From Halogranum rubrum (GTDB lineage: Archaea; Halobacteriota; Halobacteria; Halobacteriales; Haloferacaceae), in contig NZ_FOTC01000001.1 of the NCBI RefSeq assembly GCF_900114455.1, forward strand, positions 1,265,058-1,329,057: DNA of 64,000 nucleotides, written 5' to 3'. Both the position numbers and the translations under genes were made by a program. The notes beneath the pieces were generated by a model. That model was not told the DNA's origin, did not search any database, and saw only the letters and a list, made by a program, of their open reading frames with translations. This document shows positions 1-64,000 of this stretch, in pieces (position 1 is the stretch's first letter; every line of letters begins with the position of its first letter).

Positions 1-141
1 CGCGACCAACTCCAAGAGACGGTCGACACCCAACGCGACCAGATTACCCAACTCGAAGCCCGCGTCGACGAGTTGGAGTCGGCGCTCCAGAGCGTCTGTA
101 ACTCCATCGAAGGCGAGAGACCGGCGGGGTGTTCGGTGTGA
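1..141 (+). CDS. C-terminal end of a coiled-coil protein (5' truncated)
   Basis: The window opens inside a reading frame that runs to a TGA at 139-141. The visible 46 residues are a heptad-like, Gln/Glu/Arg/Asp-rich helix (DQLQETVDTQRDQITQLEAR and onwards) ending in RPAGCSV, which suggests a coiled-coil tail. The stop overlaps the likely GTG start of the next gene, so it probably belongs to the same operon as the MoxR/DUF58 genes. The N-terminal part lies outside the window, so no function can be assigned. Confidence 0.7.
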   Translation, partial: RDQLQETVDTQRDQITQLEARVDELESALQSVCNSIEGERPAGCSV

Positions 142-1007
142 GCGGAGAGACGAAGGCGACGGCGAGCGCGAACACCGCGAACGCCGAGACGAGCGCCACC
201 CGCGGCGAAGTGTCGAACGCACTCCGCGAAATCCGTCGCGAGGGCTACAAAATCGCGTTCATCTACGGTATCGTCGACGCTGCACTCGTGACGCTGTGTG
301 CGAACATGGCGTTTCAACTCTTCACCCCGACGTGGGTCGAAGGGTCGACAACGATACCTGCCGCCGACGTGGCGGTCCCCCATGCGATGCTCGTCGCCCT
401 CGGTCTCGGTCTGCTCGTCCTCGTCGTCGAGACGCTGCTTCGAGCACGACGCCCCATCGTCGAGCAGTTCGAGGCGGCGAACCCCGAGGTTCGCGAGATG
501 CTCCGAACTGCCCGTGACGCCGTCGCTGCCGACCGTAACTCGCGGATGGCGGGCGTGCTGTACGGCGACGTGCTCGACCGACTCCGCGAGACGTCGAGTA
601 TCGGTCTCGTCGACCTCCGGCGACTGTCGGGGACGCTCCTCGTCGTCGTGCTGTTGAGCGTCGCGAGTATCCAAGTCGCCGTGGTCAACATCGACTTCGG
701 TGGCCCCGACGCGGCGGGCGGTCCGGGCGACCAAGACTCCTCGTACGACGGCCTGCGCGACGGTAACGAAGTTCTCGGCGACGCCGAAGACGTCTCGGCG
801 GGCGACAACGACATCGACGCCGAAATCTCTGGCTCCGGCGAGGGCAATGCGCCACCCGGCGGTGCACCCTCGTCGTACGACTCCGGGGGTATCCCCTCGG
901 CCGACGTCGAGAGCCAACAGGCCGGATTTAGCTCCGGCGAACGACTCGAAGACTCCGAACTGATTCGCGACTACAACCTCGAACTCCGCAACGAAACCAA
1001 TGTCTGA
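138..1007 (+). CDS. Conserved haloarchaeal membrane protein upstream of MoxR
   Basis: This is a 289-residue protein if it starts at the GTG at 138, which overlaps the previous stop; a GTG at 129 would add three residues. An amphipathic start is followed by hydrophobic segments near residues 38-60 and 82-102, a soluble stretch of about 60 residues, and a third hydrophobic segment near 165-183. The last 100 residues are a low-complexity acidic Gly/Asp/Ser tail, probably extracellular. It overlaps the MoxR ATPase gene by 8 bases. MoxR-DUF58 operons of haloarchaea usually carry several such membrane proteins, so it is probably a partner or client of the MoxR chaperone. I do not recognise a named catalytic domain. 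Confidence 0.8.
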   Translation: MSGETKATASANTANAETSATRGEVSNALREIRREGYKIAFIYGIVDAALVTLCANMAFQLFTPTWVEGSTTIPAADVAVPHAMLVALGLGLLVLVVETLLRARRPIVEQFEAANPEVREMLRTARDAVAADRNSRMAGVLYGDVLDRLRETSSIGLVDLRRLSGTLLVVVLLSVASIQVAVVNIDFGGPDAAGGPGDQDSSYDGLRDGNEVLGDAEDVSAGDNDIDAEISGSGEGNAPPGGAPSSYDSGGIPSADVESQQAGFSSGERLEDSELIRDYNLELRNETNV

Positions 1008-1983
1008 GAACCCACAGAGTAACGGCGACGTACTGACTGCGAGCGACGACGATATCGACGAACTCCAGGCCCGACTGGGCCGTGTCCGCGAGGAGATTGG
1101 CAAACGAATCGTCGGTCAAGAGACCGTCCTCGAACAACTGCTCGTCTGTCTGCTGTGTGACGGCAACGCGCTGCTCGAATCGAACCCCGGACTCGGGAAG
1201 ACGTCGATGATTCGGGCGCTCTCGGACGTCATCGACCTCGACTTCTCTCGGATTCAGAACACGCCCGACCTGATGCCCTCGGACATCACGGGGACCGAAA
1301 TCATCCGTGACAACGAACACGGTCGGGAGTTCGTCTTCGAGGAGGGGCCCATCTTCGCGAACGTCGTCCTCGCCGACGAGATAAACCGGGCGACGCCGAA
1401 GACGCAGGCCGCACTGCTCGAAGCGATGCAGGAGAAACAGGTGACGGCCGCCGGCGAGACCTACCAGTTGCCGCGTCCGTTCTTCGTGCTCGCGACGCAG
1501 AACCCTATCGACCAAGAGGGGACGTACCCGCTACCGGAGGCACAGACAGACCGATTCCTCCTGAAAATCGTCCTCGACTACCCGACCTACGAAGACGAGA
1601 AGCGAATCGTCGAACTCTACACCGAGGGGTCGGGGACGCCGGAGGTCGAACAGGTCGTCTCGAAGGCACAACTCCAGACGATTCAGTCGCTCGTCCGCGA
1701 GGTGCCGATTGCGGAGGACATCCGCGACCGGGCGATTTCGCTCGTCCGAGCGACCCGCGACTCGGAGAACATCGAGTACGGCGCGAGTCCGCGTGCGAGT
1801 ATGGCACTCGTCCTCGCCGGGAAAGCGCGGGCGTTCCTCCGCGGACGTGCCCACGTGAAGTGGGAGGACGTCGAGGCGATGGCCCCGCCCGTCCTCCGTC
1901 ACCGCATCCTCGTCGACTTCCGCGCCGAGCGTGAGGGGCTGACGCCGGACGAGGCGGTTGCCTCTCTCGCCGCCGAGCGATGA
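1000..1983 (+). CDS. MoxR-family AAA+ ATPase
   Basis: This 327-residue protein is a MoxR-type AAA+ ATPase, thought to act as a chaperone that matures protein or metalloprotein complexes together with vWA-domain partners. Readable motifs are a Walker A (SNPGLGKTS, near residue 63), a Walker B with MoxR signature (LADEINRATPKTQAALLEAM, near 124-143), the ATQNP sensor and the DRF arginine-finger region. The first Gly of the usual GxPGLGKT loop is Ser here, which is unlikely to abolish binding. The gene overlaps its upstream neighbour by 8 bases and the DUF58 gene downstream by 4, so the three are translationally coupled. Confidence 0.95.
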   Translation: MSENPQSNGDVLTASDDDIDELQARLGRVREEIGKRIVGQETVLEQLLVCLLCDGNALLESNPGLGKTSMIRALSDVIDLDFSRIQNTPDLMPSDITGTEIIRDNEHGREFVFEEGPIFANVVLADEINRATPKTQAALLEAMQEKQVTAAGETYQLPRPFFVLATQNPIDQEGTYPLPEAQTDRFLLKIVLDYPTYEDEKRIVELYTEGSGTPEVEQVVSKAQLQTIQSLVREVPIAEDIRDRAISLVRATRDSENIEYGASPRASMALVLAGKARAFLRGRAHVKWEDVEAMAPPVLRHRILVDFRAEREGLTPDEAVASLAAER

Positions 1984-2837
1984 TCGACCCCGCGTTCCTC
2001 GACGAACTCGACCGGTTTCGGTCGGCGTTGAAACGCCAGAGTTCGTCCGTCCGACAGGGCGAACAGCGCTCCAAGAGCGTCGGCGAGGGGTTGACGTTCA
2101 GCGACTACCGACGCTACGTCCGCGGCGACGACACGCGACTCATCGACTGGAAACTGTTCGCGCGGACTGGTGAGTACTTCATCAAGCAGTTCGAGGCCGA
2201 ACGGAGTCTGACCGTCCACGTCCTCGTCGACGCCAGCGGGTCGATGGGCTACGGCGACGAGGAGACGAACAAGTTCGAGTACGCCGCCAAACTCGGTCTC
2301 GGGTTCGCCTACCTCACCGTCGAGGAGAACAACGACTTCCAGTTCTCGCTGTTCGACGATAGAGTCGAACGACTCGACACCGGGCGGTCGAACCGTGGTG
2401 AACTCCTCCGTCTGGTAGAGCAGTTGAACGACGTCGACCCGAGCGGCGAGGGCGACTTCGCGACGGCACTCGACAGCTACGGGTCGACCGTCCAGAGTCG
2501 CTCGCTCGTCGTCGTGTTGAGCGACTGTCTCGCCGACCCCGACGCAATCGAGGCGGGTCTGGCGGGCGTGGGTCGAAGCGGTATCGTCGTCGGAACGGTG
2601 CTCTCGCCACGAGAACTCCGTCCGAACCCGACCGGTGACACGCTGTTTCGTGACCCCGAGACGACGGAGACGCTGCGGACCTACTTCGGCGGTGCGCGGA
2701 CCAAGTCGTATCAAGACCGACTGGAGACACACGTCTCGTCGGTCGAAGAGCGGTGTCGTCGCTTCCGGGCCGAACACACGCTCGTCGACACGGGCGAGGA
2801 CTTCTTCGACTCGTTCGGCGACGTCTGGGTCGGGTGA
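1980..2837 (+). CDS. DUF58 domain protein with vWA fold
   Basis: This 285-residue protein is the standard partner of MoxR ATPases. Residues 30-60 carry the DUF58 hallmark FSDYRRYVRGDDTRLIDWKL. A von Willebrand A-like segment follows with a MIDAS-type motif DASGSMG (near residue 84) and a later hydrophobic strand ending in SDC. It has no membrane segment, so it is cytosolic or associates with the membrane protein two genes upstream. Its ATG overlaps the moxR stop (ATGA). It is the last gene of the operon; a convergent TFB gene begins 75 bases later. Confidence 0.93.
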   Translation: MIDPAFLDELDRFRSALKRQSSSVRQGEQRSKSVGEGLTFSDYRRYVRGDDTRLIDWKLFARTGEYFIKQFEAERSLTVHVLVDASGSMGYGDEETNKFEYAAKLGLGFAYLTVEENNDFQFSLFDDRVERLDTGRSNRGELLRLVEQLNDVDPSGEGDFATALDSYGSTVQSRSLVVVLSDCLADPDAIEAGLAGVGRSGIVVGTVLSPRELRPNPTGDTLFRDPETTETLRTYFGGARTKSYQDRLETHVSSVEERCRRFRAEHTLVDTGEDFFDSFGDVWVG

Positions 2838-2912
2838 CGGATACGGCGGCCGCTCACTCGTGTTCACAGCGTCGAAAGGAGACGAGAACAGAGAGTAGCG
2901 AGTGAACAGACC

Positions 2913-3932
2913 TTAGTTGGCGAGCGCCTGACCAGGCTGTCCGTTCCGTGTCTGCTCGTGGTCGAGCAGTTCCTGATAGCGGTTTCGGATGGTGACCTCA
3001 CTGACCTTCGTCACGTCGGAGACAGCCCCCTGCGTGAGGCGTTCGTTGACGAGCAGACCGGCGGCGTAGAGCGCCGCACCGGCGAGTCCGACTGGACTCT
3101 TGCCGCTGTGGATTCCTGCTTCCTTGGCGTGTCGAAGCAAGTCGTGTGCGCGTTCTTCGAGTTCGTCGCTTACGTCGAGGTCCGACGCGAACTGCGCGAT
3201 GTAGTTCTCCGGGTCCGGCGGGGCGACTTCGAGTTTGAGTTCGCGAACGACGTAGCGATAGGTTCGTTTGAACTCCATCGAGTCGACGCGGCTGACCGAC
3301 GCCACGTCGTCGAGGGTTCGCGGGACGTTGGCCTGTCGTGCGGCGGCGTAGACGCAGGCCGTCGCGACGCCCTCGATAGACCGTCCGGGCAAGAGGTCTT
3401 CTGCGAGTGCGCGGCGGTAGATGACCGACGCTGTCTCGCGGACGTTCTTCGGGAGACCGAGTGCAGACCCCATACGCTCGATTTCGCCGAGCGCCTGCTT
3501 CAGGTTGCGCTCCTTGGAGTCACGGGTTCGGAACCGTTCGTCCCAGGTGCGGAGCCGCTGCATCTTCTCGCGCTGTCTCGACGACAGCGAGTTGCCGTAG
3601 GCGTCTCGGTTCTGCCAGCCGATGTTCGTCGACAGCCCCTTGTCGTGCATCATATTCGTCGTCGGTGCGCCGACGCGGGACTTCGAGTCTCGCTCACCGG
3701 CGTCGAAGGCGCGCCACTCCGGGCCGTGGTCTATCTCGTCCTCGTCGACGACGAGTCCGCAGCTCTCACAGAGTGTCTCGCCGTGTTCGGTATCGTGTGC
3801 GAGGTGGCCGCCACACTCCGGGCAGGTGACTTCTTTCGTCGATTCGCTCGTCTCTTCGACCGTTTCACTGGATTCTGTCGGACGGTACGGGGTCGGGCGT
3901 CGTTTCTGTCGAATTGTTTCGGTGGTGGTGAC
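2913..3932 (-). CDS. tfb: Transcription initiation factor TFB (start codon unclear)
   Basis: TFB recruits RNA polymerase to TATA/TBP promoters. The frame encodes an N-terminal zinc ribbon (CPECGGHL...CESCGLVVDEDEIDHGPEWRAF), the B-reader region (KSRVGAPTTNMMHDKGLSTN), and two cyclin repeats that include GRSIEGVATACVYAAARQ and GKSPVGLAGAALYAAGLL. The first in-frame ATG (3653) lies after the zinc ribbon, which would remove an essential domain. The frame stays open up to a TAA at 4014-4016, but I find no ATG, GTG or TTG in it upstream of the ribbon. The coordinate used here (a GTC at 3930-3932, giving 339 residues) is where related TFBs would be expected to begin and is a guess; an ATT at 3912-3914 is another option. 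A base error or a non-standard start could explain this. Confidence 0.85.
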   Translation of the reverse strand, partial: VTTTETIRQKRRPTPYRPTESSETVEETSESTKEVTCPECGGHLAHDTEHGETLCESCGLVVDEDEIDHGPEWRAFDAGERDSKSRVGAPTTNMMHDKGLSTNIGWQNRDAYGNSLSSRQREKMQRLRTWDERFRTRDSKERNLKQALGEIERMGSALGLPKNVRETASVIYRRALAEDLLPGRSIEGVATACVYAAARQANVPRTLDDVASVSRVDSMEFKRTYRYVVRELKLEVAPPDPENYIAQFASDLDVSDELEERAHDLLRHAKEAGIHSGKSPVGLAGAALYAAGLLVNERLTQGAVSDVTKVSEVTIRNRYQELLDHEQTRNGQPGQALAN

Positions 3933-4165
3933 TGTTGTCGGACCGCCCGGCGTCGCCGAGTGGCCCGATGGGGCGGAGTCAACGCTCCAGTTAGAGGGAA
4001 GGGCTGCACCTCCTTAAGTAGTAGTTTGGTACGTACCAATCTAGGCGTGATACGACACTGGCAATCGAATGATGGATTCACAGCCGAAAAAGGAATTGGC
4101 GGGCCTAATTCGGGTGAGAACGATTCGAGAGGCTGTGGCCAAAACGACAGCCACAGGTAATAGAA

Positions 4166-4171
4166 CTATAT
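4166..4171 (+). promoter_or_regulatory. TATA-like box of the HTH regulator gene
   Basis: CTATAT is centred about 25 bases before the ATG at 4194, the spacing expected for a leaderless haloarchaeal transcript. Confidence 0.55.
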
Positions 4172-4193
4172 CGGTACACACCAATCGTTGTCT

Positions 4194-4913
4194 ATGCGCG
4201 AGTTCGTCATCACGATTCGGTACGAACGAGGAAGTGACCCCCTGATGGACGTCTTCGCTGACCATCCGGAGTTGGTCGGCCAGTCGCTGGCCTGCTCTGT
4301 CACCACCGACAGCATGTGGCGACTCGACCGCTTCGGCGGGCCGGATTCGGCTCTCGACTCACTCGAAGACGCGCTCCTCGACTCCGAGCGCTGTGAAGAG
4401 TGTCTGAGTCCACACACCTGCCACTGCCACTGCGAGTACGAAGTCGTCACGGAGTCGTCGTCGACGAGGACGGTGTACTCGTATCGTCCGGAACTCGACG
4501 GCTGTCACTCCGTCCCCTACCTCGCCGCGTGCGAACTCGGCGACGGACTGTTGTTCGAGGTGAGTCGTCACGAGAACCGATGTCGCTGGCGCATCCTCCT
4601 CCGCGAGGGACAGAGCGTCGGAAGCCTCTACGACCGACTACAGGAAGACCTTCGAGAGGGAGTCACTATCGACCTCGAACAACTCGGTAGACCGACACGC
4701 TGGGGAGACGGGTTCGTCACGCTCGCCGACCTGCCAGCGACCCAACGGACGACACTCGAAGCGGCCGTCGACGGCGGCTACTACGAGACACCACGAGCGA
4801 CGACGGCAGAAGCGCTCGCCGAACGTCTCGGCGTCCCGCAGTCGACGTTCCAGTATCGGTTGCAGCGTGCCGAGGCGTGGTTGGCGACACAGTTCGTCAG
4901 CGAGACGCTATGA
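4194..4913 (+). CDS. Bat-type helix-turn-helix regulator (HTH_10 family)
   Basis: This 239-residue protein starts at ATG 4194; a TTG two codons upstream is less likely given the TATA box at 4166-4171. The C-terminal 55 residues are the bacterio-opsin-activator HTH: LPATQRTTLEAAVDGGYYETPR, then ALAERLGVPQSTFQYRLQRAEAWL. The N-terminal 150 residues are a sensor-like domain with a Cys/His-rich stretch (CEECLSPHTCHCHCEYEV) that could bind a metal or sense redox state; this part is inference. It is divergent from the TFB gene across about 200 bases. Bat-like proteins usually act as single-gene transcription regulators with unknown ligands. Confidence 0.85.
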   Translation: MREFVITIRYERGSDPLMDVFADHPELVGQSLACSVTTDSMWRLDRFGGPDSALDSLEDALLDSERCEECLSPHTCHCHCEYEVVTESSSTRTVYSYRPELDGCHSVPYLAACELGDGLLFEVSRHENRCRWRILLREGQSVGSLYDRLQEDLREGVTIDLEQLGRPTRWGDGFVTLADLPATQRTTLEAAVDGGYYETPRATTAEALAERLGVPQSTFQYRLQRAEAWLATQFVSETL

Positions 4914-5099
4914 CTGGCGTATGAGTCTGCTCTAGACGACCGCGGAACGATATGCGTGCTACCCTCTCGATTGGATATCGCGACGAGTGCTTTATCAGCT
5001 GCAGATATTGGTCGAGTGGAGGGATAACGACGTCTTAGCGGGAGAGAGCGCGAGCGACGTCACTCGGCGTGTAGGTGTGCCAGCGTGACGAGAGTGCGC

Positions 5100-5264
5100 T
5101 CAGGCAGAACTGTCGACTTCGCCGTCGATGAGCACGAAGCCGTAGTCGCACTCGGTGCATCGCCACTTCGTCTTCTCTCCGAGATGGACCGTCGTGCTCG
5201 CCGCGCGATAGAACTCCTGCGACTCTCCACACTCGGGACAGTCGTGCTCGATCTCTAAGCTCAT
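5100..5264 (-). CDS. Small zinc-ribbon protein, 54 residues
   Basis: This frame reads MSLEIEHDCPECGESQEFYR, followed by a second knuckle WRCTECDYGFVLIDGEVDSSA and a stop. The two CxxC pairs, spaced about 25 residues apart, form a zinc beta-ribbon. The size, acidity and motif match a widespread class of haloarchaeal micro-proteins of unknown function. It has its own frame, and its G/C third positions are like neighbouring genes. Confidence 0.8.
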   Translation of the reverse strand: MSLEIEHDCPECGESQEFYRAASTTVHLGEKTKWRCTECDYGFVLIDGEVDSSA

Positions 5265-5442
5265 ACCGGTGAGTGCGGCGTGGGGTGTGTTGAAGATGTT
5301 GATTCAGTAGCTTCGAGTGGAGATATCCACAGACTAGCCTCGACCACCCGGTTGGCTCCTCGTCTATCGAGTGGAGGGCTGTATACCGTGCCTCTCGTGC
5401 ATGTGCGTACCAACACGAGCGACGAGTCGGTGATAAACTGTG

Positions 5443-5457
5443 TTGTGCAATACACAA
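5443..5457. promoter_or_regulatory. Inverted repeat upstream of the alcohol dehydrogenase
   Basis: TTGTG-CAATA-CACAA forms an inverted repeat with 5-base arms, about 60 bases before the TATA-like box at 5519-5524. It could be a regulator site for the dehydrogenase gene. The arms are short, so chance is possible. The rest of 5265-5546 shows no gene I can support. Confidence 0.3.
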
Positions 5458-5518
5458 TCGAACTCGCCGTGCAATCTGACTCGGGGGGACGCTCCCTCGG
5501 CCGCCGGTTCCCGAGCGC

Positions 5519-5524
5519 TTTATC
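5519..5524 (+). promoter_or_regulatory. TATA-like box of the alcohol dehydrogenase gene
   Basis: TTTATC is centred about 25 bases before ATG 5547. It supports that start over the longer frame beginning at 5280. Confidence 0.6.
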
Positions 5525-5546
5525 GAGCACCCACCGAAGGAGTCCT

Positions 5547-6584
5547 ATGCGCGCAGCAGTCTACCACGGCCCCGGTGAGATTCGTGTCGAGTCGGTACCG
5601 GACCTCGAAATCGAATCGTCGAGAGACGCAATCGTCCGCGTGACGCACACCGCTGTCTGTGGCTCCGACCTCTGGTTCTATCGCGGGCAGAGTGAGCGGG
5701 AAGCACCCTCACGCGTCGGTCACGAACCGATGGGAATCGTCGAAGCAGTCGGCGACGACGTTCGGTCCGTCGAACCCGGCGACCGCGTGTTCGCACCGTT
5801 CGTGATGAGCTGTGGCTTCTGTGAGTTCTGTCGCAAAGGACTGCATACCTCGTGTGTGAACGGCGAATCGTGGAACGGTGACAACGGTGGCGCACAGGGT
5901 GAGTACGTCCGTTGTTCGCACGCCGACGGGACGCTCGTCCGCGTTCCCGAGCGACACGCAGACGACGAGGACACGCTGCAGGCACTGCTTCCGCTGACCG
6001 ACGTGATGGGGACCGGCCACCACGCGGCGGTCAGCGCCGGTGTCGAGGCCGGGTCGACCTGTGCCGTCGTCGGCGACGGTGCCGTCGGTCTGTGTGGTGT
6101 CCTCGCGGCCCGTCGACTCGGCGCAGAGCGTATCATCGCGCTCGGCCACCACGAGGACCGACTCGATATCGCCGAGGAGTTCGGTGCGACCGACCTCGTG
6201 ACCGACCGCGGCGACGACGCAATCGAGCGCGTCGAGGAACTGACCGGCGGTGGCGTCAACCACGTCCTCGAATGCGTCGGCGCGGCGTCGGCGATGGAGA
6301 CGGCCGTCGGCATCTGTCGTCCCGGCGGTACCGTCGGCTACGTCGGCGTCCCGCACGGACTCGACGGTGGACTCGACCTCTACCCCTTCTTCGGCGACAA
6401 CGTCTCGCTCCGCGGTGGCGTCGCTCCCGTGCGGGCGTACGCAGAGGAGTTGATGGCGGACGTACTGCAGGGGACGCTCGACCCCTCACCCATCCTCACG
6501 AAGACAGTCGACCTCGACGGCGTGCCAGAGGGCTACCGGGCGATGGACGAACGTGATGCAGTGAAAGTACTCGTCAAACCGTAA
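5547..6584 (+). CDS. Zinc-dependent medium-chain alcohol dehydrogenase
   Basis: This 345-residue protein (MRAAVYHGPGEIRV...) has the complete MDR alcohol dehydrogenase layout. Catalytic zinc ligands lie in CGSDLWFY and GHE (GHEPMGIVEAVG). A structural zinc lobe has four cysteines (CGFCEFCRKGLHTSC), and a Rossmann fold has GDGAVGLCG. It should oxidise an alcohol or polyol, or reduce the matching aldehyde, with NAD(P). The structural zinc loop and the general make-up resemble tetrameric threonine/alcohol dehydrogenases, but the substrate cannot be read from sequence. The start at 5547 is supported by the TATA-like box. Confidence 0.92.
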   Translation: MRAAVYHGPGEIRVESVPDLEIESSRDAIVRVTHTAVCGSDLWFYRGQSEREAPSRVGHEPMGIVEAVGDDVRSVEPGDRVFAPFVMSCGFCEFCRKGLHTSCVNGESWNGDNGGAQGEYVRCSHADGTLVRVPERHADDEDTLQALLPLTDVMGTGHHAAVSAGVEAGSTCAVVGDGAVGLCGVLAARRLGAERIIALGHHEDRLDIAEEFGATDLVTDRGDDAIERVEELTGGGVNHVLECVGAASAMETAVGICRPGGTVGYVGVPHGLDGGLDLYPFFGDNVSLRGGVAPVRAYAEELMADVLQGTLDPSPILTKTVDLDGVPEGYRAMDERDAVKVLVKP

Positions 6585-6661
6585 CTCGACACTCTCACGG
6601 TCGGCCAGAGTGTGACTGAGGAACAGACAGGCTATTCACGTCTGGCGAAGAGGTTCGACCG

Positions 6662-7606
6662 ATGGGACGGTATCGAACTCTCGCGTTGTTCTCGTTGCTC
6701 TCGTTGGTGTGGGGTTCGGCGTTCGTCGTCACGAAAGTCGGACTCGACTATCTCCCGCCGGCACTCTTTGCGGCCTTTCGGTTCGACGTCGCGTCGGTCG
6801 TTCTCTTCGGCTACGCGGTGCTGAAGTACGACCGACTGTGGCCCCAGACGCGCGGCGACTGGCGGCAGATTGCGACCGGTGGCGTCCTCCTCATCGGCGC
6901 ACATCACGCCTTTCTCTTCGCCGGTCAGCAGTACGTCCAGAGTGCCGTCGCCGCGGTTCTCCTCGGGTTGATTCCCGTCGTCACCCCGGCGTTGACCCGA
7001 GCAGTGTCGTCCTCCGAGCGACTCTCACCGACCGGTCTCCTCGGCGTGCTCGTCGGCTTCCTCGGCGTCGTCATCATCGCCGACCCGAACCCGGCGAACC
7101 TGTTGTCGGCGAATCTGCGTGGTATCGCGCTCGTACTCGCGTCCGCCGTCGTGTTCGCACTCGGCGCGGTGTTGACTCACGGCACTCGACCGTCGCTTCC
7201 GACGATTACGCTGCAGGCGTGGATGATGGCGGTCGGTGCAGGCTTACTCCACGTCACGAGTGCGCTACTCCCGTCGGAGTCACTCGCCAGCGCGCAGTGG
7301 ACGTTCGATGCGGTGGCGGCACTGGTCTATCTGAGCGTCGTCGCTGGCGCGCTGGGGTTTTTCCTCTACTTCGACCTGCTCGACATGCTCGGGCCCATCG
7401 AGATGAGCCTCATCGAGTACGTCATCCCTCTGTTCGCGGCGGTGGTCGGGTGGGTTGCGCTCGGCGAGACGCCGACGGTCACGACGGCGCTCGGCTTTCT
7501 CGTCATCTTCGTCGGGTTCTCACTGTTGAAGTTCGAGATGCTCGTGCGTGAGTTCCAACGGCTATACGGCGTCGTCAGGCGCGTTCGAACGGAGCGAAAC
7601 ACGTGA
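6662..7606 (+). CDS. EamA/DMT-family transporter
   Basis: This 314-residue integral membrane protein has ten predicted hydrophobic helices arranged as two five-helix repeats, the drug/metabolite transporter (EamA) pattern. The first half begins LALFSLLSLVWGSAFVVTKVGL, and the second half ends GWVALGETPTVTTALGFLVIFVG, a typical EamA C-terminal repeat. It probably exports or imports a small metabolite across the cytoplasmic membrane; the substrate is unknown. It stands alone, 77 bases after the dehydrogenase. Confidence 0.9.
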   Translation: MGRYRTLALFSLLSLVWGSAFVVTKVGLDYLPPALFAAFRFDVASVVLFGYAVLKYDRLWPQTRGDWRQIATGGVLLIGAHHAFLFAGQQYVQSAVAAVLLGLIPVVTPALTRAVSSSERLSPTGLLGVLVGFLGVVIIADPNPANLLSANLRGIALVLASAVVFALGAVLTHGTRPSLPTITLQAWMMAVGAGLLHVTSALLPSESLASAQWTFDAVAALVYLSVVAGALGFFLYFDLLDMLGPIEMSLIEYVIPLFAAVVGWVALGETPTVTTALGFLVIFVGFSLLKFEMLVREFQRLYGVVRRVRTERNT

Positions 7607-7688
7607 GGTGCGAAGAGTTGCCGCGCCCAGTCTGTCACGTACGGCCGCTGGGCGAAGGTACTTCCCTCCGGCGTTCGAACGGCACAGT

Positions 7689-7928
7689 ATGTCTATCACC
7701 CTGTACTCACTGGATGGCTGTCCGTACTGTGAGAAAGTCCACGACGCGCTCGACGCGAACAAAATCGAGTACGAGACGCACTGGGTCGAGGGGTTACACT
7801 CCAAGCGGAACGAAGTGAAGAAGGTGAGCGGTCAGCGCGGTGTCCCAGTCCTCGTCGACGAGGACCGCGGCGTGACGATGGCCGAGAGCGAGAAGATTCT
7901 CGAATACGTCGAACAGAGCCTCGCCTGA
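7689..7928 (+). CDS. Glutaredoxin-like / GST N-terminal thioredoxin-fold protein
   Basis: This 79-residue thioredoxin-fold protein begins MSITLYSLDGCPYCEKVHDAL. It has a CPYC redox motif at residues 11-14 and a cis-proline motif GVPVLVDED, with a C-terminal helix containing AESEKILEYV. It should reduce disulfides or mixed disulfides, probably with gamma-glutamylcysteine (the haloarchaeal thiol) or a reductase as electron donor; that partner is inferred from haloarchaeal biology. Confidence 0.9.
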   Translation: MSITLYSLDGCPYCEKVHDALDANKIEYETHWVEGLHSKRNEVKKVSGQRGVPVLVDEDRGVTMAESEKILEYVEQSLA

Positions 7929-8114
7929 CGATACTGGGGCGGCGACGTTAGCGACCCAAGAGCGCACAGCGTCGGGTCGATGAGTAGATTCGGTCGACAG
8001 CGCAATCGCTCACGCTGTAAGAATCAGGGAAGTGGACCCGTTTAGACCGGGTGATGCCCACGGTCGAATCGGGTCGGAACAGACGCGGTGTACACGTTCT
8101 GTGTGACACCGTGG

Positions 8115-8128
8115 TTTAGGGTAGCCTA
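8115..8128. promoter_or_regulatory. DtxR/Idr-like iron box 1
   Basis: TTAGGGTAGCCTAA is a perfect inverted repeat (TTAGG-4-CCTAA). The TTAGG...CCTAA pattern matches the motif described for haloarchaeal DtxR-family iron regulators (Idr/SirR type). Together with box 2 it lies upstream of the small gene at 8229. The rest of 7929-8228 shows no gene. Confidence 0.7.
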
Positions 8129-8150
8129 ATCTAAGACATAAACGTGTCGA

Positions 8151-8164
8151 TTTAGGCTGGCCTA
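8151..8164. promoter_or_regulatory. DtxR/Idr-like iron box 2
   Basis: TTAGGCTGGCCTAA repeats the TTAGG-4-CCTAA inverted repeat 36 bases after box 1, centre to centre. A further half site CCTAA lies at 8216-8220, between the TATA-like box and the ATG at 8229. Confidence 0.7.
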
Positions 8165-8200
8165 AACTCACCCCCAGGTATGACAACTGTGCGCAAGGAA

Positions 8201-8206
8201 TATATC
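8201..8206 (+). promoter_or_regulatory. TATA-like box for the gene at 8229
   Basis: TATATC is centred about 26 bases before ATG 8229. It places the transcription start at or next to the start codon, with the iron boxes upstream. Confidence 0.55.
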
Positions 8207-8228
8207 TGTCGTCAGCCTAAGGACGAAT

Positions 8229-8489
8229 ATGAACCGTCACTTCAGCGACGCGTGGTACTACCAGAAACGAGCGGCTTCACACCTTCGAGCGGGACTCGCC
8301 GAAGAGCTTGCGCCAGTCGAAAATCGAGTTCGGAGAGCGGCCGGCCGAGAGCGGCCATCCGAACCGAAGCGACTCGAGAAGGTCCAACACGAACTTCGGC
8401 GTGCAGAGGGAAGAGGAAAGCACGCGCTCAAAGGTGCGAAAGGCCGAATCGACGACTACCGCGGCAGTGCGGCTACGGCCAGCGAGTGA
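8229..8489 (+). CDS. Small helical haloarchaeal protein under putative iron control
   Basis: This 86-residue protein starts MNRHFSDAWYYQKRAASHLR and is rich in Arg, Glu and Ala, predicted to be almost entirely helical with no membrane segment. It resembles a family of short haloarchaeal proteins (possibly DUF7553) with the pattern of a conserved Tyr-Tyr-x-Lys-Arg-Ala start and a C-terminal Tyr-Arg. No function is known to me. Two TTAGG-CCTAA inverted repeats upstream suggest that a DtxR-family metal regulator controls it, so a role in iron handling or stress is a reasonable guess. It lies directly before tRNA-Val. Confidence 0.7.
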   Translation: MNRHFSDAWYYQKRAASHLRAGLAEELAPVENRVRRAAGRERPSEPKRLEKVQHELRRAEGRGKHALKGAKGRIDDYRGSAATASE

Positions 8490-8537
8490 CCGAACAAGGT
8501 AACCCTTAAGTGTCGAAGCGGGGTACGATGTTTTGCC

Positions 8538-8612
8538 GGGTTGGTGGTCTAGCCAGGTTATGACGGCTCCTTCACACGGAGCAGGTCGGCAGTTCGAATC
8601 TGCCCCAACCCA
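8538..8612 (+). tRNA. tRNA-Val (anticodon CAC)
   Basis: The sequence folds as a cloverleaf. The acceptor arms are GGGTTGG and CCAACCC with discriminator A at 8612. The D-arm contains CTAGCCAGGTTATGACGG, the anticodon stem GCTCC/GGAGC encloses loop TTCACAC giving anticodon CAC, and the T-arm carries GTTCGAATC. No intron and no encoded CCA are seen. It decodes GUG valine codons. Confidence 0.95.
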
Positions 8613-8631
8613 CTACATTTTCGCGACGAAC

Positions 8632-8668
8632 CTCACGGCGAGTACCTCGTGTACTCGCCACCCGTGAG
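8632..8668. other. Hairpin between the two copies of the tRNA 3' end
   Basis: A 9-base stem GGCGAGTAC/GTACTCGCC with a 5-base loop sits at 8637-8659. It is extended, across a small bulge, by CTCAC/GTGAG at 8632-8636 and 8664-8668. It could be a transcription terminator for the tRNA or a remnant of mobile DNA. Confidence 0.5.
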
Positions 8669-8739
8669 TCGCGTGAATTCGATACGTGGGGGATTTCGAA
8701 CTGGGGAGTGAAGCGAACGGTAGTGAGCGGAACGACCCG

Positions 8740-8761
8740 AGTTCGAATCTGCCCCAACCCA
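8740..8761 (+). repeat. Second copy of the tRNA-Val 3' end (att-like direct repeat)
   Basis: The last 22 bases of tRNA-Val (8591-8612) recur exactly here, from AGTTCGAATC to CCCCAACCCA. Only the 3' part is repeated, so this is not a second tRNA. Duplicated tRNA 3' ends are the usual footprint of tyrosine-integrase elements (attL/attR). Only 127 bases separate the copies and no integrase is nearby, so it looks like a remnant after loss of an element or a cryptic attachment site. Confidence 0.7.
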
Positions 8762-8878
8762 TTTTCTGACTCTTCGTAACTCTGAGCAGAGCGATCATGG
8801 TTCGTCTCCGCCCCGAATCGTTCTCTCCGCCTTCCTGCTCGTCACGACGCTTTTCACCACACCGGCCCTACACCACTC

Positions 8879-9565
8879 GTGTCATCGTTCACGGCGACGC
8901 TCTTCGACCTCGACGGGACGCTCTGCCGACAGGAGCAAGACGTCGAGACCATCTACTACGGCGCGTTCGAGCAGGCCGGTGTCGACCCGTTCGGTGTCCC
9001 GAGTGACCTCTGGAACGCACTCGACGGTCCACCGCCGACGACGCCCGAGGGACAGACACGGTATCTCACGGGTGGGTTCGTGAAGGTCGCCGCCCAATAC
9101 GACCGCCAGTCGGTCGACCCGACGGCACTCGCCGACGGCTTCCTCGACACCGTCGACTACGCCGCCGTCTCGCTGCTTCCCGGGGCGACGGCGGCGCTCG
9201 ACGCCGCTCGCGGCGAGGGGTTCGTCGGTCTCGTCACCAACGGCCCGGAGTACCGCCAGTCGGTGAAACTCGACGCCCTCAGCCTCGCCGACGCTTTCGA
9301 CGTGGTCGTCTTCGCGGGCGACATGACGCGTCGAAAGCCCCACCGTGACCCGTTCGACCGCGCGCTAGCGAGTATCGAGACGGCCGCCGAGTCGGCGCTG
9401 TACGTCGGGAACTCGTTGGAGTACGACGTCGCCGGCGCACAGGGTGCTGGCCTTCGCGCGGCGTGGTACCGCGAAGACGAAACGGCGGATACAGGAGCCT
9501 ACCGACCCGACTACGTGCTCGACTCGCTGACCGACCTCTCGGCAATCTTCGAGGAGACGCTGTGA
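8879..9565 (+). CDS. HAD-superfamily hydrolase (phosphatase)
   Basis: This 228-residue protein has the haloacid dehalogenase motifs in order. Motif I is FDLDGTLCR with nucleophile Asp near residue 9. A helical cap occupies about 20-100, motif II is the LVTNG strand, motif III has Lys within RRKPHRDPF, and motif IV is VGNSLEYDVAGAQGAG. It should hydrolyse a small phosphate ester such as a phosphoglycolate-like or sugar phosphate substrate. The start is GTG. Its stop overlaps the GTG of the next gene, so the two are co-translated. Confidence 0.9.
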   Translation: MSSFTATLFDLDGTLCRQEQDVETIYYGAFEQAGVDPFGVPSDLWNALDGPPPTTPEGQTRYLTGGFVKVAAQYDRQSVDPTALADGFLDTVDYAAVSLLPGATAALDAARGEGFVGLVTNGPEYRQSVKLDALSLADAFDVVVFAGDMTRRKPHRDPFDRALASIETAAESALYVGNSLEYDVAGAQGAGLRAAWYREDETADTGAYRPDYVLDSLTDLSAIFEETL

Positions 9566-10548
9566 GCGACGCGTGGGACGCCCGAGACGTGCTACGCCAA
9601 GTCGCTCCCGAGCGACGAGTCGCGTCGACGACGTCGATTCGACGGGGTAACCACAAACAGACGACTATCGCCACGTTCGCCGACGGCGACCACGTGGTCG
9701 TCCAACTGTCGAGCGACCCCGACGCGCTCCGGACGGAGTTCGCGCTCGCCCGAGCGGTCCGCGAACGAACGTCGATTCCGGTCCCGTCTGTGGTCGCTGC
9801 AGGCGAAATCGACGACGGAGGCGAGACGGGATACGTCGTCGTCGAGCGTGCTGCAGGCGTCGACCTGCACACGCAGTTCGCCGACTTGTCGAGCGACGAC
9901 CAACGCCGACTCGCCCACTCGTTCGGTCGCTACCTCGCCGAACTCCACGAAGCCTTCCGGTTCGACGGATACGGTAACGTCGTGGCCAGCGGCGGCGACG
10001 GCAAAGCAGAACCGACGACGTTCGAGGTACGGACTCCAGAGACAGCCTGGTCCTCGTGGTTCTACGCGTACGCACGCGAGGGAGTCGACGCACTGCCACC
10101 CGCGTTCGACTCACTCCGAGCGGACCTGTTCGATGCGATTGTAGCGAGTGACCTCCCGACTGCGCCGGCGTCTGTGTTGTTTCCGTGGGACCTTCGGCCC
10201 GGCAACGCACTCGTCGACGACGGGTCGGTCACGGCAGTCCTCGACTGGGGCGACCCACTCGCTGCCGCGGCCGGACTCTCCGTCGCAAAGACAGAGCATC
10301 TCGTCGCCGACTGGTACGTCTCTGATGAAGCGCCGTTGCGGGCGGCGTTCAGAGCGGGGTATCGGTCGGTTCGGCCGCTCCCAGCGACGCCGACACTCTA
10401 TCGTATCGTCGCCGTCGTCCGGTCGGCAGTCGACTCACAGGGTGTCGTGACACGGCCGCAGTATCCGGAACTCGGCGGGCAGGCGGCCGTCGACTTCCAC
10501 GCCGACCGCTTGAGCGACCTGCTCTCGTCGCTCCCACCCGACTCTTGA
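9562..10548 (+). CDS. APH-family phosphotransferase-like kinase
   Basis: This 328-residue protein (GTG at 9562, overlapping the HAD stop) shows the aminoglycoside-phosphotransferase/choline-kinase fold. The N-lobe ends in GYVVVERAAGVDL; the C-lobe has the catalytic loop PWDLRPGNALVDDGSVTAVL followed by DWGDP. The usual HGD of the Brenner motif reads PWD here, while the catalytic Asp, the Asn and the DWGD magnesium Asp are retained. It probably phosphorylates a small hydroxyl compound. Coupling to a HAD phosphatase suggests a metabolite repair or salvage pair. Confidence 0.8.
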   Translation: MSDAWDARDVLRQVAPERRVASTTSIRRGNHKQTTIATFADGDHVVVQLSSDPDALRTEFALARAVRERTSIPVPSVVAAGEIDDGGETGYVVVERAAGVDLHTQFADLSSDDQRRLAHSFGRYLAELHEAFRFDGYGNVVASGGDGKAEPTTFEVRTPETAWSSWFYAYAREGVDALPPAFDSLRADLFDAIVASDLPTAPASVLFPWDLRPGNALVDDGSVTAVLDWGDPLAAAAGLSVAKTEHLVADWYVSDEAPLRAAFRAGYRSVRPLPATPTLYRIVAVVRSAVDSQGVVTRPQYPELGGQAAVDFHADRLSDLLSSLPPDS

Positions 10549-10617
10549 CGGTCGTTGCTGTGACGACGCTTTCGACGGATGGACACCGAGACGACCACGC
10601 TTGTTACCGCCATTCTG

Positions 10618-10664
10618 TTTAGATGAGTGTTTAGATAATTAGCTAAATAGATAATTAGTTATCT
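10618..10664. repeat. AT-rich repeat block upstream of the AOR-like gene
   Basis: In an otherwise G+C-rich region, TAGATAATTAG occurs twice (10632-10642 and 10648-10658, 16 bases apart). GTTTAGAT occurs twice just before, and AGATAATTAGTTATCT forms an inverted repeat at the right end. The block lies about 140 bases before the ATG at 10807 and about 70 after the kinase stop. It looks like a regulator-binding array; the nearer TATA-like element is CTTAA around 10776-10780. Confidence 0.5.
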
Positions 10665-10806
10665 ACTCAACTGTCTGACCAATACTGCGCTCGTCTCGAT
10701 GCAGAGCCACGAGTCTGAGAGGAGGGTGCGACTAGGAGCAAGGCGTTCCGGAAACGGAGGCGTTCGGCACTAACGCTTAACCGCGAGAGCGGCGAACGGT
10801 CGGTGA

Positions 10807-12633
10807 ATGGGTCAGAGGAAGCGGACGATTCTCCGCGTGGACCTCACCACACAAACGGTTCGGAGCGAACGCGTTCGGGAGCGATGGCTTCGAGAGTACG
10901 TCGGTGGGAAGGGACTCGGTGCGCGCTACCTCTACGAGGACGTGCCCGCCGGGGCCGACCCACTGGGGCCGGACAACTGCCTCGCGTTCCTCCTCGGACC
11001 ACTCTCGGGACATCTCCCCGGTGAGACACGGTACGCGGCCGTCACGAAATCACCACTCACGGGAGCGTTCCTCGACTCCTACAGCGGCGGGTCGTTTCCT
11101 GCTCGACTGGCCGGGTCGCTCGGCGAGAGCCTCGGACTGGTGGTCGAAGGACGAGCGAGCGAACCGGTCGTCCTCGTCGTCGACGAGGGAGACGCTCGTA
11201 TCGAACCCGCATCGGACGTGTGGGGTGCCGACACCGTCGAGACGGCCGAGCGGTTCTCCGACGCCGCCGTCGCTTGTATCGGTCCGGCGGGCGAAGCACG
11301 CGTCGGCTACGCGACTATCGCTTCCGACGGTGGCGAGCACCACGCCGGCCGCGGCGGTGCAGGCGCGGTGATGGGCAGTAAGCGACTGAAAGCCGTCGTC
11401 GCTCGGGGCGACCCGCCCGAGACGCCGCCGGACCTCGCTCGGCTTCGAGAGCAGGACGGCGCGGCGTTCGCCGACGGCGAGACGGGCAGGTGGCTCACCG
11501 CAGGCGAGACACTGGAGTCGGTCGACTTCGCCAACGAAGTCGGCGTCCTCGCCAGTGAAGGGTGGCAACACGGGCAGTTCGACGGTGCCGACGACATCGG
11601 TGTCGAGGCTGCCCGAGACGCCTCGGTCGGCCGCGAGAACCCCGAGGACGCAGTTCCGGGCGGGTTCCGCGTCGAGACGGACGGCGACGAGAGCGTCCCA
11701 CGCGGGGCCGCACCGATGACGCTCGGTGCGGGACTGGGTATCGACGACTTCGACGTGGTCGCGGCGCTCGGTGCGACCTGTGACCGACTCGGCCTCGACG
11801 TCATCAGCGCGGGGAACGCCGTCGCGTGGGCGGCACGGGCCGACGAAGACGGCCGAATCGACGCCGACGTCTCGTTCGGCGACGGCGACGCCGCCCGTGA
11901 CTTGCTCGCTCGAATCGCCCGCCGGGATGGGTCCGTCGCCGACGCGCTGGCAGACGGTGTCGATGCAGCCAACGACCGCTTCGGCGGCGACTACATCCCG
12001 ACGGTGAAGTCGATGGCCGTCCCGTCGTACGACCCGCGCGGGGCCGTCGCGATGGCGCTCGCGTACGCGACGAGTGACCGCGGGGGCTGTCACCGCCGGG
12101 CGCGACCCGTCGAACGGGAGGCGTTCGCCCGCGACGACTGGAGCACGGCCGACCGGGTTCGTGCGGTCATCACCGCACAGAACACGCGTTCCGTCCTCTG
12201 GAGTCTCGTCGCCGACGACTTCGCCGGCGAGACGCTCTGGGACGACTTCGGCCGGGAGTGGCTCGCCGCGAGCGGACGCGAGTACAGCCGAGACGAGTTG
12301 CGCGACGCCGGTCGGCGCATCTGGACGCTCGTTCGCCTGTTCAACGTCCGCGAGGGGTTCACCCGCGCGGACGACGAACTACCGACCGCGTTCCGGCGGC
12401 CGCTGACGGGCGGCCCCGCCGCGGGCAGGCGTATCGACGCGGCTGGCTTCGAGCGACTTCTCGACGCCTACTACGCCGCTCGCGGGTGGGGCGACGACGG
12501 CCTGCCGACCCCAGAGGTCGTCGAACGACTCGGCCTCGCCGACGTCGTCGACGCCGATACCCCGCTGAGCGCCGACCCGACGACGGCACCGACCGCCTCG
12601 ACGACCGCTCACCCGGAGACGAACGATGACTGA
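10807..12633 (+). CDS. Aldehyde ferredoxin oxidoreductase family protein lacking the Fe-S cysteines
   Basis: This 608-residue protein belongs to the tungsten-cofactor AOR family. It has the N-terminal domain (RVDLTTQTV, YVGGKGLGARYLYEDVPAGA), the tungstopterin-binding motif RGGAGAVMGSKRLKAVV at 182-198, CDRLGLDVISAGN near 325-337, ATSDRGGCHRRA near 421-432, and the C-terminal GFTRADDELPTAFRR. In characterised AORs a CxxCxxxC motif near residue 290 and a fourth Cys near 490 hold a [4Fe-4S] cluster. Residues 270-310 here contain no Cys, and the fourth position (around 460-475) also lacks one. Aldehyde oxidation with ferredoxin as acceptor is therefore doubtful. It is followed after 2 bases by an acidic protein gene. 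Confidence 0.85.
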   Translation: MGQRKRTILRVDLTTQTVRSERVRERWLREYVGGKGLGARYLYEDVPAGADPLGPDNCLAFLLGPLSGHLPGETRYAAVTKSPLTGAFLDSYSGGSFPARLAGSLGESLGLVVEGRASEPVVLVVDEGDARIEPASDVWGADTVETAERFSDAAVACIGPAGEARVGYATIASDGGEHHAGRGGAGAVMGSKRLKAVVARGDPPETPPDLARLREQDGAAFADGETGRWLTAGETLESVDFANEVGVLASEGWQHGQFDGADDIGVEAARDASVGRENPEDAVPGGFRVETDGDESVPRGAAPMTLGAGLGIDDFDVVAALGATCDRLGLDVISAGNAVAWAARADEDGRIDADVSFGDGDAARDLLARIARRDGSVADALADGVDAANDRFGGDYIPTVKSMAVPSYDPRGAVAMALAYATSDRGGCHRRARPVEREAFARDDWSTADRVRAVITAQNTRSVLWSLVADDFAGETLWDDFGREWLAASGREYSRDELRDAGRRIWTLVRLFNVREGFTRADDELPTAFRRPLTGGPAAGRRIDAAGFERLLDAYYAARGWGDDGLPTPEVVERLGLADVVDADTPLSADPTTAPTASTTAHPETNDD

Positions 12634-12635
12634 CG

Positions 12636-13361
12636 ATGACTGACCGTATCGACCTCGACGAACTGGACGTATCGAGCGACGACGAACCCGAACCGAACCG
12701 CGGCGACTGGTTCTGGAAGGGCGAGGGTGACCCGGACGACGAAGCAGTGAGTACGACTGCAGGCACTCCCGGTGAGAGCGACTCGCCGGGACAGTCCACG
12801 GCCACGGACGAACCGTCGAGTACGGACGACGTGACAGCACAGTCGCACACTGCCGTCCCGCGCGTCCCCCGGAACGACGACGACAAGCCAGTGGGAATCC
12901 CGATGGAGTCCGGCGGCGGTGGTGGGACGGCCGCCCAGCACCGCGACGACGACGCCAGCGACGCGCCGTACGGCGACCCCTACGGCGACACCACTGCCGA
13001 CATGACGCTCGTCTTCACCTACCGGGCGCTCAAGCGACTCGAACTGTTACACGCCGCGCTCTCCGACGCCGAGACGTGGACCGACTACGTCGGCCTCGTC
13101 GGCGAAGTTCCCGCTCACGTGCTGAACAAGTTCCAGCGCGACCAGCGTCTCGACGTCGACTTCTTCAACGGCGGCAGTCTCGGCCCCGCCGAACGCCTCG
13201 CCGAAATCGACCAACATTCGATGTTCTACGCCGAGCGGATGGTCGTCGTCGGCGTCGAAGACGAGTCGTGGGTCGCCGAGGAGGCCGACTGGGAGTTCGT
13301 CGACATCGTCGACGCCGCCGCCGAGGCTGACTGGCCGCTCTCGGAAGACGCATCGAGCTAA
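12636..13361 (+). CDS. Acidic haloarchaeal protein (possibly DUF7124)
   Basis: This 241-residue protein has two parts. The first 120 residues are low-complexity and strongly acidic with a tryptophan motif GDWFWKGEG; the last 115 residues are a compact domain (MTLVFTYRALKRLELLHAAL to the FVDIVDAAAEADW end). I recognise it only as a conserved haloarchaeal unknown. It starts 2 bases after the AOR-like stop, in a duplicated CGATGACTGA context, so it is almost certainly co-transcribed and may be an accessory of that protein. Confidence 0.8.
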   Translation: MTDRIDLDELDVSSDDEPEPNRGDWFWKGEGDPDDEAVSTTAGTPGESDSPGQSTATDEPSSTDDVTAQSHTAVPRVPRNDDDKPVGIPMESGGGGGTAAQHRDDDASDAPYGDPYGDTTADMTLVFTYRALKRLELLHAALSDAETWTDYVGLVGEVPAHVLNKFQRDQRLDVDFFNGGSLGPAERLAEIDQHSMFYAERMVVVGVEDESWVAEEADWEFVDIVDAAAEADWPLSEDASS

Positions 13362-13436
13362 CCGCTCGGCTGCGACGGGTCGTCGATACCTCACGCTGCC
13401 GTAAGCTTTTGTTCACTTCGCTGCGACAGTCCGGCT

Positions 13437-13697
13437 ATGAGTTTTCGAACCGCAGTCAGACAGTCGAACGTCCTGCCCGTCGCCACCGTCGGCGCGGCGG
13501 CGTGGCTCGGATTGACTGTGCTCCAGGTCGTCGGCACGATGGACCCGCTGTGGGGCGGCGAGTCGGTCGGGCAAACCGCCGTCACGGGACTCGTCGGAGC
13601 CCTCGTCATCGCGCTCTCTATCGGCATGCTCCTCGTCTTCCTCGGCGAACTCGGCCACAGCAGCCCTGGACCGCAGACGTGGCCGCCGGAGGAGTAA
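13437..13697 (+). CDS. Small two-helix membrane protein
   Basis: This 86-residue protein has two hydrophobic helices (about residues 14-35 and 48-72) joined by a short loop with DPLWGGES, and a polar C-terminus. No known motif is seen. It has its own upstream AT-richer stretch (AAGCTTTTG at about 13403) at a promoter-like distance, and it is followed 5 bases later by a zinc-ribbon gene. Confidence 0.75.
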   Translation: MSFRTAVRQSNVLPVATVGAAAWLGLTVLQVVGTMDPLWGGESVGQTAVTGLVGALVIALSIGMLLVFLGELGHSSPGPQTWPPEE

Positions 13698-13702
13698 ACG
13701 AG

Positions 13703-13846
13703 ATGACACAGTTCGAGTGCACCGAGTGTGGGCAACTCGGCCGATTCACCGTGATGGACCGCTCGTCGTTCGAGATGGACTGTCCTGCGTGTGAGGAACG
13801 GACGCGCTGGACCGTCGCCTTCGAGGGCGAGGGGGTCACGTTTTGA
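13703..13846 (+). CDS. Zinc-ribbon micro-protein, 47 residues
   Basis: The frame reads MTQFECTECGQLGRFTVMDR, then a second knuckle MDCPACEERTRWTVAFEGEGVTF. Two CxxC pairs make a zinc beta-ribbon. It lies between the membrane protein (5-base gap) and the next gene, whose TTG start overlaps its TGA stop, so the three form a tight operon. Function is unknown. Confidence 0.8.
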   Translation: MTQFECTECGQLGRFTVMDRSSFEMDCPACEERTRWTVAFEGEGVTF

Positions 13847-14181
13847 TTTCGATTCCGATCACCGACCGCTTCCGCGAGGCGGCCAGCGAGTGGGGCGACG
13901 ACCGACTCATGAGCGACGCCGACGCGCTGAAGGCAAAAGCCGAACAGACACTCGTCGAGATAGAGCATCTCGCCTCGGGCGCGAACGAAGTGACGTTCGA
14001 CGTCGACACCGAGGAGGGTGTCATCTACCACGAACCGAGCGACGGACTCGCGCGACTCCTCGCCGCACAGTCGGCGGAGTCGGGTGTCGACGAGACGACG
14101 GTGATGCAGTTCTACGTCGACCTGTTCTCGCGGGCGTTCCTCGACTCAGACGTCCAGCGGCCGCCGTCGAACTTCGACTGA
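13843..14181 (+). CDS. Conserved haloarchaeal protein, 112 residues
   Basis: This acidic 112-residue protein (MISIPITDRFREAASEWGDD...) starts at a TTG that overlaps the previous stop; an ATG at 13909 would lose 22 residues. Its middle contains a conserved-looking LKAKAEQTLVEIEHLASGANEVTFDVDTEEG stretch followed by a helical segment with VMQFYVDLFSRAFLDS. No known domain is recognised. It has no membrane segment and is likely cytosolic. Confidence 0.7.
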   Translation: MISIPITDRFREAASEWGDDRLMSDADALKAKAEQTLVEIEHLASGANEVTFDVDTEEGVIYHEPSDGLARLLAAQSAESGVDETTVMQFYVDLFSRAFLDSDVQRPPSNFD

Positions 14182-14236
14182 CCCCTCTTTCTCCGGGGCC
14201 AAATCGACTAAGAGCGCGGCCGTCGACGGGTCACCC

Positions 14237-14410
14237 ATGGCACACGAAGACACCGGATGGCGACCGAAAGGTGGCGTCGAACCGTACCGCGGGTACGACG
14301 TCTGGGAGTACGAGATTGGCCCTCACGAGGTCAACGACGGTGAAGTCGACGGCGATATCTCGTTCGAGGGCAACGAGACCGACACCGAAGAAAGCGAAGC
14401 AGACGAATAA
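14237..14410 (+). CDS. Acidic micro-protein, 57 residues
   Basis: The frame begins MAHEDTGWRPKGGVEPYRGY, continues DVWEYEIGPHEVNDGE and ends in a Glu/Asp/Thr-rich tail and a TAA. The start-to-stop frame has typical G/C third positions, and the aromatic, ordered N-terminal half suggests a real protein. I do not know a function. It is convergent with the chaperone gene that ends 9 bases away. Confidence 0.65.
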   Translation: MAHEDTGWRPKGGVEPYRGYDVWEYEIGPHEVNDGEVDGDISFEGNETDTEESEADE

Positions 14411-14418
14411 CTGCTCTT

Positions 14419-15048
14419 CTACCGAGCCATCTGCGCGACGAGTTCGTCTTCGAACTCGACGAGACCCTGCAAGACGAGTGCTGCGGCCCTGAACAGGTCG
14501 TCGTCCGTCTCGTCGAGCACGTCGTCGACGAACTCGCCGACCCACGTCGTGAGATGTTCGTCGAGGAAGACGCGCTCGTAGCCGAACGCCTCCTCGGCAC
14601 CGGTCGCCTGCCGACCGATGATCCACCGGAGAAAGGCGAGTTCGACGGCGACGAAGTCGTTCTCTTCGGGGTAGTTCTCCGGCGGGGTCCACCCGGCAGC
14701 GGCGTAACTCGCCTCGACGTCTGCGAGTCCCTGCCCCATGTAGTCGGTGTCGTCGCGGTAGTAGCTCTCGTGGGGCAACACGGGCGGCCGCGGGCCGACG
14801 AAGACGCGGGTGTACTCCACTTCGAGTTCCTCGTGGAGTTCGTCGAGAGGGCGTCCCTGGTTCGCTTCGATGTACGACTGGAGCACGTCGAACCCCTCGT
14901 CGAGCGCGTCGTTGACGTGGCCGTCCGGGACGACGACTTCACCAGCGAGGAGGCTCTCGACGAACTCCCGGTCGGGGACGTCCCAGAACACCTCGATGAC
15001 GAAGTCGACGAGTTCCGTCCGCGCGTCGTAGATGGCGCTGTCGTCCAT
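14419..15048 (-). CDS. TorD/DmsD-type molybdoenzyme assembly chaperone
   Basis: This 209-residue, all-helical, acidic protein begins MDDSAIYDARTELVDFVIEV. It contains the family-like core LEVEYTRVFVGPRPPVLPHESYYRD, where the EYTRVF and P-x-E-S residues match TorD/DmsD chaperones that bind the Tat signal of molybdenum enzymes. Its ATG lies inside the stop of the upstream Fe-S gene. Together they are divergent from a formate-dehydrogenase-type catalytic subunit with a Tat signal, which is the probable client. Confidence 0.88.
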   Translation of the reverse strand: MDDSAIYDARTELVDFVIEVFWDVPDREFVESLLAGEVVVPDGHVNDALDEGFDVLQSYIEANQGRPLDELHEELEVEYTRVFVGPRPPVLPHESYYRDDTDYMGQGLADVEASYAAAGWTPPENYPEENDFVAVELAFLRWIIGRQATGAEEAFGYERVFLDEHLTTWVGEFVDDVLDETDDDLFRAAALVLQGLVEFEDELVAQMAR

Positions 15049-17168
15049 CACTGTCCCCCCTGCTCGAACATGAGCGTCGCACGGCACTCGCCGCAGTACT
15101 CGAAGATGCTGTGGTCGCTCTGTGGTGCGATTCCTTCGACGAGATGGCCGACGTCGTCCATGACTTTCTCCGCGGAGCCCTGACTGGTAAAGGGTTTGCC
15201 ACAGCGCGCGCACTCCAGCATCTCGCCCTCGTAGACCGTACTCCATCGCTCGCCGTCGCGGTTCTCGGGGAGGAGCGACAGGTCGAGTCCAGCCTCCATG
15301 GTGATGGCCGTCTCGGGACAACCCTCCTCGCACAGTTCGCAGTTGACGCAGTCTTCGTGGTTGAACTGGAGGTCACCGTCGTCGGTCCGCCGAATCGCGT
15401 CGGTCGGACAGAGCGTCGAACACGTCGGCGTGAGGTTGCAGGCGTCGGAGACGTCCATCCGCCCGAAGTTCTGTAGTCCGCGAATTACGTCGCGTTCCGG
15501 CGAACTGTGCTCGACGATGGTGCGGATACTCTCCAGCGTCCAATCGTGGTTGTTGTACTCGGGGTTCGGCTTCTCCTCGCGGACGACGCCGATCGACTCG
15601 TAGTCGCCTGCGGGAACGGGTGTCGTCTCCAGTCCACCGACGAAGTCGTCAAGTTCGTCGACGAACGCGCTCGGATCGTCGGCCTCGGGGGCGAGAAACG
15701 TCACCCGCTCGCCGAGTCCGAGGTCGGTCGTCGCCCGACCGAGACGGTCAACCAGTTCGGCCTTCGGGTCCGGTCCGGAGTGGAGACACGAGGAGCCACA
15801 ACCGACGATGGCGACGCCGTCGGCACCGGCGGCGAGCGCGTGCAACGCGTGCGCCTCGCCGACAGTATCGGTACAGTTGACGCGAACCGGGAGGATGGGT
15901 GCGTACGAGAGGTCGGCGCCAGCGGCCGACTGCCGCCCGTACTCGCGAAGCGCGTCGGCCGCGTACTCCGAGCAGACGAAGGCAACGACGGGCGTCTCGA
16001 TACCGGCAGTCTGGCGGTCGAACAGCCACCCGCTGCCGCGTTCCTCGGCGTCGAGGAGGGATTCGACTTCGCGGGCGATGCGACGGTTCGAGGGTTCGCG
16101 CAACTGGACGGCCCCGGTCGGACACGAACTCGTACAGGCCCCGCAGTTCATGCAGGCCACCTCGTCGAACTCGACTTCGTCCACCTTCGGCCGGTCGACG
16201 GCGTCGTGCGGGCAGGCGTCGACACAGACGGTACAGCCCTCTTGGCTCGACTCGCCCGCCGCACAGACGTCCATCTCCAAATCGAGGAACTTCGGTTTCT
16301 CGACGCCGCCGAGGTGGTGTTCGACGCTGGCGACGGTGGCGGCGTCGACGGGGCCGGTGTAGAAGCCGATTCGGCCACCTCGTGCGCCGTCCGTGGCTCC
16401 GGGGTAGACGACTTGGTCCACCTCGACGGTTCGCTGGACACCAGAAGCGTCGATGGCGTCGGTCGGACAGCAGTCGAGCCACTCGCCGTCGGGTGCGTTC
16501 GGCGAGATGTCGACCGGGCGGGCGGTCACCGCACCGTCCGGCCCCTGCTCGACACACTCCATACAGGAGATGCAGTCCTCGGTGACGAGCGCTTCGAGCG
16601 TGAGCGTGAACTCGCCGAACTCGCCGTCGACGCCGACGACACGGCCGCGTTCGATAGCGACGTCGTCGAGTCCGGAGACGCCCGCGAAGTCGTGACCGTG
16701 GGCGACGAGCGTCACGTCGGCGGTGTCGGCGAGTGCGGCGGCCGTCTCGGGGTCGCCGACGACGGCGACGCGGTCACCGGTCGTCTGCGAGACGTACCGA
16801 CTCGACGCTTCCTCCTGCAACCCGGCCGTCGTCGCGTTGATGAGTCGGGCGGTCTTGTCCGTCGACTCGTCGGCGGAGTGAACCCAACTCGTGCGCTCAC
16901 GGTGGTCGACGAAGGCCGTCGCCTCCGGATGGAGACCCTTCTCCTCGGCGAGCGTCTCGATTCGGCGCTGACAGCCGTCGTCGGTTGCAGTGGCGATTAT
17001 CTGGTCGAGTTCGTACTCGTCGACGAGCGCACCCATCGCGTCGAGTCCGTCCTGACAGAGAAGCTCAGAGCTCGCGACGACGTCGACGTCGCGGACGCCG
17101 TCGCGGACACCCTCCAAATCGAGGTCACAGGTGCCACCACAAGAACAGACGAATGCACCGACGTTCAT
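15048..17168 (-). CDS. HdrA/MvhD-like multi-cluster iron-sulfur protein
   Basis: This 706-residue protein combines several modules. Residues 1-90 resemble the HdrA N-terminus (VCSCGG, Cys 38, Cys 66). Residues 131-160 occupy the place of the HdrA FAD fold, but the nucleotide loop reads VVGDPETAAAL instead of GxGxxG. Residues 197-240 carry CxxCxxC plus a later CCP; 300-350 hold two ferredoxin-type clusters; 394-470 look like an MvhD domain with four Cys; 577-620 hold two more ferredoxin clusters; and 651-697 form a two-CxxC zinc ribbon. In methanogens HdrA and MvhD join hydrogenase or formate dehydrogenase to electron bifurcation. Here it probably passes electrons to or from the divergent formate-dehydrogenase-like complex; this is inference. 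Confidence 0.85.
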   Translation of the reverse strand: MNVGAFVCSCGGTCDLDLEGVRDGVRDVDVVASSELLCQDGLDAMGALVDEYELDQIIATATDDGCQRRIETLAEEKGLHPEATAFVDHRERTSWVHSADESTDKTARLINATTAGLQEEASSRYVSQTTGDRVAVVGDPETAAALADTADVTLVAHGHDFAGVSGLDDVAIERGRVVGVDGEFGEFTLTLEALVTEDCISCMECVEQGPDGAVTARPVDISPNAPDGEWLDCCPTDAIDASGVQRTVEVDQVVYPGATDGARGGRIGFYTGPVDAATVASVEHHLGGVEKPKFLDLEMDVCAAGESSQEGCTVCVDACPHDAVDRPKVDEVEFDEVACMNCGACTSSCPTGAVQLREPSNRRIAREVESLLDAEERGSGWLFDRQTAGIETPVVAFVCSEYAADALREYGRQSAAGADLSYAPILPVRVNCTDTVGEAHALHALAAGADGVAIVGCGSSCLHSGPDPKAELVDRLGRATTDLGLGERVTFLAPEADDPSAFVDELDDFVGGLETTPVPAGDYESIGVVREEKPNPEYNNHDWTLESIRTIVEHSSPERDVIRGLQNFGRMDVSDACNLTPTCSTLCPTDAIRRTDDGDLQFNHEDCVNCELCEEGCPETAITMEAGLDLSLLPENRDGERWSTVYEGEMLECARCGKPFTSQGSAEKVMDDVGHLVEGIAPQSDHSIFEYCGECRATLMFEQGGQ

Positions 17169-17374
17169 TGTCAGTTCTCACCCGGGGCACGCGCAAAGAG
17201 CTTGTGTCCGAGTACGGCTCTGTCGACGAATTCTTTCGGAATCGAGAGGTCAGTTTTGGAGTTCCGACAAACAGGAGAATACTTCCGCAAAGAAACCTCG
17301 ATTGCCGATAAACGAAGCGCCGCGGCCAGTGCACTCTTTACCGGCCCACTTGTTGCTCGGCTTAGCAGTAGGGA

Positions 17375-17398
17375 GTTCGCGTGTCGGAACGCGCGAAC
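17375..17398. promoter_or_regulatory. Inverted repeat just before the formate-dehydrogenase-type operon
   Basis: GTTCGCG (17375-17381) and CGCGAAC (17392-17398) form a 7-base inverted repeat with a 10-base spacer, ending 8 bases before ATG 17407. It may be an operator in the divergent 238-base region or a leader hairpin. Confidence 0.4.
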
Positions 17399-17406
17399 GG
17401 GATATT

Positions 17407-20400
17407 ATGAGCACCGAACCAGTTTCACTCGACTTAGACAGACGCTCGTTTTTGAAAGCGAGCGCACTCGCAGGGGGAATCGCGCTCGGCGGCGGTGGGG
17501 CCGGACACGCACTCGCAGCGGACGACGGCGAGACGGACGGAGCCGACACCGGGACCGAACTCACGAAGACCATCTGTAACTTCTGTGCGGTCGGTTGCGG
17601 GTTCAAGGCCGAACGTGACGGTAACGCCTTCGTGGGCCAAGAGCCGTGGCACGAACACCCGGTCAACAACGGGTCGCTCTGCTCGAAGGGCGCGGCCATC
17701 TACGGCAGCGAACACTCCGAGCGACGGCTCAAACATCCGATGGAGAAGCAAGACGGGTCGTGGCGGAAGCTCTCGTGGGACGACGCCTACGAGAAAGTCT
17801 CCAGCGAACTCACCCGCATCAAAGAGGAGTACGGTCCGGACAGCGTGATGTGGATGGGCAGCGCCCACCACTCCAACGAGGAGGCGTACGCCTTCCGGAA
17901 ACTCGCCTCGTTCTACGGGACGAACAACGTCGACCACCAGGCACGCATCTGCCACTCCACCACCGTCGCCGGCTTGGCGAACACGTGGGGTTACGGGGCG
18001 ATGACCCAGACCATCAACGACTACCGGAACTTCGACCTCAACCTCATCATCGGGCAGAACCCCGCCGAGGCCCACCCGATTGCGATGCAGCACATCCTCG
18101 AAGGCCAAAGACGGGGCGGAACAATCGTCTCCGTCGACCCACGGTTCACGAAGACGTCGGCGCACGCCGACTACTACTACCGGATGCGACCCGGCACCGA
18201 CGTCGCGCTCATGATGGGCGTCATGCGATATCTACGTGAGCAGGACGAACTCGACCAGGAGATGCTGGACGAGCGAGTCATGGGGTGGCCCGACGTCGAC
18301 GCCGAACTCGACGAGTACGACCTCGAAACGGTCTCCGACATCACGTGGATGTCCGTCGAGCAGATTCAGGAACTCGGCGACCTCATCATCGAGAACAAAC
18401 CCAACGTCCAAATCGAGTGGGCGATGGGCGGCACACAGCACAACAACGGGACGCAGAACATCCGTTCGTACGCACTGCTCTCGTTGGCCTCCGGGTCGGC
18501 GGCGCGTTCTGGCGGCGGCCTGCAAGTGATGCGCGGCCACGCCAACGTGCAGGGGGCGACCGACCTCGCCGTCGCCAGCCACATCTTGCCGGGCTACTAC
18601 TCCGTCGGGTCACCGGGGTCGTGGCAGTACTGGTGCGACGTCTGGTCGAAGAGCCCCTACACGAGCGGGACGGTCGAGTTCGAGGAGTTGTACGAGGAGT
18701 ACGGCATGATGCCCGACGACCTCTACACCAAGGGCAACTCCTACGCCTCGTACAAGAAGGCGGGGAACCCCGAGTCGTCCGACGCCGACGGGGGCGGCAA
18801 CCAGCGTAGCGACTCGTTCCCGAGCGAGCAGTCGATGATGTTCCAGAAGGGACTGACCGTCGCTCGCTGGTACGACGGTGCGCTCCCGCAGGAAGAGCGT
18901 CTCGTCGACTCGGAACTCTACCAGCCAAACGAGTTGAAGGCCGTCGTCATCTGGGGGCACTCGGCGAACTCCATCACCGAGATGGACAAGATGAAAGAGG
19001 CGATGGACAACCTCGATTTGGTCGTCATCGTCGACCTCTTCCCGTCGGTGGCGAGCGTCATGCCCGACCGGGACAACGTCGTCGTCCTCTCGGCGTCGAG
19101 TCAGTACGAACATCACCGTTCGCTGACGAACTCTCATCGCTCCGTTCAGTGGAGCGACCCGGTTCGGCCGCCCTCGGGCAACACCAAACCGGACATGCAG
19201 ATCATGCAGGAACTCGCCGACCGACTCGGTTTCGGCGAACACTTCGACTGGGGGTCGGGGTCGGAGATTTACAACGGCAAATCGACGTACCAAGAGGCGC
19301 TCCGCGAGGTCAACCTCGGGGTTCGGACCATCGGCTATCAGCAGGACCCCGAACGGCTAGAGAAACAGCGTGAGTACGACTACGCGTTCAGTACGGAGAA
19401 CCTCCGCTGTAACGAGGAGGGACTGCCGGTCAGCGGCGAGTACTGGCAACTACCGTGGCCGTGTTGGGGTGAGGGCCACCCCGGCACGCCCATCATCTGG
19501 AACGACGACATGGACCCCCGCGAGGGCGGTCACGACTTCCGTGCCCGGTGGGGTATCGACGCCCCCGCTCCCGACGAGTGGGAGCAGATGAGCACGGGCG
19601 ACAAGTCGTACCCGATGCAGGCGACCGTCGAGCAGGAGGGCGAAGCGGGACTCGACCTCCTCAGAGACTCCTACGAACCCGAGTGGTGGGACGCGACCGT
19701 CTACGGCGTCCCCCAGTATCCCGGTTTCACGACGACGCTTCCCGAGGACTACACGAATCCCGACGCGCTGAGTCTCCCGTACGAGTACGCGTTGGACCCG
19801 ACGAAGTCCGTCTACGACACGGCCGTCGCGATGAACGAGCGGTACGGGACGAACTACGACGAGGAGTTCTACGAGCAGTACGACTACAAGCAACCCGACG
19901 CGCCGACTGGTCGAGGGCGTGCACGCGCCGTCTCGTGGAACTTCATCGACACCGTGCCGGTCCACCGCGAACCGATAGAGAGTCCGCGACCGGACCTCGT
20001 CGAGCAGTGGCCGGCCAACGGCGAGCAGAACAACTTCTACCGCCTCGACCAGAACAACGCCGTCGTCCAGAAAGAGGCGACGGCGAAGGCGGCCAGACAG
20101 GAGGTAAACACTGTCCTCACCTCGGGTCGGCAGGTCGAACACCAAGGCGGTGGTGCGGAGTCGCGGTCGAACATCTACACCGCCGACCTGCAACCGCACA
20201 TGTACGCGGAGATTCATCCGACGATGGCCGAGGACCTCGACGTCGAGGGCGGTGACCTCGTCGTCATCGAGACGACGGACCGTGGGTCGATACTCGTGAA
20301 GGCGCGAGTGACCCACCGGCCGAACGAGAAAGAGACGTTCCTCCCCTACCACTGGGGCGGCGTCTGGCACGGCAAGAGCCTCGAAGCGAAGTATCCCGAC

Positions 20401-20670
20401 GGGCATCTGCCCTACGCCATCGGCGACTCGGTGAACCTCATCACCGGGAAGGGGTACGACGTGGAGACGCAGATGCAGGAGACGAAGGCGGCGCTGTGCC
20501 GCGTCGAGAAGGCGACGACCGAGTTGGTCCAAGAGTTGAGCATGAAACCGATTTCGAAAGGTGGCCTCGACGACGAGGCTGACCTCTCGGCGCTCACCTT
20601 CCCGCAGGACCGCGAGGGTATCGGCGAACAGAAAGACTTCGACGTGCGTGAGAACACGACGATTCAGTGA
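17407..20670 (+). CDS. Formate-dehydrogenase-type molybdopterin oxidoreductase, catalytic subunit
   Basis: This 1087-residue protein has a Tat signal (DRRSFLKASALAGG... ending near AHALA-like residues 33-38), so it is exported across the membrane. A [4Fe-4S] site uses Cys 57, 60, 64 and 92. In ARICHSTTV, Cys 182 occupies the position of selenocysteine in FdnG-like formate dehydrogenases, with the following His conserved. The IIGQNPAEAHPIAMQ segment and the C-terminal molybdopterin-dinucleotide domain complete the family pattern. It should oxidise formate (or reduce CO2) on the outer side of the membrane, passing electrons to the next three gene products. A formate-related substrate is the best guess. 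Confidence 0.9.
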   Translation: MSTEPVSLDLDRRSFLKASALAGGIALGGGGAGHALAADDGETDGADTGTELTKTICNFCAVGCGFKAERDGNAFVGQEPWHEHPVNNGSLCSKGAAIYGSEHSERRLKHPMEKQDGSWRKLSWDDAYEKVSSELTRIKEEYGPDSVMWMGSAHHSNEEAYAFRKLASFYGTNNVDHQARICHSTTVAGLANTWGYGAMTQTINDYRNFDLNLIIGQNPAEAHPIAMQHILEGQRRGGTIVSVDPRFTKTSAHADYYYRMRPGTDVALMMGVMRYLREQDELDQEMLDERVMGWPDVDAELDEYDLETVSDITWMSVEQIQELGDLIIENKPNVQIEWAMGGTQHNNGTQNIRSYALLSLASGSAARSGGGLQVMRGHANVQGATDLAVASHILPGYYSVGSPGSWQYWCDVWSKSPYTSGTVEFEELYEEYGMMPDDLYTKGNSYASYKKAGNPESSDADGGGNQRSDSFPSEQSMMFQKGLTVARWYDGALPQEERLVDSELYQPNELKAVVIWGHSANSITEMDKMKEAMDNLDLVVIVDLFPSVASVMPDRDNVVVLSASSQYEHHRSLTNSHRSVQWSDPVRPPSGNTKPDMQIMQELADRLGFGEHFDWGSGSEIYNGKSTYQEALREVNLGVRTIGYQQDPERLEKQREYDYAFSTENLRCNEEGLPVSGEYWQLPWPCWGEGHPGTPIIWNDDMDPREGGHDFRARWGIDAPAPDEWEQMSTGDKSYPMQATVEQEGEAGLDLLRDSYEPEWWDATVYGVPQYPGFTTTLPEDYTNPDALSLPYEYALDPTKSVYDTAVAMNERYGTNYDEEFYEQYDYKQPDAPTGRGRARAVSWNFIDTVPVHREPIESPRPDLVEQWPANGEQNNFYRLDQNNAVVQKEATAKAARQEVNTVLTSGRQVEHQGGGAESRSNIYTADLQPHMYAEIHPTMAEDLDVEGGDLVVIETTDRGSILVKARVTHRPNEKETFLPYHWGGVWHGKSLEAKYPDGHLPYAIGDSVNLITGKGYDVETQMQETKAALCRVEKATTELVQELSMKPISKGGLDDEADLSALTFPQDREGIGEQKDFDVRENTTIQ

Positions 20671-20672
20671 TT

Positions 20673-21341
20673 ATGTCGACAGAGAACAACGAGGAAGTGA
20701 TGGGACAAGGTGTGATGAGTACCGGCGACGGTGCGCGCATCTTCCCCGACGTCGAAGCGTGTATCGACTGTGGCGGCTGTGTCGTCGCCTGCAAACGAAC
20801 GTGGGACATCGGCCCCGGCGAACAGCGAATCAGCATCTCGACGATGCTGGAGGGCCAAGAGGGAGCGAAGGGGCTCAACGCGTCGAGTTCGCAGGCGCTC
20901 GCACAGGGCAAGTCGCCCGGCGAGACGAGCGTCCCGATGCAGTGTTACCACTGCGACAACGCACCCTGTGTCTCGGTCTGTCCGGTCGACTCGCTGGTCA
21001 AGAAGGACAACGGGTTCGTCGAAGTTCGGGAGAACCTCTGTGTCGGCTGTCAGTACTGCCTGACCGCGTGTCCGTTCGGCGCACCGCAGTTCCCCGAGTC
21101 CGACGACGGTGCGGCGCAACTGTTCGGCAGCGGCGGAACGATGGACAAGTGTACGATGTGCGAAGACCGCCAAGACGTCGGCAAGGGGCCGGCCTGCGCC
21201 GAAGAGTGTGCGACGGACGCCATCCTCGTCGGCACGTCGACCGAAATCGCCGACGAACTCGACGAACGTGGGAGTAAGCCGTTCTTCAACGACAAGGCGA
21301 TGGAAGTCATCTTCGGCGAGGACGCGGAGGCGTTCGAATGA
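20673..21341 (+). CDS. Formate-dehydrogenase-type 4x[4Fe-4S] electron-transfer subunit
   Basis: This ferredoxin-like subunit (222 residues from ATG 20673; a GTG at 20667 overlapping the previous stop would add two) has four cysteine clusters: CIDCGGCVVACKR, CYHCDNAPCVSVCP, CVGCQYCLTACP and CTMCEDR...CAEEC. This is the FdnH/HybA/DmsB layout, a wire between the molybdopterin subunit and a membrane cytochrome b. It lacks its own signal peptide and is probably co-exported with the Tat-signal subunit. Confidence 0.92.
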   Translation: MSTENNEEVMGQGVMSTGDGARIFPDVEACIDCGGCVVACKRTWDIGPGEQRISISTMLEGQEGAKGLNASSSQALAQGKSPGETSVPMQCYHCDNAPCVSVCPVDSLVKKDNGFVEVRENLCVGCQYCLTACPFGAPQFPESDDGAAQLFGSGGTMDKCTMCEDRQDVGKGPACAEECATDAILVGTSTEIADELDERGSKPFFNDKAMEVIFGEDAEAFE

Positions 21342-21781
21342 GTGACCTCCCAGAGACAGAAGACTACAGCGGCCTCAGCATCGCCGTCAACGCCGTCGTC
21401 GCACTCGCCGTCACCGCGCTCATCCTCTGGTGGGCCAGCGGGTTCGCCGTCGACTTCGAGGCGTTGTTCCGAGTGCAACCGACCGTCGAAGGCGGCGGCA
21501 TCGGCGCGGACTGGGTCGCGGGCAACAACATCTGGTGGCTGACGGGCGCCATCAAACTCGTCCACCTCGCCGACGTGGTGATGGGGGCGTTCATCCTCCT
21601 GATGGTGTTCGTCCACTGGGGTGCGTTCCGACGGTTGGCATCGCAGATGCGCCCGCCGGGGAGCGCCCGAGCGACGCGTGACGGGGCTGTCACCGACGGC
21701 GGACAGAGTCGCGTCGACGACGCAGAGCACGAGCGCCGCGATAGCGACGGGACTGCGACAGCGAAGGGAGGTGACCGCTGA
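21338..21781 (+). CDS. Small membrane protein of the formate-dehydrogenase-type operon
   Basis: This 147-residue protein has hydrophobic helices near residues 14-33 and 68-93, the second containing HLADVVMGAFILLMVFVHW with two His that could contact haem or quinone. The C-terminal 40 residues are polar and low-complexity. It is coupled by 4-base overlap to the Fe-S subunit before it and touches the cytochrome gene after it, so it is probably an extra membrane subunit. I know no named family. Confidence 0.8.
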   Translation: MSDLPETEDYSGLSIAVNAVVALAVTALILWWASGFAVDFEALFRVQPTVEGGGIGADWVAGNNIWWLTGAIKLVHLADVVMGAFILLMVFVHWGAFRRLASQMRPPGSARATRDGAVTDGGQSRVDDAEHERRDSDGTATAKGGDR

Positions 21782-22788
21782 TGGGGACGAACCTTGACCA
21801 CGGGAAGTTCACGAAGATGACGACGACGTTCCACACGCTGCTCGCGTTGGACGTGTTCATCCTCTTCTTCTCGGGGTACAGCCTGATGTTCAACGACGAA
21901 CTCTGGTGGATGGTGCTCCTGATGGGCGGCAACACCGGCGTCCTCGCCGTCCACCGACTCGCGGGTGCAGGGCTGCTCACGCTCATCACGTTCTGGATGC
22001 TGATGATGGTGACGACGGACACGGGGCGGAGCAACTTCCGCGAGATTCTCCCCACGAAGGGCGACGTGTTGGCGTTCGTCCAAGACATCAAGTTCGTCCT
22101 CGGACGCGCCGACGAACGACATCCGAACGCTCGGCAGTTCGCCGGCTACAAGGCCGACGAGGTGCCGTTGCTCTCGTACATCGGCAAGGGTGTCGTGTTC
22201 ATCTTCGCCACGGAGTTGACGCTCTTGAGCATCTCCGGCGTCCTCATCTGGAGTAAGACGGGCGTCGTCAGCCTGTTCGCCACCAAGACGGCGGCGACGG
22301 CGTTCGTCGTCTTCCACGGTCTGCTCGGCGTCATCATGCTGATGGGAATCATGTTCCACATCTTCGAGCACAGCTTCCACCCGGCGTTCTTCCCGGTGGA
22401 GGTCAAGGCGTTCATCCCGCGCTCGGAGATTCCGGAGTCCCACGAACACGACGACGCTGAGACGACGGGTATCGAGCGACTCACGCTGTCGCGACACTGG
22501 GGGTGGGCGACGCACGTCGTCGGCGCGTTCACCGTCATCGGCATCGTCAGCGTCATGGTCGGTAGTATCTTCGACGAAGGGTTCCCCGTGCCGGCGGACC
22601 TCGCTGTTGGCGGCGGACCGACGGACCTGCTCTTGACCATCGGCATCAACATCGGCGTCTTCGTGTTGTTCCTCGGCATGGTGCTGCAGATGTACGGGAA
22701 CCTCCTGCGCGTGCGCTGGGAACGGCAACTGAAGACGCGTCGTTCGCGGACGGCCACCGACGGCAGCGGAAGCCGAAGCGACGACTGA
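21781..22788 (+). CDS. Cytochrome b subunit, FdnI-like
   Basis: This 335-residue membrane protein begins MGTNLDHGKFTKMTTTFHTLLALDVFIL. The first His-containing helices resemble the N-terminus of di-haem cytochrome b561/FdnI proteins. Candidate haem ligands are FHTLL, the later AVHRLAG, VFHGLLG and MFHIFEHSFH. Besides the four core helices there is a C-terminal extension with two further helices (around residues 245-315). It should anchor the complex and pass electrons to the menaquinone pool. Confidence 0.9.
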   Translation: MGTNLDHGKFTKMTTTFHTLLALDVFILFFSGYSLMFNDELWWMVLLMGGNTGVLAVHRLAGAGLLTLITFWMLMMVTTDTGRSNFREILPTKGDVLAFVQDIKFVLGRADERHPNARQFAGYKADEVPLLSYIGKGVVFIFATELTLLSISGVLIWSKTGVVSLFATKTAATAFVVFHGLLGVIMLMGIMFHIFEHSFHPAFFPVEVKAFIPRSEIPESHEHDDAETTGIERLTLSRHWGWATHVVGAFTVIGIVSVMVGSIFDEGFPVPADLAVGGGPTDLLLTIGINIGVFVLFLGMVLQMYGNLLRVRWERQLKTRRSRTATDGSGSRSDD

Positions 22789-22833
22789 CTCGGTAGCCGA
22801 AGCGTTCGAGAGAGGAGAGACGACCCAGACGAC

Positions 22834-23238
22834 TCAGTAGCCGTCGACGAGACCGAGACTCTCCTCGGAGAGGTCGACGGCGACGTCCTGTCGCGTGTGC
22901 GTGTTTATCTGTTCGATGTTTCGTGTGAGAACTTCGAGGATATCCTTCGGTTCGGGGTAGACGAGCATGTTGCCGTCGTCGTCTTCCATCACCAGTTGCG
23001 TGTCGGCGAGTGCAATCTGGTTGTTCTCGATGCTCGCGACGATGGCGGGGAGCGCCTCTGCACCGCCGCCGTCACCTTCCGAAACGCGCGTGATGTAGAT
23101 GCTGTCGAGACCGATGAGGTCTTTGTACTCGCGGACACGCTCCGCACAGGTGACCATGTCGCGGGTCACCGCCGTCTTCTCGGGGTTGCCGTGTTCACCC
23201 TCGTAGCAGTGCTTGCAGACCCGCAGTTCCATGCGCAT
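22834..23238 (-). CDS. Conserved haloarchaeal protein with a CxxC motif
   Basis: This 134-residue protein (MRMELRVCKHCYEGEHGNPEKT...) has one CxxC pair near its start, a further Cys about 25 residues later, a central acidic strand region (ALADTQLVMEDDDGNMLVYPEP) and a helical end. The ATG at 23238 was preferred over one nine codons upstream because it puts the conserved Cys pair at the usual place. Function unknown; convergent with the cytochrome gene. Confidence 0.7.
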   Translation of the reverse strand: MRMELRVCKHCYEGEHGNPEKTAVTRDMVTCAERVREYKDLIGLDSIYITRVSEGDGGGAEALPAIVASIENNQIALADTQLVMEDDDGNMLVYPEPKDILEVLTRNIEQINTHTRQDVAVDLSEESLGLVDGY

Positions 23239-23342
23239 GGAAACAGGGGTCGTAACGCGCGGCAAAAACAGTTGGCAAGCCGGGAAACCTCCGAGACGTG
23301 TTCGGCCCGGACGCTTTTGGGACTCTCCCTCATACTTCGTCT

Positions 23343-23534
23343 ATGGCCGGCATCCTCAGCAGTATCTACAGCGTAGGCATCCTCCTCGTCGCACTCGGAC
23401 TCGGGTTCGCGACCCTCTGGGTCACGCGCGACGACGACCGCCCGATTCGCGGAGTGACGACCCTGTCCTCGCTGCTCGTCTTCGGCGCAGTCGCCGTGTT
23501 CCTCGTCGCACTGGTCGTCAAGTACGCCTTCTAG
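23343..23534 (+). CDS. Small two-helix membrane protein, 63 residues
   Basis: MAGILSSIYSVGILLVALGL is the first of two hydrophobic helices; the second is near residues 40-60, ending VALVVKYAF. An AT-rich CTTTTGG at 23313-23319 is at promoter distance from ATG 23343. Function unknown. Confidence 0.7.
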   Translation: MAGILSSIYSVGILLVALGLGFATLWVTRDDDRPIRGVTTLSSLLVFGAVAVFLVALVVKYAF

Positions 23535-23642
23535 CGACGTCTCGTCGGGTCTGTCTCTGTGGTGGAGTGGCGGAGCAGTTTCGACTCATTCGTGTGGTGT
23601 GTCACCGTTACACACAAGAACGCTCGTTCCGAGTAACAGTGT

Positions 23643-23936
23643 ATGGAGCTCGCGTTCCGCCTGTTCGTCGCGGTGTTCGTCATCGTCGCTCCATCTCTGC
23701 TCTTCGTCGGCCTGTGGCGCGGACTCCACGCCCTCCGCGACGACCACCTCGTCGCTCGAATGGAAGACCACGCACGGACCGACGACCAGCGGCGCTCCCC
23801 AGCACTGCCGTTCGTCCCTCCGACCGGCAAGCGAGAGACGACTACTCGAGTGAGCGCCGTCGCCTGTGGAACCTGCGGCACGCCCAACCCGGACGGAGTG
23901 ACGTTCTGCCACGAGTGTCTCGCTCGCCTCGGGTGA
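23643..23936 (+). CDS. Membrane-anchored zinc-ribbon protein
   Basis: This 97-residue protein has one N-terminal membrane helix (LAFRLFVAVFVIVAPSLLFV), a short charged linker, and a C-terminal zinc ribbon CGTCGTPNPDGVTFCHECL. This layout is common among haloarchaeal proteins of unknown role. Confidence 0.75.
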   Translation: MELAFRLFVAVFVIVAPSLLFVGLWRGLHALRDDHLVARMEDHARTDDQRRSPALPFVPPTGKRETTTRVSAVACGTCGTPNPDGVTFCHECLARLG

Positions 23937-24335
23937 TTCGAAGACCAGTATGTATAGTTCGTGATAATACGGTCGTCTCCTACACTATCACGTCGTGGAG
24001 ATTAGTCATAAACAACCGTTTCAGGGGCTATTCAACACGAATTATCGCCCATTGAGAACCGTGACATACATGTCAGATGTGCGTAAGACTCATATTCGAG
24101 TAAAGATTTAGTGTAGGTATGCACTGGACGCACAAACGAAACCAGACGAAAGCAGAGCACAAGAAACAAGAGTCGCGTAGCGGAACGAAGTGGTCGTTCG
24201 TCGCAGCGACGATGATTGCAGCGTAGACGGCGTACACTCTTTTCTTTCGACAGTGTCGTTCTGCGATGAGCGGCAGCTATCGCTATCGACAGTTGGAAAA
24301 ACGGGAAGTCGGAAGAACGACCCCGTGGTGAGGTC
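23937..24335. other. AT-richer intergenic region with a short palindrome and two possible micro-ORFs
   Basis: About 400 bases without a clear gene. TGACATACATGTCA (24062-24075) is an inverted repeat. Two ATGs have TATA-like elements about 26 bases upstream: 24070 (13 codons, MSDVRKTHIRVKI) and 24119-24226 (35 residues, basic start MHWTHKRNQTK and hydrophobic end WSFVAATMIAA). Neither can be confirmed from sequence alone. Confidence 0.35.
24297..24301 (-). terminator. Oligo-T terminator of sucCD
   Basis: The minus strand reads five T residues about 35 bases after the sucD stop, in a GC-flanked context. Short T-runs end transcription in archaea. Confidence 0.45.
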
Positions 24336-25205
24336 CTACAGGAAGCTCTCGATGTGGTCTGCGACTTCTTCGGGTGTGTCGCCGACCGGGACGCCCGCGT
24401 CGTTGAGGGCGCTGATCTTGGACTCTGCCGTGCCCGTCCCGCTGCCGGAGACGATGGCACCGGCGTGGCCCATGCGCTTGCCCGGCGGCGCGGTGCGACC
24501 CGCGATGAAGCCAGCGACCGGCGTGTCCATGTTCTCGGCGATGAACTTCGCGGCCTCTTCTTCGTCTTCGCCACCGATCTCACCGCACATGACGACGGCG
24601 TCGGTCTCCTCGTCGGCCTCGAACAGTTCGAGGGCGTCGACGAACGAGGTGCCGATGATGGGGTCGCCGCCGATACCGATGGCGGTGGTCTGACCGATGC
24701 CGCGCTGGGTCAGGTTGTCGACCACTTGGTACGTGAGCGTCCCCGAACGAGAGACGAGGCCGACGTTACCGTCGGAGAAGATGTTACCCGGCAGGATACC
24801 GAGTTTCGCCTCGCCGGGCGTGATGATACCCGGACAGTTCGGACCGAGCAGGCGCGTGTCGGTCTCCGAGAGGCGCTTGTTCACCTTGGCCATGTCCTGC
24901 GTCGGGATGCCCTCGGTGATGGCGACGACGAACTCGAGGTTCGTGTCGAGTGCCTCGAAGACGGCGTCGGCGGCGAACGCCGGCGGCACGAAGACGACGG
25001 AGGCGTCTGCGTTCTCCTCTTCGACGGCTTCGTGGACCGTGTCGTAGACGGGGACGCCGTGGACCTTCTGTCCACCTTTGCCGGGGACCGCACCCGCGAC
25101 GACGTTCGTCCCGTACTCCATCATCTGGTCGGCGTGGAACTTTCCTTCCCCACCGGTGATGCCCTGTACCACGACGCGCGTGTCGTCGTCGACGAGAATG
25201 CTCAT
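24336..25205 (-). CDS. sucD: Succinate-CoA ligase alpha subunit
   Basis: This 289-residue subunit of the TCA-cycle enzyme interconverts succinyl-CoA and succinate with ATP or GTP formation. It has the CoA-binding start ([20 protein letters not shown]), the [19 protein letters not shown] loop, and the phosphohistidine segment [20 protein letters not shown] with His 247 as the transient phosphate carrier. Length is normal for the family. It overlaps the sucC stop by 4 bases, so the two subunits are made together. Confidence 0.97.
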
Positions 25206-26347
25206 TGGTTTGCCTCCTCAGCGTTCTGGACCGCCCGCTGCACGGCGTCTTCGAGCGTCTTTTCCACTTCGACGAGGTCGGTGTTGAGAATCTCCATCCC
25301 TTCCTCGGCGTTCGTCCCCGCGAGGCGGACGACGACCTTCTTCGGAATCTCGTCGAACGCCTCCAGTGCCTCGTTGATACCCTTCGCGACTTCGTCGCCG
25401 CGTGTGATACCGCCGAAGATGTTGAAGACGACGGCGTCGACGTTCTCGTCGGAGAAGACCATATCCAGCGCGTGCGTCACGCGCTCTGCCTTCGCACCGC
25501 CACCGATGTCGAGGAAGTTGGCGGGCTTGCCGCCGTAGTAGTCGACGAGGTCGAGCGTCGTCATGACGAGACCTGCGCCGTTGCCGATGATACCGACGTT
25601 CCCCGAGAGACGAACGTAGTCGAAGCCGTACTCGCCAGCTTTCTTCTCCAGTTCGTCCTCGTAGGCCTCCTCTTCCATCTCGGCCAGTTCTGGCTGGCGG
25701 AAGAGTGCGTCGTCGTCGATGTTCATCACGGCGTCGGCCGCGACGACCTCGTCGTCCTCCGTAATCATGACGGGGTTGACCTCGATCTCCGAGGCGTCCT
25801 TGGACTCGTAGAGGTCGTAGAGCGTCGTGAGAATCGAGGCGACGTCGAGTGCGACTTCCTTCGGGATACCGGCCTCGTAGCAGACCTTGCGGGCCTGGTA
25901 CGGATGCATCCCGAAGGCGGGGTCGATGTGCTCACGGGCGATGGCGTCGGGCGTCTCCTCGGCGACCGACTCGATGTCGACGCCACCCTCCGTCGAGACC
26001 ATCGCCACGGGTTTGCCCTCGCCGCGGTCCATCGTCACGCCGACGTAGAGTTCGTTCTTGAAGTCGACGCCGGCCTCGACGAGCACCTGCTCGACGGTGT
26101 AGCCTTTGAGGTCCATCCCGAGGATGGAGTCGGCGGCCTCGCGGGCCTCCTCCTCGCTCGTCGCGATTTTGATGCCGCCGGCCTTCCCGCGGCCACCGAC
26201 GTGAACCTGCGCCTTGATGGCTGCCGGATACCCGATGTCCTCGACGGCGTCCATCACTTCGTCGACGCTCGACGCGAGTCGAGACTCTGGGACGGGAATC
26301 CCGGCATCGGCGAAGATATCTTTCGCCTGATATTCGTGAAGCTTCAT
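25202..26347 (-). CDS. sucC: Succinate-CoA ligase beta subunit (ADP/GDP-forming)
   Basis: This 381-residue protein starts [20 protein letters not shown], the standard start of the ATP-grasp beta subunit. The nucleotide-grasp domain includes [16 protein letters not shown], and the C-terminal ligase domain includes [32 protein letters not shown]. It binds nucleotide and works with SucD. A minus-strand TATA-like ATTTAAGC lies at 26373-26380, about 29 bases before the ATG. Confidence 0.97.
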
Positions 26348-26452
26348 GCGTTCGTAAGCGGGTCTGGTATGTGCTTAAATCCCATCCATCCGGGACAAGA
26401 CCTGCCGCAGAAGCCGTCTTCGGTTGCCGACTCTCTCGAATTCTTACTCGGT

Positions 26453-26647
26453 TCAGGGTTCCCATTTCGCCTCGGCGCGAGCGACGCCGACACCGCCGAC
26501 GAGAACGCCGAGTGCGGCGAGTCCGACTGCACCGAGGAGGAGGTTCATACTGAGGTCGGGTTGGAGATAGGTCGTCGCGACGACGACGATGCTACCGACG
26601 AACACGCCGACGCCGAACAGCGCCATGCCGACTCGTTTCAATCCCAT
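26453..26647 (-). CDS. Small two-helix membrane protein, 64 residues
   Basis: From ATG 26647 the frame reads MGLKRVGMALFGVGVFVGSI, a first helix, then a second near residues 37-57 ending GGVGVARAEAKWEP. A longer start adds only polar residues. Function unknown; it lies between sucC and the SDR gene. Confidence 0.65.
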   Translation of the reverse strand: MGLKRVGMALFGVGVFVGSIVVVATTYLQPDLSMNLLLGAVGLAALGVLVGGVGVARAEAKWEP

Positions 26648-26733
26648 AGCCGACGACTCGCCCCCCGACAGCAAAGGCGTTCGGACTCACCGTCACCGTC
26701 TCACTTATCAGACTCCTGTGTGACCGCTCTCAC

Positions 26734-27513
26734 ATGACCGTCCTCGACAGGTTCAAACTCGACGGACAGACAGCAATCGTCACCGGTGGCAACCGCGGCA
26801 TCGGCCGTGAAATCGCCCAAGCACTCGCCGAAGCGGGCGCGAACGTCGTCGTCGCCAACCGAAACGAAGAGTCGGGGCAGGAAGCGGCCGACGAAATCGC
26901 CGACTCGACGGGCGTCGAGACACTCGCCGTCGGCACGGACGTCGCCGACGAAGAGTCGGTGAAGTCGATGGTCGACGCCGTCGTCGACGAGTTCGGAACC
27001 ATCGAGATACTCGTCAACAACGCGGGCATCGTCGTCCACGAGGCGGCCGAGACGATGACCGAAGCGGAGTGGGACTCCGTCATCGACGTCAACCTCAAAG
27101 GCGTGTTCCTCTGTTCGAAGTACGTCGGCACGGAGATGATGGAGTCCGGCGGCGGGTCGATTCTCAGCGTCTCCTCGATGTCGGCGTTCATCGCCAACTA
27201 CCCGCAGCGACAGGTCGCCTACAACGCCTCGAAGGGCGGTATCGAGTCCTTCACGAACCAACTCGCCTCCGAGTGGGCCGAACACGACATCAGGGTGAAC
27301 ACCATCGCGCCGGGCTACATCCGCACGGACAACACCGACCAAGCCGACGCTATCGACCCGGACATCGACGAGATTTGGAAATCCGAGATGCTGATGGACG
27401 AGATTGCCGGTCCGGAAGACGTCGCACCGACGGCCGTCTTCCTCGCCAGCGACGCCTCACGATACATGACTGGTGCGTGCATCGTCGTCGACGGCGGCTA
27501 CACGGTTCGGTGA
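26734..27513 (+). CDS. Short-chain dehydrogenase/reductase (SDR)
   Basis: This 259-residue classical SDR has the cofactor loop TGGNRGIG (residues 15-22), NNAG near 91, the catalytic Ser in SVSSMSA and the YxxxK pair in YNASK. The end GACIVVDGGYTVR is typical. An Asn-Arg after the second strand (VVANRNEE) favours NADP. It probably interconverts a hydroxyl and keto group, for example in sugar or acyl metabolism; the substrate is not readable. Confidence 0.93.
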   Translation: MTVLDRFKLDGQTAIVTGGNRGIGREIAQALAEAGANVVVANRNEESGQEAADEIADSTGVETLAVGTDVADEESVKSMVDAVVDEFGTIEILVNNAGIVVHEAAETMTEAEWDSVIDVNLKGVFLCSKYVGTEMMESGGGSILSVSSMSAFIANYPQRQVAYNASKGGIESFTNQLASEWAEHDIRVNTIAPGYIRTDNTDQADAIDPDIDEIWKSEMLMDEIAGPEDVAPTAVFLASDASRYMTGACIVVDGGYTVR

Positions 27514-27517
27514 GGGT

Positions 27518-27742
27518 TCAGTCGTCGTCCAAGTCGGCGTAGAACCGCGTCAACCCACACTCCGGACAGACGTAGGCGTCGACGCGGAGCGACTCCTTCA
27601 TCCCGAGCGACCCGAGTAACCCTTTCTTGCGCTCGCCAGTCCGGAGTTTGACGACTTCTTCGCCAGCACCGGCGACGACTGGCTTCGTTCGTTCCATCGT
27701 CACGCCACAGTCCGGACAGCGCCGTTGCGGGGAGAACGTCAC
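27518..27742 (-). CDS. Zinc-ribbon protein, 74 residues
   Basis: From a GTG at 27742 the protein reads MTFSPQRRCPDCGVTMERTK, continues through KLRTGERKKGLLGSLGMKESL and ends YVCPECGLTRFYADLDDD. Two CxxC pairs about 45 residues apart form a split zinc ribbon, a known haloarchaeal layout of unknown function. The upstream frame is open but encodes Cys/Arg-poor, unlikely sequence, and a hairpin-rich stretch lies there (27773-27919). It converges with the SDR gene, only 4 bases away. Confidence 0.75.
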   Translation of the reverse strand: MTFSPQRRCPDCGVTMERTKPVVAGAGEEVVKLRTGERKKGLLGSLGMKESLRVDAYVCPECGLTRFYADLDDD

Positions 27743-27772
27743 GTCAGGAGAGAACGAGTGCAGAAGCCATAA

Positions 27773-27919
27773 GCCCGCGTGGTCGTCGAGACCAGCAGAC
27801 AGTATCGCCTCGACCTCCCGTTCGGTGAGGAGGTCGAGGCCCAGAACGCAGACTCTGGATAGGCGATAGGGCCTGCACCAGAGCGGGCATTCCGATTGAT
27901 GGCCCACAGAAACGTGGGC
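27773..27919 (-). ncRNA. Candidate structured RNA or leader upstream of the zinc-ribbon gene
   Basis: Several perfect stems crowd this 147-base stretch. They are GCCCGC/GCGGGC enclosing 27773-27888; TGGTC/GACCA (27780-27794); a 12-base stem GCCTCGACCTCC/GGAGGTCGAGGC with a 10-base loop (27807-27840); CCAGA/TCTGG (27841-27858); and GCCCAC/GTGGGC (27902-27919). A minus-strand TATA-like GTTATATA (27941-27948) would start transcription near 27918, exactly at the last hairpin, leading into the gene at 27742. Coding potential on either strand is poor. A competing pairing TATCGCC/GGCGATA (27803-27809 with 27862-27868) hints at a switch. This is inference, and no known RNA family is recognised. Confidence 0.4.
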
Positions 27920-28037
27920 AGTTGAATATGGTTCTACCAGTATATAACGTAGCAGTAGATGATTCAGAAACACCAGAATTTAAAAAACGAATGTGTGAAA
28001 ACGGGGGCACTGAGCAACCGGGCGTCCGGTCTCTCCG

Positions 28038-28277
28038 CTACTCCCGAGAGACACTCATTCCGGCAGCGACACGTTCGGTGTGCATCCGTTCGGGCAGGGA
28101 ACTTCGGGACGTCGGTTCGAGCGCGAGGAGCTCTCCCTCTCCAGTTTCCACCCACTCGGCTCCGGACTCGGTATCCCAGCAACAGGGAGTCCACGCTCCC
28201 GACTCGAACCGTTCCCACACGTCTGCATTTCCGTAGTAACCCCCATCACTGCATCTGTAGACTGTGCCAGTTGCCAT
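28038..28277 (-). CDS. Possible small Cys-containing protein, 79 residues
   Basis: The frame reads MATGTVYRCSDGGYYGNADV and later GAWTPCCWDTESGAEWVETGE. The aromatic, Gly-rich start looks like a degenerated zinc-finger protein and is more protein-like than the overlapping frames, but codon third positions are less G/C-rich than in neighbours. It may be a diverged or recently acquired gene. The remaining part of 27920-28469 holds no other gene I can support. Confidence 0.4.
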   Translation of the reverse strand: MATGTVYRCSDGGYYGNADVWERFESGAWTPCCWDTESGAEWVETGEGELLALEPTSRSSLPERMHTERVAAGMSVSRE

Positions 28278-28438
28278 GTGTGCCTCCAGCCGACAGACGC
28301 AGAAGTACGTTCGGGCCAGTCACGGTCCTTCGCGACTGTGAAAGACGAGAGACGGTCCAAAAGAGAGTAACCTTCCGTCTCGCGGCTCACGACAGACTAC
28401 GGACCCCTCTTCCGTTGCTCTCCTTCCGCTTCTTGCAG

Positions 28439-28445
28439 TTTTATC
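28439..28445 (+). promoter_or_regulatory. TATA-like box of the quinone oxidoreductase gene
   Basis: TTTTATC lies about 27 bases before ATG 28470 and supports that start over one five codons upstream. Confidence 0.55.
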
Positions 28446-28469
28446 CCGTCAGCCGTGGCACGTCTACCC

Positions 28470-29432
28470 ATGCGCGCAGTCCGTTTCCACGAGCACGGTG
28501 GCACCGACGTCCTGCAAGTAGACGACATCGACCGACCCGAACCGGACGCAGGTGAGGTCGTCGTACAGGTTCACGGCGCGGGCGTCAACCCCGTCGACAC
28601 CTACTTCCGCGAGGGGGCGTACCAGCCCTTCACGATGCCGATGATTCCCGGCGTCGACGTCGCGGGCGAAGTCGTCGCCGTCGGCGAGGGCGTCGACGAG
28701 TTCGCCGAGGGCGACAGCGTCGTCGGGACGGGAATCGGGAACGACCACTACGGCGCGTACGCCGAGTACGTCGCCGTCCCTACGGACCGCCTCGCCGTCG
28801 TCGACGACGGCGTGGACCTCGTCGCTGCCGGTGGCTTGGGAGTCGCCGCCGTCACGGCGTGGCGAGCGCTCGTCGACCACGCGGACCTCAAGCCCGCCGA
28901 CGTGGCGTTGATTCACGGCGGGAGCGGCGGCGTCGGCCACGCGGCCGTCCAAATCGCCGCCGCGACGGGCGCACACGTAATCACCACCGCCGCACCGGAG
29001 TACCACGACGAGGTGGCCGAACTGGGCGCGGACGTCGTCCTCGACTACGGTCGCGACGACTTGGCCGAGGCAGTGACAGAGGCCGGTAACGGCGGCGTCG
29101 ACGTGATTCTCGACCACCGCCTCGACGACTATCTACAGTTCGACGCCGACGTGGCGAATCTCGGCTGTCGCGTCGTCGGTATCGGTGAGAACGACCCGGC
29201 GGTCGGTCTCTCGCAGTCCTCGGCAGCGAGGAGCAAAGACCTGCAGATAACGCTGATGAGCATGTTCAACACGCCGAGTCTCGCGACTGCACTGGAGAAG
29301 GTCGGCTATCTCGTCGACGAAGGCGACCTCGAAATCTCGGTGGCAGAGACGTACGGTCTCGACGAGGCCGCAGAGGCCCAGCGTGCCGTGTTGGAAGACA
29401 GCTTCCTCGGGAAGTTGGTCATCACGCCGTAG
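28470..29432 (+). CDS. NADPH:quinone oxidoreductase-like MDR protein
   Basis: This 320-residue zinc-free medium-chain reductase begins MRAVRFHEHGGTDVLQVDDI. It has VHGAGVNPVDTYFREGAY (quinone reductase type, with no zinc ligands) and the cofactor loop IHGGSGGVGHAAVQIA. It should reduce quinones or enones with NADPH. The family, length and start are typical. Confidence 0.92.
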   Translation: MRAVRFHEHGGTDVLQVDDIDRPEPDAGEVVVQVHGAGVNPVDTYFREGAYQPFTMPMIPGVDVAGEVVAVGEGVDEFAEGDSVVGTGIGNDHYGAYAEYVAVPTDRLAVVDDGVDLVAAGGLGVAAVTAWRALVDHADLKPADVALIHGGSGGVGHAAVQIAAATGAHVITTAAPEYHDEVAELGADVVLDYGRDDLAEAVTEAGNGGVDVILDHRLDDYLQFDADVANLGCRVVGIGENDPAVGLSQSSAARSKDLQITLMSMFNTPSLATALEKVGYLVDEGDLEISVAETYGLDEAAEAQRAVLEDSFLGKLVITP

Positions 29433-29512
29433 GCCGATTCGAGAGCGATATTCGCTCGGCGTACGTCACGTGTTCGCACAAGGGTTTTGTCTCGCCGTCC
29501 CGCAGTACAGAT

Positions 29513-30469
29513 ATGAACATCTACCGCAGCGTCCGCGCGGTGACGAACGCCTCGGGAACGGGCATCGTCGACTGGGGCGCCGTCGCCGAGGCTGCGAAAG
29601 CCTCCACCCCGCCCGGCGAACTCACGCTCTCCGATGCGGAGCGAACCGGCTACAAGACCGACGTTCAAGACGCCCGCGAGCGTCTCCAGACCGTCGGCGA
29701 AGTCGAGTTCGACCTGCCCGACACTATCGAGATACAGAACCGTCACCACTGGATAGACGCAAACATCGAGACGTTCGAACGCGTCATGCACCCCATCGAG
29801 GAGAAGGGAGGCGGCGTCTTCCCCGGCGTCGCTCGCGTCGCCAACACCGGCACGATGGCGTTCATGCTCTCGTTTCTCGGGAAGAACGTCCTCGGCCAGT
29901 ACGACCCGTTACTTCTCGCCGAGGCCGACGACGCCGACCACGGTCTCTACTTCGTCCACCCGAACATTCGACGCGTCGCCGACTCGCTGGACGTGGACTA
30001 TCCGCGGTTCCGGCGCTGGATCGCGTTCCACGAGGTCTCACACGCCGCCGAGTTCGGGGCCGCGCCGTGGCTCTCGACGTACCTCGAACAACGGATGGAA
30101 GAAGGCGTCGAAGCCCTCAGCGAGGGCAGTCTCGACCGGAAGGCGTTCCGCGAACTCGACACGGCGATGACCTCCGTCGAAGGGTACGCCGAACTCCTCA
30201 TGGACCGCGCGTTCGACGACGACTACGAGGACCTCCGTCGGAAACTCGACGCCCGCCGTCGCGGTGGCGGTCCGATGGCCATGCTCGTCCGCCGACTGCT
30301 CGGACTCGGTCTGAAGCGTCGCCAGTACGAACGCGGCGCAGAGTTCTTCCACGCCGTCGCCGACGCCCGCGGCGTCGCAACCGCGAGTAAGGTGTGGGAA
30401 CATCCGGACAACCTCCCGACCGACGACGAACTCGATGCCCCCGAACGGTGGGTGCGTCGGGTCGCATAG
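29513..30469 (+). CDS. DUF2342-like zinc-dependent metalloprotein
   Basis: This 318-residue protein has HEVSH at residues 173-177, a HExxH zinc-hydrolase motif, within WIAFHEVSHAAEFGAAPWL. The arrangement matches the DUF2342 family, annotated in some genomes as associated with coenzyme F420 biosynthesis. The family is common in actinobacteria and haloarchaea. A second half with ALSEGSLDRKAFRELDTAMTS and a helical end follows. The substrate is unknown. The link to the cofD operon 23 kb away is only thematic. Confidence 0.82.
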   Translation: MNIYRSVRAVTNASGTGIVDWGAVAEAAKASTPPGELTLSDAERTGYKTDVQDARERLQTVGEVEFDLPDTIEIQNRHHWIDANIETFERVMHPIEEKGGGVFPGVARVANTGTMAFMLSFLGKNVLGQYDPLLLAEADDADHGLYFVHPNIRRVADSLDVDYPRFRRWIAFHEVSHAAEFGAAPWLSTYLEQRMEEGVEALSEGSLDRKAFRELDTAMTSVEGYAELLMDRAFDDDYEDLRRKLDARRRGGGPMAMLVRRLLGLGLKRRQYERGAEFFHAVADARGVATASKVWEHPDNLPTDDELDAPERWVRRVA

Positions 30470-30495
30470 AAAGAGCAACCGTGCCGTCGAGTCGG

Positions 30496-30711
30496 TCAAC
30501 GACCGCTCGACGGCACGATGTGCGTCAGGTAGGCCAAGAGTAGCCACCCGAGGACGATGCCGGCGACGGCGGCGACGCCAATCTGTACCAACGACCCTTG
30601 CGCTTGCAGCGCGATGATTCCTGCGGAGATGCCGACGACGAGGACGAATCCGAGTTTGAACTGAAGCGACGCGATGCGGTGTTCCTCGTCGGAGAGACTC
30701 GGTCCGACCAT
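30496..30711 (-). CDS. Small two-helix membrane protein
   Basis: This 71-residue protein starts MVGPSLSDEEHRIASLQFKL and has two hydrophobic helices near residues 20-38 and 42-62. Its ATG overlaps the stop of the NTF2-like gene, so they are co-translated. No family is known to me. Confidence 0.75.
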   Translation of the reverse strand: MVGPSLSDEEHRIASLQFKLGFVLVVGISAGIIALQAQGSLVQIGVAAVAGIVLGWLLLAYLTHIVPSSGR

Positions 30712-31136
30712 CAGTCGTCCAGCGCGGTGGGTGCGCTCACGTGCATCCCGACGAAGAGCCACTCGTCGTCGCTCTCGTCGCCGGTTCCGTCTCCCGTCTC
30801 CCCGTCTCCTGAAGGCCGAACTTCCAGCGTCCCGCTCCACCGACTGTCGAACGCCTGTGTCGTCTCACTCTCGGTGGCGCGCCACTGCATCCAGACAACG
30901 TCACCGAAGGCAGCGTGGCCGTCACGTTCGACGACGTGGAGGTCTCTACTGTCGATTTGCCACTCGTCCGTCGTCTTGGACTGTTCGCGGAGTCCCTCCG
31001 CGATGGCGTCGTAGCCCGTCAGTCGGTCACTGATACCCACCTTCACCACGTCGTCGTCTTCGGCGAAGTAGGGATACAACGGTTCGCCGCGGCGGAGTGC
31101 CTCGTAGTAGTCGAGGACGGTCTCTTCGGCGCTCAT
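30711..31136 (-). CDS. SnoaL/NTF2-like protein
   Basis: This 141-residue protein (MSAEETVLDYYEALRRGEPL...) has the cone-shaped NTF2-like fold pattern: N-terminal helix with DYYEALRRGE, YFAEDDDVVKVG, then alternating strands ending in DEWLFVGMHVS. DUF4440/SnoaL-like proteins bind small molecules or act as isomerases. The role here is unknown, and it is probably translated with the membrane protein downstream. Confidence 0.85.
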   Translation of the reverse strand: MSAEETVLDYYEALRRGEPLYPYFAEDDDVVKVGISDRLTGYDAIAEGLREQSKTTDEWQIDSRDLHVVERDGHAAFGDVVWMQWRATESETTQAFDSRWSGTLEVRPSGDGETGDGTGDESDDEWLFVGMHVSAPTALDD

Positions 31137-31186
31137 GTGAGAGTGGAGGGGCGGGAGGCATTTGAACGCTCCCGATGGAAGTGGCC

Positions 31187-31741
31187 TTACTGGAAGCCGC
31201 GACCGATCTCGTCACGCTCGACGAGGTCGTCGATTTCTGCTTCGAGCGCCGCTTCTGCGTCTTCGAACGTCGTCGACAGCTTCTCCAGTCGGTCTGGCCG
31301 CTCAGAGAGTTCGAACTCCATCGGCCCGAACGCCGGACTGTCGATAGCCTCCATCACGTCGCTGAAGAAGTCTTCGCCCGTCGTCGGCGCGTCGGCGTGG
31401 ACCCGGAGCGTCTCGGTCAGTCGCTTGGCCATCGACTTCGCGTGGGTCTCGTCTTCCGGCGCGCCGCGGACGGCGAACCGGCCGGCCGAGTCGTCGCGAC
31501 GCGGAAGGAGTGAGTCGATGTCGCCGTCGACTTTGCGGGCGACACGGGAGCCGACACCCTTCACCTCGTAGGGGTTCTTCGCGTACGTCTTGAGGTGGAA
31601 GACGCCGACGGTCGGATGGCCGAGATAGAGGTCTTCGCCGACGCCGGCGCGACGCTGTCCGGCGACCGCTCGCCACTCGTCGGGGTCGTCGCCGCTCTCG
31701 GTGACGTCGTGGAGGATGTCCGTCCAGTCTCTGACGCGCAT
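31187..31741 (-). CDS. Conserved haloarchaeal protein, 184 residues
   Basis: From ATG 31741 the protein reads MRVRDWTDILHDVTESGDDP. It contains GVFHLKTYAKNPYEVKGVGS, which resembles an ordered alpha/beta core, and a helical acidic C-terminus ending DEIGRGFQ. No known catalytic motif is seen, and it is likely cytosolic. A start 27 codons upstream adds only polar sequence. Function unknown. Confidence 0.7.
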   Translation of the reverse strand: MRVRDWTDILHDVTESGDDPDEWRAVAGQRRAGVGEDLYLGHPTVGVFHLKTYAKNPYEVKGVGSRVARKVDGDIDSLLPRRDDSAGRFAVRGAPEDETHAKSMAKRLTETLRVHADAPTTGEDFFSDVMEAIDSPAFGPMEFELSERPDRLEKLSTTFEDAEAALEAEIDDLVERDEIGRGFQ

Positions 31742-31796
31742 GCCGGACCTTGGCCGGACCAGAGGATGAGTGTGTCGGTCGCTGTCACACGCCGGG

Positions 31797-32138
31797 TCAG
31801 TCGTCGGTAACGACGAGTTCACGGGTCAACAACAGCGCGCCGAGGACGAGCAGGAGGATGGTGACGAGTCCCTGCGTTCCGCCGACGTAGTTGACGAGCG
31901 CCCACGCGAGGACACCGACGTACAGGGCGATGCGGAACCGTCGAGTGTCGAACCCCCCGCGAAAGACGGCGAGCGCGACGAGCGTGACGACGTAGAGGCT
32001 GACGAGGACTTCGAGTATCGCCAGCGGGTCGCCGGTTTGAATCTGGAAGAACGCGCCGAGTAAGACGAACACGACGAGCAGTGCGACGAACGCCTTCGAG
32101 AGGAGCGTCACCTGCGAATCGGAGAGTCGAGGAGCCAT
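31797..32138 (-). CDS. Four-helix membrane protein, 113 residues
   Basis: From ATG 32138 (MAPRLSDSQVTLLSKAFVAL) the protein has hydrophobic helices near residues 13-32, 39-58, 70-86 and 90-106. No motif is known. It is divergent from the Dna2-like gene. Confidence 0.72.
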   Translation of the reverse strand: MAPRLSDSQVTLLSKAFVALLVVFVLLGAFFQIQTGDPLAILEVLVSLYVVTLVALAVFRGGFDTRRFRIALYVGVLAWALVNYVGGTQGLVTILLLVLGALLLTRELVVTDD

Positions 32139-32198
32139 ACGCTCTCTCGGCGACCGCGTCACTTCGCTTCTGTGCTTTCACCGTTCCGACCGACAGCG

Positions 32199-32203
32199 TT
32201 TTT
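32199..32203 (+). promoter_or_regulatory. T-rich promoter element of the Dna2-like gene
   Basis: Five T residues centred about 27 bases before the GTG at 32228, at the usual TATA position for a leaderless transcript. Confidence 0.4.
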
Positions 32204-32227
32204 CGCCGCCGCCGACACACACGCATA

Positions 32228-34888
32228 GTGAACGTTCGGGGTCCCATCGTCGCCGTCGGAGAATCACGGAGCGTCGACACGAAGTACGGCGAGAGCGACC
32301 TCGTCGAACTGACAGTTCGGCCCGACGAAGCGCCAGCGGAGCGGTCGGAGCCAGTGACAGTAACGCTCTGGAACAAGTGGACTCACACCGCCGAACACGC
32401 CGAAGAGGGGATGGAACTGCTCGTCACCGACGTAGAGGAAAACGAGTTCGGTGGCGAGGTTGGCTACACCACCTCGAAAGAGTCCTACGTCGTCCTCGAA
32501 CCGGGGTTTCTCGTCAACGTGACCGCCATCCGCTCGTGGGTGCAGTGTCCGCGGATGTACTACCTGAACAAGTTGTCGGGAATCCCGCTCAACTACCCCG
32601 TTGTGAAGGGGACCATCGTCCACGAGGTGTTCGGCGACCTACTCAGAGGACAGGACCTCGAACCCGCCATCGAGAACCGCGTCGCGGAGGCGGGCCTCGA
32701 ACTCGGTCTCCTGGGACGAAATCGCGACGAAGTCGCCGACGAGGTGCGGCAGAACGCCGCCGCCATCGAGGGCTGGTTGGCGCAGGGCACACTCACAGAA
32801 GAGGACGCGTGGCGCTCGGAGTACACGCTCATCTCGCCGACGTTCGGCATCAAGGGCCGCGCCGACGCGCTCCGACGGGGGATGCCGGTCGAACTGAAGA
32901 CGGGGAAGAACACGAAGCGCGACCCGCGCTTTCAGGACAAGGTGCAGGCGGCCTGTTACGCGCTGATGCTGGCCGAGCGTGGCGTCCCCGCCGACACGGG
33001 CACGCTCCTCTACACCAAGAACACCGCCCTCGACAGAAACGAGGAGTCCGGCGACCTCTCGCCCGCCAAGGAGTTCTCTATCGGGAAGGGCTTTCTCGAC
33101 TTCGTCGTGCGCAAGCGCAACGAACTCGCGGCGATGGAGTTCGACATGTCCGTCCCGACGGGGTTCGAGGCCAACGCGAAGTGCGAGTACTGCTTCGAGA
33201 AGGACACCTGCATGGTCGTCTCCGGGCGATTGGACCAAGAGTCGAAAGCCGGGAAGATCGGCAAACCGCTCCCCGACGACGAACGGGAGTACTTCGACCG
33301 ACTGTATCGCGCTCTCGAAGAAGAGCGCCGCGAGACCCACCGCGAGTACCGAAAGCTCTGGGAACAGTCGGCCGAAGAACGCGCCGCAGACGACCGGGCT
33401 ATCATCGGTCTCGAACCGGTGAGCCAGACCGAAATCGACGGCGGTCGGTGGGAACTCCGCGCGAAGAAACGCGACGACGCCGTCTCCAAGTTACGCGAAG
33501 GAGACATCGCCCTCGCCAGCGACGGCGACCCCGTCTCCGGCCACGCGGAGTTGGGCCGAATCGAGCGGTTGGGCGACGAAGTCGTCGTCACCACCGACGA
33601 ACCGACCGAACTCCGCCGACTCGACGTCTACCCCTCCGAAATCTCCGTCGACCGGATGCTCACGGCGCTCCACGACGCACTGCTGAAGGGCGACCCAGAC
33701 CGGAAAGACGTGCTGTTCGGGCGTCGAGAGCCGAAGTTCGAGACGAGAGAACAGACCTACATCGACAACAACGACTCGCAGAACGCCGCGGTCAACCTCG
33801 CGGTGAACGCCGAAGACTGTGCGCTCATCCACGGGCCGCCCGGCACCGGCAAGACGTACACCATCGCTCGGACGATTCGCGCGCTCGTCGACGACGGAAA
33901 TCGGGTCCTGCTCTCGGCGTTCACGAACCGCGCCGTCGACAACGCGCTGGAAGCACTGCGTGACCAAGGGTACGAGGGTATCGTTCGCGTCGGCACCGAA
34001 ACCGGCGTCCGCGAGGACATGCAGGACCTGCGACTCGAACAGCGCGGCGAACCGAACGACCGTGTCGCCGAGTTGGCCCACGCACAGGTCGTCGCCGCCA
34101 CCACCTCGACCTGCGGTTCTCGCGTCATGCGCGAACAGGAGTTCGACGTGGCGCTCGTCGATGAAGCCTCGCAACTCACCGAACCGGGGACGCTCGCCGC
34201 GACCAACCTCGCCGACCGGTTCGTCCTCGTCGGCGACCACCAACAGCTACCGCCCGTCGTCCGCGCTGAAAACGACCTCACGACGTCACTCTTCCAGCGA
34301 CTCATCGAACGCTACCCCGACGCGTCGGTGATGCTCGACCGCCAGTACCGGATGGCACAGCGGATTCAGGCCTTTTCTTCCACCGAGTTCTACGACGGCC
34401 AGTTGCGCCCGGCGACGGGGGAAGTGGCCGCGCAACGACTCGCGAACCTCCCCGGCGTCGACCCGAGCGCACTTCCGGCAGCACTGCAGGACGTGGTGAG
34501 CTTCGTCGACCCCGAGGGGACACGCGTCGGCAACACCAATCCAACAGAGGCCGACCGGGTCGCCGACGTGGTCCAGTCCTTCCGCGACGCCGGCGTGCCG
34601 GCCGACGACATCGGCGTCATCGCTCCCTTCCGAGCGCAGGTAGCCGAAATCGGGCGTCGCGTGGACGTGACTGTGGATACGGTCGACCGGTTCCAAGGCT
34701 CCGCGAAGGAGGTCATCGTCGTCTCGTTCGTCGCGACTGGGACCCTCGACGAACCCATCTTCGAGGACTATCGGCGCCTCAACGTCGCACTGACGCGAGC
34801 GAAGAAGGCGCTCGTCTTGGTTGGCGACCCGACGGCGCTGGCGTCGGACCCGTTCTACGCGCGAATGTTGGAGTGGGCGCGGCGCTGA
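32228..34888 (+). CDS. Dna2-like nuclease-helicase with Fe-S cluster
   Basis: This 886-residue protein (GTG start) has an N-terminal OB-like part (1-95) and then a Cas4/RecB-type PD-(D/E)XK nuclease. Its His 132 lies in KGTIVHEVFG, Asp 213 in GRADAL and Glu 222/Lys 224 in VELKTGK. Cys 107 plus Cys 319, 322 and 328 form the Fe-S clasp. A C-terminal SF1B helicase follows with Walker A GPPGTGKT (536-543), Walker B LVDEASQL, and the QYRM and ALTRAKK motifs. It probably trims flaps and resects DNA ends in replication and repair. Confidence 0.93.
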   Translation: MNVRGPIVAVGESRSVDTKYGESDLVELTVRPDEAPAERSEPVTVTLWNKWTHTAEHAEEGMELLVTDVEENEFGGEVGYTTSKESYVVLEPGFLVNVTAIRSWVQCPRMYYLNKLSGIPLNYPVVKGTIVHEVFGDLLRGQDLEPAIENRVAEAGLELGLLGRNRDEVADEVRQNAAAIEGWLAQGTLTEEDAWRSEYTLISPTFGIKGRADALRRGMPVELKTGKNTKRDPRFQDKVQAACYALMLAERGVPADTGTLLYTKNTALDRNEESGDLSPAKEFSIGKGFLDFVVRKRNELAAMEFDMSVPTGFEANAKCEYCFEKDTCMVVSGRLDQESKAGKIGKPLPDDEREYFDRLYRALEEERRETHREYRKLWEQSAEERAADDRAIIGLEPVSQTEIDGGRWELRAKKRDDAVSKLREGDIALASDGDPVSGHAELGRIERLGDEVVVTTDEPTELRRLDVYPSEISVDRMLTALHDALLKGDPDRKDVLFGRREPKFETREQTYIDNNDSQNAAVNLAVNAEDCALIHGPPGTGKTYTIARTIRALVDDGNRVLLSAFTNRAVDNALEALRDQGYEGIVRVGTETGVREDMQDLRLEQRGEPNDRVAELAHAQVVAATTSTCGSRVMREQEFDVALVDEASQLTEPGTLAATNLADRFVLVGDHQQLPPVVRAENDLTTSLFQRLIERYPDASVMLDRQYRMAQRIQAFSSTEFYDGQLRPATGEVAAQRLANLPGVDPSALPAALQDVVSFVDPEGTRVGNTNPTEADRVADVVQSFRDAGVPADDIGVIAPFRAQVAEIGRRVDVTVDTVDRFQGSAKEVIVVSFVATGTLDEPIFEDYRRLNVALTRAKKALVLVGDPTALASDPFYARMLEWARR

Positions 34889-34931
34889 GTATCTGAAGTA
34901 CCTTTTTGCTCGTCGTCCCCGAGGCGCTCAC

Positions 34932-36143
34932 ATGGAACTCCCGCTGGGCGAGGGGACCGTCGAGTTCGACCTCCCCGACTGCGACGTGACGCTGGCGGAC
35001 CCGCCGGGCGGCGAGACGGTCGACCCTCGTTCGGCCGCGGAGGCCGCGGTGGCCGACCCGCACGGTCCCGCTCTCGACGACGTCGCCGACGCGACGGACA
35101 GCGTCGCCATCGTCGTCACCGACGTGACCCGCGCCACGCCGGACGACGTGCTCGTCGACGTGTTGCTCGACCACCTGCCGGTCGCCCGCGAGCAGGTCAC
35201 CGTCGTCGTCGGCCTCGGACTTCACCGCCCGATGACCGACGCCGAACTCCGTGACGGACTCGGTGAGCACGCGGACCTCGCGGTGAACCACGACCCCGAG
35301 GAGACAGTCGAGGTCGGCGCGGTCGACGGCTGTCCGGTCGACATCCACCGAACGGTCGCCGACGCGGACCTCGTGCTCTCGACCGGGATGGTCGAACCGC
35401 ACCAGTACGCCGGGTTCTCCGGCGGGGCGAAGACTGTCGTCGTCGGTGCCGGCGGCGAGTCGCTCATCCGGTATACGCACGGGCCGGAGATGCTCTCACG
35501 AGACGGTGTTCGGTTAGGTCGAATCGAGGAGAACCCGTTCCGCGAGACGCTGGACCGCGCAGGCGACTTGGCGGGTCCCGACTTCTGTCTGAACGTGACG
35601 AAAGGCGTGGCGGGGTTCCTCGGCGCGAGCGCAGGCACGCCTCGGGCCGTCGTGGCCGACCTCGCCGAGACGGCGAAGGCGGCGCTCTCGGTCCCTGTCG
35701 AAGCCGAGTACGACGCCGTCGTCGCCGGTGTCGGCGCGCCGAAGGACGCGAACCTCTACCAGACGACGCGCGGAGCGACGTACGTCCTGCTCGGCGACCG
35801 GAATCCCCTCCGAACGGGCGGCCGCGTCGTCGTCCCTGCTGAACTCGCCGAAGGTGCGGGTCAGGGGACGGGTGAGCAGCGATTCTACGACCGACTCAGC
35901 GGAGCGACCAGCGCGGAGTCGCTCTACGAGGAGTTGCGTGAGGGCTACGAACCGGGCGCGCAGCGGGCGTTCGTCGTCGCTCGCGCGCTCCGCGAACACG
36001 ACGTGTACGTGACGAACAGTCGGTGTCCGGAACTCGTTGAGGAGTGTCTCATGCACGCCAGCGAGTCGGTCGAAGACGCAGTCGAACCTGGAAGCGACGT
36101 CCTCGTGGTTCGGGACGCGCTGAACACGTTGTTGACTCGCTGA
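34932..36143 (+). CDS. LarA-like nickel-pincer racemase family protein
   Basis: This 403-residue protein belongs to the lactate racemase (LarA/DUF2088) family. It has GLHRPMTDAEL, NHDPEE, and HQYAGFSGGAKTVVVGAGG with the Lys that would bind the nickel-pincer cofactor, then the LYQTTRGATYV C-terminal domain. It probably racemises or epimerises a 2-hydroxy acid. No larB, larC or larE cofactor genes are in the window. It starts 43 bases after the Dna2-like stop, perhaps in one transcript. Confidence 0.85.
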   Translation: MELPLGEGTVEFDLPDCDVTLADPPGGETVDPRSAAEAAVADPHGPALDDVADATDSVAIVVTDVTRATPDDVLVDVLLDHLPVAREQVTVVVGLGLHRPMTDAELRDGLGEHADLAVNHDPEETVEVGAVDGCPVDIHRTVADADLVLSTGMVEPHQYAGFSGGAKTVVVGAGGESLIRYTHGPEMLSRDGVRLGRIEENPFRETLDRAGDLAGPDFCLNVTKGVAGFLGASAGTPRAVVADLAETAKAALSVPVEAEYDAVVAGVGAPKDANLYQTTRGATYVLLGDRNPLRTGGRVVVPAELAEGAGQGTGEQRFYDRLSGATSAESLYEELREGYEPGAQRAFVVARALREHDVYVTNSRCPELVEECLMHASESVEDAVEPGSDVLVVRDALNTLLTR

Positions 36144-36157
36144 CTCTCGGAGTCCGT

Positions 36158-36853
36158 TCAGAAGGGACGGCGGTCGAGCAGTTCGAAGAGCGGTTCGATG
36201 TCGCCGACGGTGTAGTCGAAGAGCAACTCGTGGAGCGCACGGAAGGTGAGTGTCTCGCGGGCGTCGACGGCAGCAAGTGCGAGATACTGCTCGCCGAAGT
36301 GCGGGACGTCGGTGTTCAACACTTCCTCGGCGCCACGTTTCCCGTACGAGCGCCAGTCGTCGGGGTGAAGGCCGTGTTCGTACTCGGCCCATCGGGTCTT
36401 CTCGACGGTGACGCCGAGTTCGGCGCACGTGCGTTCGAGACTGCGATAGCCGCCCCACGCCCGCCGGGCGTCGTCCATCAGGTCGACGTGGTCGAGTGCG
36501 AGCAGGTCGTCGAGTCGCCGTCGCGGGCCGTCGTCGCCGACGGCGTCGCCCGCGCGTTCCGCACGGCCACGGAGGTGGATGAGGTCGAAGCCGTCGCCGT
36601 TGTAGGTGACGAGCGTGTCCGCTGGACGGTCGGCACACCACGCACAGACCGCGTCGACGAGTTCGAGTTCCGACTCGGCCGAGTCGCCGTCGCGAAAACA
36701 AACCGTCGTCTCGACTGGTTCGCCGGGCGCAGGACGGTAGCCGAGGCCGACCGCCAACAGTTCGAAGTACGACGAGTCGCGGAACTGTTCTTGCTCTGTT
36801 GGCTCTCGGTCGGGACTGATCGTCTCGATATCGAGCGCCAGCGTACCGGTCAT
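36158..36853 (-). CDS. RNase H-fold 3'-5' exonuclease-like protein (PolB exonuclease type)
   Basis: This 231-residue protein has the exonuclease motifs of family B polymerases: motif I LALDIETIS (Asp-Ile-Glu), motif II VTYNGDGFDLIHL, and a helical region ending in LAAVDARETL with a candidate motif III Asp. It lacks polymerase domains, so it is a stand-alone exonuclease of the YprB/PolB-exo group. It converges with the LarA-like gene (14 bases apart). Confidence 0.8.
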   Translation of the reverse strand: MTGTLALDIETISPDREPTEQEQFRDSSYFELLAVGLGYRPAPGEPVETTVCFRDGDSAESELELVDAVCAWCADRPADTLVTYNGDGFDLIHLRGRAERAGDAVGDDGPRRRLDDLLALDHVDLMDDARRAWGGYRSLERTCAELGVTVEKTRWAEYEHGLHPDDWRSYGKRGAEEVLNTDVPHFGEQYLALAAVDARETLTFRALHELLFDYTVGDIEPLFELLDRRPF

Positions 36854-36940
36854 GGCGAGGGAGACTAGACGGGAGTACTTGAAGATGGCTCACTTCACCC
36901 GAACGATGGGTTCTGGTTCCGTCCGCTCGTCTCCCCACCC

Positions 36941-37321
36941 GTGCCACTGCTCCAGTTCGACACGACGCTCACCCTACCCGACGACGAGAAACGGCAGTTC
37001 ACCGACGCCGTCACCGACCTGTACGCCGAAGAGATGGCGACGACGACGGGCCACGTCGCCGTTGTCGTCCGCGAACACGAGTCCTCGAACCTCTCGCTCG
37101 GACGGGCGGTCGACGGGCCACTGCTCTTCTTGAACGCCGACGTGCGCGAGGGCCGGTCGTTCGAGCGTAAACGGGCGTTCGCGCTGGCGGCGATGGAACT
37201 CGCCCACGAGCGTTTCGGCGTGCCGGAGGCGAACCTGAAAGTCGTCTTCTCGGAACACGCCGGCGAGGAGATGATGGGCGTCGACCGAGTCGGTGGCGAC
37301 TGGTCGAGGGTGGAGGAGTAG
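36941..37321 (+). CDS. Tautomerase/MIF-superfamily protein
   Basis: This 126-residue protein (GTG start) has Pro immediately after the initiator, MPLLQFDTTLTLPDDEKRQF. After Met removal this would be the catalytic Pro-1 of tautomerases such as CHMI and MIF. The pattern strand-helix-strand with GHVAVVVREH and a later NLKVVFSEHAGEEMMGVD fits the fold. It should catalyse keto-enol isomerisation; the substrate is unknown. Confidence 0.8.
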   Translation: MPLLQFDTTLTLPDDEKRQFTDAVTDLYAEEMATTTGHVAVVVREHESSNLSLGRAVDGPLLFLNADVREGRSFERKRAFALAAMELAHERFGVPEANLKVVFSEHAGEEMMGVDRVGGDWSRVEE

Positions 37322-37364
37322 CGTCGGAGGGCGTCGAGGAGCGTCGAGGAGCGTCGAGGAGCGT
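37321..37364. repeat. Ten-base tandem repeat between convergent genes
   Basis: GCGTCGAGGA is repeated three times exactly (37331-37360), with an imperfect copy before (37321-37330) and a partial copy after. It fills the gap between the tautomerase stop and the Lhr-like stop. Confidence 0.75.
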
Positions 37365-40126
37365 TACTCGACTCCGACGGCCGCTCCGTCGTCCTCTGTG
37401 CTCTCTCCGCCCTCGATTTCGGCCATCACACGCTCGTGAAACTCCTTGAGGACGGCCGACTCGTCGTCGGCGAGGACGACGTCCGACGCCATCAACGTCG
37501 CGAGACCGAACGCCCGCGGCGACGGCGAGGACTGTTGAAGGTGCGTCACCTCGACGTCGCCCGCCTGCACCCGTTCGACGAACTCCTGTATCGCACCGAG
37601 GTTCAGTTTGTCCTCCAGAATCTCGCGGTACGTCTCCTCCATCACGGCGAAGGAGTCGAGGTCTTGGGCGAACGAGAGCAGCATCTCGCTGGACACCTGC
37701 TGTTCGGCGGCGGACTTCTCGTAGCCCTTGTAGCGCTTCAGAATCATCAGCGACCGCGTGGCGTTGATGCGGAAGTAGCGCTTGAGGAGGTCCGTCCCCT
37801 CCAGTGCTGCCCGGAGGTCGCTGCCGACGGCGTCGGGGTCCAACGACTGGAGTACGCCCGAGACGTCCACCTTCCGGTTCAGCGGCATCGAGATGGAGAA
37901 GCCGTTGTCGGCGACGGCGACTTGGACGTTCGTGTTCGCCTGTTGGGCGCAGTGGTAGGCGACGAGTCGCGAGAGGCCGTCGTTGAACTGCCTGCCATAG
38001 TTCGAGTGAACGTGGTAATGGCGTCGGTACTCCGCTCTGTCCTTGACCTCCTCCACGGCGAGACGTGTGTCGGTGCTGACGCTCTCCGCCCCGGCGTAGC
38101 GGACTTGTTCGTCGTACATCCGGGCGATGGCACGCACGCTGTTCTCGTCGAGCGGGAAGCCGCGAAGCCAATCACGGGCGGCGGGTTGCCCGCCGCGTTC
38201 GAGGCGAGCGACGAGGTCACCCTGAAACGAGAGAATCTCTCGACCGAGGTCGTAGGAGAGCGGCAGGCGCTCGGAGTACCACGAGGGGACCGTCGGCCGG
38301 GCGCTCGTCGGGTCGACGTAGACCTTGGAGCCTCGCCGATATCTGAACTCGAAGTGAGAGCCACCGAGGACGAACACGTCGCCCTTCTCCAGCGTGTCGA
38401 GGTAGTTCTCGTCTAAGTTGCCGACCCACTCGCTCGTCGACCGGGTGTAGACGTCGCAGGTGAACGAGTCGGGGATGGTGCCGATGTTGGTCATGTAGAT
38501 GACGCGGGCCATCCGCCCGCGTTTGCCGATTAGTTCCTCGCCCACGTCGTACTCCTCGTAGTGGTGCTCGCCGTCCGGCGCGTCGTTCGTGTCGCGCCAA
38601 ATCTTCGCGTAGACGTGTTTGTCTTCGAGGCCCTCGTAGTCGGCCGTGAGGTAGCGAAACAGGCGTTCGAAGTCGGTGTCAGAGAAGTTGCGGTACGGGT
38701 AGGCCCGCCGGAGAATCGCGCGAACCTCCGACTCGGGGCGAATCTCGTTTATCGCCATCCCGTAGAGTTGCTGAGCGGCCACGTCGTAGGCGTTTTCGGG
38801 AACGAAGACTCGGTCGACGAATCCCTCCTCGGCTTTCTTCAGCATCACTGCACACTCGACGAGTTCGTCTCGGTCGAGGGCGACGACGCGCCCGTTCACC
38901 GTCTGCCCGAGGCGGTGGCCCGCGCGGCCGACTCGCTGGAGGAGGGAGGCGACAGACTTCGGCGACCCGACCTGTACCACGAGGTCGATGTGCGGCATGT
39001 CGATGCCGAGTTCCAGCGACGTCGACGTGGTGACGAAGTCGAGTTCGCCGGCCTTCAACTGCGACTCGACCTCCTGTCGGCGTTCCTTCGAGAGCGACCC
39101 GTGGTGACAACCGGAGTTCGACTCGTCGTAGGTCTCGGGGTGGTTCTCGCGCAAGTTGTGCAGGACCCGCTCTGCGCCGGAGCGGGTGTTGGTGAAGACG
39201 AGCGTGTTCGTGTGCGACCCAATCAACTCGTGGAGACGGTCGTAGAACCGTTCTGTCACCTCGCTCCGCGGGGTGTCTATGAGGTCGTCCGTGGGACACT
39301 CCAGTCGAACGTCGAAGTCGCGGACGAACCGCGTGTCGACGATGTCGTAGTCTCTCGGACTCCCGTCGTCCTCGCGGCCGACGAGGAACTCGGCCATCGT
39401 CGTCAGCGGTTCGACCGTCGCCGAACAGCCGATTCGGGTGGGTGAGGTGTCGGCCAGTGCTTCGAGACGCTCCAACGACACCGAGAGGTGGGTGCCGCGT
39501 TTGTTCTCCGCGAGACTGTGAATCTCGTCGACGACGACGTACTCGACGTTCCGAAGTTTCTCCTTGAACTTCGGCGAGTTCAGCAGGATGGCCAGCGTCT
39601 CGGGCGTCGTGTTGAGGATGTGCGGCGTCGTCTCGAGCATCTTCTGTCGCTCGGTAGATGGCGTATCCCCGTGACGGATGGCGTGGCGAATCTCGACCGA
39701 CTCGCCTCGCTCGGCCATCTTCTCGGAGATGCCTTCTAGCGGCACGGTGAGGTTCCGGTGAATGTCGTTGGCGAGCGACTTCAGCGGCGAGACGTAGAGA
39801 CAGTAGACGGCGTTGTCGAGGCCGTCTTCTAACTCCCTGTCCCGACGGAACAGTTCGTCGATGATGGCGGTGAAGGAGGCGAGCGTCTTGCCGGACCCGG
39901 TTGGCGCACAGATGAGCGGGTTCGCTCCCTCGTGGATGAGCGGGATGGCCTCCCGTTGTGGCGGAGTGAAGAAGCCGCCGTTGCCGGGGACGTACGCGCC
40001 GAACTGGTCGACCCACCACTCGCGGACGGACGGCTCTAACAGGTCGAGGACGTCCGCGTCGGCGATGTCGACGGCGTCAGCGTCGAAGTCGACGTTCGCA
40101 TCCGCTAGCAACTCCCGGCCACTCAT
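37364..40126 (-). CDS. Lhr-type ATP-dependent DNA/RNA helicase
   Basis: From ATG 40126 the protein has 920 residues: MSGRELLADANVDFDADA and on. The helicase core includes Walker A APTGSGKTLASF, Walker B DEIH, FTNTRSGAERV (motif IV) and LQRVGRAGHR (motif VI). The C-terminal half is the Lhr-specific winged-helix and DUF4145-like region. Lhr helicases act in stalled-replication repair. A start 39 codons upstream lies in an unlikely sequence. It ends at 37364, next to the 10-base tandem repeat. Confidence 0.92.
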   Translation of the reverse strand: MSGRELLADANVDFDADAVDIADADVLDLLEPSVREWWVDQFGAYVPGNGGFFTPPQREAIPLIHEGANPLICAPTGSGKTLASFTAIIDELFRRDRELEDGLDNAVYCLYVSPLKSLANDIHRNLTVPLEGISEKMAERGESVEIRHAIRHGDTPSTERQKMLETTPHILNTTPETLAILLNSPKFKEKLRNVEYVVVDEIHSLAENKRGTHLSVSLERLEALADTSPTRIGCSATVEPLTTMAEFLVGREDDGSPRDYDIVDTRFVRDFDVRLECPTDDLIDTPRSEVTERFYDRLHELIGSHTNTLVFTNTRSGAERVLHNLRENHPETYDESNSGCHHGSLSKERRQEVESQLKAGELDFVTTSTSLELGIDMPHIDLVVQVGSPKSVASLLQRVGRAGHRLGQTVNGRVVALDRDELVECAVMLKKAEEGFVDRVFVPENAYDVAAQQLYGMAINEIRPESEVRAILRRAYPYRNFSDTDFERLFRYLTADYEGLEDKHVYAKIWRDTNDAPDGEHHYEEYDVGEELIGKRGRMARVIYMTNIGTIPDSFTCDVYTRSTSEWVGNLDENYLDTLEKGDVFVLGGSHFEFRYRRGSKVYVDPTSARPTVPSWYSERLPLSYDLGREILSFQGDLVARLERGGQPAARDWLRGFPLDENSVRAIARMYDEQVRYAGAESVSTDTRLAVEEVKDRAEYRRHYHVHSNYGRQFNDGLSRLVAYHCAQQANTNVQVAVADNGFSISMPLNRKVDVSGVLQSLDPDAVGSDLRAALEGTDLLKRYFRINATRSLMILKRYKGYEKSAAEQQVSSEMLLSFAQDLDSFAVMEETYREILEDKLNLGAIQEFVERVQAGDVEVTHLQQSSPSPRAFGLATLMASDVVLADDESAVLKEFHERVMAEIEGGESTEDDGAAVGVE

Positions 40127-40262
40127 TACTGTCTCCTGTACCCGGACGAGTAAGTGGGTTGTGTCCGCGGTTATCTGTCCAGTGAGATGTGAGCGTGACA
40201 GCGGGACTGGCCGGGCGAGGGCGTCTTTTTGTCCTCCTCGCACCTCCTCTCGGTGAGCGTGA

Positions 40263-41438
40263 ATGAGTACTGAATCTCGATCATCTGTGGTCTACGGGGG
40301 AGAAATCGACGATGCCGAGCGCGCGGTGACGCCCTTGGAGCTCTTCTTCGACCTCGTGTTCGTCTTCGGATTCACGCAGGTGTCGAGTTACCTCACCCAC
40401 CACCTCACGTGGGGTGGTCTCGCCCGTGGTGCGGCACTCTTGGCCGCGCTGTGGTGGGCGTGGGTCGGCTACTCGTGGTTGACGGGGACGGTGCGCGCCG
40501 AAGACGACCTGTTCGCCAGAGTGACCATCCTCGCCGCGATGGCTGCGATGCTCGTCGTCGCACTCGCGGTGCCGGAGGCGTTCGGCGACAGCGCAGTCCT
40601 CTTCGGTCTCGCCTACCTCGTCGTCCGACTGCTCCACGTCGTGCTCTACGCCGTCGCCGTCCCCGAGACGCAGACGGCTGTCCGTCGCGTTCTCCCGGGG
40701 TTCCTCGGCGGACCGGTGCTCCTCGTCGTCGCTGGCTTCTTCGACGGAGCGATTCAAGCCGGACTGTGGGTGGCGGCGCTCGCACTCGACTACGGTATCG
40801 TGTTCGTCCGTGGTGTCGACGGGTTCCACGTCACGGTGAGTCACTTCGTCGAACGCCACCGCCTCGTCGTCATCATCGCCCTCGGTGAGTCGCTCATCGC
40901 AATCGGCATCGGTGCAGAGGACCTGCCGCTCGACGCCTCGCTCGTCGGGACCGCACTCCTCGGAATTACCCTCGTCGTCGCGTTCTGGTGGCTGTACTTC
41001 GACTACATCGTCCTCGCGGCAGAGAGTCGACTCGCGGCCGAACCCGAGGCGACGCGGCCCGCCCTGGCCCGTGATTCGTACAGCTACATCCACTTACTCA
41101 TCGTCGGAAGCATCGTCTTCGTCGCGCTGGGCATCGAACAGACCATCGCCCATCTCGGCGACCCACTCGACGTGATTCCCGCCGTCGCACTCTGCGGCGG
41201 GTGCGGACTCTACCTGTTCGGTCACACCGCGTTCCGTCTCCGCGACCACCGCACCGTCAGCTACCTTCGTCTCGGCGCCGGCGTCGTCGCCGTCGCGCTC
41301 GTTCCCGTCGTGTTGCGTATCCCGTCGGTCGTCGCACTCGCGACACTCACCGCGCTGTTCGTCGGCGTCGCCGTGTACGAGACACGCTGGTCGACGTACC
41401 GTAACCGACTGCGGACCACTGGCTCGAAGTCGGACTGA
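40263..41438 (+). CDS. Low temperature requirement protein A (LtrA) family membrane protein
   Basis: This 391-residue membrane protein starts with the LtrA signature RAVTPLELFFDLVFVFGFTQ and has about eleven hydrophobic helices. A short loop HFVERHRLVVIIALGESLIAIG, including the conserved GESL segment, fits the family. The activity is unknown, despite the historical name from Listeria. Confidence 0.88.
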   Translation: MSTESRSSVVYGGEIDDAERAVTPLELFFDLVFVFGFTQVSSYLTHHLTWGGLARGAALLAALWWAWVGYSWLTGTVRAEDDLFARVTILAAMAAMLVVALAVPEAFGDSAVLFGLAYLVVRLLHVVLYAVAVPETQTAVRRVLPGFLGGPVLLVVAGFFDGAIQAGLWVAALALDYGIVFVRGVDGFHVTVSHFVERHRLVVIIALGESLIAIGIGAEDLPLDASLVGTALLGITLVVAFWWLYFDYIVLAAESRLAAEPEATRPALARDSYSYIHLLIVGSIVFVALGIEQTIAHLGDPLDVIPAVALCGGCGLYLFGHTAFRLRDHRTVSYLRLGAGVVAVALVPVVLRIPSVVALATLTALFVGVAVYETRWSTYRNRLRTTGSKSD

Positions 41439-41542
41439 GACGAGACTGACCGCTCGTCACACGCGTGGTGACTTACGACTGTGCCGACCCCGCGCGAGAC
41501 GGAAGCCCGAACGGCTTTCGGCCTCCAGAGTGAGTGGGAGAT

Positions 41543-42274
41543 ATGCGCGTCACGTTTCTCGGAACCGGCAGTGCGATGCCGACGGCCGACCGAGTGCAGA
41601 CCGGCCTCCTCCTCGAAGAAGAAGACCGGACCCTCCTCGTCGACTGCGGAAGCGGCGTCCTCCACCGTCTCAGTCAGACCGACGTCGGCTACGAGGGCAT
41701 CTCGACTGTCCTGCTCACCCACCACCATCTCGACCACGTCTCGGACCTCCTTCCGCTCCTCAAAGCCCGGTGGCTCGCCGGTGAGGAGTCGCTGGAAGTC
41801 GTCGGCCCGACAGGGACGAAGAACCTCCTCGACAGTCTCTTAGAAGTCCACGACTACCTGCAAGAGCGCGTCGAACTTCGAATCCGTGAGGTGACGGCCG
41901 ACTCCTTCGAAGTCGCGGGGTTCGCCGTCGAAGGGCACAAAGTCCGACACTCGATGCCGGGACTCGCTTACCGCTTCGACGACGCGTTCACCTTCAGCGG
42001 CGACTCGGAGGCGTTCGCCGGTCTCACGAACTTCGCCGACGGCTCTCGGGTCCTCGCACACGACTGCTCGTTTCCGGACGAAGTGGACGTCGCCAACCAC
42101 CCGACACCGACGCAGTTGGGTGAGGCACTCGCCGGATGCGACATCGACCGTGTCTACCTGACGCATCTCTACCCCCACACCGAGGGGAAACACCGCGAGA
42201 TGCTGGACGCGATAGAAGCACAGTTCGACGGCGACGTACGCTTCGCTCGCGACGGGTTACGCTTCGAAGTGTAG
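41543..42274 (+). CDS. MBL-fold metallo-hydrolase (RNase Z-like)
   Basis: This 243-residue protein begins MRVTFLGTGSAMPTADRVQT, typical of RNase Z/ElaC-like MBL proteins. It carries the zinc motif THHHLDHVSD (HxHxDH), a later HDCSFP (metal Asp/His) and a final YLTHLYPHTEG histidine. It is shorter than tRNase Z (about 310) and lacks a clear exosite arm, so a general phosphodiesterase-type hydrolase is safer than tRNA 3' processing. A GTG three codons upstream is an alternative start. Confidence 0.88.
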   Translation: MRVTFLGTGSAMPTADRVQTGLLLEEEDRTLLVDCGSGVLHRLSQTDVGYEGISTVLLTHHHLDHVSDLLPLLKARWLAGEESLEVVGPTGTKNLLDSLLEVHDYLQERVELRIREVTADSFEVAGFAVEGHKVRHSMPGLAYRFDDAFTFSGDSEAFAGLTNFADGSRVLAHDCSFPDEVDVANHPTPTQLGEALAGCDIDRVYLTHLYPHTEGKHREMLDAIEAQFDGDVRFARDGLRFEV

Positions 42275-42353
42275 TGAGACTGCGTGTGCTAGCACCACAC
42301 ACCACGTTTCCGGTGAAACCGGTCGAGACCACGTGTACGGGCCGCAGTCCGGT

Positions 42354-43091
42354 TCAGCCCTCGATTTTCGTCCCCGGCGACTCACCGGAGAGGAACGCTT
42401 CGAGTCCCTCGGGGCCGAAGACGTGCGCCGGTGCGCCCAGGTCGAGAAGTGCGCGGACCTTCGCGGCCATCCCGCCCGTCACGTCCGTCGACTCGCTCGC
42501 CCCCAGTGCGGCGGCGATGTCTTCGAAGTTCTGTATCTCCGGGACGACGTCGTCGTTCGTGTCCAGTACACCGGGAACGGTCGAACAGACACCGACCCGG
42601 TCGGCGTCGAGACCCGCCGCGAGACGGACCACGATTTCGTCGCCGCTGAGGATAGTGACGCCTTCGCCCGCGTGAGCGACGGCGTCGCCGTGGAGGACCG
42701 GAACGAACCCCTCGTGGAGGAGCGTCCGAACCGAATCCAGCGGCAGCGAGAGCGTCCCCGTCTCGTCGCGCGCGGCGACCGAGAACGGGTGAATCGGGAC
42801 GACGGGAACGTCACGCTGGCCGAAGGCGTCGAGGACGTGGCCGTTCAGGCGCTTCATCGCGTCGTGAATCGCCCGTGCGGCGTGGGCGTCGTGTGTCCCC
42901 TCGGTCGTACTCACGCCGTGTTCGTCGGCGTGGAAGTGGCCGTAACTGCCGCCGCCGTGGACGATTACGAGGTCCTCGACTCCGGCGTCGGCGACGGCGC
43001 TCGCGGCGGTTTCGAGTGCAGGCAGGTCGACCGTCTCGCGGCGACCCTTGTCGGTGATGACGCTCCCGCCGAGTTTGAGAATCGTCGTCAT
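42354..43091 (-). CDS. Isopentenyl phosphate kinase
   Basis: This 245-residue amino-acid-kinase-fold enzyme makes isopentenyl diphosphate from isopentenyl phosphate in the archaeal mevalonate pathway. It starts MTTILKLGGSVITDKGRRET and has VIVHGGGSYGHFHADEHG, where the second His is the family hallmark that positions the substrate phosphate, and a later LDTNDDVVPEIQNFEDI. Its ATG overlaps the stop of mevalonate kinase, so the two consecutive lipid-precursor enzymes are co-translated. Confidence 0.93.
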   Translation of the reverse strand: MTTILKLGGSVITDKGRRETVDLPALETAASAVADAGVEDLVIVHGGGSYGHFHADEHGVSTTEGTHDAHAARAIHDAMKRLNGHVLDAFGQRDVPVVPIHPFSVAARDETGTLSLPLDSVRTLLHEGFVPVLHGDAVAHAGEGVTILSGDEIVVRLAAGLDADRVGVCSTVPGVLDTNDDVVPEIQNFEDIAAALGASESTDVTGGMAAKVRALLDLGAPAHVFGPEGLEAFLSGESPGTKIEG

Positions 43092-44125
43092 TCGTCTCGC
43101 ACCTCGCCATCCTCGGCGCGGACGCCAGTCGTCGCCAGTTCCGCGCGGAACACGTCTTCGCATCCGGGGGTGTACTGCAGCGCCGTCTCCGTCTCCGGCG
43201 TCGGGTCGAGCGCGACGATACAGCCACCGCCGCCCGCACCCGTCAACTTCGCGCCGTAGGCGTCGCCGGAGCGGGCCGCCCAGACGAGACTGTCGAGCGA
43301 GCGCGAGGAGACGCCGAGCGCTTCCAAGAGGCCGTGGTTGAAGTTCATCAGTTCGCCGAGCGCTTCGAGCAAGTCCTCGTCGGGGTCGGCCCCCGCCTCG
43401 GCGTCGGCGTCGGCCAGGAGCGCTTCACCCTCACGGACGATGTCACCGATAGTCTCGACGGTCTGTGCGGCGAAGTCGTATCTGTCGCGGAGGGCGCGGA
43501 CGCCGGCGACGAGTTTGCCGGTGTCGCCCGACCCGCCGTCGAAGCCGACGACGAAGGGAAGCGAGGGGGCGTCGATCGGTTGACAGTCGTCACCTTCGAC
43601 GCGGACCGCGCCGCCCATCGCCGAAGCGAACGTGTCGGCGCGAGAAGCTTGGCCGTCCTGCACTTCGTGTTCCGCCTGATACGCTCTGTCGGCGATTTCG
43701 CGAGGGGAGAGTTCGACGTCGAGTGCGCGCGTCGCGGCGTCGATACCGGCGACGACGACGGCGGCTGAGGACCCGAGGCCCGCGCCGAGCGGAATCTCGC
43801 TCTCGACGGTGATGTCGAACCCGGCGTCGGGTGCGCCGGCGGCGTCGCGGGCTTGGTCGACAGCGGCGTCGACGTAGCCCATCGCCGCTTCGACCAGCGG
43901 CGTCGGGACGTCGACGTCGGGATGTTCGTCGGTCGACCCGGAATACTCGACGGCGAAACCGTTGAGGCTGAGGTCCTCGGCGACGACACGGACGACGTCG
44001 TCGTCTCGGGGGTCGACGGTGACGGTCGCCCGGCGCTCGATGGCGCAGGGGACCGCCGGTTCCCCGTAGACGACGGCGTGCTCCCCGAAGAGATACACCT
44101 TCCCGGGGGCGCTTGAGACGGTCAT
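43088..44125 (-). CDS. mvk: Mevalonate kinase
   Basis: This 345-residue GHMP kinase phosphorylates mevalonate with ATP. It has the N-terminal APGKVYLFGEHAVVYGEPAV signature (Glu 15 and His 16 region), the ATP loop PLGAGLGSSAA (122-132) and the C-terminal GAKLTGAGGGGCIVAL. A minus-strand TATCCCC element about 23 bases upstream of the ATG may be the promoter. It is followed by ipk in the same operon. Confidence 0.95.
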   Translation of the reverse strand: MTVSSAPGKVYLFGEHAVVYGEPAVPCAIERRATVTVDPRDDDVVRVVAEDLSLNGFAVEYSGSTDEHPDVDVPTPLVEAAMGYVDAAVDQARDAAGAPDAGFDITVESEIPLGAGLGSSAAVVVAGIDAATRALDVELSPREIADRAYQAEHEVQDGQASRADTFASAMGGAVRVEGDDCQPIDAPSLPFVVGFDGGSGDTGKLVAGVRALRDRYDFAAQTVETIGDIVREGEALLADADAEAGADPDEDLLEALGELMNFNHGLLEALGVSSRSLDSLVWAARSGDAYGAKLTGAGGGGCIVALDPTPETETALQYTPGCEDVFRAELATTGVRAEDGEVRDE

Positions 44126-44175
44126 ACCCGGACGATTGCGGCGGGGGATAACAGAGGTTCCGGATGTGAGGCCGG

Positions 44176-44925
44176 TCAGTCGACCGCACTACCGGCCTGC
44201 ACGCGTGCACGGATTCGTCCCGCGAACCGGCCGAGTGGCCGTCCGACGCCGAGTCGTGTGATTCGAGAAGCGAGTCGGCCGGTACCGACGTCGAGCGACA
44301 CCTTCCCTCGCCCGACGCCGACACCGACCGGGCCGAGTATCTCGACGGGCGTTCGCCACAGTCGCCCCTCGTGTCGCGTGTAACTGTCGAGCGTCGTCTC
44401 GCGGGTGTGCGGTTTCGCCCCCCGAACCGACAGCGTGAGGGCACGTTCGCCGTCTTCGCGGAGTTCGACGTGCCAGGTGTCGGATGCCTTCACCTGTGTG
44501 CTCGACTCGGTGCTCGCGGCGGCGTCGCGTCGAACCTCGACGTCGGCGACGGTCTTCGGGTAGCCCCAAATCTCGCGGCCCATCCGACGGGACTCTTCGG
44601 TCGTCACGGGGAGCGCGAGGACGTAGCCACCGAGACCACCGTCGAGAAGCGGAACCCCACCGACGGTTCGGCGAGCGACGGGGACGATGACGGCGAGTTC
44701 GTCGTACGGCTCGAAGTCGCCGGCCTTCGAGTAGGAGACACCGGCGACGACGACACCGCCCGTTCGAGCGCCGAACCGAACCGGCGTCAGGTCGTCGGGT
44801 ACGGCACGCCGGAGCGACTGCCAGTCGGCGGCAAAGAGCGCGCCGGCGAGAGACGCCTGACAGCGGAGCGGGAGGGCGACTCGGCGACCGGTCGAGAGGG
44901 TCGCAGTGTGGTCGGGGAACGTCAC
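44176..44925 (-). CDS. Acetoacetate-decarboxylase-family protein
   Basis: This 249-residue protein has an acetoacetate-decarboxylase-like core. GGYVLALPVTTEESRRMG is followed by REIWGYPKTVADVEV, where the family motif includes the EIWGYPK segment and a Lys. A long Arg-rich tail follows. The family includes decarboxylases, aldolases and dehydratases that use a Schiff-base Lys, so the exact reaction is open. Its stop lies 50 bases past the mvk start, so a role with the mevalonate genes is possible but not shown. Confidence 0.75.
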   Translation of the reverse strand: MTFPDHTATLSTGRRVALPLRCQASLAGALFAADWQSLRRAVPDDLTPVRFGARTGGVVVAGVSYSKAGDFEPYDELAVIVPVARRTVGGVPLLDGGLGGYVLALPVTTEESRRMGREIWGYPKTVADVEVRRDAAASTESSTQVKASDTWHVELREDGERALTLSVRGAKPHTRETTLDSYTRHEGRLWRTPVEILGPVGVGVGRGKVSLDVGTGRLASRITRLGVGRPLGRFAGRIRARVQAGSAVD

Positions 44926-45004
44926 GAGCGAATCGACGGCCGCGAGTGGCTAAAGTGTCGGGGCTGGGAGGATGAATTAAGACCGACTACCCCCTCTGTC
45001 GACC

Positions 45005-45865
45005 ATGCAACTCGACCACGTCGCCTACGCGTGGACCGACCTCGACACGCTCGTCGAAGCGTTCGAGTCCGTCGGCTTCACGCCCGAGTACGGTGGCGTC
45101 CACGCGACGGGGACGACACACATGTCGCTCGTCACCTTTCCGGACGGGTCGTATCTCGAACTACTGTCGACGACGCCCGGAACCGACCCGGCAGATGCAG
45201 GGTTCTGGGCCGAGCACGTCGCCGCGGACGCCGGTCCCGCCGGATGGTGTATCGCCGTCGACGACACGCGAGCGTGGGCCAAACAGTGTATCGACGCCGG
45301 CCTCCCGGTCGACGGACCGTGAACCGCGGGCCGCGAGCGCGACGACGGCCGACGCGTCGAGTGGGATATGGTGTTCGTCGGCGACGGAGACGAGCGACAT
45401 CCGTTCGCCATCACCGACCGAACGCCCCGTGAGTACCGTGTTCCAGCCGTCGACGAGACGCCGGAGTCGGCATCGTCAGGGACGCTAACTGGCGTCGCCG
45501 ACGTCGTCGTCGCCGTCTCGGACCTCGATGCGGCCGTCGACGAGTTCCGTCGAAGCTACCGCTTTCCGACACCGGCGCGGTGGACCGACGGTGACTTCGG
45601 CGCGACGCTGGCATCGTTCCCCGGTCAGCCAGTCACGCTGGCCGAACCCGATGGTTCGAAATCGTGGTTGACCGACCGTCTCGACGACGTCGGACCCGGT
45701 CCGTGCAGCTATCTCCTCGGCACCGACGACGTCGACGCGGCGCACGACCGATACGCGCTGTCCACGCCGACGGCGTGGGGCGGCGAGAAGGACGACCGGC
45801 GCGTCTCGTGGGTCGATTCGAACCGACTCGGGACGACGGTCGGTGTGGCCGACGACGGCGACTGA
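45005..45865 (+). pseudogene. VOC-family (glyoxalase-like) gene interrupted by one in-frame TGA
   Basis: Two halves of one VOC/glyoxalase-like protein lie in the same frame. The first (MQLDHVAYAWTDLDTLVEAF to GLPVDGP) stops at TGA 45320-45322; the second continues for another 180 codons to 45865 with typical VOC sequence (DVVVAVSDLDAAVDEFRR). Fifteen codons lie between the stop and the next in-frame ATG. The whole frame of 287 codons is the length of a two-domain VOC protein. The TGA could come from CGA by one transition. It may be a recent pseudogene, a base error, or readthrough; I favour the first two. Confidence 0.8.
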
Positions 45866-45927
45866 AGCGACCGACGTGGCAGAGACGAGAGCGGCGGACA
45901 TTTGTCGCTGGCTCTCTCACCTCGGCT

Positions 45928-46896
45928 ATGAACGAGACCCGACGCGCCCTCCTTGACGCACTCGCCGCAGGACCGGTGACCGGTCCAACGCTGGCCGAGC
46001 GACTCGGTGTCTCGCGGGCGGCGGTCTGGAAGCAGGTCGAAGCACTGCGAGACGAGGGATTCGACATCGAGAGCACGAACGGTGGCTACGTCGTCTCGGG
46101 CGTTCCCGAGTACGGCGCGGCCGCCATCGAGTACGGCCTCGACGCACCCTTCTCCGTCGAGTACCACGACAGCATCGGGAGTACGAACGACCGGGCGCGC
46201 GAACTCGCCGCCGAGGGAGTCGAGAACGTCGCCGTCGTCGCCGACGCGCAGACGGGGAGTCGCGGTCGTCTAAAGCGAGCGTGGTCTGCGCCCGCCGGCG
46301 GCGTGTGGGTGTCGCTGCTCGTCCGTCCGAAACAGCCCCCAGCGCACGTGCCCCTGTTTACGCTCGCCGCCGCCGTCGCCGTGACACGCGTCTGCCGCGA
46401 GGTGGGTGTCGACGCGAGTATCAAGTGGCCGAACGACGTCCTCGTGAGCGAGCGGAGCGAAACGGACGGAAGCCAGTCGACGAACGAGCGTGGCGGCCTG
46501 AAACTCGTCGGCATCCTCACCGAGATGGAGGGGGAGGCAGACCGCGTCTCGTGGCTCATCGCGGGCATCGGCGTCAACGCCAACGTCGACGCCGCCGACC
46601 TGCCGGAGGGAGCGACGAGTCTTCGTGAACAACTGGGCGAGGACGTCGACCGGCGGGTGTTCGTCCAGCGACTGATAGCGGAGTTCGTCGCCCTCTGTGA
46701 GCATCCCGACGACATCCTCCCGGCGTGGCGTGAACACTCGGCGACGCTCGGTCAGCGCGTCCGCGTCGAGACACCCCGCGGCGACGTCGAAGGGCGGGCC
46801 GTCGACGTGGTGACTCCGGGTGCGCTCGTCGTGCGAACGAGCGATGGCGACGTGACGGTCCACGCGGGCGACTGCGAGCATATACGGCCAGTGTAG
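45928..46896 (+). CDS. birA: Biotin-protein ligase with HTH domain (BirA type)
   Basis: This 322-residue protein has an N-terminal winged helix (residues 1-62: LAERLGVSRAAVWKQVEALR) and a biotin-protein ligase domain with SIGSTNDRARELA, SRGRLKRAWSAPAGGVW, KWPNDVL and a C-terminal SH3-like lobe. It should attach biotin to carboxyl-carrier proteins through biotinyl-AMP and may also repress biotin genes. The usual GRGRRGR loop is slightly changed to GSRGRLKRAW. Confidence 0.93.
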   Translation: MNETRRALLDALAAGPVTGPTLAERLGVSRAAVWKQVEALRDEGFDIESTNGGYVVSGVPEYGAAAIEYGLDAPFSVEYHDSIGSTNDRARELAAEGVENVAVVADAQTGSRGRLKRAWSAPAGGVWVSLLVRPKQPPAHVPLFTLAAAVAVTRVCREVGVDASIKWPNDVLVSERSETDGSQSTNERGGLKLVGILTEMEGEADRVSWLIAGIGVNANVDAADLPEGATSLREQLGEDVDRRVFVQRLIAEFVALCEHPDDILPAWREHSATLGQRVRVETPRGDVEGRAVDVVTPGALVVRTSDGDVTVHAGDCEHIRPV

Positions 46897-46938
46897 GTCA
46901 GCGCGAGAAGCGCAAGAAGCGCGATAAAACAGGTCAGG

Positions 46939-47400
46939 TCAGGTCGCTTGACCCGGTTCTTCTGTCCCGACGCGAACCGTCATCACGGGGACGTTGGAAG
47001 CGCGGACGACTTTCTCGGCGACGCTTCCCAAGAGCAGACGGTCGATACCGCCGCGGCCGTGTGTCCCCATCACGACGAGGTCACAGTCTTCCTCCTCGGC
47101 GTAACGGACGATTTCACGTTGGGGTGAGCCTTCGAGGACGTGCGTCTCGACGGGGACGCCGTGTTGCTCGGCGAGTTCTCGGACCGTCGTCAGTGCCTGT
47201 TCGGCGTCCTCGTGAAGCATCTCCTCGACGCCCTCCCACGAGGACTCCATCGGAAGACCGGTGAACCCGGCCGTGTTCACCACGTAGACGGCGTGGATGG
47301 CTGCCCCGTGGGCTTCTGCGAGGTCCACGGCGTGCGATATCGCTCGCTCGACTCCCTCTGAACCGTCGGTCGGAACGAGTATCCGGTCGTAGAGACCCAT
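46939..47400 (-). CDS. Universal stress protein (UspA family)
   Basis: This 153-residue protein has the Usp fold with ATP-binding motif GTHGRGGIDRLLLGSVAEKV, in which the G-2x-G-9x-G-(S) pattern is recognisable. It begins MGLYDRILVPTDGSEGVERA. The members bind ATP and appear in stress adaptation; this one stands alone. Confidence 0.93.
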   Translation of the reverse strand: MGLYDRILVPTDGSEGVERAISHAVDLAEAHGAAIHAVYVVNTAGFTGLPMESSWEGVEEMLHEDAEQALTTVRELAEQHGVPVETHVLEGSPQREIVRYAEEEDCDLVVMGTHGRGGIDRLLLGSVAEKVVRASNVPVMTVRVGTEEPGQAT

Positions 47401-47500
47401 GCTAACTCACGACACGATAGAGTATCAGCTGTCTTAACTCTTCTCGCGAACCCGGCGAGCGAGCACAGAAAGAAGTCGAGACAGAGAACGGTGCGGTGCT

Positions 47501-48514
47501 TCAGTAGACGACCTGCTTCACGTCGGCGTGGCCTGCACGACGGACGACGGCGCGAACCGGGTCGCGGACGCCAGTGAGGTTGTCCGAGTCACCGTCGAGG
47601 ACGAGGAGCTTCGCGTCGCGGCCGGGTTCGACGAGACCAGCGTTCAGTCCGGCGATGTCGGCACCGTTGACCGTCGCCATCTGGAGTACCTCTCTCGCCG
47701 TCGCGTCGGTCAGTTTGTTCGCGAACTCCATCTCCCGGAACATCGAGGGGCTGTTGAGCATCACGTTGTCCGTGCCGAGTGCCACCGTCGTCCGGTCGAG
47801 AAGGTCACGGAGTGGCGGGACGCCGACGTTCGTGACGAGGTTCGAGCGTGGACAGACGACGATGGGAATCTCCTCGCTCTCGACGCGTTCGAGGTGAGAC
47901 GGTTCGGGGTAGACCATGTGGACGAGGAAGTCGGGGTCGAGGTCCAGTGCCGGCGTGATGTCGTCGCTGTCGCGTTCGCCGGCGTGGATGCCGAACGTCT
48001 TGCCCGCTTCGCGTGTCGCCTCGCGGAGTTCGCCGAACTCGCTGTCGCGAGCACCGCTCGCACCGAAACCGTCGGCGGCGTGCATCGCCTCGGACTCCTC
48101 TCGGCCGAGGACGACGCCCTCGATGTCGAGGCCGTCGAGTGCCCGGTGGATGGCGTCGACGCCGTCGACACCGCCCTCGCGGAACTCGATAAACGCGGCC
48201 TGTCCACCGGCCTGCATGTACTGCAACGAGCGACGCATGGCCGCAATCTTCTCCTCGGCGCTCGCCTGGCGGAGCAGTCGGTGTTTCAACCCGTCCGGCG
48301 GGGCGACCAAGTCGTCGAGTGAGAGACCCGCGCCGGCCTCCTTGGCGATGGAGTCGCCGATGTGCGTGTGGGCGTTGACGAACGCCGGGAGGACGATATC
48401 CGTCGATTCGACCGACGCCTCCTCGACGTCGACGATGGTGCCGTCTTCGACGACGACGCGACCCTCGACCGGTTCGAAGTCGCGTCCCCGAAGTACGGTC
48501 CCTTCGAGTATCAT
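47501..48514 (-). CDS. Amidohydrolase (TRZ/ATZ-cytosine-deaminase-like)
   Basis: From ATG 48514 the protein has 337 residues. It starts MILEGTVLRGRDFEPVEGRV, then VNAHTHIGDSIAKEAG (metal HxH), HAGERDSD, VHMVYPEPSH and GTDNVMLNSPS with the metal Asp. It probably deaminates or hydrolyses a C-N bond in a nucleobase or nitrogen heterocycle. It is shorter than most relatives (about 400-450). A longer start at 48742 was rejected because the added part is Arg-rich shadow sequence. Confidence 0.85.
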   Translation of the reverse strand: MILEGTVLRGRDFEPVEGRVVVEDGTIVDVEEASVESTDIVLPAFVNAHTHIGDSIAKEAGAGLSLDDLVAPPDGLKHRLLRQASAEEKIAAMRRSLQYMQAGGQAAFIEFREGGVDGVDAIHRALDGLDIEGVVLGREESEAMHAADGFGASGARDSEFGELREATREAGKTFGIHAGERDSDDITPALDLDPDFLVHMVYPEPSHLERVESEEIPIVVCPRSNLVTNVGVPPLRDLLDRTTVALGTDNVMLNSPSMFREMEFANKLTDATAREVLQMATVNGADIAGLNAGLVEPGRDAKLLVLDGDSDNLTGVRDPVRAVVRRAGHADVKQVVY

Positions 48515-48597
48515 GTTCGGAGGCTTGCGACCGAGTGGCTTGAAACTCTCGAAGGAGTCCGTTCGCTCGTCTCGCCGCCGTCGAGACCGGCACCGAT

Positions 48598-49821
48598 TCA
48601 GTCGAACTGGTCGAGCGTCGTCCGGTAGCCGGTTCGGACGTAGTTCACGAGCGAGCCTTCGATGTCGAGTCCGAGGGCGTCGACAGTCGCCTCGCCGACC
48701 CGGTCGGCCGCGTCGGCAGGCGCGTAGACGCCGAGTCGCCACTGCTGGCGCTGGGCGGTTCGCAGCGCACCGACGAGCGGCGACTGGCGGTCCAGTTGCC
48801 GGACGTCGCCGTTGACCATCACGCGTGACGAGGATTCCGTCATCGACGGTTCGGCGGGGACGTCGATGATGACCTCGCCTGGGTCGACGTCCGTCTGTTC
48901 TGCGACGTTCTGTTCGAATTCGCGAATCTTCTCGTGTGGGGCGGTGAGGACGTGTTCGGGCACGTCGTCGAGTTCGACCCAGAGGCCGCGCTTGTAGAGG
49001 TCACGTCGGTCGAGACGACGAGCGAGTTCTGCGGTCGACGCTGTCGTCCGGAGACTCGCCAGCAGGTCGTGGTCGTCCATCCGGCGCAGTTGGTCCGCGG
49101 TGACGTCCGGTTCTGCGAGCAGACGTTCGGAGGCGCGACGAAGCATCGCTTTCGAGATGCGGGCGACGTGGTGTTGGTAGACGGTCGGGTTCATCAACGC
49201 TCGCGCGAGCAGGAGTGACTCGGCCGTCTGGACGTTCCCCTCGTCCAAGACGAGTTCACCGTCGACGAACGTCAACTCGCGGACCAGCCGTTCGGTGTCG
49301 ATGGTGCCGTAGGGGACGCCGGTGTGGTGGGCGTCACGCACGAGGTAGTCCATCCGGTCGACGTCGAGTTCGCCCGAGACGAGTTGGCCGTACTGCCCGC
49401 CGCCAGCGACGAGTTCGGCGACGGCGGCGGGGTCGAGGTCGTGGTCGCGGAGCACGTCACCGACTTCACCGCGCGCGAGCAGTTCGTCCACGTCGTCGTG
49501 GTACTTGCCGGTGTGGCGGAACGTGAGTGCCTCGATGTTGTGACTGTAGGGACCGTGGCCGACGTCGTGGAGGAGGGCGGCGGCGCGGAGTCGCTCGGCG
49601 AGCGTCCCCTCGATGCCGAGATGCGAGAGCGCCTGCGAGGCGAGGTGGTAGACGCCGAGGCTGTGCTCGAAGCGCGTGTGGTTCGCGGAGGGGTAGACGA
49701 GACGGACGGTCCCCAACTGCTTGATGTGCCGGAGTCGTTGGACCTCCGGCGTGTCGAGGAGGGCGGCGGCGACGCCCTCGACCTCGATGTGGTCGTGGAC
49801 GCTGTCCTTGATGGTAATCAT
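48598..49821 (-). CDS. HD-domain phosphohydrolase, copy 1
   Basis: This 407-residue HD-superfamily protein starts MITIKDSVHDHIEVEGVAAA. It has ANHTRFEHSLGVYHLASQAL, the metal motif LLHDVGHGPYSHNIEAL, and GELDVDRMDYLVRDAHHTG. These match dNTPase-like/SAMHD-type HD proteins. It probably hydrolyses nucleotides or nucleotide-like phosphates. A close paralogue lies at 51208-52428. Confidence 0.88.
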   Translation of the reverse strand: MITIKDSVHDHIEVEGVAAALLDTPEVQRLRHIKQLGTVRLVYPSANHTRFEHSLGVYHLASQALSHLGIEGTLAERLRAAALLHDVGHGPYSHNIEALTFRHTGKYHDDVDELLARGEVGDVLRDHDLDPAAVAELVAGGGQYGQLVSGELDVDRMDYLVRDAHHTGVPYGTIDTERLVRELTFVDGELVLDEGNVQTAESLLLARALMNPTVYQHHVARISKAMLRRASERLLAEPDVTADQLRRMDDHDLLASLRTTASTAELARRLDRRDLYKRGLWVELDDVPEHVLTAPHEKIREFEQNVAEQTDVDPGEVIIDVPAEPSMTESSSRVMVNGDVRQLDRQSPLVGALRTAQRQQWRLGVYAPADAADRVGEATVDALGLDIEGSLVNYVRTGYRTTLDQFD

Positions 49822-49911
49822 GGACGGGAAGTTCGCCCCGCTGGGATAAAAACCGTCGGAGCAGTGGCCGACTGCTCGGTCGAAAGGCCGATTTGAGTCG
49901 CCAGTCCGACC

Positions 49912-50631
49912 TCAGCAGCCGTCTTCTTCGACGGGCGACTCGTCTTGCTCCGGTTCCTCTGCTGGCGTCTTCTCGGGCGTTTTCGACGGCGACTCCGTCT
50001 CTTCAGGAGTCGATTCGGGCGTCTCGGTCGGTTCAGGGTCGGGCGTCTCTGTCGTCGTCTCTTCAGGAGTTGGTTCTGCCGTCTCTGTCTCCTCGGGTGT
50101 CGGCTCCGCTGTTTCGGTCGGTTCAGATTCGGGCGTCTCTGTCGCTGTCTCTTCAGGAGTTGGTTCTGCCGTCTCAGTCTGTTCAGGCGTCGGCTCAGGT
50201 GTCGCCGTCTCAGTCGGAAGCGGGTCCGACGTCCGGTACGAAACGACGACGGTAGACTCGTCGGGTTCCAAGATGGCGAGGTAGTCCACCTCGTCGTTGA
50301 TGACCGACCCTTCGTAGCCGAACGTCACGTCGGCGTCGGCGACGTCTTTCGCCCCGGACGCGATGGTGAGCGTCCCACCGGCGTCGACGACGGTCCCCGA
50401 CGGGAACTGCCGCGACTGACTGACGTTTTGTTTGTACTCGAACTCCATGTAGTAGCCCGAGAGGTCGAACGGTGAGTCTCCCGTGTTCTCCACGACGACG
50501 TACTCCCCGGTAGCGTCGACAGTGGCGAACCGAAGCGCGCTGTCTTCCTGTGCCAAGACGGTGTTCGTTCCGACGAGTCCAGTGGCGGCAGCGGTGACAC
50601 CAGCGAGAAACGTACGACGAGTTGAATTCAT
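49912..50631 (-). CDS. Secreted lamin-tail-domain-like protein with Thr/Pro/Glu repeats
   Basis: This 239-residue protein starts MNSTRRTFLAGVTAAATGLV, a likely Tat signal followed by a cleavable Ala-Gln region. Residues 30-130 form a beta-rich domain with YVVVENTGDSPFDLSGYYME, resembling the lamin-tail domain. The last 100 residues are an imperfect EPTPEET/TAEPTPEE repeat, and the protein ends EEDGC. It is probably secreted, with a stalk-like tail and a terminal Cys of unknown use. Confidence 0.8.
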   Translation of the reverse strand: MNSTRRTFLAGVTAAATGLVGTNTVLAQEDSALRFATVDATGEYVVVENTGDSPFDLSGYYMEFEYKQNVSQSRQFPSGTVVDAGGTLTIASGAKDVADADVTFGYEGSVINDEVDYLAILEPDESTVVVSYRTSDPLPTETATPEPTPEQTETAEPTPEETATETPESEPTETAEPTPEETETAEPTPEETTTETPDPEPTETPESTPEETESPSKTPEKTPAEEPEQDESPVEEDGC

Positions 50632-50750
50632 TCGCGACTGTACAGTCAAAAGATATGTACTAACGCATTCGGGTAGTTCGTCTAAATTTCTCCGAAATAT
50701 GTATACATTCTCTAAAAGTTATGCGTTTTGTGACTGAGTCCGTTCGCAAA

Positions 50751-51134
50751 TCAGAGGAAGACGAGTAGATCGAGAGCGAGCAGCGCCACCAGTGCGGCCG
50801 CGCCGAAGAGGAGAACGGCGCGCTCGGTGGGTGAAAGCGACGTCGCCGTGGCGGTGAGTCTGTCGAACCCACTCGCCGGTCCGTCGTACCCGAACGTCGA
50901 CTCGGCGCAGTACGAGCAGAGATGCACCACTTCGTCGGCGGTGTAGGCGTCGCGGGTCTGCTCGCCGAGAAAGAGGTCATCCGTCTCACGGAGACCGACA
51001 CCGACGGGAATCACGTCGTCCGTCTGCATCTCGTGGCGACAGTTGGCGCAGCGGACCGTCTCGTACTCGATGGGGCCGTGGGCGGTCTCTGCGTGCCGTG
51101 TCTCGGTCGTCTCGGTGGCTTCTCTGGAGGGCAT
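50751..51134 (-). CDS. Zinc-ribbon protein with C-terminal membrane helix
   Basis: From ATG 51134 the protein has 127 residues. A polar N-terminus leads to CANCRHEMQTDDVIPVGVG and, later, CSYC, two CxxC pairs forming a zinc ribbon. The last 25 residues are a membrane helix (VLLFGAAALVALLALDLLVFL). The AT-rich gap 50632-50750 upstream of the neighbouring gene holds promoter-like sequence only. Confidence 0.75.
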   Translation of the reverse strand: MPSREATETTETRHAETAHGPIEYETVRCANCRHEMQTDDVIPVGVGLRETDDLFLGEQTRDAYTADEVVHLCSYCAESTFGYDGPASGFDRLTATATSLSPTERAVLLFGAAALVALLALDLLVFL

Positions 51135-51207
51135 GGGACTCGACTGGGCGTCGAACGGTCGTTGGCCGCGGGAGTCCAAAAGTCCTCGGAGGGTCGGCGG
51201 GTCAGGG

Positions 51208-52428
51208 TCAGTCGACGTGGCCGACGCGGACCCCGAGCACGTTGCTCACGGCGTCGGCGACGCTGTCGACGTGGTCGCTCGCCGTGTAGACACCGAGTCG
51301 CCACTGTGCTCGCTCGGCGTCTCGTAACGCACCCACCAGTTCGGAGGCCTCTTCGAGACGCTGGACGACACCACCGACGACGACGCGGGCGTTCGACTCC
51401 TTGAGGCTCGGGCGGGAGAGAACGTCGACGACGACGTCCGCCGGGTCGACGCCGGCCTGTGTCGCGATTTCGCGCTCGGCGGCGCGTTCGTCCGCGTGAC
51501 CGCAGTCGACGACACCCGCCGGGACGTCACCGAGGCCGGCCCAGACCGCTCGTTTGTACAGGTCGCGGCGCTCGATACGTCGCCCGAGTTCGGGGACGTG
51601 CTCGCGGAGGGCGACGAGTAAGTCGTGGTCCGCCATCCGCTGAAATCGCTCGACGCTCACGTCCGCCTCGTCGCTAGCGAGGAGACGTTCGGCGGCCCGT
51701 TCGAGCATCGCACCCGCGATACGCGAGACGTGGTGGCGATAGACGATGCCGTTCATCAGCCCGCGGGCGAAGAGGAGCGATTCGGCCGTCTGGACGTTTC
51801 CCTCGTCCAAGACGAGTTCACCGTCGCGATACCTGAGTTCTCGAACCAGCCGTCCAGTGTCGATGGTACCGTAGGGGACGCCGGTGTGGTGGGCGTCGCG
51901 CACGAGGTAGTCCATCCGGTCGACGTCGAGTTCCCCCGAGACGAGTTGGCCTAACTCGCCCTCGCCACGGATGTGCGCAGCGACGCGCGTCGGGTCGAGT
52001 CCGTGGTCGGTCAGCACGTCGTGAACGGTCGGGTTCGTCGGGGGGTCGGTCGGGTGGCCCGCCTCGGCGTCGGTCAGGAGCCACTCTATCTCGTCGTGGT
52101 GACGCCCCGTCTCGCGCATGATGACGTGCTCGGTCTGGTGGCCGTACGGACCGTGGCCGACGTCGTGGAGGAGCGCGGCGGCGCGGAGGTGGTCGGCACG
52201 CTCCCCAGAGATATCGAGGTTATCGAGATGCGAGAGCGCCTGCGAGGCGAGGTGGTAGACGCCGAGGCTATGCTCGAAGCGCGTGTGGTTGGCCGACGGA
52301 TAGACGAGACGGACGGTCGAGAGCTGTTTGATGTGGCGGAGCCGTTGGAACTCGGTGGTGTCGACCAAATCTTGTGCCAGCGGGTCGAGCGAGATGTAGT
52401 CGTGGACGCTGTCCTTGACGGCGGTCAT
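51208..52428 (-). CDS. HD-domain phosphohydrolase, copy 2
   Basis: This 406-residue paralogue of the protein at 48598-49821 shares long identical stretches such as RLVYPSANHTRFEHSLGVYH and GELDVDRMDYLVRDAHHTGV, with the same HDVGHGPYGH metal motif. Most of its middle differs, including an insertion with TDPPTNPTVHD. It is likely a nucleotide or dNTP phosphohydrolase. Its start is preceded by no close gene on the same strand. Confidence 0.88.
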   Translation of the reverse strand: MTAVKDSVHDYISLDPLAQDLVDTTEFQRLRHIKQLSTVRLVYPSANHTRFEHSLGVYHLASQALSHLDNLDISGERADHLRAAALLHDVGHGPYGHQTEHVIMRETGRHHDEIEWLLTDAEAGHPTDPPTNPTVHDVLTDHGLDPTRVAAHIRGEGELGQLVSGELDVDRMDYLVRDAHHTGVPYGTIDTGRLVRELRYRDGELVLDEGNVQTAESLLFARGLMNGIVYRHHVSRIAGAMLERAAERLLASDEADVSVERFQRMADHDLLVALREHVPELGRRIERRDLYKRAVWAGLGDVPAGVVDCGHADERAAEREIATQAGVDPADVVVDVLSRPSLKESNARVVVGGVVQRLEEASELVGALRDAERAQWRLGVYTASDHVDSVADAVSNVLGVRVGHVD

Positions 52429-52506
52429 TGCGTGTGATGAGAGGTGTCTGGTGTTTGGTGTTTCGGATGGCTCCTTCGGGGTTCAGCCCGTTCGGCTATC
52501 CAGTCG

Positions 52507-53109
52507 CTAGGCGCGCAGTCGGAACTGCTCGGCGAGCGACGTCGCCGTCGATTCGGCAGCGCCGATTGTGAGGTGATTTCGGTACGCGGGTAGTGAGTAG
52601 ACGCCGGACGATTCGTCCGTGTTCGTCAACTCGCCGTGGAGGTAGTACCGGTAGTCTGCGTCGGCGGGCGGCGTGTCGCGGACGACGACGACGAACGAGT
52701 CCGACTCGACGAGCGAACGGGCAATCGTCGCGTTTCCGTCGGCCGCGTAGCCGTACTCCCACGAGACGCCGCCCCGTGGAGCGACCGGGGTGTAGGTGTA
52801 GTTCACACTGTTCGTCGCGACGTAGAGCACGGGCCGGTCGTACTGCGCCTCCAACGTCGAGACGGGTGTCGCTTCGATACCCTGTTCGGCGAGCGCGACG
52901 ACCAGTCGCCGGTCGAGTTCGTCGTCGCCGCTGTAGAGGTAGAGACCGGCCTCGCTTCGCGTCGTGGCGTTGTCTATCGCGTTGGCAGCGACGGTGCTGG
53001 AGAGGGTCGTGTCGCTCTGGCCTGCGTGGAAGTCGAGGAGGAGAAAGGCGCTTCCGGTCGCGAGGAGGACGACGGCGAGGAAGATGGAGACGGTAGTCGA
53101 AGTCCGCAT
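52507..53109 (-). CDS. Membrane-anchored or exported protein, 200 residues
   Basis: It begins with one hydrophobic helix (TVSIFLAVVLLATGSAFLLL), probably an uncleaved anchor, followed by an exported beta-rich part with Tyr-rich strands (VNYTYTPVAPRGGVSWEYGY). The family is not known to me. Acidic surface and Asn/Thr motifs suggest an extracellular domain. Confidence 0.7.
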   Translation of the reverse strand: MRTSTTVSIFLAVVLLATGSAFLLLDFHAGQSDTTLSSTVAANAIDNATTRSEAGLYLYSGDDELDRRLVVALAEQGIEATPVSTLEAQYDRPVLYVATNSVNYTYTPVAPRGGVSWEYGYAADGNATIARSLVESDSFVVVVRDTPPADADYRYYLHGELTNTDESSGVYSLPAYRNHLTIGAAESTATSLAEQFRLRA

Positions 53110-53221
53110 TGTGAATCACTACTCTAACGCCTGCTCAGGAGATAAACAGGACTCCGAGTAGACAGGACGTGAGCCGAAGAGCGAGTGAGAAGTTATCTCG
53201 TCAGACAGACACTATATCGCC

Positions 53222-53725
53222 GTGACTAACAACCCTGCCGGCCTCCTCGTCGTCTTCGCATTCGTCGCCGCAGCCATCGGTTCGGTACCGCTCGCCGTGG
53301 TTGCGTTCCTCCTCGCAGGCCGCGTTCGGCCGTTCTCACGTGCGGTGTTGTACGCTGGCGGGGCCGTCGGCGTCGTCGCGGCAGTCCTCGCTGTCGTCGT
53401 CACGATTATCTCTCCGGCGGCGGGGCTAGTGGTCGCGGTTCTCGCCGTTCTGACCGCGGCGGTGTTGTGGGCCGTTCCGCTACTCGTCGCTCGCGCGGTA
53501 CTCGTTCGCCGTGGACTCGACGGGCAGCGTGCGCTCCGGAACGCAACCGTCGGTCTCCCTGTCGCACTGGTCGCCTCGCTGTTCGTCGTCTTCGGCGACT
53601 TCAGACGGTACAACATCACCTTCCTCACCGGCACCGAAGCTCTCGTCGCCTGGACGGCGCTGGTGCTCGTCGTCTTCCTCGGACCGACGGCGGTCGGACT
53701 CGGAGTAACCGCACTTCGGCGATAA
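53222..53725 (+). CDS. Five-helix membrane protein
   Basis: This 167-residue protein (GTG start) has hydrophobic helices near residues 6-30, 44-64, 67-93, 107-124 and 140-162. A TTATCT element about 26 bases upstream (53193-53198) supports the GTG. No named family. Confidence 0.72.
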   Translation: MTNNPAGLLVVFAFVAAAIGSVPLAVVAFLLAGRVRPFSRAVLYAGGAVGVVAAVLAVVVTIISPAAGLVVAVLAVLTAAVLWAVPLLVARAVLVRRGLDGQRALRNATVGLPVALVASLFVVFGDFRRYNITFLTGTEALVAWTALVLVVFLGPTAVGLGVTALRR

Positions 53726-53792
53726 GGTTCGTCCGCCGCGTCGATAGCCAGGAGAGTCAGATACAAACCGTCTGCCGAAGAACCCCCGAACA

Positions 53793-54791
53793 ATGGTCAC
53801 CTTTCTCGCTGGCGGGACGGGCACACCGAAGCTTCTCGACGGAGCGTCGGCCGTGTTCGATCCCGCCGACACGACCGTCGTCGGTAACACCGGCGACGAC
53901 GTCGAACTCGGGGGACTCCTAATTTGCCCCGACGTCGACACCGTGCTCTTTCACGGCGGCGGCGTCCTCGACACCGACCGGTGGTGGGGCATCGAAGACG
54001 ACACCACCGAGACGAACGCCGAACTACACCGACTGGCCGACGCCGCCGGACTCGCAGACGGCCCGCGCTACCTCGACGACGAGACGCAAGTCGGTGGGCG
54101 AAATATCGCCCGCTGGCGACGCTTCTCGGGGGTAGCGGAGTTCATGGAGATCGGGGACAAGGACAGAGCGGTCCACCTCACGCGAACCAGCCTCCTCGAC
54201 GAAGGGAACTCACTGACCGAAGTCACGCGCACCCTCGGCGACGCGTTCGGCCTCAGCGTCGACCTCGTCCCGATGTCCGACGACCCCGTGGCGAGCATCG
54301 TCCACACCGACGAGGGCGAGATGCACTTCCAGGAGTTCTGGGTCGCAGAGCGGGCGGCACCCGCCGTCGACGACGTGGAGTTCCGCGGCGCCGAGGACGC
54401 CGAGGCGACCTCCGAGACGCTCTCTGCGCTCACCGACCCCGTCGTCGTCGGCCCGTCGAATCCGGTGACGAGCATCGGCCCGATGCTCGCACTCGACGGC
54501 GTCGAAGAAGCCCTCAACGAGACGCCCGTCGTCGCCGTCTCGCCGTTCGTCGAGGACGAGGTGTTCTCCGGCCCAGCCGCGAAACTCATGGAGGCGACCG
54601 GCTACGAGGCGAGTACGGCGGGCGTCGCCGACGCCTACCCCTTCGCCGACGCGTTCGTCCTCGACGACGGGGACGGAACGGACCTGAATCGTCCAACCGT
54701 CCAAACCGATACGAAGATGGATAGTCGAGCGGACGCCGAGCGCGTCGCTCGTGCCGTCAGAGAGGCGTTCGCGGAGGTCGAAGTCGCCTGA
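53793..54791 (+). CDS. cofD: 2-phospho-L-lactate transferase (F420 biosynthesis)
   Basis: This 332-residue protein catalyses formation of F420-0 from Fo and an activated phospholactate (LPPG). It starts [20 protein letters not shown], the CofD nucleotide motif, and has [20 protein letters not shown] and [12 protein letters not shown]. Length fits the family. It is the first gene of a four-gene operon with overlaps, which places F420 synthesis in the same transcript as three less-known enzymes. Confidence 0.95.
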
Positions 54792-55552
54792 TGGTCGAGT
54801 TCGAGCCACGGCTTGCGCTCGCCAGCCTGAGCGGCGAGTCGGACGCCGAGTGGGCACGAGCAGGCGAGGAGTACGCCGGAGCGGCGTTCCTCGGCGGTAT
54901 CGCACTCGACGAAGCGTCTCGAAGAGCGGCCCGAAAGCTGGTCGCCCGCGACAGAACCGAGTTCCTTCCCGACGACCCACTCGACTTCGTCGACCGAGAG
55001 TTGGCGAAACTCGACGACTCGCCCCTCCTCGTCGGGTTCAACGTCCGAAGCGCGACGGTCCCCCCCATCGCCGACGCCGCCGAGGTGTGTGCCAGCCACG
55101 ACGCCGTGCTCGAAGTCAACGCTCACTGTCGACAGGACGAACTCTGCGCTGTCGGCTGTGGCGAGTCGCTGCTACGTGATACCGACCGACTCTGTGAGTA
55201 CGTCGCCGCCGCCGCGGATGCAGGCGCACTCGTCTCGGTCAAGGTGCGGGCCGAAGTCGACGGCGTGAATCTCGTGGAGACGGCGAAGCGAGTCGAAGCC
55301 GCGGGGGCGGCGGCGATTCACGTCGACGCGATGGACGCCGAAGCGATTGTCGGCGACGTCGCCGACGCGACGGAGCTGTTCGTGATTGCGAACAACGGCG
55401 TCCGCGACGAGGCGAGCGTCCGCGAGTATCTGGACTACGGAGCAGACGCAGTCAGCGTCGGGCGGCCGAGCGACAACCCTGTCGTGCTCCGGCGAGTTCG
55501 CGCGGCCGTCGACGACTGGTTCGAAGCGCACTCCTCGGAGGTGATGCCGTGA
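54791..55552 (+). CDS. Dihydrouridine-synthase-like TIM-barrel flavoprotein
   Basis: This 253-residue protein starts one base from the cofD stop. It has a TIM-barrel pattern with VSVKVRAEV (catalytic-type Lys) and NVRSATVPPIADA, EVNAHCRQDELCAVGCG, FVIANNGV and AVSVGRPS. It resembles archaeal DusA-like proteins but is shorter than bacterial Dus (about 320). Whether it makes dihydrouridine in tRNA or acts in cofactor metabolism is uncertain; the operon favours the latter. Confidence 0.75.
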   Translation: MVEFEPRLALASLSGESDAEWARAGEEYAGAAFLGGIALDEASRRAARKLVARDRTEFLPDDPLDFVDRELAKLDDSPLLVGFNVRSATVPPIADAAEVCASHDAVLEVNAHCRQDELCAVGCGESLLRDTDRLCEYVAAAADAGALVSVKVRAEVDGVNLVETAKRVEAAGAAAIHVDAMDAEAIVGDVADATELFVIANNGVRDEASVREYLDYGADAVSVGRPSDNPVVLRRVRAAVDDWFEAHSSEVMP

Positions 55553-56406
55553 GCGACGCCGGTGTCGAACGCGACTTCTCGCCCGCCGAACACGCCGAAC
55601 TCGCACTGCTGCTCGAAGTCGCGGGAACGCCGAAACCCGGGAACGTCGACCGCACACACGACTTCGACGACCTGCGATTCGAGCACTTCCTCGCCGGGTC
55701 GGTCGGGTCGCGCCGAGGCCTCCAGTTGGCCGAAGACGGCGCGCCCGTCGGTGAGGCGTTCGAACGCGGCGTCGAGGGAATGAGCCAGCAACGCGGCGGC
55801 AACACGCAGTTCGGCTGTCTCCTCCTCTTAGTTCCGCTCGTCAAAGCCGCCGCAGCGGACGAGTTGTCGCCGAGCGGCGTGACCGACGTCGTCGAGTCCA
55901 CGACAGTCGACGACGCCGCGAACTTCTACCGTGCCTTCGAACACGTCGACGTCGCCGTCGGCGACCCGCCGCAGGACGCAGACGAGTTGGACGTCCGTCG
56001 CGGGTCGGAGGCGATTCCGACACTCGACGCGCGTGGGCTGACCTTCTACGACGTGATGGAACTCAGCGCCGAGCGAGACGGGAACGCTCGCGAGTGGACC
56101 GGTGGGTTCCGACGGACGTTCGCGGCCGCAGAGTCGATACTGGCCGACGAGGGGTCGATACTCGACCGGACAGCGCGGGCGTTTCTCGACTTGCTCGCGG
56201 GCGAACCGGACACGCTCGTTGCCACCCAACACGGAACCGAAGTCGCCGCCGAGGTGAGCCGACTCGCCGGCGACGCGCAGGGCGACCCCGAAGAGGTCGA
56301 GAAACTGGCCGACGCGCTCGTATCGGAAGGCATCAACCCGGGGACGACGGCCGATATCACCGCCGCGGCGCTGTTCGTCGCGCTCGAACGAGGGGTGGCA
56401 GTGTGA
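55549..56406 (+). CDS. CitG-like triphosphoribosyl-dephospho-CoA synthase family protein
   Basis: This 285-residue protein (GTG overlapping the previous stop) has the CitG/MdcB pattern: LLEVAGTPKPGNVDRTHDFD, a helical core with QQRGGNTQFGCLLLLVPLVK, and MELSAERDGNAREW. Known members join ATP and dephospho-CoA to make a prosthetic group for citrate lyase or malonate decarboxylase. Neither enzyme is visible here, so another nucleotide-linked reaction is likely. It overlaps the next gene by 4 bases. Confidence 0.8.
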   Translation: MSDAGVERDFSPAEHAELALLLEVAGTPKPGNVDRTHDFDDLRFEHFLAGSVGSRRGLQLAEDGAPVGEAFERGVEGMSQQRGGNTQFGCLLLLVPLVKAAAADELSPSGVTDVVESTTVDDAANFYRAFEHVDVAVGDPPQDADELDVRRGSEAIPTLDARGLTFYDVMELSAERDGNAREWTGGFRRTFAAAESILADEGSILDRTARAFLDLLAGEPDTLVATQHGTEVAAEVSRLAGDAQGDPEEVEKLADALVSEGINPGTTADITAAALFVALERGVAV

Positions 56407-57002
56407 GTACGGAGAGGTGGCCCGTCGAACTCCGCGGCGTCACCGAGTCCGTCGTCGCGACGCTCGGGCCGAACGACCTGTGGAACCTCGCGGCGCTCGG
56501 GCTGCACGCGCCGGAGTCTGAAGGAGAGCCAGTGACGGCGACGACGTGGGGCAACACCCGAACCCGACGAAACTTCCACCGACAGGGCGGTGGTGTCGTC
56601 CAGTTCACACAGGACCCGAGAGAGTTCGTCGCCGCCGCGGCGACGATTCACGAGCGAGGTGAGCCAGTTCTCGACGGCGCAGACGCGTGGGTCGAAGTCG
56701 AGGCCAAGCAGGTCGACGCGGGCGAAGATGGGGGAACGCGCTGGGAGCGGTGGGAACTCACGCCCGTCGAGAGCCGGGTGGTTCGCGAGTCCGTCACGAC
56801 GATAAACCGCGGGTTCGCCGCCGTAATCGACGCGACGGTGGCCGTGTCACGTCTGGACGTTCCCGCGTTCGACACCGAGGAGTTGCTGGACCGGTTGGAG
56901 TACTTCGCGGAGACCGTCGAGAAGTGTGGGGGTCCGCGAGAGGTGGCGGCGTTCGAGACGCTCAGTGAGGTGAGTGGGTGGCGCGAGTATCGAGATGGGT
57001 GA
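56403..57002 (+). CDS. DUF447-like flavin-reductase-fold protein
   Basis: This 199-residue protein starts at a GTG inside the CitG-like stop. It has the DUF447 pattern: ESVVATLGPNDLWNLAALGL, then TATTWGNTRTRRNF with a polar strand, VVQFTQDPREFVAAA and a helical end. DUF447 proteins are related to flavin-binding split barrels. In methanogens and methylotrophs the family sits near methanopterin genes, which makes a pterin or flavin cofactor role plausible. This is the last gene of the cofD operon. Confidence 0.78.
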   Translation: MSTERWPVELRGVTESVVATLGPNDLWNLAALGLHAPESEGEPVTATTWGNTRTRRNFHRQGGGVVQFTQDPREFVAAAATIHERGEPVLDGADAWVEVEAKQVDAGEDGGTRWERWELTPVESRVVRESVTTINRGFAAVIDATVAVSRLDVPAFDTEELLDRLEYFAETVEKCGGPREVAAFETLSEVSGWREYRDG

Positions 57003-57047
57003 GACGTTCTGTGTCTCGCCCGCAGGGGGGCGACGCGGAACGAATCG

Positions 57048-57053
57048 TTTTAG
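57048..57053 (+). promoter_or_regulatory. TATA-like box of the S17e gene
   Basis: TTTTAG is about 27 bases before ATG 57078, supporting a short leader and the chosen start. Confidence 0.5.
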
Positions 57054-57077
57054 TGTCTCTCTGGGGAATTGTCGGAC

Positions 57078-57272
57078 ATGGCAATCAAGCCCAAATACGT
57101 CAAGCAGATGGGGAACCTCCTGCTGGAGCGCTACCCACAGGCGTTCAACACGGACTTCGAGACGAACAAGGAGAACGTCACACAGCTCACGAACGTCGAG
57201 TCGAAGTCGGTCCGCAACCGCATCGCCGGCTACGTCACGCGCAAGAAGGGCGGCGCGACGGCTGAAGCGTAA
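57078..57272 (+). CDS. rps17e: 30S ribosomal protein S17e
   Basis: This 64-residue protein begins MAIKPKYVKQMGNLLLERYP and contains NTDFETNKENVTQLTNVESK followed by a basic RNRIAGYVTRKKGG tail, the full S17e pattern of the archaeal and eukaryotic small subunit. It stands between the cofD operon and the flavoprotein gene. Confidence 0.96.
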   Translation: MAIKPKYVKQMGNLLLERYPQAFNTDFETNKENVTQLTNVESKSVRNRIAGYVTRKKGGATAEA

Positions 57273-57373
57273 CTCTGCGAGTTCTGCGTAATCGTTCTCT
57301 CGAAGCCGAGTCGAAGAGCGACAGCGCCGACGCGAGCAGAGAACCGGAACGAGAAAGGTCGAGAACGCGAGCG

Positions 57374-58771
57374 TCAGTAGACGTACTCGTCGGATTTGAG
57401 CTGTGTGTACTTCCCGTTGCGGTACTTGAACTTCGTCTTCTTGTAGCTGCCGACGAGTCGTGCCGCGCTCAGGCCGGCGCCGAGTTTCGAGGTGTTGAAC
57501 AGTCGGTAGCCGTCGTCGTCGGCTTTGAGTTTGTTCGCCGTCTCGAACGCCCAGTCCCAGTCGTCGGGGCCGTAGCCTTCGACACACTCGGCCATCGCGA
57601 CGTTGCGGAGGACTTCGTCGCCGATAGCCTTCTTCCAGCGTTTGTTGTAGTCGTCCAAGTCGCCCTCGGCGGCGAGTTCGCCTGCGATGGAGCCAGTCCG
57701 AACCGCGACGTGGTCGCCGCCCTCGTGGAACGCCGATGTCGCACCCATCGCACCGCCGACGACGGCGATACCGGCCTTCGTCGGGGAGTCGATTGGTCGC
57801 GTCGACGAGATGGGGTACGTCTCGGTTCCCTTCGACTTCCCCCGCTCGGTGACGATGGGGAAGTCCTCCTCGATGTCGTACTCGTCACCCCAGAGATGCT
57901 CTAAGAGACGCTCGATGTAGACCCGTCCAGAGGGGATGCGTTCGTCGTCGTCGCGCAGGAGCGCGTACTTCTCTCTGTCTTTCACCTCGTCGACGTCCAT
58001 CCCGATGGGCATCGTCAGGCCGACGCGACAGACGTTGTCGTCGTTCGGGAAGACCCACGGGTAGGCGGTGTGGCCGGGCATGTAGCCCCACCAGAACATG
58101 ATGGCTCCGGCGACGTCCTCGAACACCTCGGGCGGGAACTTCCGGTGCTCTTGGTAGGCGATGTGGTTGGCCTTGACCGAGGCCATCACGTCCGACGCCT
58201 GTCGGTCCTCGGGGAGGAATCGGTCGAGCACCTTGTTCGTCACCGTCCGCTGGGGGCCGTCGGCAAGGACGAGAAAGTCCGCGCCGACGGTCGACTTGTC
58301 GGCGAGGCGGAGGCGGTGCCGCGGGTCGTCCTCGTCGCCTCCGGCATCGAGATTCGTCTCGACGTCTTTCACGGAGGCTTTGACACGGTACTCCGCACCT
58401 TCGGACTCTGCGCGGTCACGCATCCAGTCGTCGAACTTCGCACGGTGCATCGCGTACCCGAAGTGGTCGTACGACGACTCGATACCGGTCGTCCGCATCG
58501 TCAGCGACTCGTGTGGACCGATGAACTCTGCCCGGTCCAGTTCGTGGAGGACGATGTCGTCGGGGAACTCGTCGGGGTGGATGCCCATGATGTCCACCCA
58601 GTAGTCGAGGATACCCGCGGCGTCGGTCGAATCCGGACCGAGTCGCTCGCGGTCTGCTCGGGGAACACCTTTCTCCAGTACGACGGCCTCTGCGCCGGCA
58701 CTGGCGGCGGCGTGGGCCGCTGCGGACCCGGCCGGGCCGCCACCGACGATGGCCACGTCTACGCGCTTCAT
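57374..58771 (-). CDS. Geranylgeranyl-reductase-family FAD oxidoreductase
   Basis: From ATG 58771 the protein has 465 residues: MKRVDVAIVGGGPAGSAAAH with the FAD dinucleotide loop, a GD-like FAD motif (later VVGGAMGATSAFHEGGDHVA) and a long helical C-terminus. Haloarchaea use such enzymes to saturate geranylgeranyl chains of lipids and quinones. The exact substrate (digeranylgeranylglycerophospholipid, menaquinone or other) is open. A minus-strand TTTAATAG at 58795-58802 is at promoter distance. Confidence 0.88.
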   Translation of the reverse strand: MKRVDVAIVGGGPAGSAAAHAAASAGAEAVVLEKGVPRADRERLGPDSTDAAGILDYWVDIMGIHPDEFPDDIVLHELDRAEFIGPHESLTMRTTGIESSYDHFGYAMHRAKFDDWMRDRAESEGAEYRVKASVKDVETNLDAGGDEDDPRHRLRLADKSTVGADFLVLADGPQRTVTNKVLDRFLPEDRQASDVMASVKANHIAYQEHRKFPPEVFEDVAGAIMFWWGYMPGHTAYPWVFPNDDNVCRVGLTMPIGMDVDEVKDREKYALLRDDDERIPSGRVYIERLLEHLWGDEYDIEEDFPIVTERGKSKGTETYPISSTRPIDSPTKAGIAVVGGAMGATSAFHEGGDHVAVRTGSIAGELAAEGDLDDYNKRWKKAIGDEVLRNVAMAECVEGYGPDDWDWAFETANKLKADDDGYRLFNTSKLGAGLSAARLVGSYKKTKFKYRNGKYTQLKSDEYVY

Positions 58772-58896
58772 ACACTGTACCCGGCGGCACTCCGCTATTA
58801 AATGCCCGGAACGGTACGGAGCGAAGAGATTCTGTCGTTTCGAACTGGTCACACGAGTGAGGAATGGAGAGAGGCGGACGAACCGTGCGCACAGAA

Positions 58897-60159
58897 TCAG
58901 CTACCGAACAGCGGAACCCGCGCTCGCGCCCCGTAGCTCTCGACGAGCGTCACGGCGACGAGGAGCGTCGCGAGGACGCCGGGAACCGCACCGGCGACGA
59001 ACGCGACTTCCTTCGAGACGACGAGGGCGAGGCCGCCGACGAACACCGGACCGAGCACACCGCCGACACCTTTCGCCGTCGTTCGCAGACCCATCAGTTC
59101 CGACTCGCGGTTCGGCGGGGCGACGTCACCGATGAACGCGAGTGCCCCCGTCGTCATCGCCGAGAACGACGCCGCGATGAGGAGGAACGCGACGACGCCG
59201 ACGGCGAACTTTCCAGCCGCTGTCGCCGGGAGCGTGGCCGCCGCGGCGACGAGTGCGAAGAGCGCGCTCCCGGCCATCCCGAACGTGACGAGTCGCTTTC
59301 TCCCCGTCACGTCGGCGACGCGACCGAAGACCAGCATGAAGACGGCCTGTCCGGCGGGGTTCAACGCGAGAAGCACGCCCATCAGGAACTCCGAGAGGCC
59401 GAGCGACTGCGGGAGGTAGACGGGCATGAGCGACATCACGCCGAGGACGGACATGTTACGGAGCGCGAGCGCGACGTAGAGCCACTGGAGGCCGTTGGTT
59501 CGGAGATGGGCGCGTTCGTCGACGGCGGGCAGGAGTCGCTGACGGACCTCCGAGACGACTTCCGCGAGCGTCGGGTCGGTGTCCGGTTTCGGTGCGTCGT
59601 CGAGGAGGAACGCGACGGCGACGGTGGAGACGAGACTCAACGCCGCGATGACGACGAAGAGAGAATCGGGAAGCAAGAGACCGAGTAGTGCACCGGCGGT
59701 GAGTTGGCCGCCAGTGAATCCCACCGCGCGGGCGCTGTTGAAGAAGCCGATAGAGCGTCCGCGACCCGACTCGCCGCCGGCAGCGCTGACGACGGTGAGC
59801 ATGACGGGGGGAAACGCCGCGGCGAACGAGGCGTAGAGTCCACGCAGGCCGACGGCGGCCCAGATGCCGCCGCTCCCGCTCTCGACGTCGACGACGGTGA
59901 GCGGAAGGACGGCGAGTGTCGCACCGAGACCGGTGGCGACGAGGACTGCGCGACGGCGGCCGGTGACGTCGGCGACGGCACCCCACACTGGGGCGAAGAC
60001 CATCATCCCAGCAAAGTAGGCGGTGTAGACGAGTGCGGCGGCGAGGTCCGACCCGCCGGATTCGCCGATGTAGAACCCGAGTGCGGTGCCCATGAGAATC
60101 CCGCTCCCGAACCGGGCGGCGGCGGCCGTCGTGACGACGAGTCTGTCGCGGAGAGACAC
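58897..60159 (-). CDS. MFS transporter
   Basis: This 420-residue integral membrane protein has twelve predicted helices with the MFS loop PVWGAVADVTGRRRAVL between helices 2 and 3. A central loop divides the two halves, and the second loop again reads GRVADVTGRKRLVTF. The start is GTG 60159. It probably exports a small molecule, and the substrate cannot be inferred. It is not close to any clear partner. Confidence 0.9.
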   Translation of the reverse strand: MSLRDRLVVTTAAAARFGSGILMGTALGFYIGESGGSDLAAALVYTAYFAGMMVFAPVWGAVADVTGRRRAVLVATGLGATLAVLPLTVVDVESGSGGIWAAVGLRGLYASFAAAFPPVMLTVVSAAGGESGRGRSIGFFNSARAVGFTGGQLTAGALLGLLLPDSLFVVIAALSLVSTVAVAFLLDDAPKPDTDPTLAEVVSEVRQRLLPAVDERAHLRTNGLQWLYVALALRNMSVLGVMSLMPVYLPQSLGLSEFLMGVLLALNPAGQAVFMLVFGRVADVTGRKRLVTFGMAGSALFALVAAAATLPATAAGKFAVGVVAFLLIAASFSAMTTGALAFIGDVAPPNRESELMGLRTTAKGVGGVLGPVFVGGLALVVSKEVAFVAGAVPGVLATLLVAVTLVESYGARARVPLFGS

Positions 60160-60286
60160 TGTTCGGCGATACAGTACCGGAGCCTAAACGTCCCTCGGAA
60201 GGAAGCGGCTGTGAGACGAGGGCGCGAACCCCATGGATGCTGCCGAAACGGTCGAATCTTAACCCCCGCCCCGTGTACCACGTGAC

Positions 60287-61243
60287 ATGACCGATGCCGA
60301 CATCGCCGTCTTACGACAGAAGATTCACGGACTCCCGGCCGAGGGCTACGTCGAAGCACTCCGCGAGCGACTGCCCGACAAGGAGATCGTCTACGCTCGA
60401 ACCCCTGCAGAGGAGCGCGAGGCACTCCGAACCGTCCCTGTCGCCGCCGGGTTCACCGTCACGCCGGACCTACTGGACGAAGCCGAGAACCTCGAACTGT
60501 TCGCCTGCTCGTTCGCCGGGACGGGCCACCTGCCGATGGAAGCGTTAGGGGACCACGGCGTCGCCGTGACGAACGCCTCGGGTGTCCACGGCCCGAACAT
60601 CGCCGAGCACGTTCTCGGGAGCATCCTCAGTTTCGCTCGCGGGTTCCACACCGCGTGGCGACAGAAGGACCGAAACGAGTGGCGCTCCTTTCAGACGCAC
60701 GAACTGCAGGGGAGCACCGTCGCCGTCGTCGGACTCGGCGCAATCGGGCAAGCCATCGTCGACCGACTGGACCCCTTCGGCGTCGACACCATCGGCGTCC
60801 GCTACTCACCCGAGAAAGGTGGCCCGACCGACGAGGTGCTCGGCTTCGACGAGTTGCACGACGCCCTCGCCGTCGCCGACTACGTCGTCGTCGCCGCACC
60901 GCTCACCGACGAGACGGAGGGGATGTTCGACGCGAACGCGTTCAAGACGATGAAGCCGAGCAGCGTGCTCGTCAACATCGGCCGCGGCCCCATCGTCGAC
61001 ACCGACGCTCTCGTCTCGACGCTGGAGACGAACGCGATTCGCGGTGCCTCACTCGACGTGACCGACCCCGAACCGCTCCCGCGTGACCACGACCTGTGGA
61101 CGTTCGACAACGTGCTCATCACGCCACACAACGCCGGCCACACGCCGAAGTACTGGGAACGACTCGCCGACATCCTCGCACACAACGTGAAGCAGGCCGA
61201 AGAGTTGGGCGCGTACGAGGAGCTAGAGAACCAAGTGAACTAG
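60287..61243 (+). CDS. D-2-hydroxyacid dehydrogenase
   Basis: This 318-residue protein begins MTDADIAVLRQKIHGLPAEG. The Rossmann motif VVGLGAIGQAIVDRLDPFGV, the catalytic-Arg strand NIGRGPIVDTDAL and the final His in HNAGHTPKYWERLA are in place. It reduces a 2-keto acid to a D-hydroxy acid with NAD(P)H. A CTTAAC element at 60258-60263 supports the start. Its stop overlaps the convergent FAH gene stop by 4 bases. Confidence 0.92.
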   Translation: MTDADIAVLRQKIHGLPAEGYVEALRERLPDKEIVYARTPAEEREALRTVPVAAGFTVTPDLLDEAENLELFACSFAGTGHLPMEALGDHGVAVTNASGVHGPNIAEHVLGSILSFARGFHTAWRQKDRNEWRSFQTHELQGSTVAVVGLGAIGQAIVDRLDPFGVDTIGVRYSPEKGGPTDEVLGFDELHDALAVADYVVVAAPLTDETEGMFDANAFKTMKPSSVLVNIGRGPIVDTDALVSTLETNAIRGASLDVTDPEPLPRDHDLWTFDNVLITPHNAGHTPKYWERLADILAHNVKQAEELGAYEELENQVN

Positions 61244-61962
61244 TCGTCGCCCGCGACGACTTCGTTCCGCAACGTCCCGATTCCTTCGTACGTAATCTCC
61301 ACCACGTCGCCGGGTCCGATAGTACCGGGGTTCGCCGGACTGCCGAACGCGACGGCGTCGCCGGGGCGGAACGTGAACCGCTTCGAGAGATACGAGAGGA
61401 TGTGGTAGGGACCGAACAGCATCAGTTCGGTGTTGGCCTCCTGTCGACGCTCGCCGCTGACGTCGGTGTGCATATCCAGACTCCGTGGGTTGAGGTCTGT
61501 CTCCAGCCACGGGCCGAGTGGCGCGGACCCGTCGAACGCCTTCCGTGCTGTTCGGCCCTGCTGGTCCAGCGCGTCGACGTCGTTCATGATGGTGTAACCG
61601 CGGATATGCTCGGGCGCTTCTTCGACGGAGAAGTCGTGGCACGTGTCGTCGATAATCGCGACCAACTCGCCCGCGTAGGTCAACTCCTCGGTGAACTCGG
61701 GGTAGACGATTGGCTCTTCGTGAGCGATGACCGAGGCCGGCGGCTTGATGAAGAAGTCCGGTTCGTCGGGTCGCTCGTACTCCATCTGGTCCAACGTCGC
61801 GGCGTAGTTGCGGCCGACGCAGTAGAGCGCCGACGGTTCGCACGGCGGGAGTAATCGGCCATCGTCGCCGACGACGTACTCGCCGTCGTCTGCGACGACG
61901 ACTCCGTCACGGTACTCGCCTTCGCGTGGGCCGTCAGGAGTCTGGATGCGTGCGCGTTTCAT
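61240..61962 (-). CDS. Fumarylacetoacetate-hydrolase-family protein
   Basis: From ATG 61962 the protein has 240 residues, starting MKRARIQTPDGPREGEYRDG. The FAH signature is YCVGRNYAATLDQMEYERPD and PDFFIKPPASVIAHEEPIVY with the metal Glu region ELTYAGELVAII, then GYTIMNDVDALDQQ. It hydrolyses or decarboxylates an acylpyruvate, for example in the catabolism of aromatic acids. It forms a convergent pair with the hydroxyacid dehydrogenase. Confidence 0.93.
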   Translation of the reverse strand: MKRARIQTPDGPREGEYRDGVVVADDGEYVVGDDGRLLPPCEPSALYCVGRNYAATLDQMEYERPDEPDFFIKPPASVIAHEEPIVYPEFTEELTYAGELVAIIDDTCHDFSVEEAPEHIRGYTIMNDVDALDQQGRTARKAFDGSAPLGPWLETDLNPRSLDMHTDVSGERRQEANTELMLFGPYHILSYLSKRFTFRPGDAVAFGSPANPGTIGPGDVVEITYEGIGTLRNEVVAGDD

Positions 61963-62236
61963 GGTGGAAGTTAACAGGAGAGACGGAAAAGGTGTGGTTT
62001 TGTCTAAATGATTGATAGTCGACAACAATGGTGTGCTCAACCCGGAGGATACAGTCAGCACGACGCAGTCATTGTTTCAGGTGCTTCCGTCTGCATCAGC
62101 TGCTTAATGTGAGTGCGAACTGCTCATCCACTCCCGTTCTGTGTCTCCCCAGATTGCGAATCAAAACGATTCCCACGTGGTTACCTCGTAGACGGTACGA
62201 CGACTGAAACACCGTTCGCGTATTTCGCCGAGCAAT
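61963..62236. other. Intergenic region, lower G+C
   Basis: This 274-base gap shows no ORF or RNA that I can support. Its base composition is lower in G+C than the neighbours, consistent with the patch that follows. The minus-strand start of the FAH gene lies at its left edge. Confidence 0.4.
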
Positions 62237-62614
62237 CTACCGTTGATCGACACACTCGCCGGCTACCTCGACGAGATCATCGGTCACTCTGATCTGTCCG
62301 TCGAACAGTCGGCACGTGGTCGCGTCCCACGCGAGTTTGCCCGTCCAGTCCTCACCTGAGACGGTCACTTCGTGACGACCGTCCGTGCCAACGGGGACTT
62401 CGAATGCACGAGCAACTCCGCTATCGATCTGATCTGACTCGTCTTCGTACGTCGTTCCCTCGTCATCAACGACCACAACTTGGACAGTCACCGGTTGGGC
62501 ACGCTCGTTCTGGACGGTGAGATCGAGGTTGCTCCTCTCTTCACCATCGAATAGCCCCGTACAACCGGCCACCGACACAGTTGCTGCGACAGCAACGAAG
62601 TGACGTCGATTCAT
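62237..62614 (-). CDS. Lipoprotein with Tat-type lipobox
   Basis: This 125-residue protein starts MNRRHFVAVAATVSVAGCTG, an Arg-Arg signal with lipobox AGC, so it should be lipid-anchored outside the membrane. The mature part is beta-rich (LTVQNERAQPVTVQVVVVDD). The function is unknown. It belongs to the lower-G+C patch. Confidence 0.72.
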   Translation of the reverse strand: MNRRHFVAVAATVSVAGCTGLFDGEERSNLDLTVQNERAQPVTVQVVVVDDEGTTYEDESDQIDSGVARAFEVPVGTDGRHEVTVSGEDWTGKLAWDATTCRLFDGQIRVTDDLVEVAGECVDQR

Positions 62615-62649
62615 ACCACCGCTATGTGGGCACAACATTTCAACCCCAA

Positions 62650-62958
62650 TTAATTGGTTAGCTGTCGATAGCCCCACAGACTAGCTACACCGACGAGATA
62701 TGCACCCGCGAGGACTAACGCATTCGTGGGGTGCAGGCCGACAGCGACAAGCAGTGCTCCGAGAGCGACCGCTATTACGACGGCCGGGATAGCCACGAGC
62801 GCAACTAACAGTAGCAGGACGGGTGGCAAGCGCTGGAGCGGTTCAACGACAGTGGCGAAGTCGCTATGTGGAATGAGTGCCGAGAGTGCGGCATATCCGA
62901 CAAGTTGGAGCAGCACCGCAGCGATAATGTATCTATCAACCCAGTCTGAACGATTCAC
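62650..62958 (-). CDS. Three-helix membrane protein
   Basis: From GTG 62958 the protein has 102 residues: MNRSDWVDRYIIAAVLLQLV with helices near residues 10-30, 46-72 and 75-95. A longer start at 63144 overlaps the neighbouring lipoprotein gene in another frame and is less likely. The start is 7 bases from the end of the lipoprotein gene, so they may be one transcript. Confidence 0.65.
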   Translation of the reverse strand: MNRSDWVDRYIIAAVLLQLVGYAALSALIPHSDFATVVEPLQRLPPVLLLLVALVAIPAVVIAVALGALLVAVGLHPTNALVLAGAYLVGVASLWGYRQLTN

Positions 62959-62965
62959 GGGTGCC

Positions 62966-63598
62966 TCATAGTGGCTCGATTGTGACAGAGAGGTCGTCGA
63001 TGTAGTGCGTCGCGTCAGCTTCCCAGATGACGGCAGTTCCAACGGCGAAATGCAGTGTCTCGGTCGATAGCTCTGGTGTGGTCCACGTGAAACTGTATTC
63101 CTGCCAGCCCTCCGACAGCCATAACGGTTCTCGAAGCCCCCCAAACGGTGTTTCTCCGAACTCGGTGGAATTCACACCGAGTTGTGGGAAATCGTCCTCG
63201 ACTTCCGCAGGTTCTGGACCGAGTCGCATTACTGCGTGCCGGATCGTGTTGAACGATTCCGACTCGCTCCAGAACTGTCCCGTCGCATCAATCTGGTATG
63301 CCTGCCCGGATTCGACCGAAATCGGATGGGTACCCCACGTCACGCCGTCGTCATAGTCGCCCTCGTTCCACACTCGAAGCGAACGGTCGCCTTCGGCGGC
63401 TTCCGTCTCTGACACATCGACTTCCCACTCGAAATCCGCGAGATCTACTTCGGGGCCGATGGCCGCCTTTGATTCCCACTCACTGAGGCCGTCCTCGAAC
63501 CCTTCAGTGAAGTCCGAACTGTCGCTCTGTCCGAGACATCCAGCGACACCAGCCACGCTGATGGCCGCTCCTGTCCGAAGTAGATTACGACGATTCAT
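62966..63598 (-). CDS. Lipoprotein with beta-sandwich domain
   Basis: This 210-residue protein begins MNRRNLLRTGAAISVAGVAG and continues C-L-G-Q-S, a Tat lipobox. The mature region has a jelly-roll-like pattern (EWEVDVSETEAAEGDRSLRV, later WQEYSFTWTTPELSTETLHF) typical of carbohydrate-binding or LamG-like domains. It is extracellular. The codon third positions are less G/C-rich than neighbours, which suggests transfer. Confidence 0.75.
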   Translation of the reverse strand: MNRRNLLRTGAAISVAGVAGCLGQSDSSDFTEGFEDGLSEWESKAAIGPEVDLADFEWEVDVSETEAAEGDRSLRVWNEGDYDDGVTWGTHPISVESGQAYQIDATGQFWSESESFNTIRHAVMRLGPEPAEVEDDFPQLGVNSTEFGETPFGGLREPLWLSEGWQEYSFTWTTPELSTETLHFAVGTAVIWEADATHYIDDLSVTIEPL

Positions 63599-63843
63599 AC
63601 TCTCTCGAAACGGGCCGTACGGTTAACGACTGGGTAGGGACAGCAAGCCTCACTCGATTGTTGAAAACGGCCTCAGATGCCATTAGACCAGATTAACAGG
63701 TCGATACACATCGACGCACATTCATTCGCCGTAGTGATATGCTCGTGAAGCCAGTACCCAGATACCTCCCGAAAGTGGCGTGCAAGACCAGAGAGTGAGT
63801 TCGAAGACGGCGAAGCCGCCCCCCAGAGTAAAAGGTCGTAGCT
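63599..63843. other. Intergenic region before asd
   Basis: This 245-base gap shows no gene. A minus-strand TTTT run at 63829-63832, 12 bases after the asd stop, could be its terminator. Confidence 0.35.
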
Positions 63844-64000
63844 CTAGACCCAGCCCTCTTCGACGAGTAGTTCGCCGTTCAGCACGGACGCGCCCGCCGC
63901 GCCGCGAATCGTGTTGTGAGCGAGGCAGTTGTACTTGATGCCCTTCGGCGTCGACTGAATCCCGCCGGCGGCGACGGCCATGCCGTTCTCCAGATTCCGG
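63844..64000 (-). CDS. asd: Aspartate-semialdehyde dehydrogenase, C-terminal end (5' truncated by window)
   Basis: The minus strand reads RNLENGMAVAAGGIQSTPKG, KYNCLAHNTIRGAAGASVLN and GELLVEEGWV to a stop. This is the C-terminal signature of archaeal aspartate-semialdehyde dehydrogenase, which makes aspartate semialdehyde for Lys, Thr and Met synthesis. The catalytic Cys lies outside the window. Confidence 0.88.
   Translation of the reverse strand, partial: RNLENGMAVAAGGIQSTPKGIKYNCLAHNTIRGAAGASVLNGELLVEEGWV

Follow-up and report, generated by a model that had tools for sequence, protein, structure and literature searches.

FdhD is the sulfur-delivery protein that activates formate dehydrogenase (FDH) in well-studied microbes. 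According to a 2023 review, halobacteria often have formate dehydrogenases but lack fdhD, and the insertion and sulfuration of their cofactor are unexplained (PMC10609526). In Rhodobacter, the cytosolic polyferredoxin NapF is required for Fe-S assembly of the exported enzyme NapA (PMC10609526). In Shewanella oneidensis, the Fe-S protein SO_4506 and the TorD-type chaperone FdhT are co-regulated with fdhAB (PMC5826389), and in Cupriavidus necator fitness was unaffected in all of the membrane-FDH operon knockouts (PMC11540253). Bacterial FDH3 clusters also encode a protein annotated as "4Fe-4S binding protein," for which the papers retrieved describe no function. Here, we describe a related 706-residue protein encoded beside a formate dehydrogenase operon of Halogranum rubrum, in a stretch of DNA of 64,000 nucleotides (the window).

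The Fe-S protein and its neighbours in the window

The open reading frame at 15048..17168 (minus strand) was confirmed as real. The initial annotation had described its product as combining HdrA-like and MvhD-like parts, and HMM matches, an AlphaFold2 model (pLDDT 86.2), and Foldseek comparison of that model with the PDB were in agreement on this point. NCBIfam HdrA-type models matched residues 2-139 and 307-514, Pfam FlpD/MvhD (PF02662) matched residues 394-513 (59 bits; cut-off 22.3), and several 4Fe-4S domains were matched in the HMM scan. Foldseek returned HdrA, MvhD, and HycF; the HdrA-type matches were 8rvu and 5odc (E = 3e-19 for HdrA/HdrA2), the MvhD part aligned to 5odc_D with an rmsd of 2.1 Å, and the C-terminus resembled the formate-hydrogenlyase subunit HycF. 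Based on sequence and predicted fold, the protein is a genuine HdrA/MvhD relative.

The HdrA N-terminal domain (residues 2-139) is followed by a truncated Rossmann stub, the HdrA-insert cysteines (residues 199-234), a module of 2x[4Fe-4S] type (residues 302-349), the FlpD/MvhD domain with four cysteines (residues 394-513), a second ferredoxin module (residues 577-617), and a C-terminal Cys4 set (residues 653, 656, 692, and 695); clusters are presumably bound at these sites. HdrA/HdrA2 share with it the N-terminal domain, the ferredoxin modules, and, in HdrA2, an MvhD part fused at the C-terminus. Unlike these proteins, the 706-residue protein has a HycF-like C-terminus, is encoded beside molybdoenzyme and TorD genes, and has an FAD domain shortened by about 270 residues; its score with the HdrA2 model was 101 against a cut-off of 1100. 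Only 168 residues separate the HdrA-type matches, against about 436 in HdrA2, so that the FAD domain must largely be gone. The GxGxxG FAD loop was likewise absent, as originally noted; the loop reads VVGDPETAA, of which G138 and D139 are kept in relatives. Flavin-based bifurcation by this protein was rejected because the FAD domain is mostly absent.

The MvhD-like part differs from MvhD/FlpD in being fused inside a larger protein. Its four putative [2Fe-2S] cysteines (C399, C432, C457, and C461) are conserved in the main haloarchaeal forms and are missing from bacterial and minor haloarchaeal forms. Nineteen cysteines do not vary between archaeal and bacterial forms, although these are only 24-28% identical, and this speaks for the importance of the core metal sites. 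No stretch of the mixed alignment was conserved enough for a pattern scan, and the haloarchaeal alignment was used instead. No signal peptide or transmembrane (TM) segment was found in the protein, and no HdrB/HdrC partner gene was found among the scanned flanking genes within the window.

The pairing with a TorD-like chaperone was confirmed. The gene at 14419..15048 (minus strand) encodes a TorD/NarJ-family protein (PF02613, 96.3 bits; cut-off 22.2), and its ATG shares one base with the stop codon of the Fe-S protein gene. On the other strand, across an intergenic region of 238 nt (17169..17406), lies the operon that the initial annotation had called formate-dehydrogenase-type, and all four of its members were identified as described. 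FdhA (17407..20670, plus strand) is a predicted molybdopterin/tungstopterin catalytic subunit with Mo/W-bisPGD domains (PF00384, PF01568, and PF04879), a twin-arginine (Tat) signal (DRRSFLK), and an active-site Cys-His pair (ARICHS), as in a Tat-exported formate dehydrogenase. Its closest solved relative is S. oneidensis FdhA (PDB 9vap, 721 bits), and its score with NCBIfam Fdh-alpha was 445 bits, under the cut-off of 666. There follow an FdhB-type multi-[4Fe-4S] subunit (20673..21341, plus strand; PF13247, 62.6 bits; FDH3_beta, 143 bits, under the cut-off of 240), a small membrane protein with two TM-like segments and no family match (21338..21781, plus strand), and a cytochrome b561-type membrane subunit, FdhC, with multiple TM-like segments (21781..22788, plus strand; PF01292, 66.1 bits). 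Also in the window are a gene of the aldehyde:ferredoxin oxidoreductase (AOR) family (10807..12633, plus strand; PF01314 and PF02730) and, adjoining it, a gene for a DUF7124 protein (12636..13361, plus strand; PF23439, 122 bits).

Conservation of the locus and variation of the client enzyme

Homologues of the Fe-S protein, counted at E ≤ 1e-20, were found in 79 of 292 haloarchaeal genomes and FdhA in 77, with both present in 75 (Fisher p about 4e-62, uncorrected for phylogeny). These homologues occupy 82 loci, of which 76 have FDH genes within 25 kb; 65 of those 76 are divergent from FDH and within 1.5 kb of it, with a median gap between homologue pairs of 245 nt. Chance can be excluded for this arrangement, since it is conserved across haloarchaeal genomes. 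Neither of the outcomes that the initial annotation had named as refuting it was observed: the predicted fold is of HdrA/MvhD type, and most haloarchaeal homologues are neighbours of FDH genes. A TorD gene was near every one of the 82 loci: the search placed it within 25 kb at 78, the remaining 4 had a more diverged TorD nearby, and at 69 it was directly adjacent on the same strand. Among loci of the window type, the DUF7124 gene was nearby in 48/51 and the AOR gene in 41/51. The AOR gene is a possible member of the functional unit.

The client enzyme varies within the family (FDH1, FDH2, an NrfD-anchored molybdoenzyme, and bacterial FDH3), with TorD remaining a neighbour, and the clients carry Tat-type signals. 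Mrp/ApbC is an Fe-S carrier; in one haloarchaeal clade, the homologue accompanies an NrfD-anchored molybdoenzyme of Tat type, in clusters that also contain Mrp/ApbC and MobA. For this reason a formate-specific role of the Fe-S protein was rejected. The best models for this molybdoenzyme were PhsA (193-196 bits) and ArrA (about 110 bits), all far under their cut-offs, and the label of arsenate reductase was therefore withheld. Arsenic genes lie close to it in some loci.

Relatives from Pseudomonadota, examined in plasmid records, are found in FDH3 clusters with TorD. All eight annotated plasmid regions contained both, with Mrp/ApbC in three and MobA in two. The "4Fe-4S binding protein" of these clusters is homologous to the 706-residue protein over most of its length and shares with it the 19 core cysteines and the TorD and FDH neighbours; it differs in its low identity (24-28%), in the loss of the FlpD cysteines, and in having FdhD alongside in some clusters.

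A proposed role in enzyme maturation and its alternatives

The reading we favour, with a probability of roughly 60%, is that the protein is a cytosolic, flavin-less polyferredoxin derived from HdrA/MvhD, which acts with TorD to mature Tat-exported Mo/W-bisPGD enzymes, here formate dehydrogenase. TorD would hold apo-FdhA at its signal peptide and cofactor cleft, whereupon the Fe-S protein would dock and donate either a [4Fe-4S] cluster or the electrons needed to insert a cluster or the cofactor; its contribution might also serve delivery of the sulfido ligand. Completed FdhAB would then be exported by Tat and join cytochrome b. As FdhA has a Tat signal and the Fe-S protein has neither signal nor TM segment, the mature enzyme probably lies across the membrane from the Fe-S protein. 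The loss of the FAD domain, the 19 invariant cysteines, and the failure to find FdhD in haloarchaea are further points in favour of maturation.

NapF may be taken as a known analogue of this role, being likewise a multi-cluster ferredoxin of cytosolic type tied to an exported molybdoenzyme (PMC10609526). Unlike NapF, the 706-residue protein belongs to another family, is far larger, and is HdrA/MvhD-derived; TIGR00402 (NapF) was not among its 25 best NCBIfam matches, and relatives scored 42 and 55 bits with that model, under the cut-off of 102. SO_4506, FdhT, and FdhAB of S. oneidensis resemble the present set in the co-regulation of an Fe-S protein and a chaperone, a likeness used as a lead only. 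A literature search returned no interaction or knockout data on the Fe-S protein. Gene neighbourhood is an indirect line of evidence, and the knockouts without effect in C. necator speak against a maturation role, as does genome G129 (below). Also against it, we count the retention in the main haloarchaeal forms of the four FlpD cysteines, an electron-transfer feature, and the frequency of the AOR-family gene as a neighbour of FDH-type loci.

The last two observations favour a cytosolic electron-transfer module like that of MvhD and HdrA in methanogens. The protein would relay electrons to or from the FDH system, with the AOR-family enzyme or ferredoxin, for example, as the cytosolic acceptor or donor. 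The FlpD/MvhD fold and its superposition on 5odc_D would suit such a module, the AOR gene directly adjoins the Fe-S homologue at two loci (L054 and L055), and the AOR-family protein BamB is accompanied by HdrA-like subunits in benzoyl-CoA reductase (PMC13328260). However, the Tat signals are on the clients only, the FAD domain is mostly absent, and the FlpD cysteines are gone in bacterial and minor haloarchaeal forms. Furthermore, AOR occurs in 163/292 haloarchaeal genomes, far more than the 79 with the Fe-S protein, and no AOR gene was seen at molybdoenzyme-type loci or in the bacterial clusters. AOR partnership is thus the weaker candidate for a primary role, and the module as a whole, although possible, is well short of an even chance. 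Maturation is preferred over it because the shared partner is maturation machinery. In this respect the initial annotation, which preferred a module connecting a cytosolic Fe-S protein with formate oxidation at the membrane, is better served by its own alternative of a maturation factor; a Tat signal on FdhA only, the loss of most of the flavin domain, and the change of client all weaken its first choice.

That the protein is a decaying HdrA-MvhD remnant, serving as a structural scaffold with non-functional metal sites, is improbable: the FAD domain is lost, several cluster motifs are missing in parts of the family, and Thr580 replaces one cysteine in the main haloarchaeal forms, but the 19 invariant cysteines stand against decay. 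Least probable of all is a redox or formate sensor controlling expression of the divergent FDH operon, an earlier suggestion for which no evidence emerged; the divergent layout and short conserved spacer would fit, but Pfam and NCBIfam scans found no DNA-binding or signalling domain in the protein, a search of the spacer found no conserved motif, and divergence is lost at FDH2, molybdoenzyme-type, and several bacterial loci.

Absence of FdhD from haloarchaeal genomes

Family and profile searches found FdhD in 0/292 haloarchaeal genomes, against 108/148 genomes of a phylum-wide draw. FdhD and the 706-residue protein may serve the same overall step, FDH activation; the two have no sequence match, and the Pfam scan of the latter gave no match to the FdhD domain (PF02634). 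Judged by gene linkage, the Fe-S protein and TorD are two specific, locus-linked candidates for FdhD-less FDH maturation, which makes the question testable. It is a tentative and rather doubtful extension that, in Halobacteria without detectable FdhD, this pair supplies what is missing by inserting the W/Mo cofactor and sulfurating it reductively, as an FdhD-independent activation of FDH built from parts of methanogen heterodisulfide reductase. Were the proposed maturation role true, HdrA/MvhD parts of methanogen energy metabolism would have been reused, in flavin-less form, to build other enzymes.

The Fe-S protein is not universally required, since one haloarchaeal genome (G129) has FDH and TorD with no full-length Fe-S homologue and no FdhD. 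Conversely, some bacteria carry both FdhD and a relative of the Fe-S protein, in some clusters together.

Organization of the locus and the Fe–S protein

The Fe–S protein (706 aa) is encoded on the minus strand of the window (15048–17168) and adjoins the gene for a TorD-family chaperone (14419–15048, minus strand), whose start overlaps the stop of the upstream Fe–S gene by one base. Across 238 nt, on the plus strand, lies an operon of fdhA, fdhB, a gene for a small membrane protein, and fdhC, in that order. FdhA carries a twin-arginine signal, and its active-site pair is Cys-His rather than Sec-His; among solved structures, the Cys-tungsten formate dehydrogenase (FDH) of Shewanella oneidensis (PDB 9VAP) is the best relative. 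This layout agrees with the initial annotation. Farther out on the chaperone side, genes for an aldehyde:ferredoxin oxidoreductase (AOR)-family enzyme and a DUF7124 protein occupy 10807–13361.

HMM matches placed an HdrA N-terminal domain at residues 2–139, a ferredoxin/HdrA2 region starting at 307 and leading into an FlpD/MvhD domain (394–513), and a C-terminal part (575–697) similar to the formate-hydrogenlyase Fe–S subunit. Because only 168 residues lie between 139 and 307, where HdrA2 has ∼436, the FAD domain must be largely missing; the short Rossmann-like stub that is left reads VGD in place of GxGxxG, a loop already noted as absent. An AlphaFold2 model built from 43 natural sequences (pLDDT 86.2, pTM 0.81) was searched with Foldseek, whereby all 12 matches at E up to 0.001 were HdrA, formate-hydrogenlyase subunit 7z0s_F, or MvhD. 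The best was HdrA (E 3e-19), and MvhD (5odc_D) matched with an rmsd of 2.1 Å, so the predicted fold supports the proposed HdrA/MvhD relatedness.

When 16 family members from haloarchaea and bacteria were aligned together, 19 cysteines were invariant: eight at 302–349, seven at 577–617, and 653, 656, 692, and 695. In the main haloarchaeal forms, Thr580 takes the second Cys position of the motif at 577–587 (CxxTxxCxxxCP), whereas bacterial and minor haloarchaeal forms have Cys (CxxCxxCxxxCP); the Thr version could point to a [3Fe-4S] cluster or to one with different ligation. The main haloarchaeal forms also retain the HdrA N-terminal, HdrA-insert, and FlpD cysteines (29 of 31 window-type sequences, two badly extracted rows being the probable cause of the shortfall); in minor haloarchaeal and bacterial forms these are wholly or partly missing.

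Conserved neighborhoods and change of client enzyme

Searches of 292 haloarchaeal genomes found homologues at 82 loci in 79 genomes. As raw counts across related genomes, uncorrected for phylogeny, 76 of 82 loci had FdhA no more than 25 kb away, and at 65 it was divergent and at most 1.5 kb distant, bearing out conserved divergence. TorD was found in the same 25-kb range at 78 loci, 69 of which have it as the immediate neighbor on the same strand, with a more diverged TorD adjoining the Fe–S protein gene at the other 4. Among 63 loci taken from genome records, 51 were of the window type, all with TorD and with FdhA on the opposite strand; DUF7124 and AOR genes lay near 48 and 41 of these, respectively.

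A second FDH type, whose operon ends with TorD, was found at 7 of 82 loci and at several of the 63 genome-record loci. A separate haloarchaeal clade has the order molybdoenzyme, FeS, NrfD, small protein, TorD, Fe–S protein, Mrp/ApbC, MobA, with some of these NrfD-anchored clusters near ArsR-type genes. Loci L033, L039, L047, L049, L110, and L113 cluster the molybdoenzyme with TorD, Fe–S protein, Mrp/ApbC, and MobA, often near ArsR-type regulators, and L033 also has ArsD/ArsA. Both groups nested among window-type sequences in a quick-search tree with modest support at some of these forks and long bacterial branches, and both clients carry Tat-type signals. Bacterial relatives of the Fe–S protein, a small and entirely plasmid-borne sample, lie in FDH3 clusters: all 8 annotated regions include TorD, three have Mrp/ApbC, two MobA, and three FdhD. 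A 2015 survey (PMC4464133) had earlier described TorD-fdh operons that contain ferredoxin genes.

Maturation or electron transfer

Common to the loci is a TorD-type chaperone, at some joined by Fe–S carrier and molybdenum cofactor genes; enzyme type and membrane anchor vary. The Fe–S protein lacks both an export signal and membrane segments, whereas its clients carry Tat signals. For these reasons, sequence, predicted fold, and gene order favor a maturation factor, whose role would resemble the one reported for NapF (PMC10609526). The initial annotation had preferred an electron-transfer module, with maturation as an alternative. Electron transfer is now the less favored role, but it survives because the FlpD cysteines are conserved and AOR is a frequent neighbor; against it, AOR occurs in 163 of 292 haloarchaeal genomes, and neither AOR nor DUF7124 was seen at the surveyed loci of the molybdoenzyme type. 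AOR-family matches in roughly 25 genomes included many with one internal TGA, possibly from alignments that extend beyond the native stop close to the C-terminus.

The FdhD gap

A review raised the question of the FdhD gap in halobacteria (PMC10609526), and formate-dependent growth has been demonstrated for Halodesulfurarchaeum formicicum, a haloarchaeon with a membrane-bound FDH (PMC5437934). No FdhD (PF02634) was detected in the 292 haloarchaeal genomes, that of the window included, although FdhA homologues occur in 77. In 29 haloarchaea, a profile of 13 archaeal and 3 bacterial FdhDs gave no match with the E-value limit set at 10, and it recovered the positive control at 1e-91. FdhE likewise gave no match above the cut-off, a weaker test because E. 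coli alone among the controls scores. In a phylum-wide draw, 108 of 148 genomes contained FdhD, all of the matches listed being outside the order of the window. The Fe–S protein may replace FdhD; against this, genome G129 (locus L056) has an FDH operon and TorD with neither FdhD nor a full-length Fe–S protein homologue, and FdhD coexists with the family in some bacteria.

Elsewhere in the window, two ∼407-aa proteins with very similar N-termini are encoded on the minus strand (48598–49821 and 51208–52428), ∼1.4 kb apart; a domain scan of the first identified HD and HD_assoc_2 domains.
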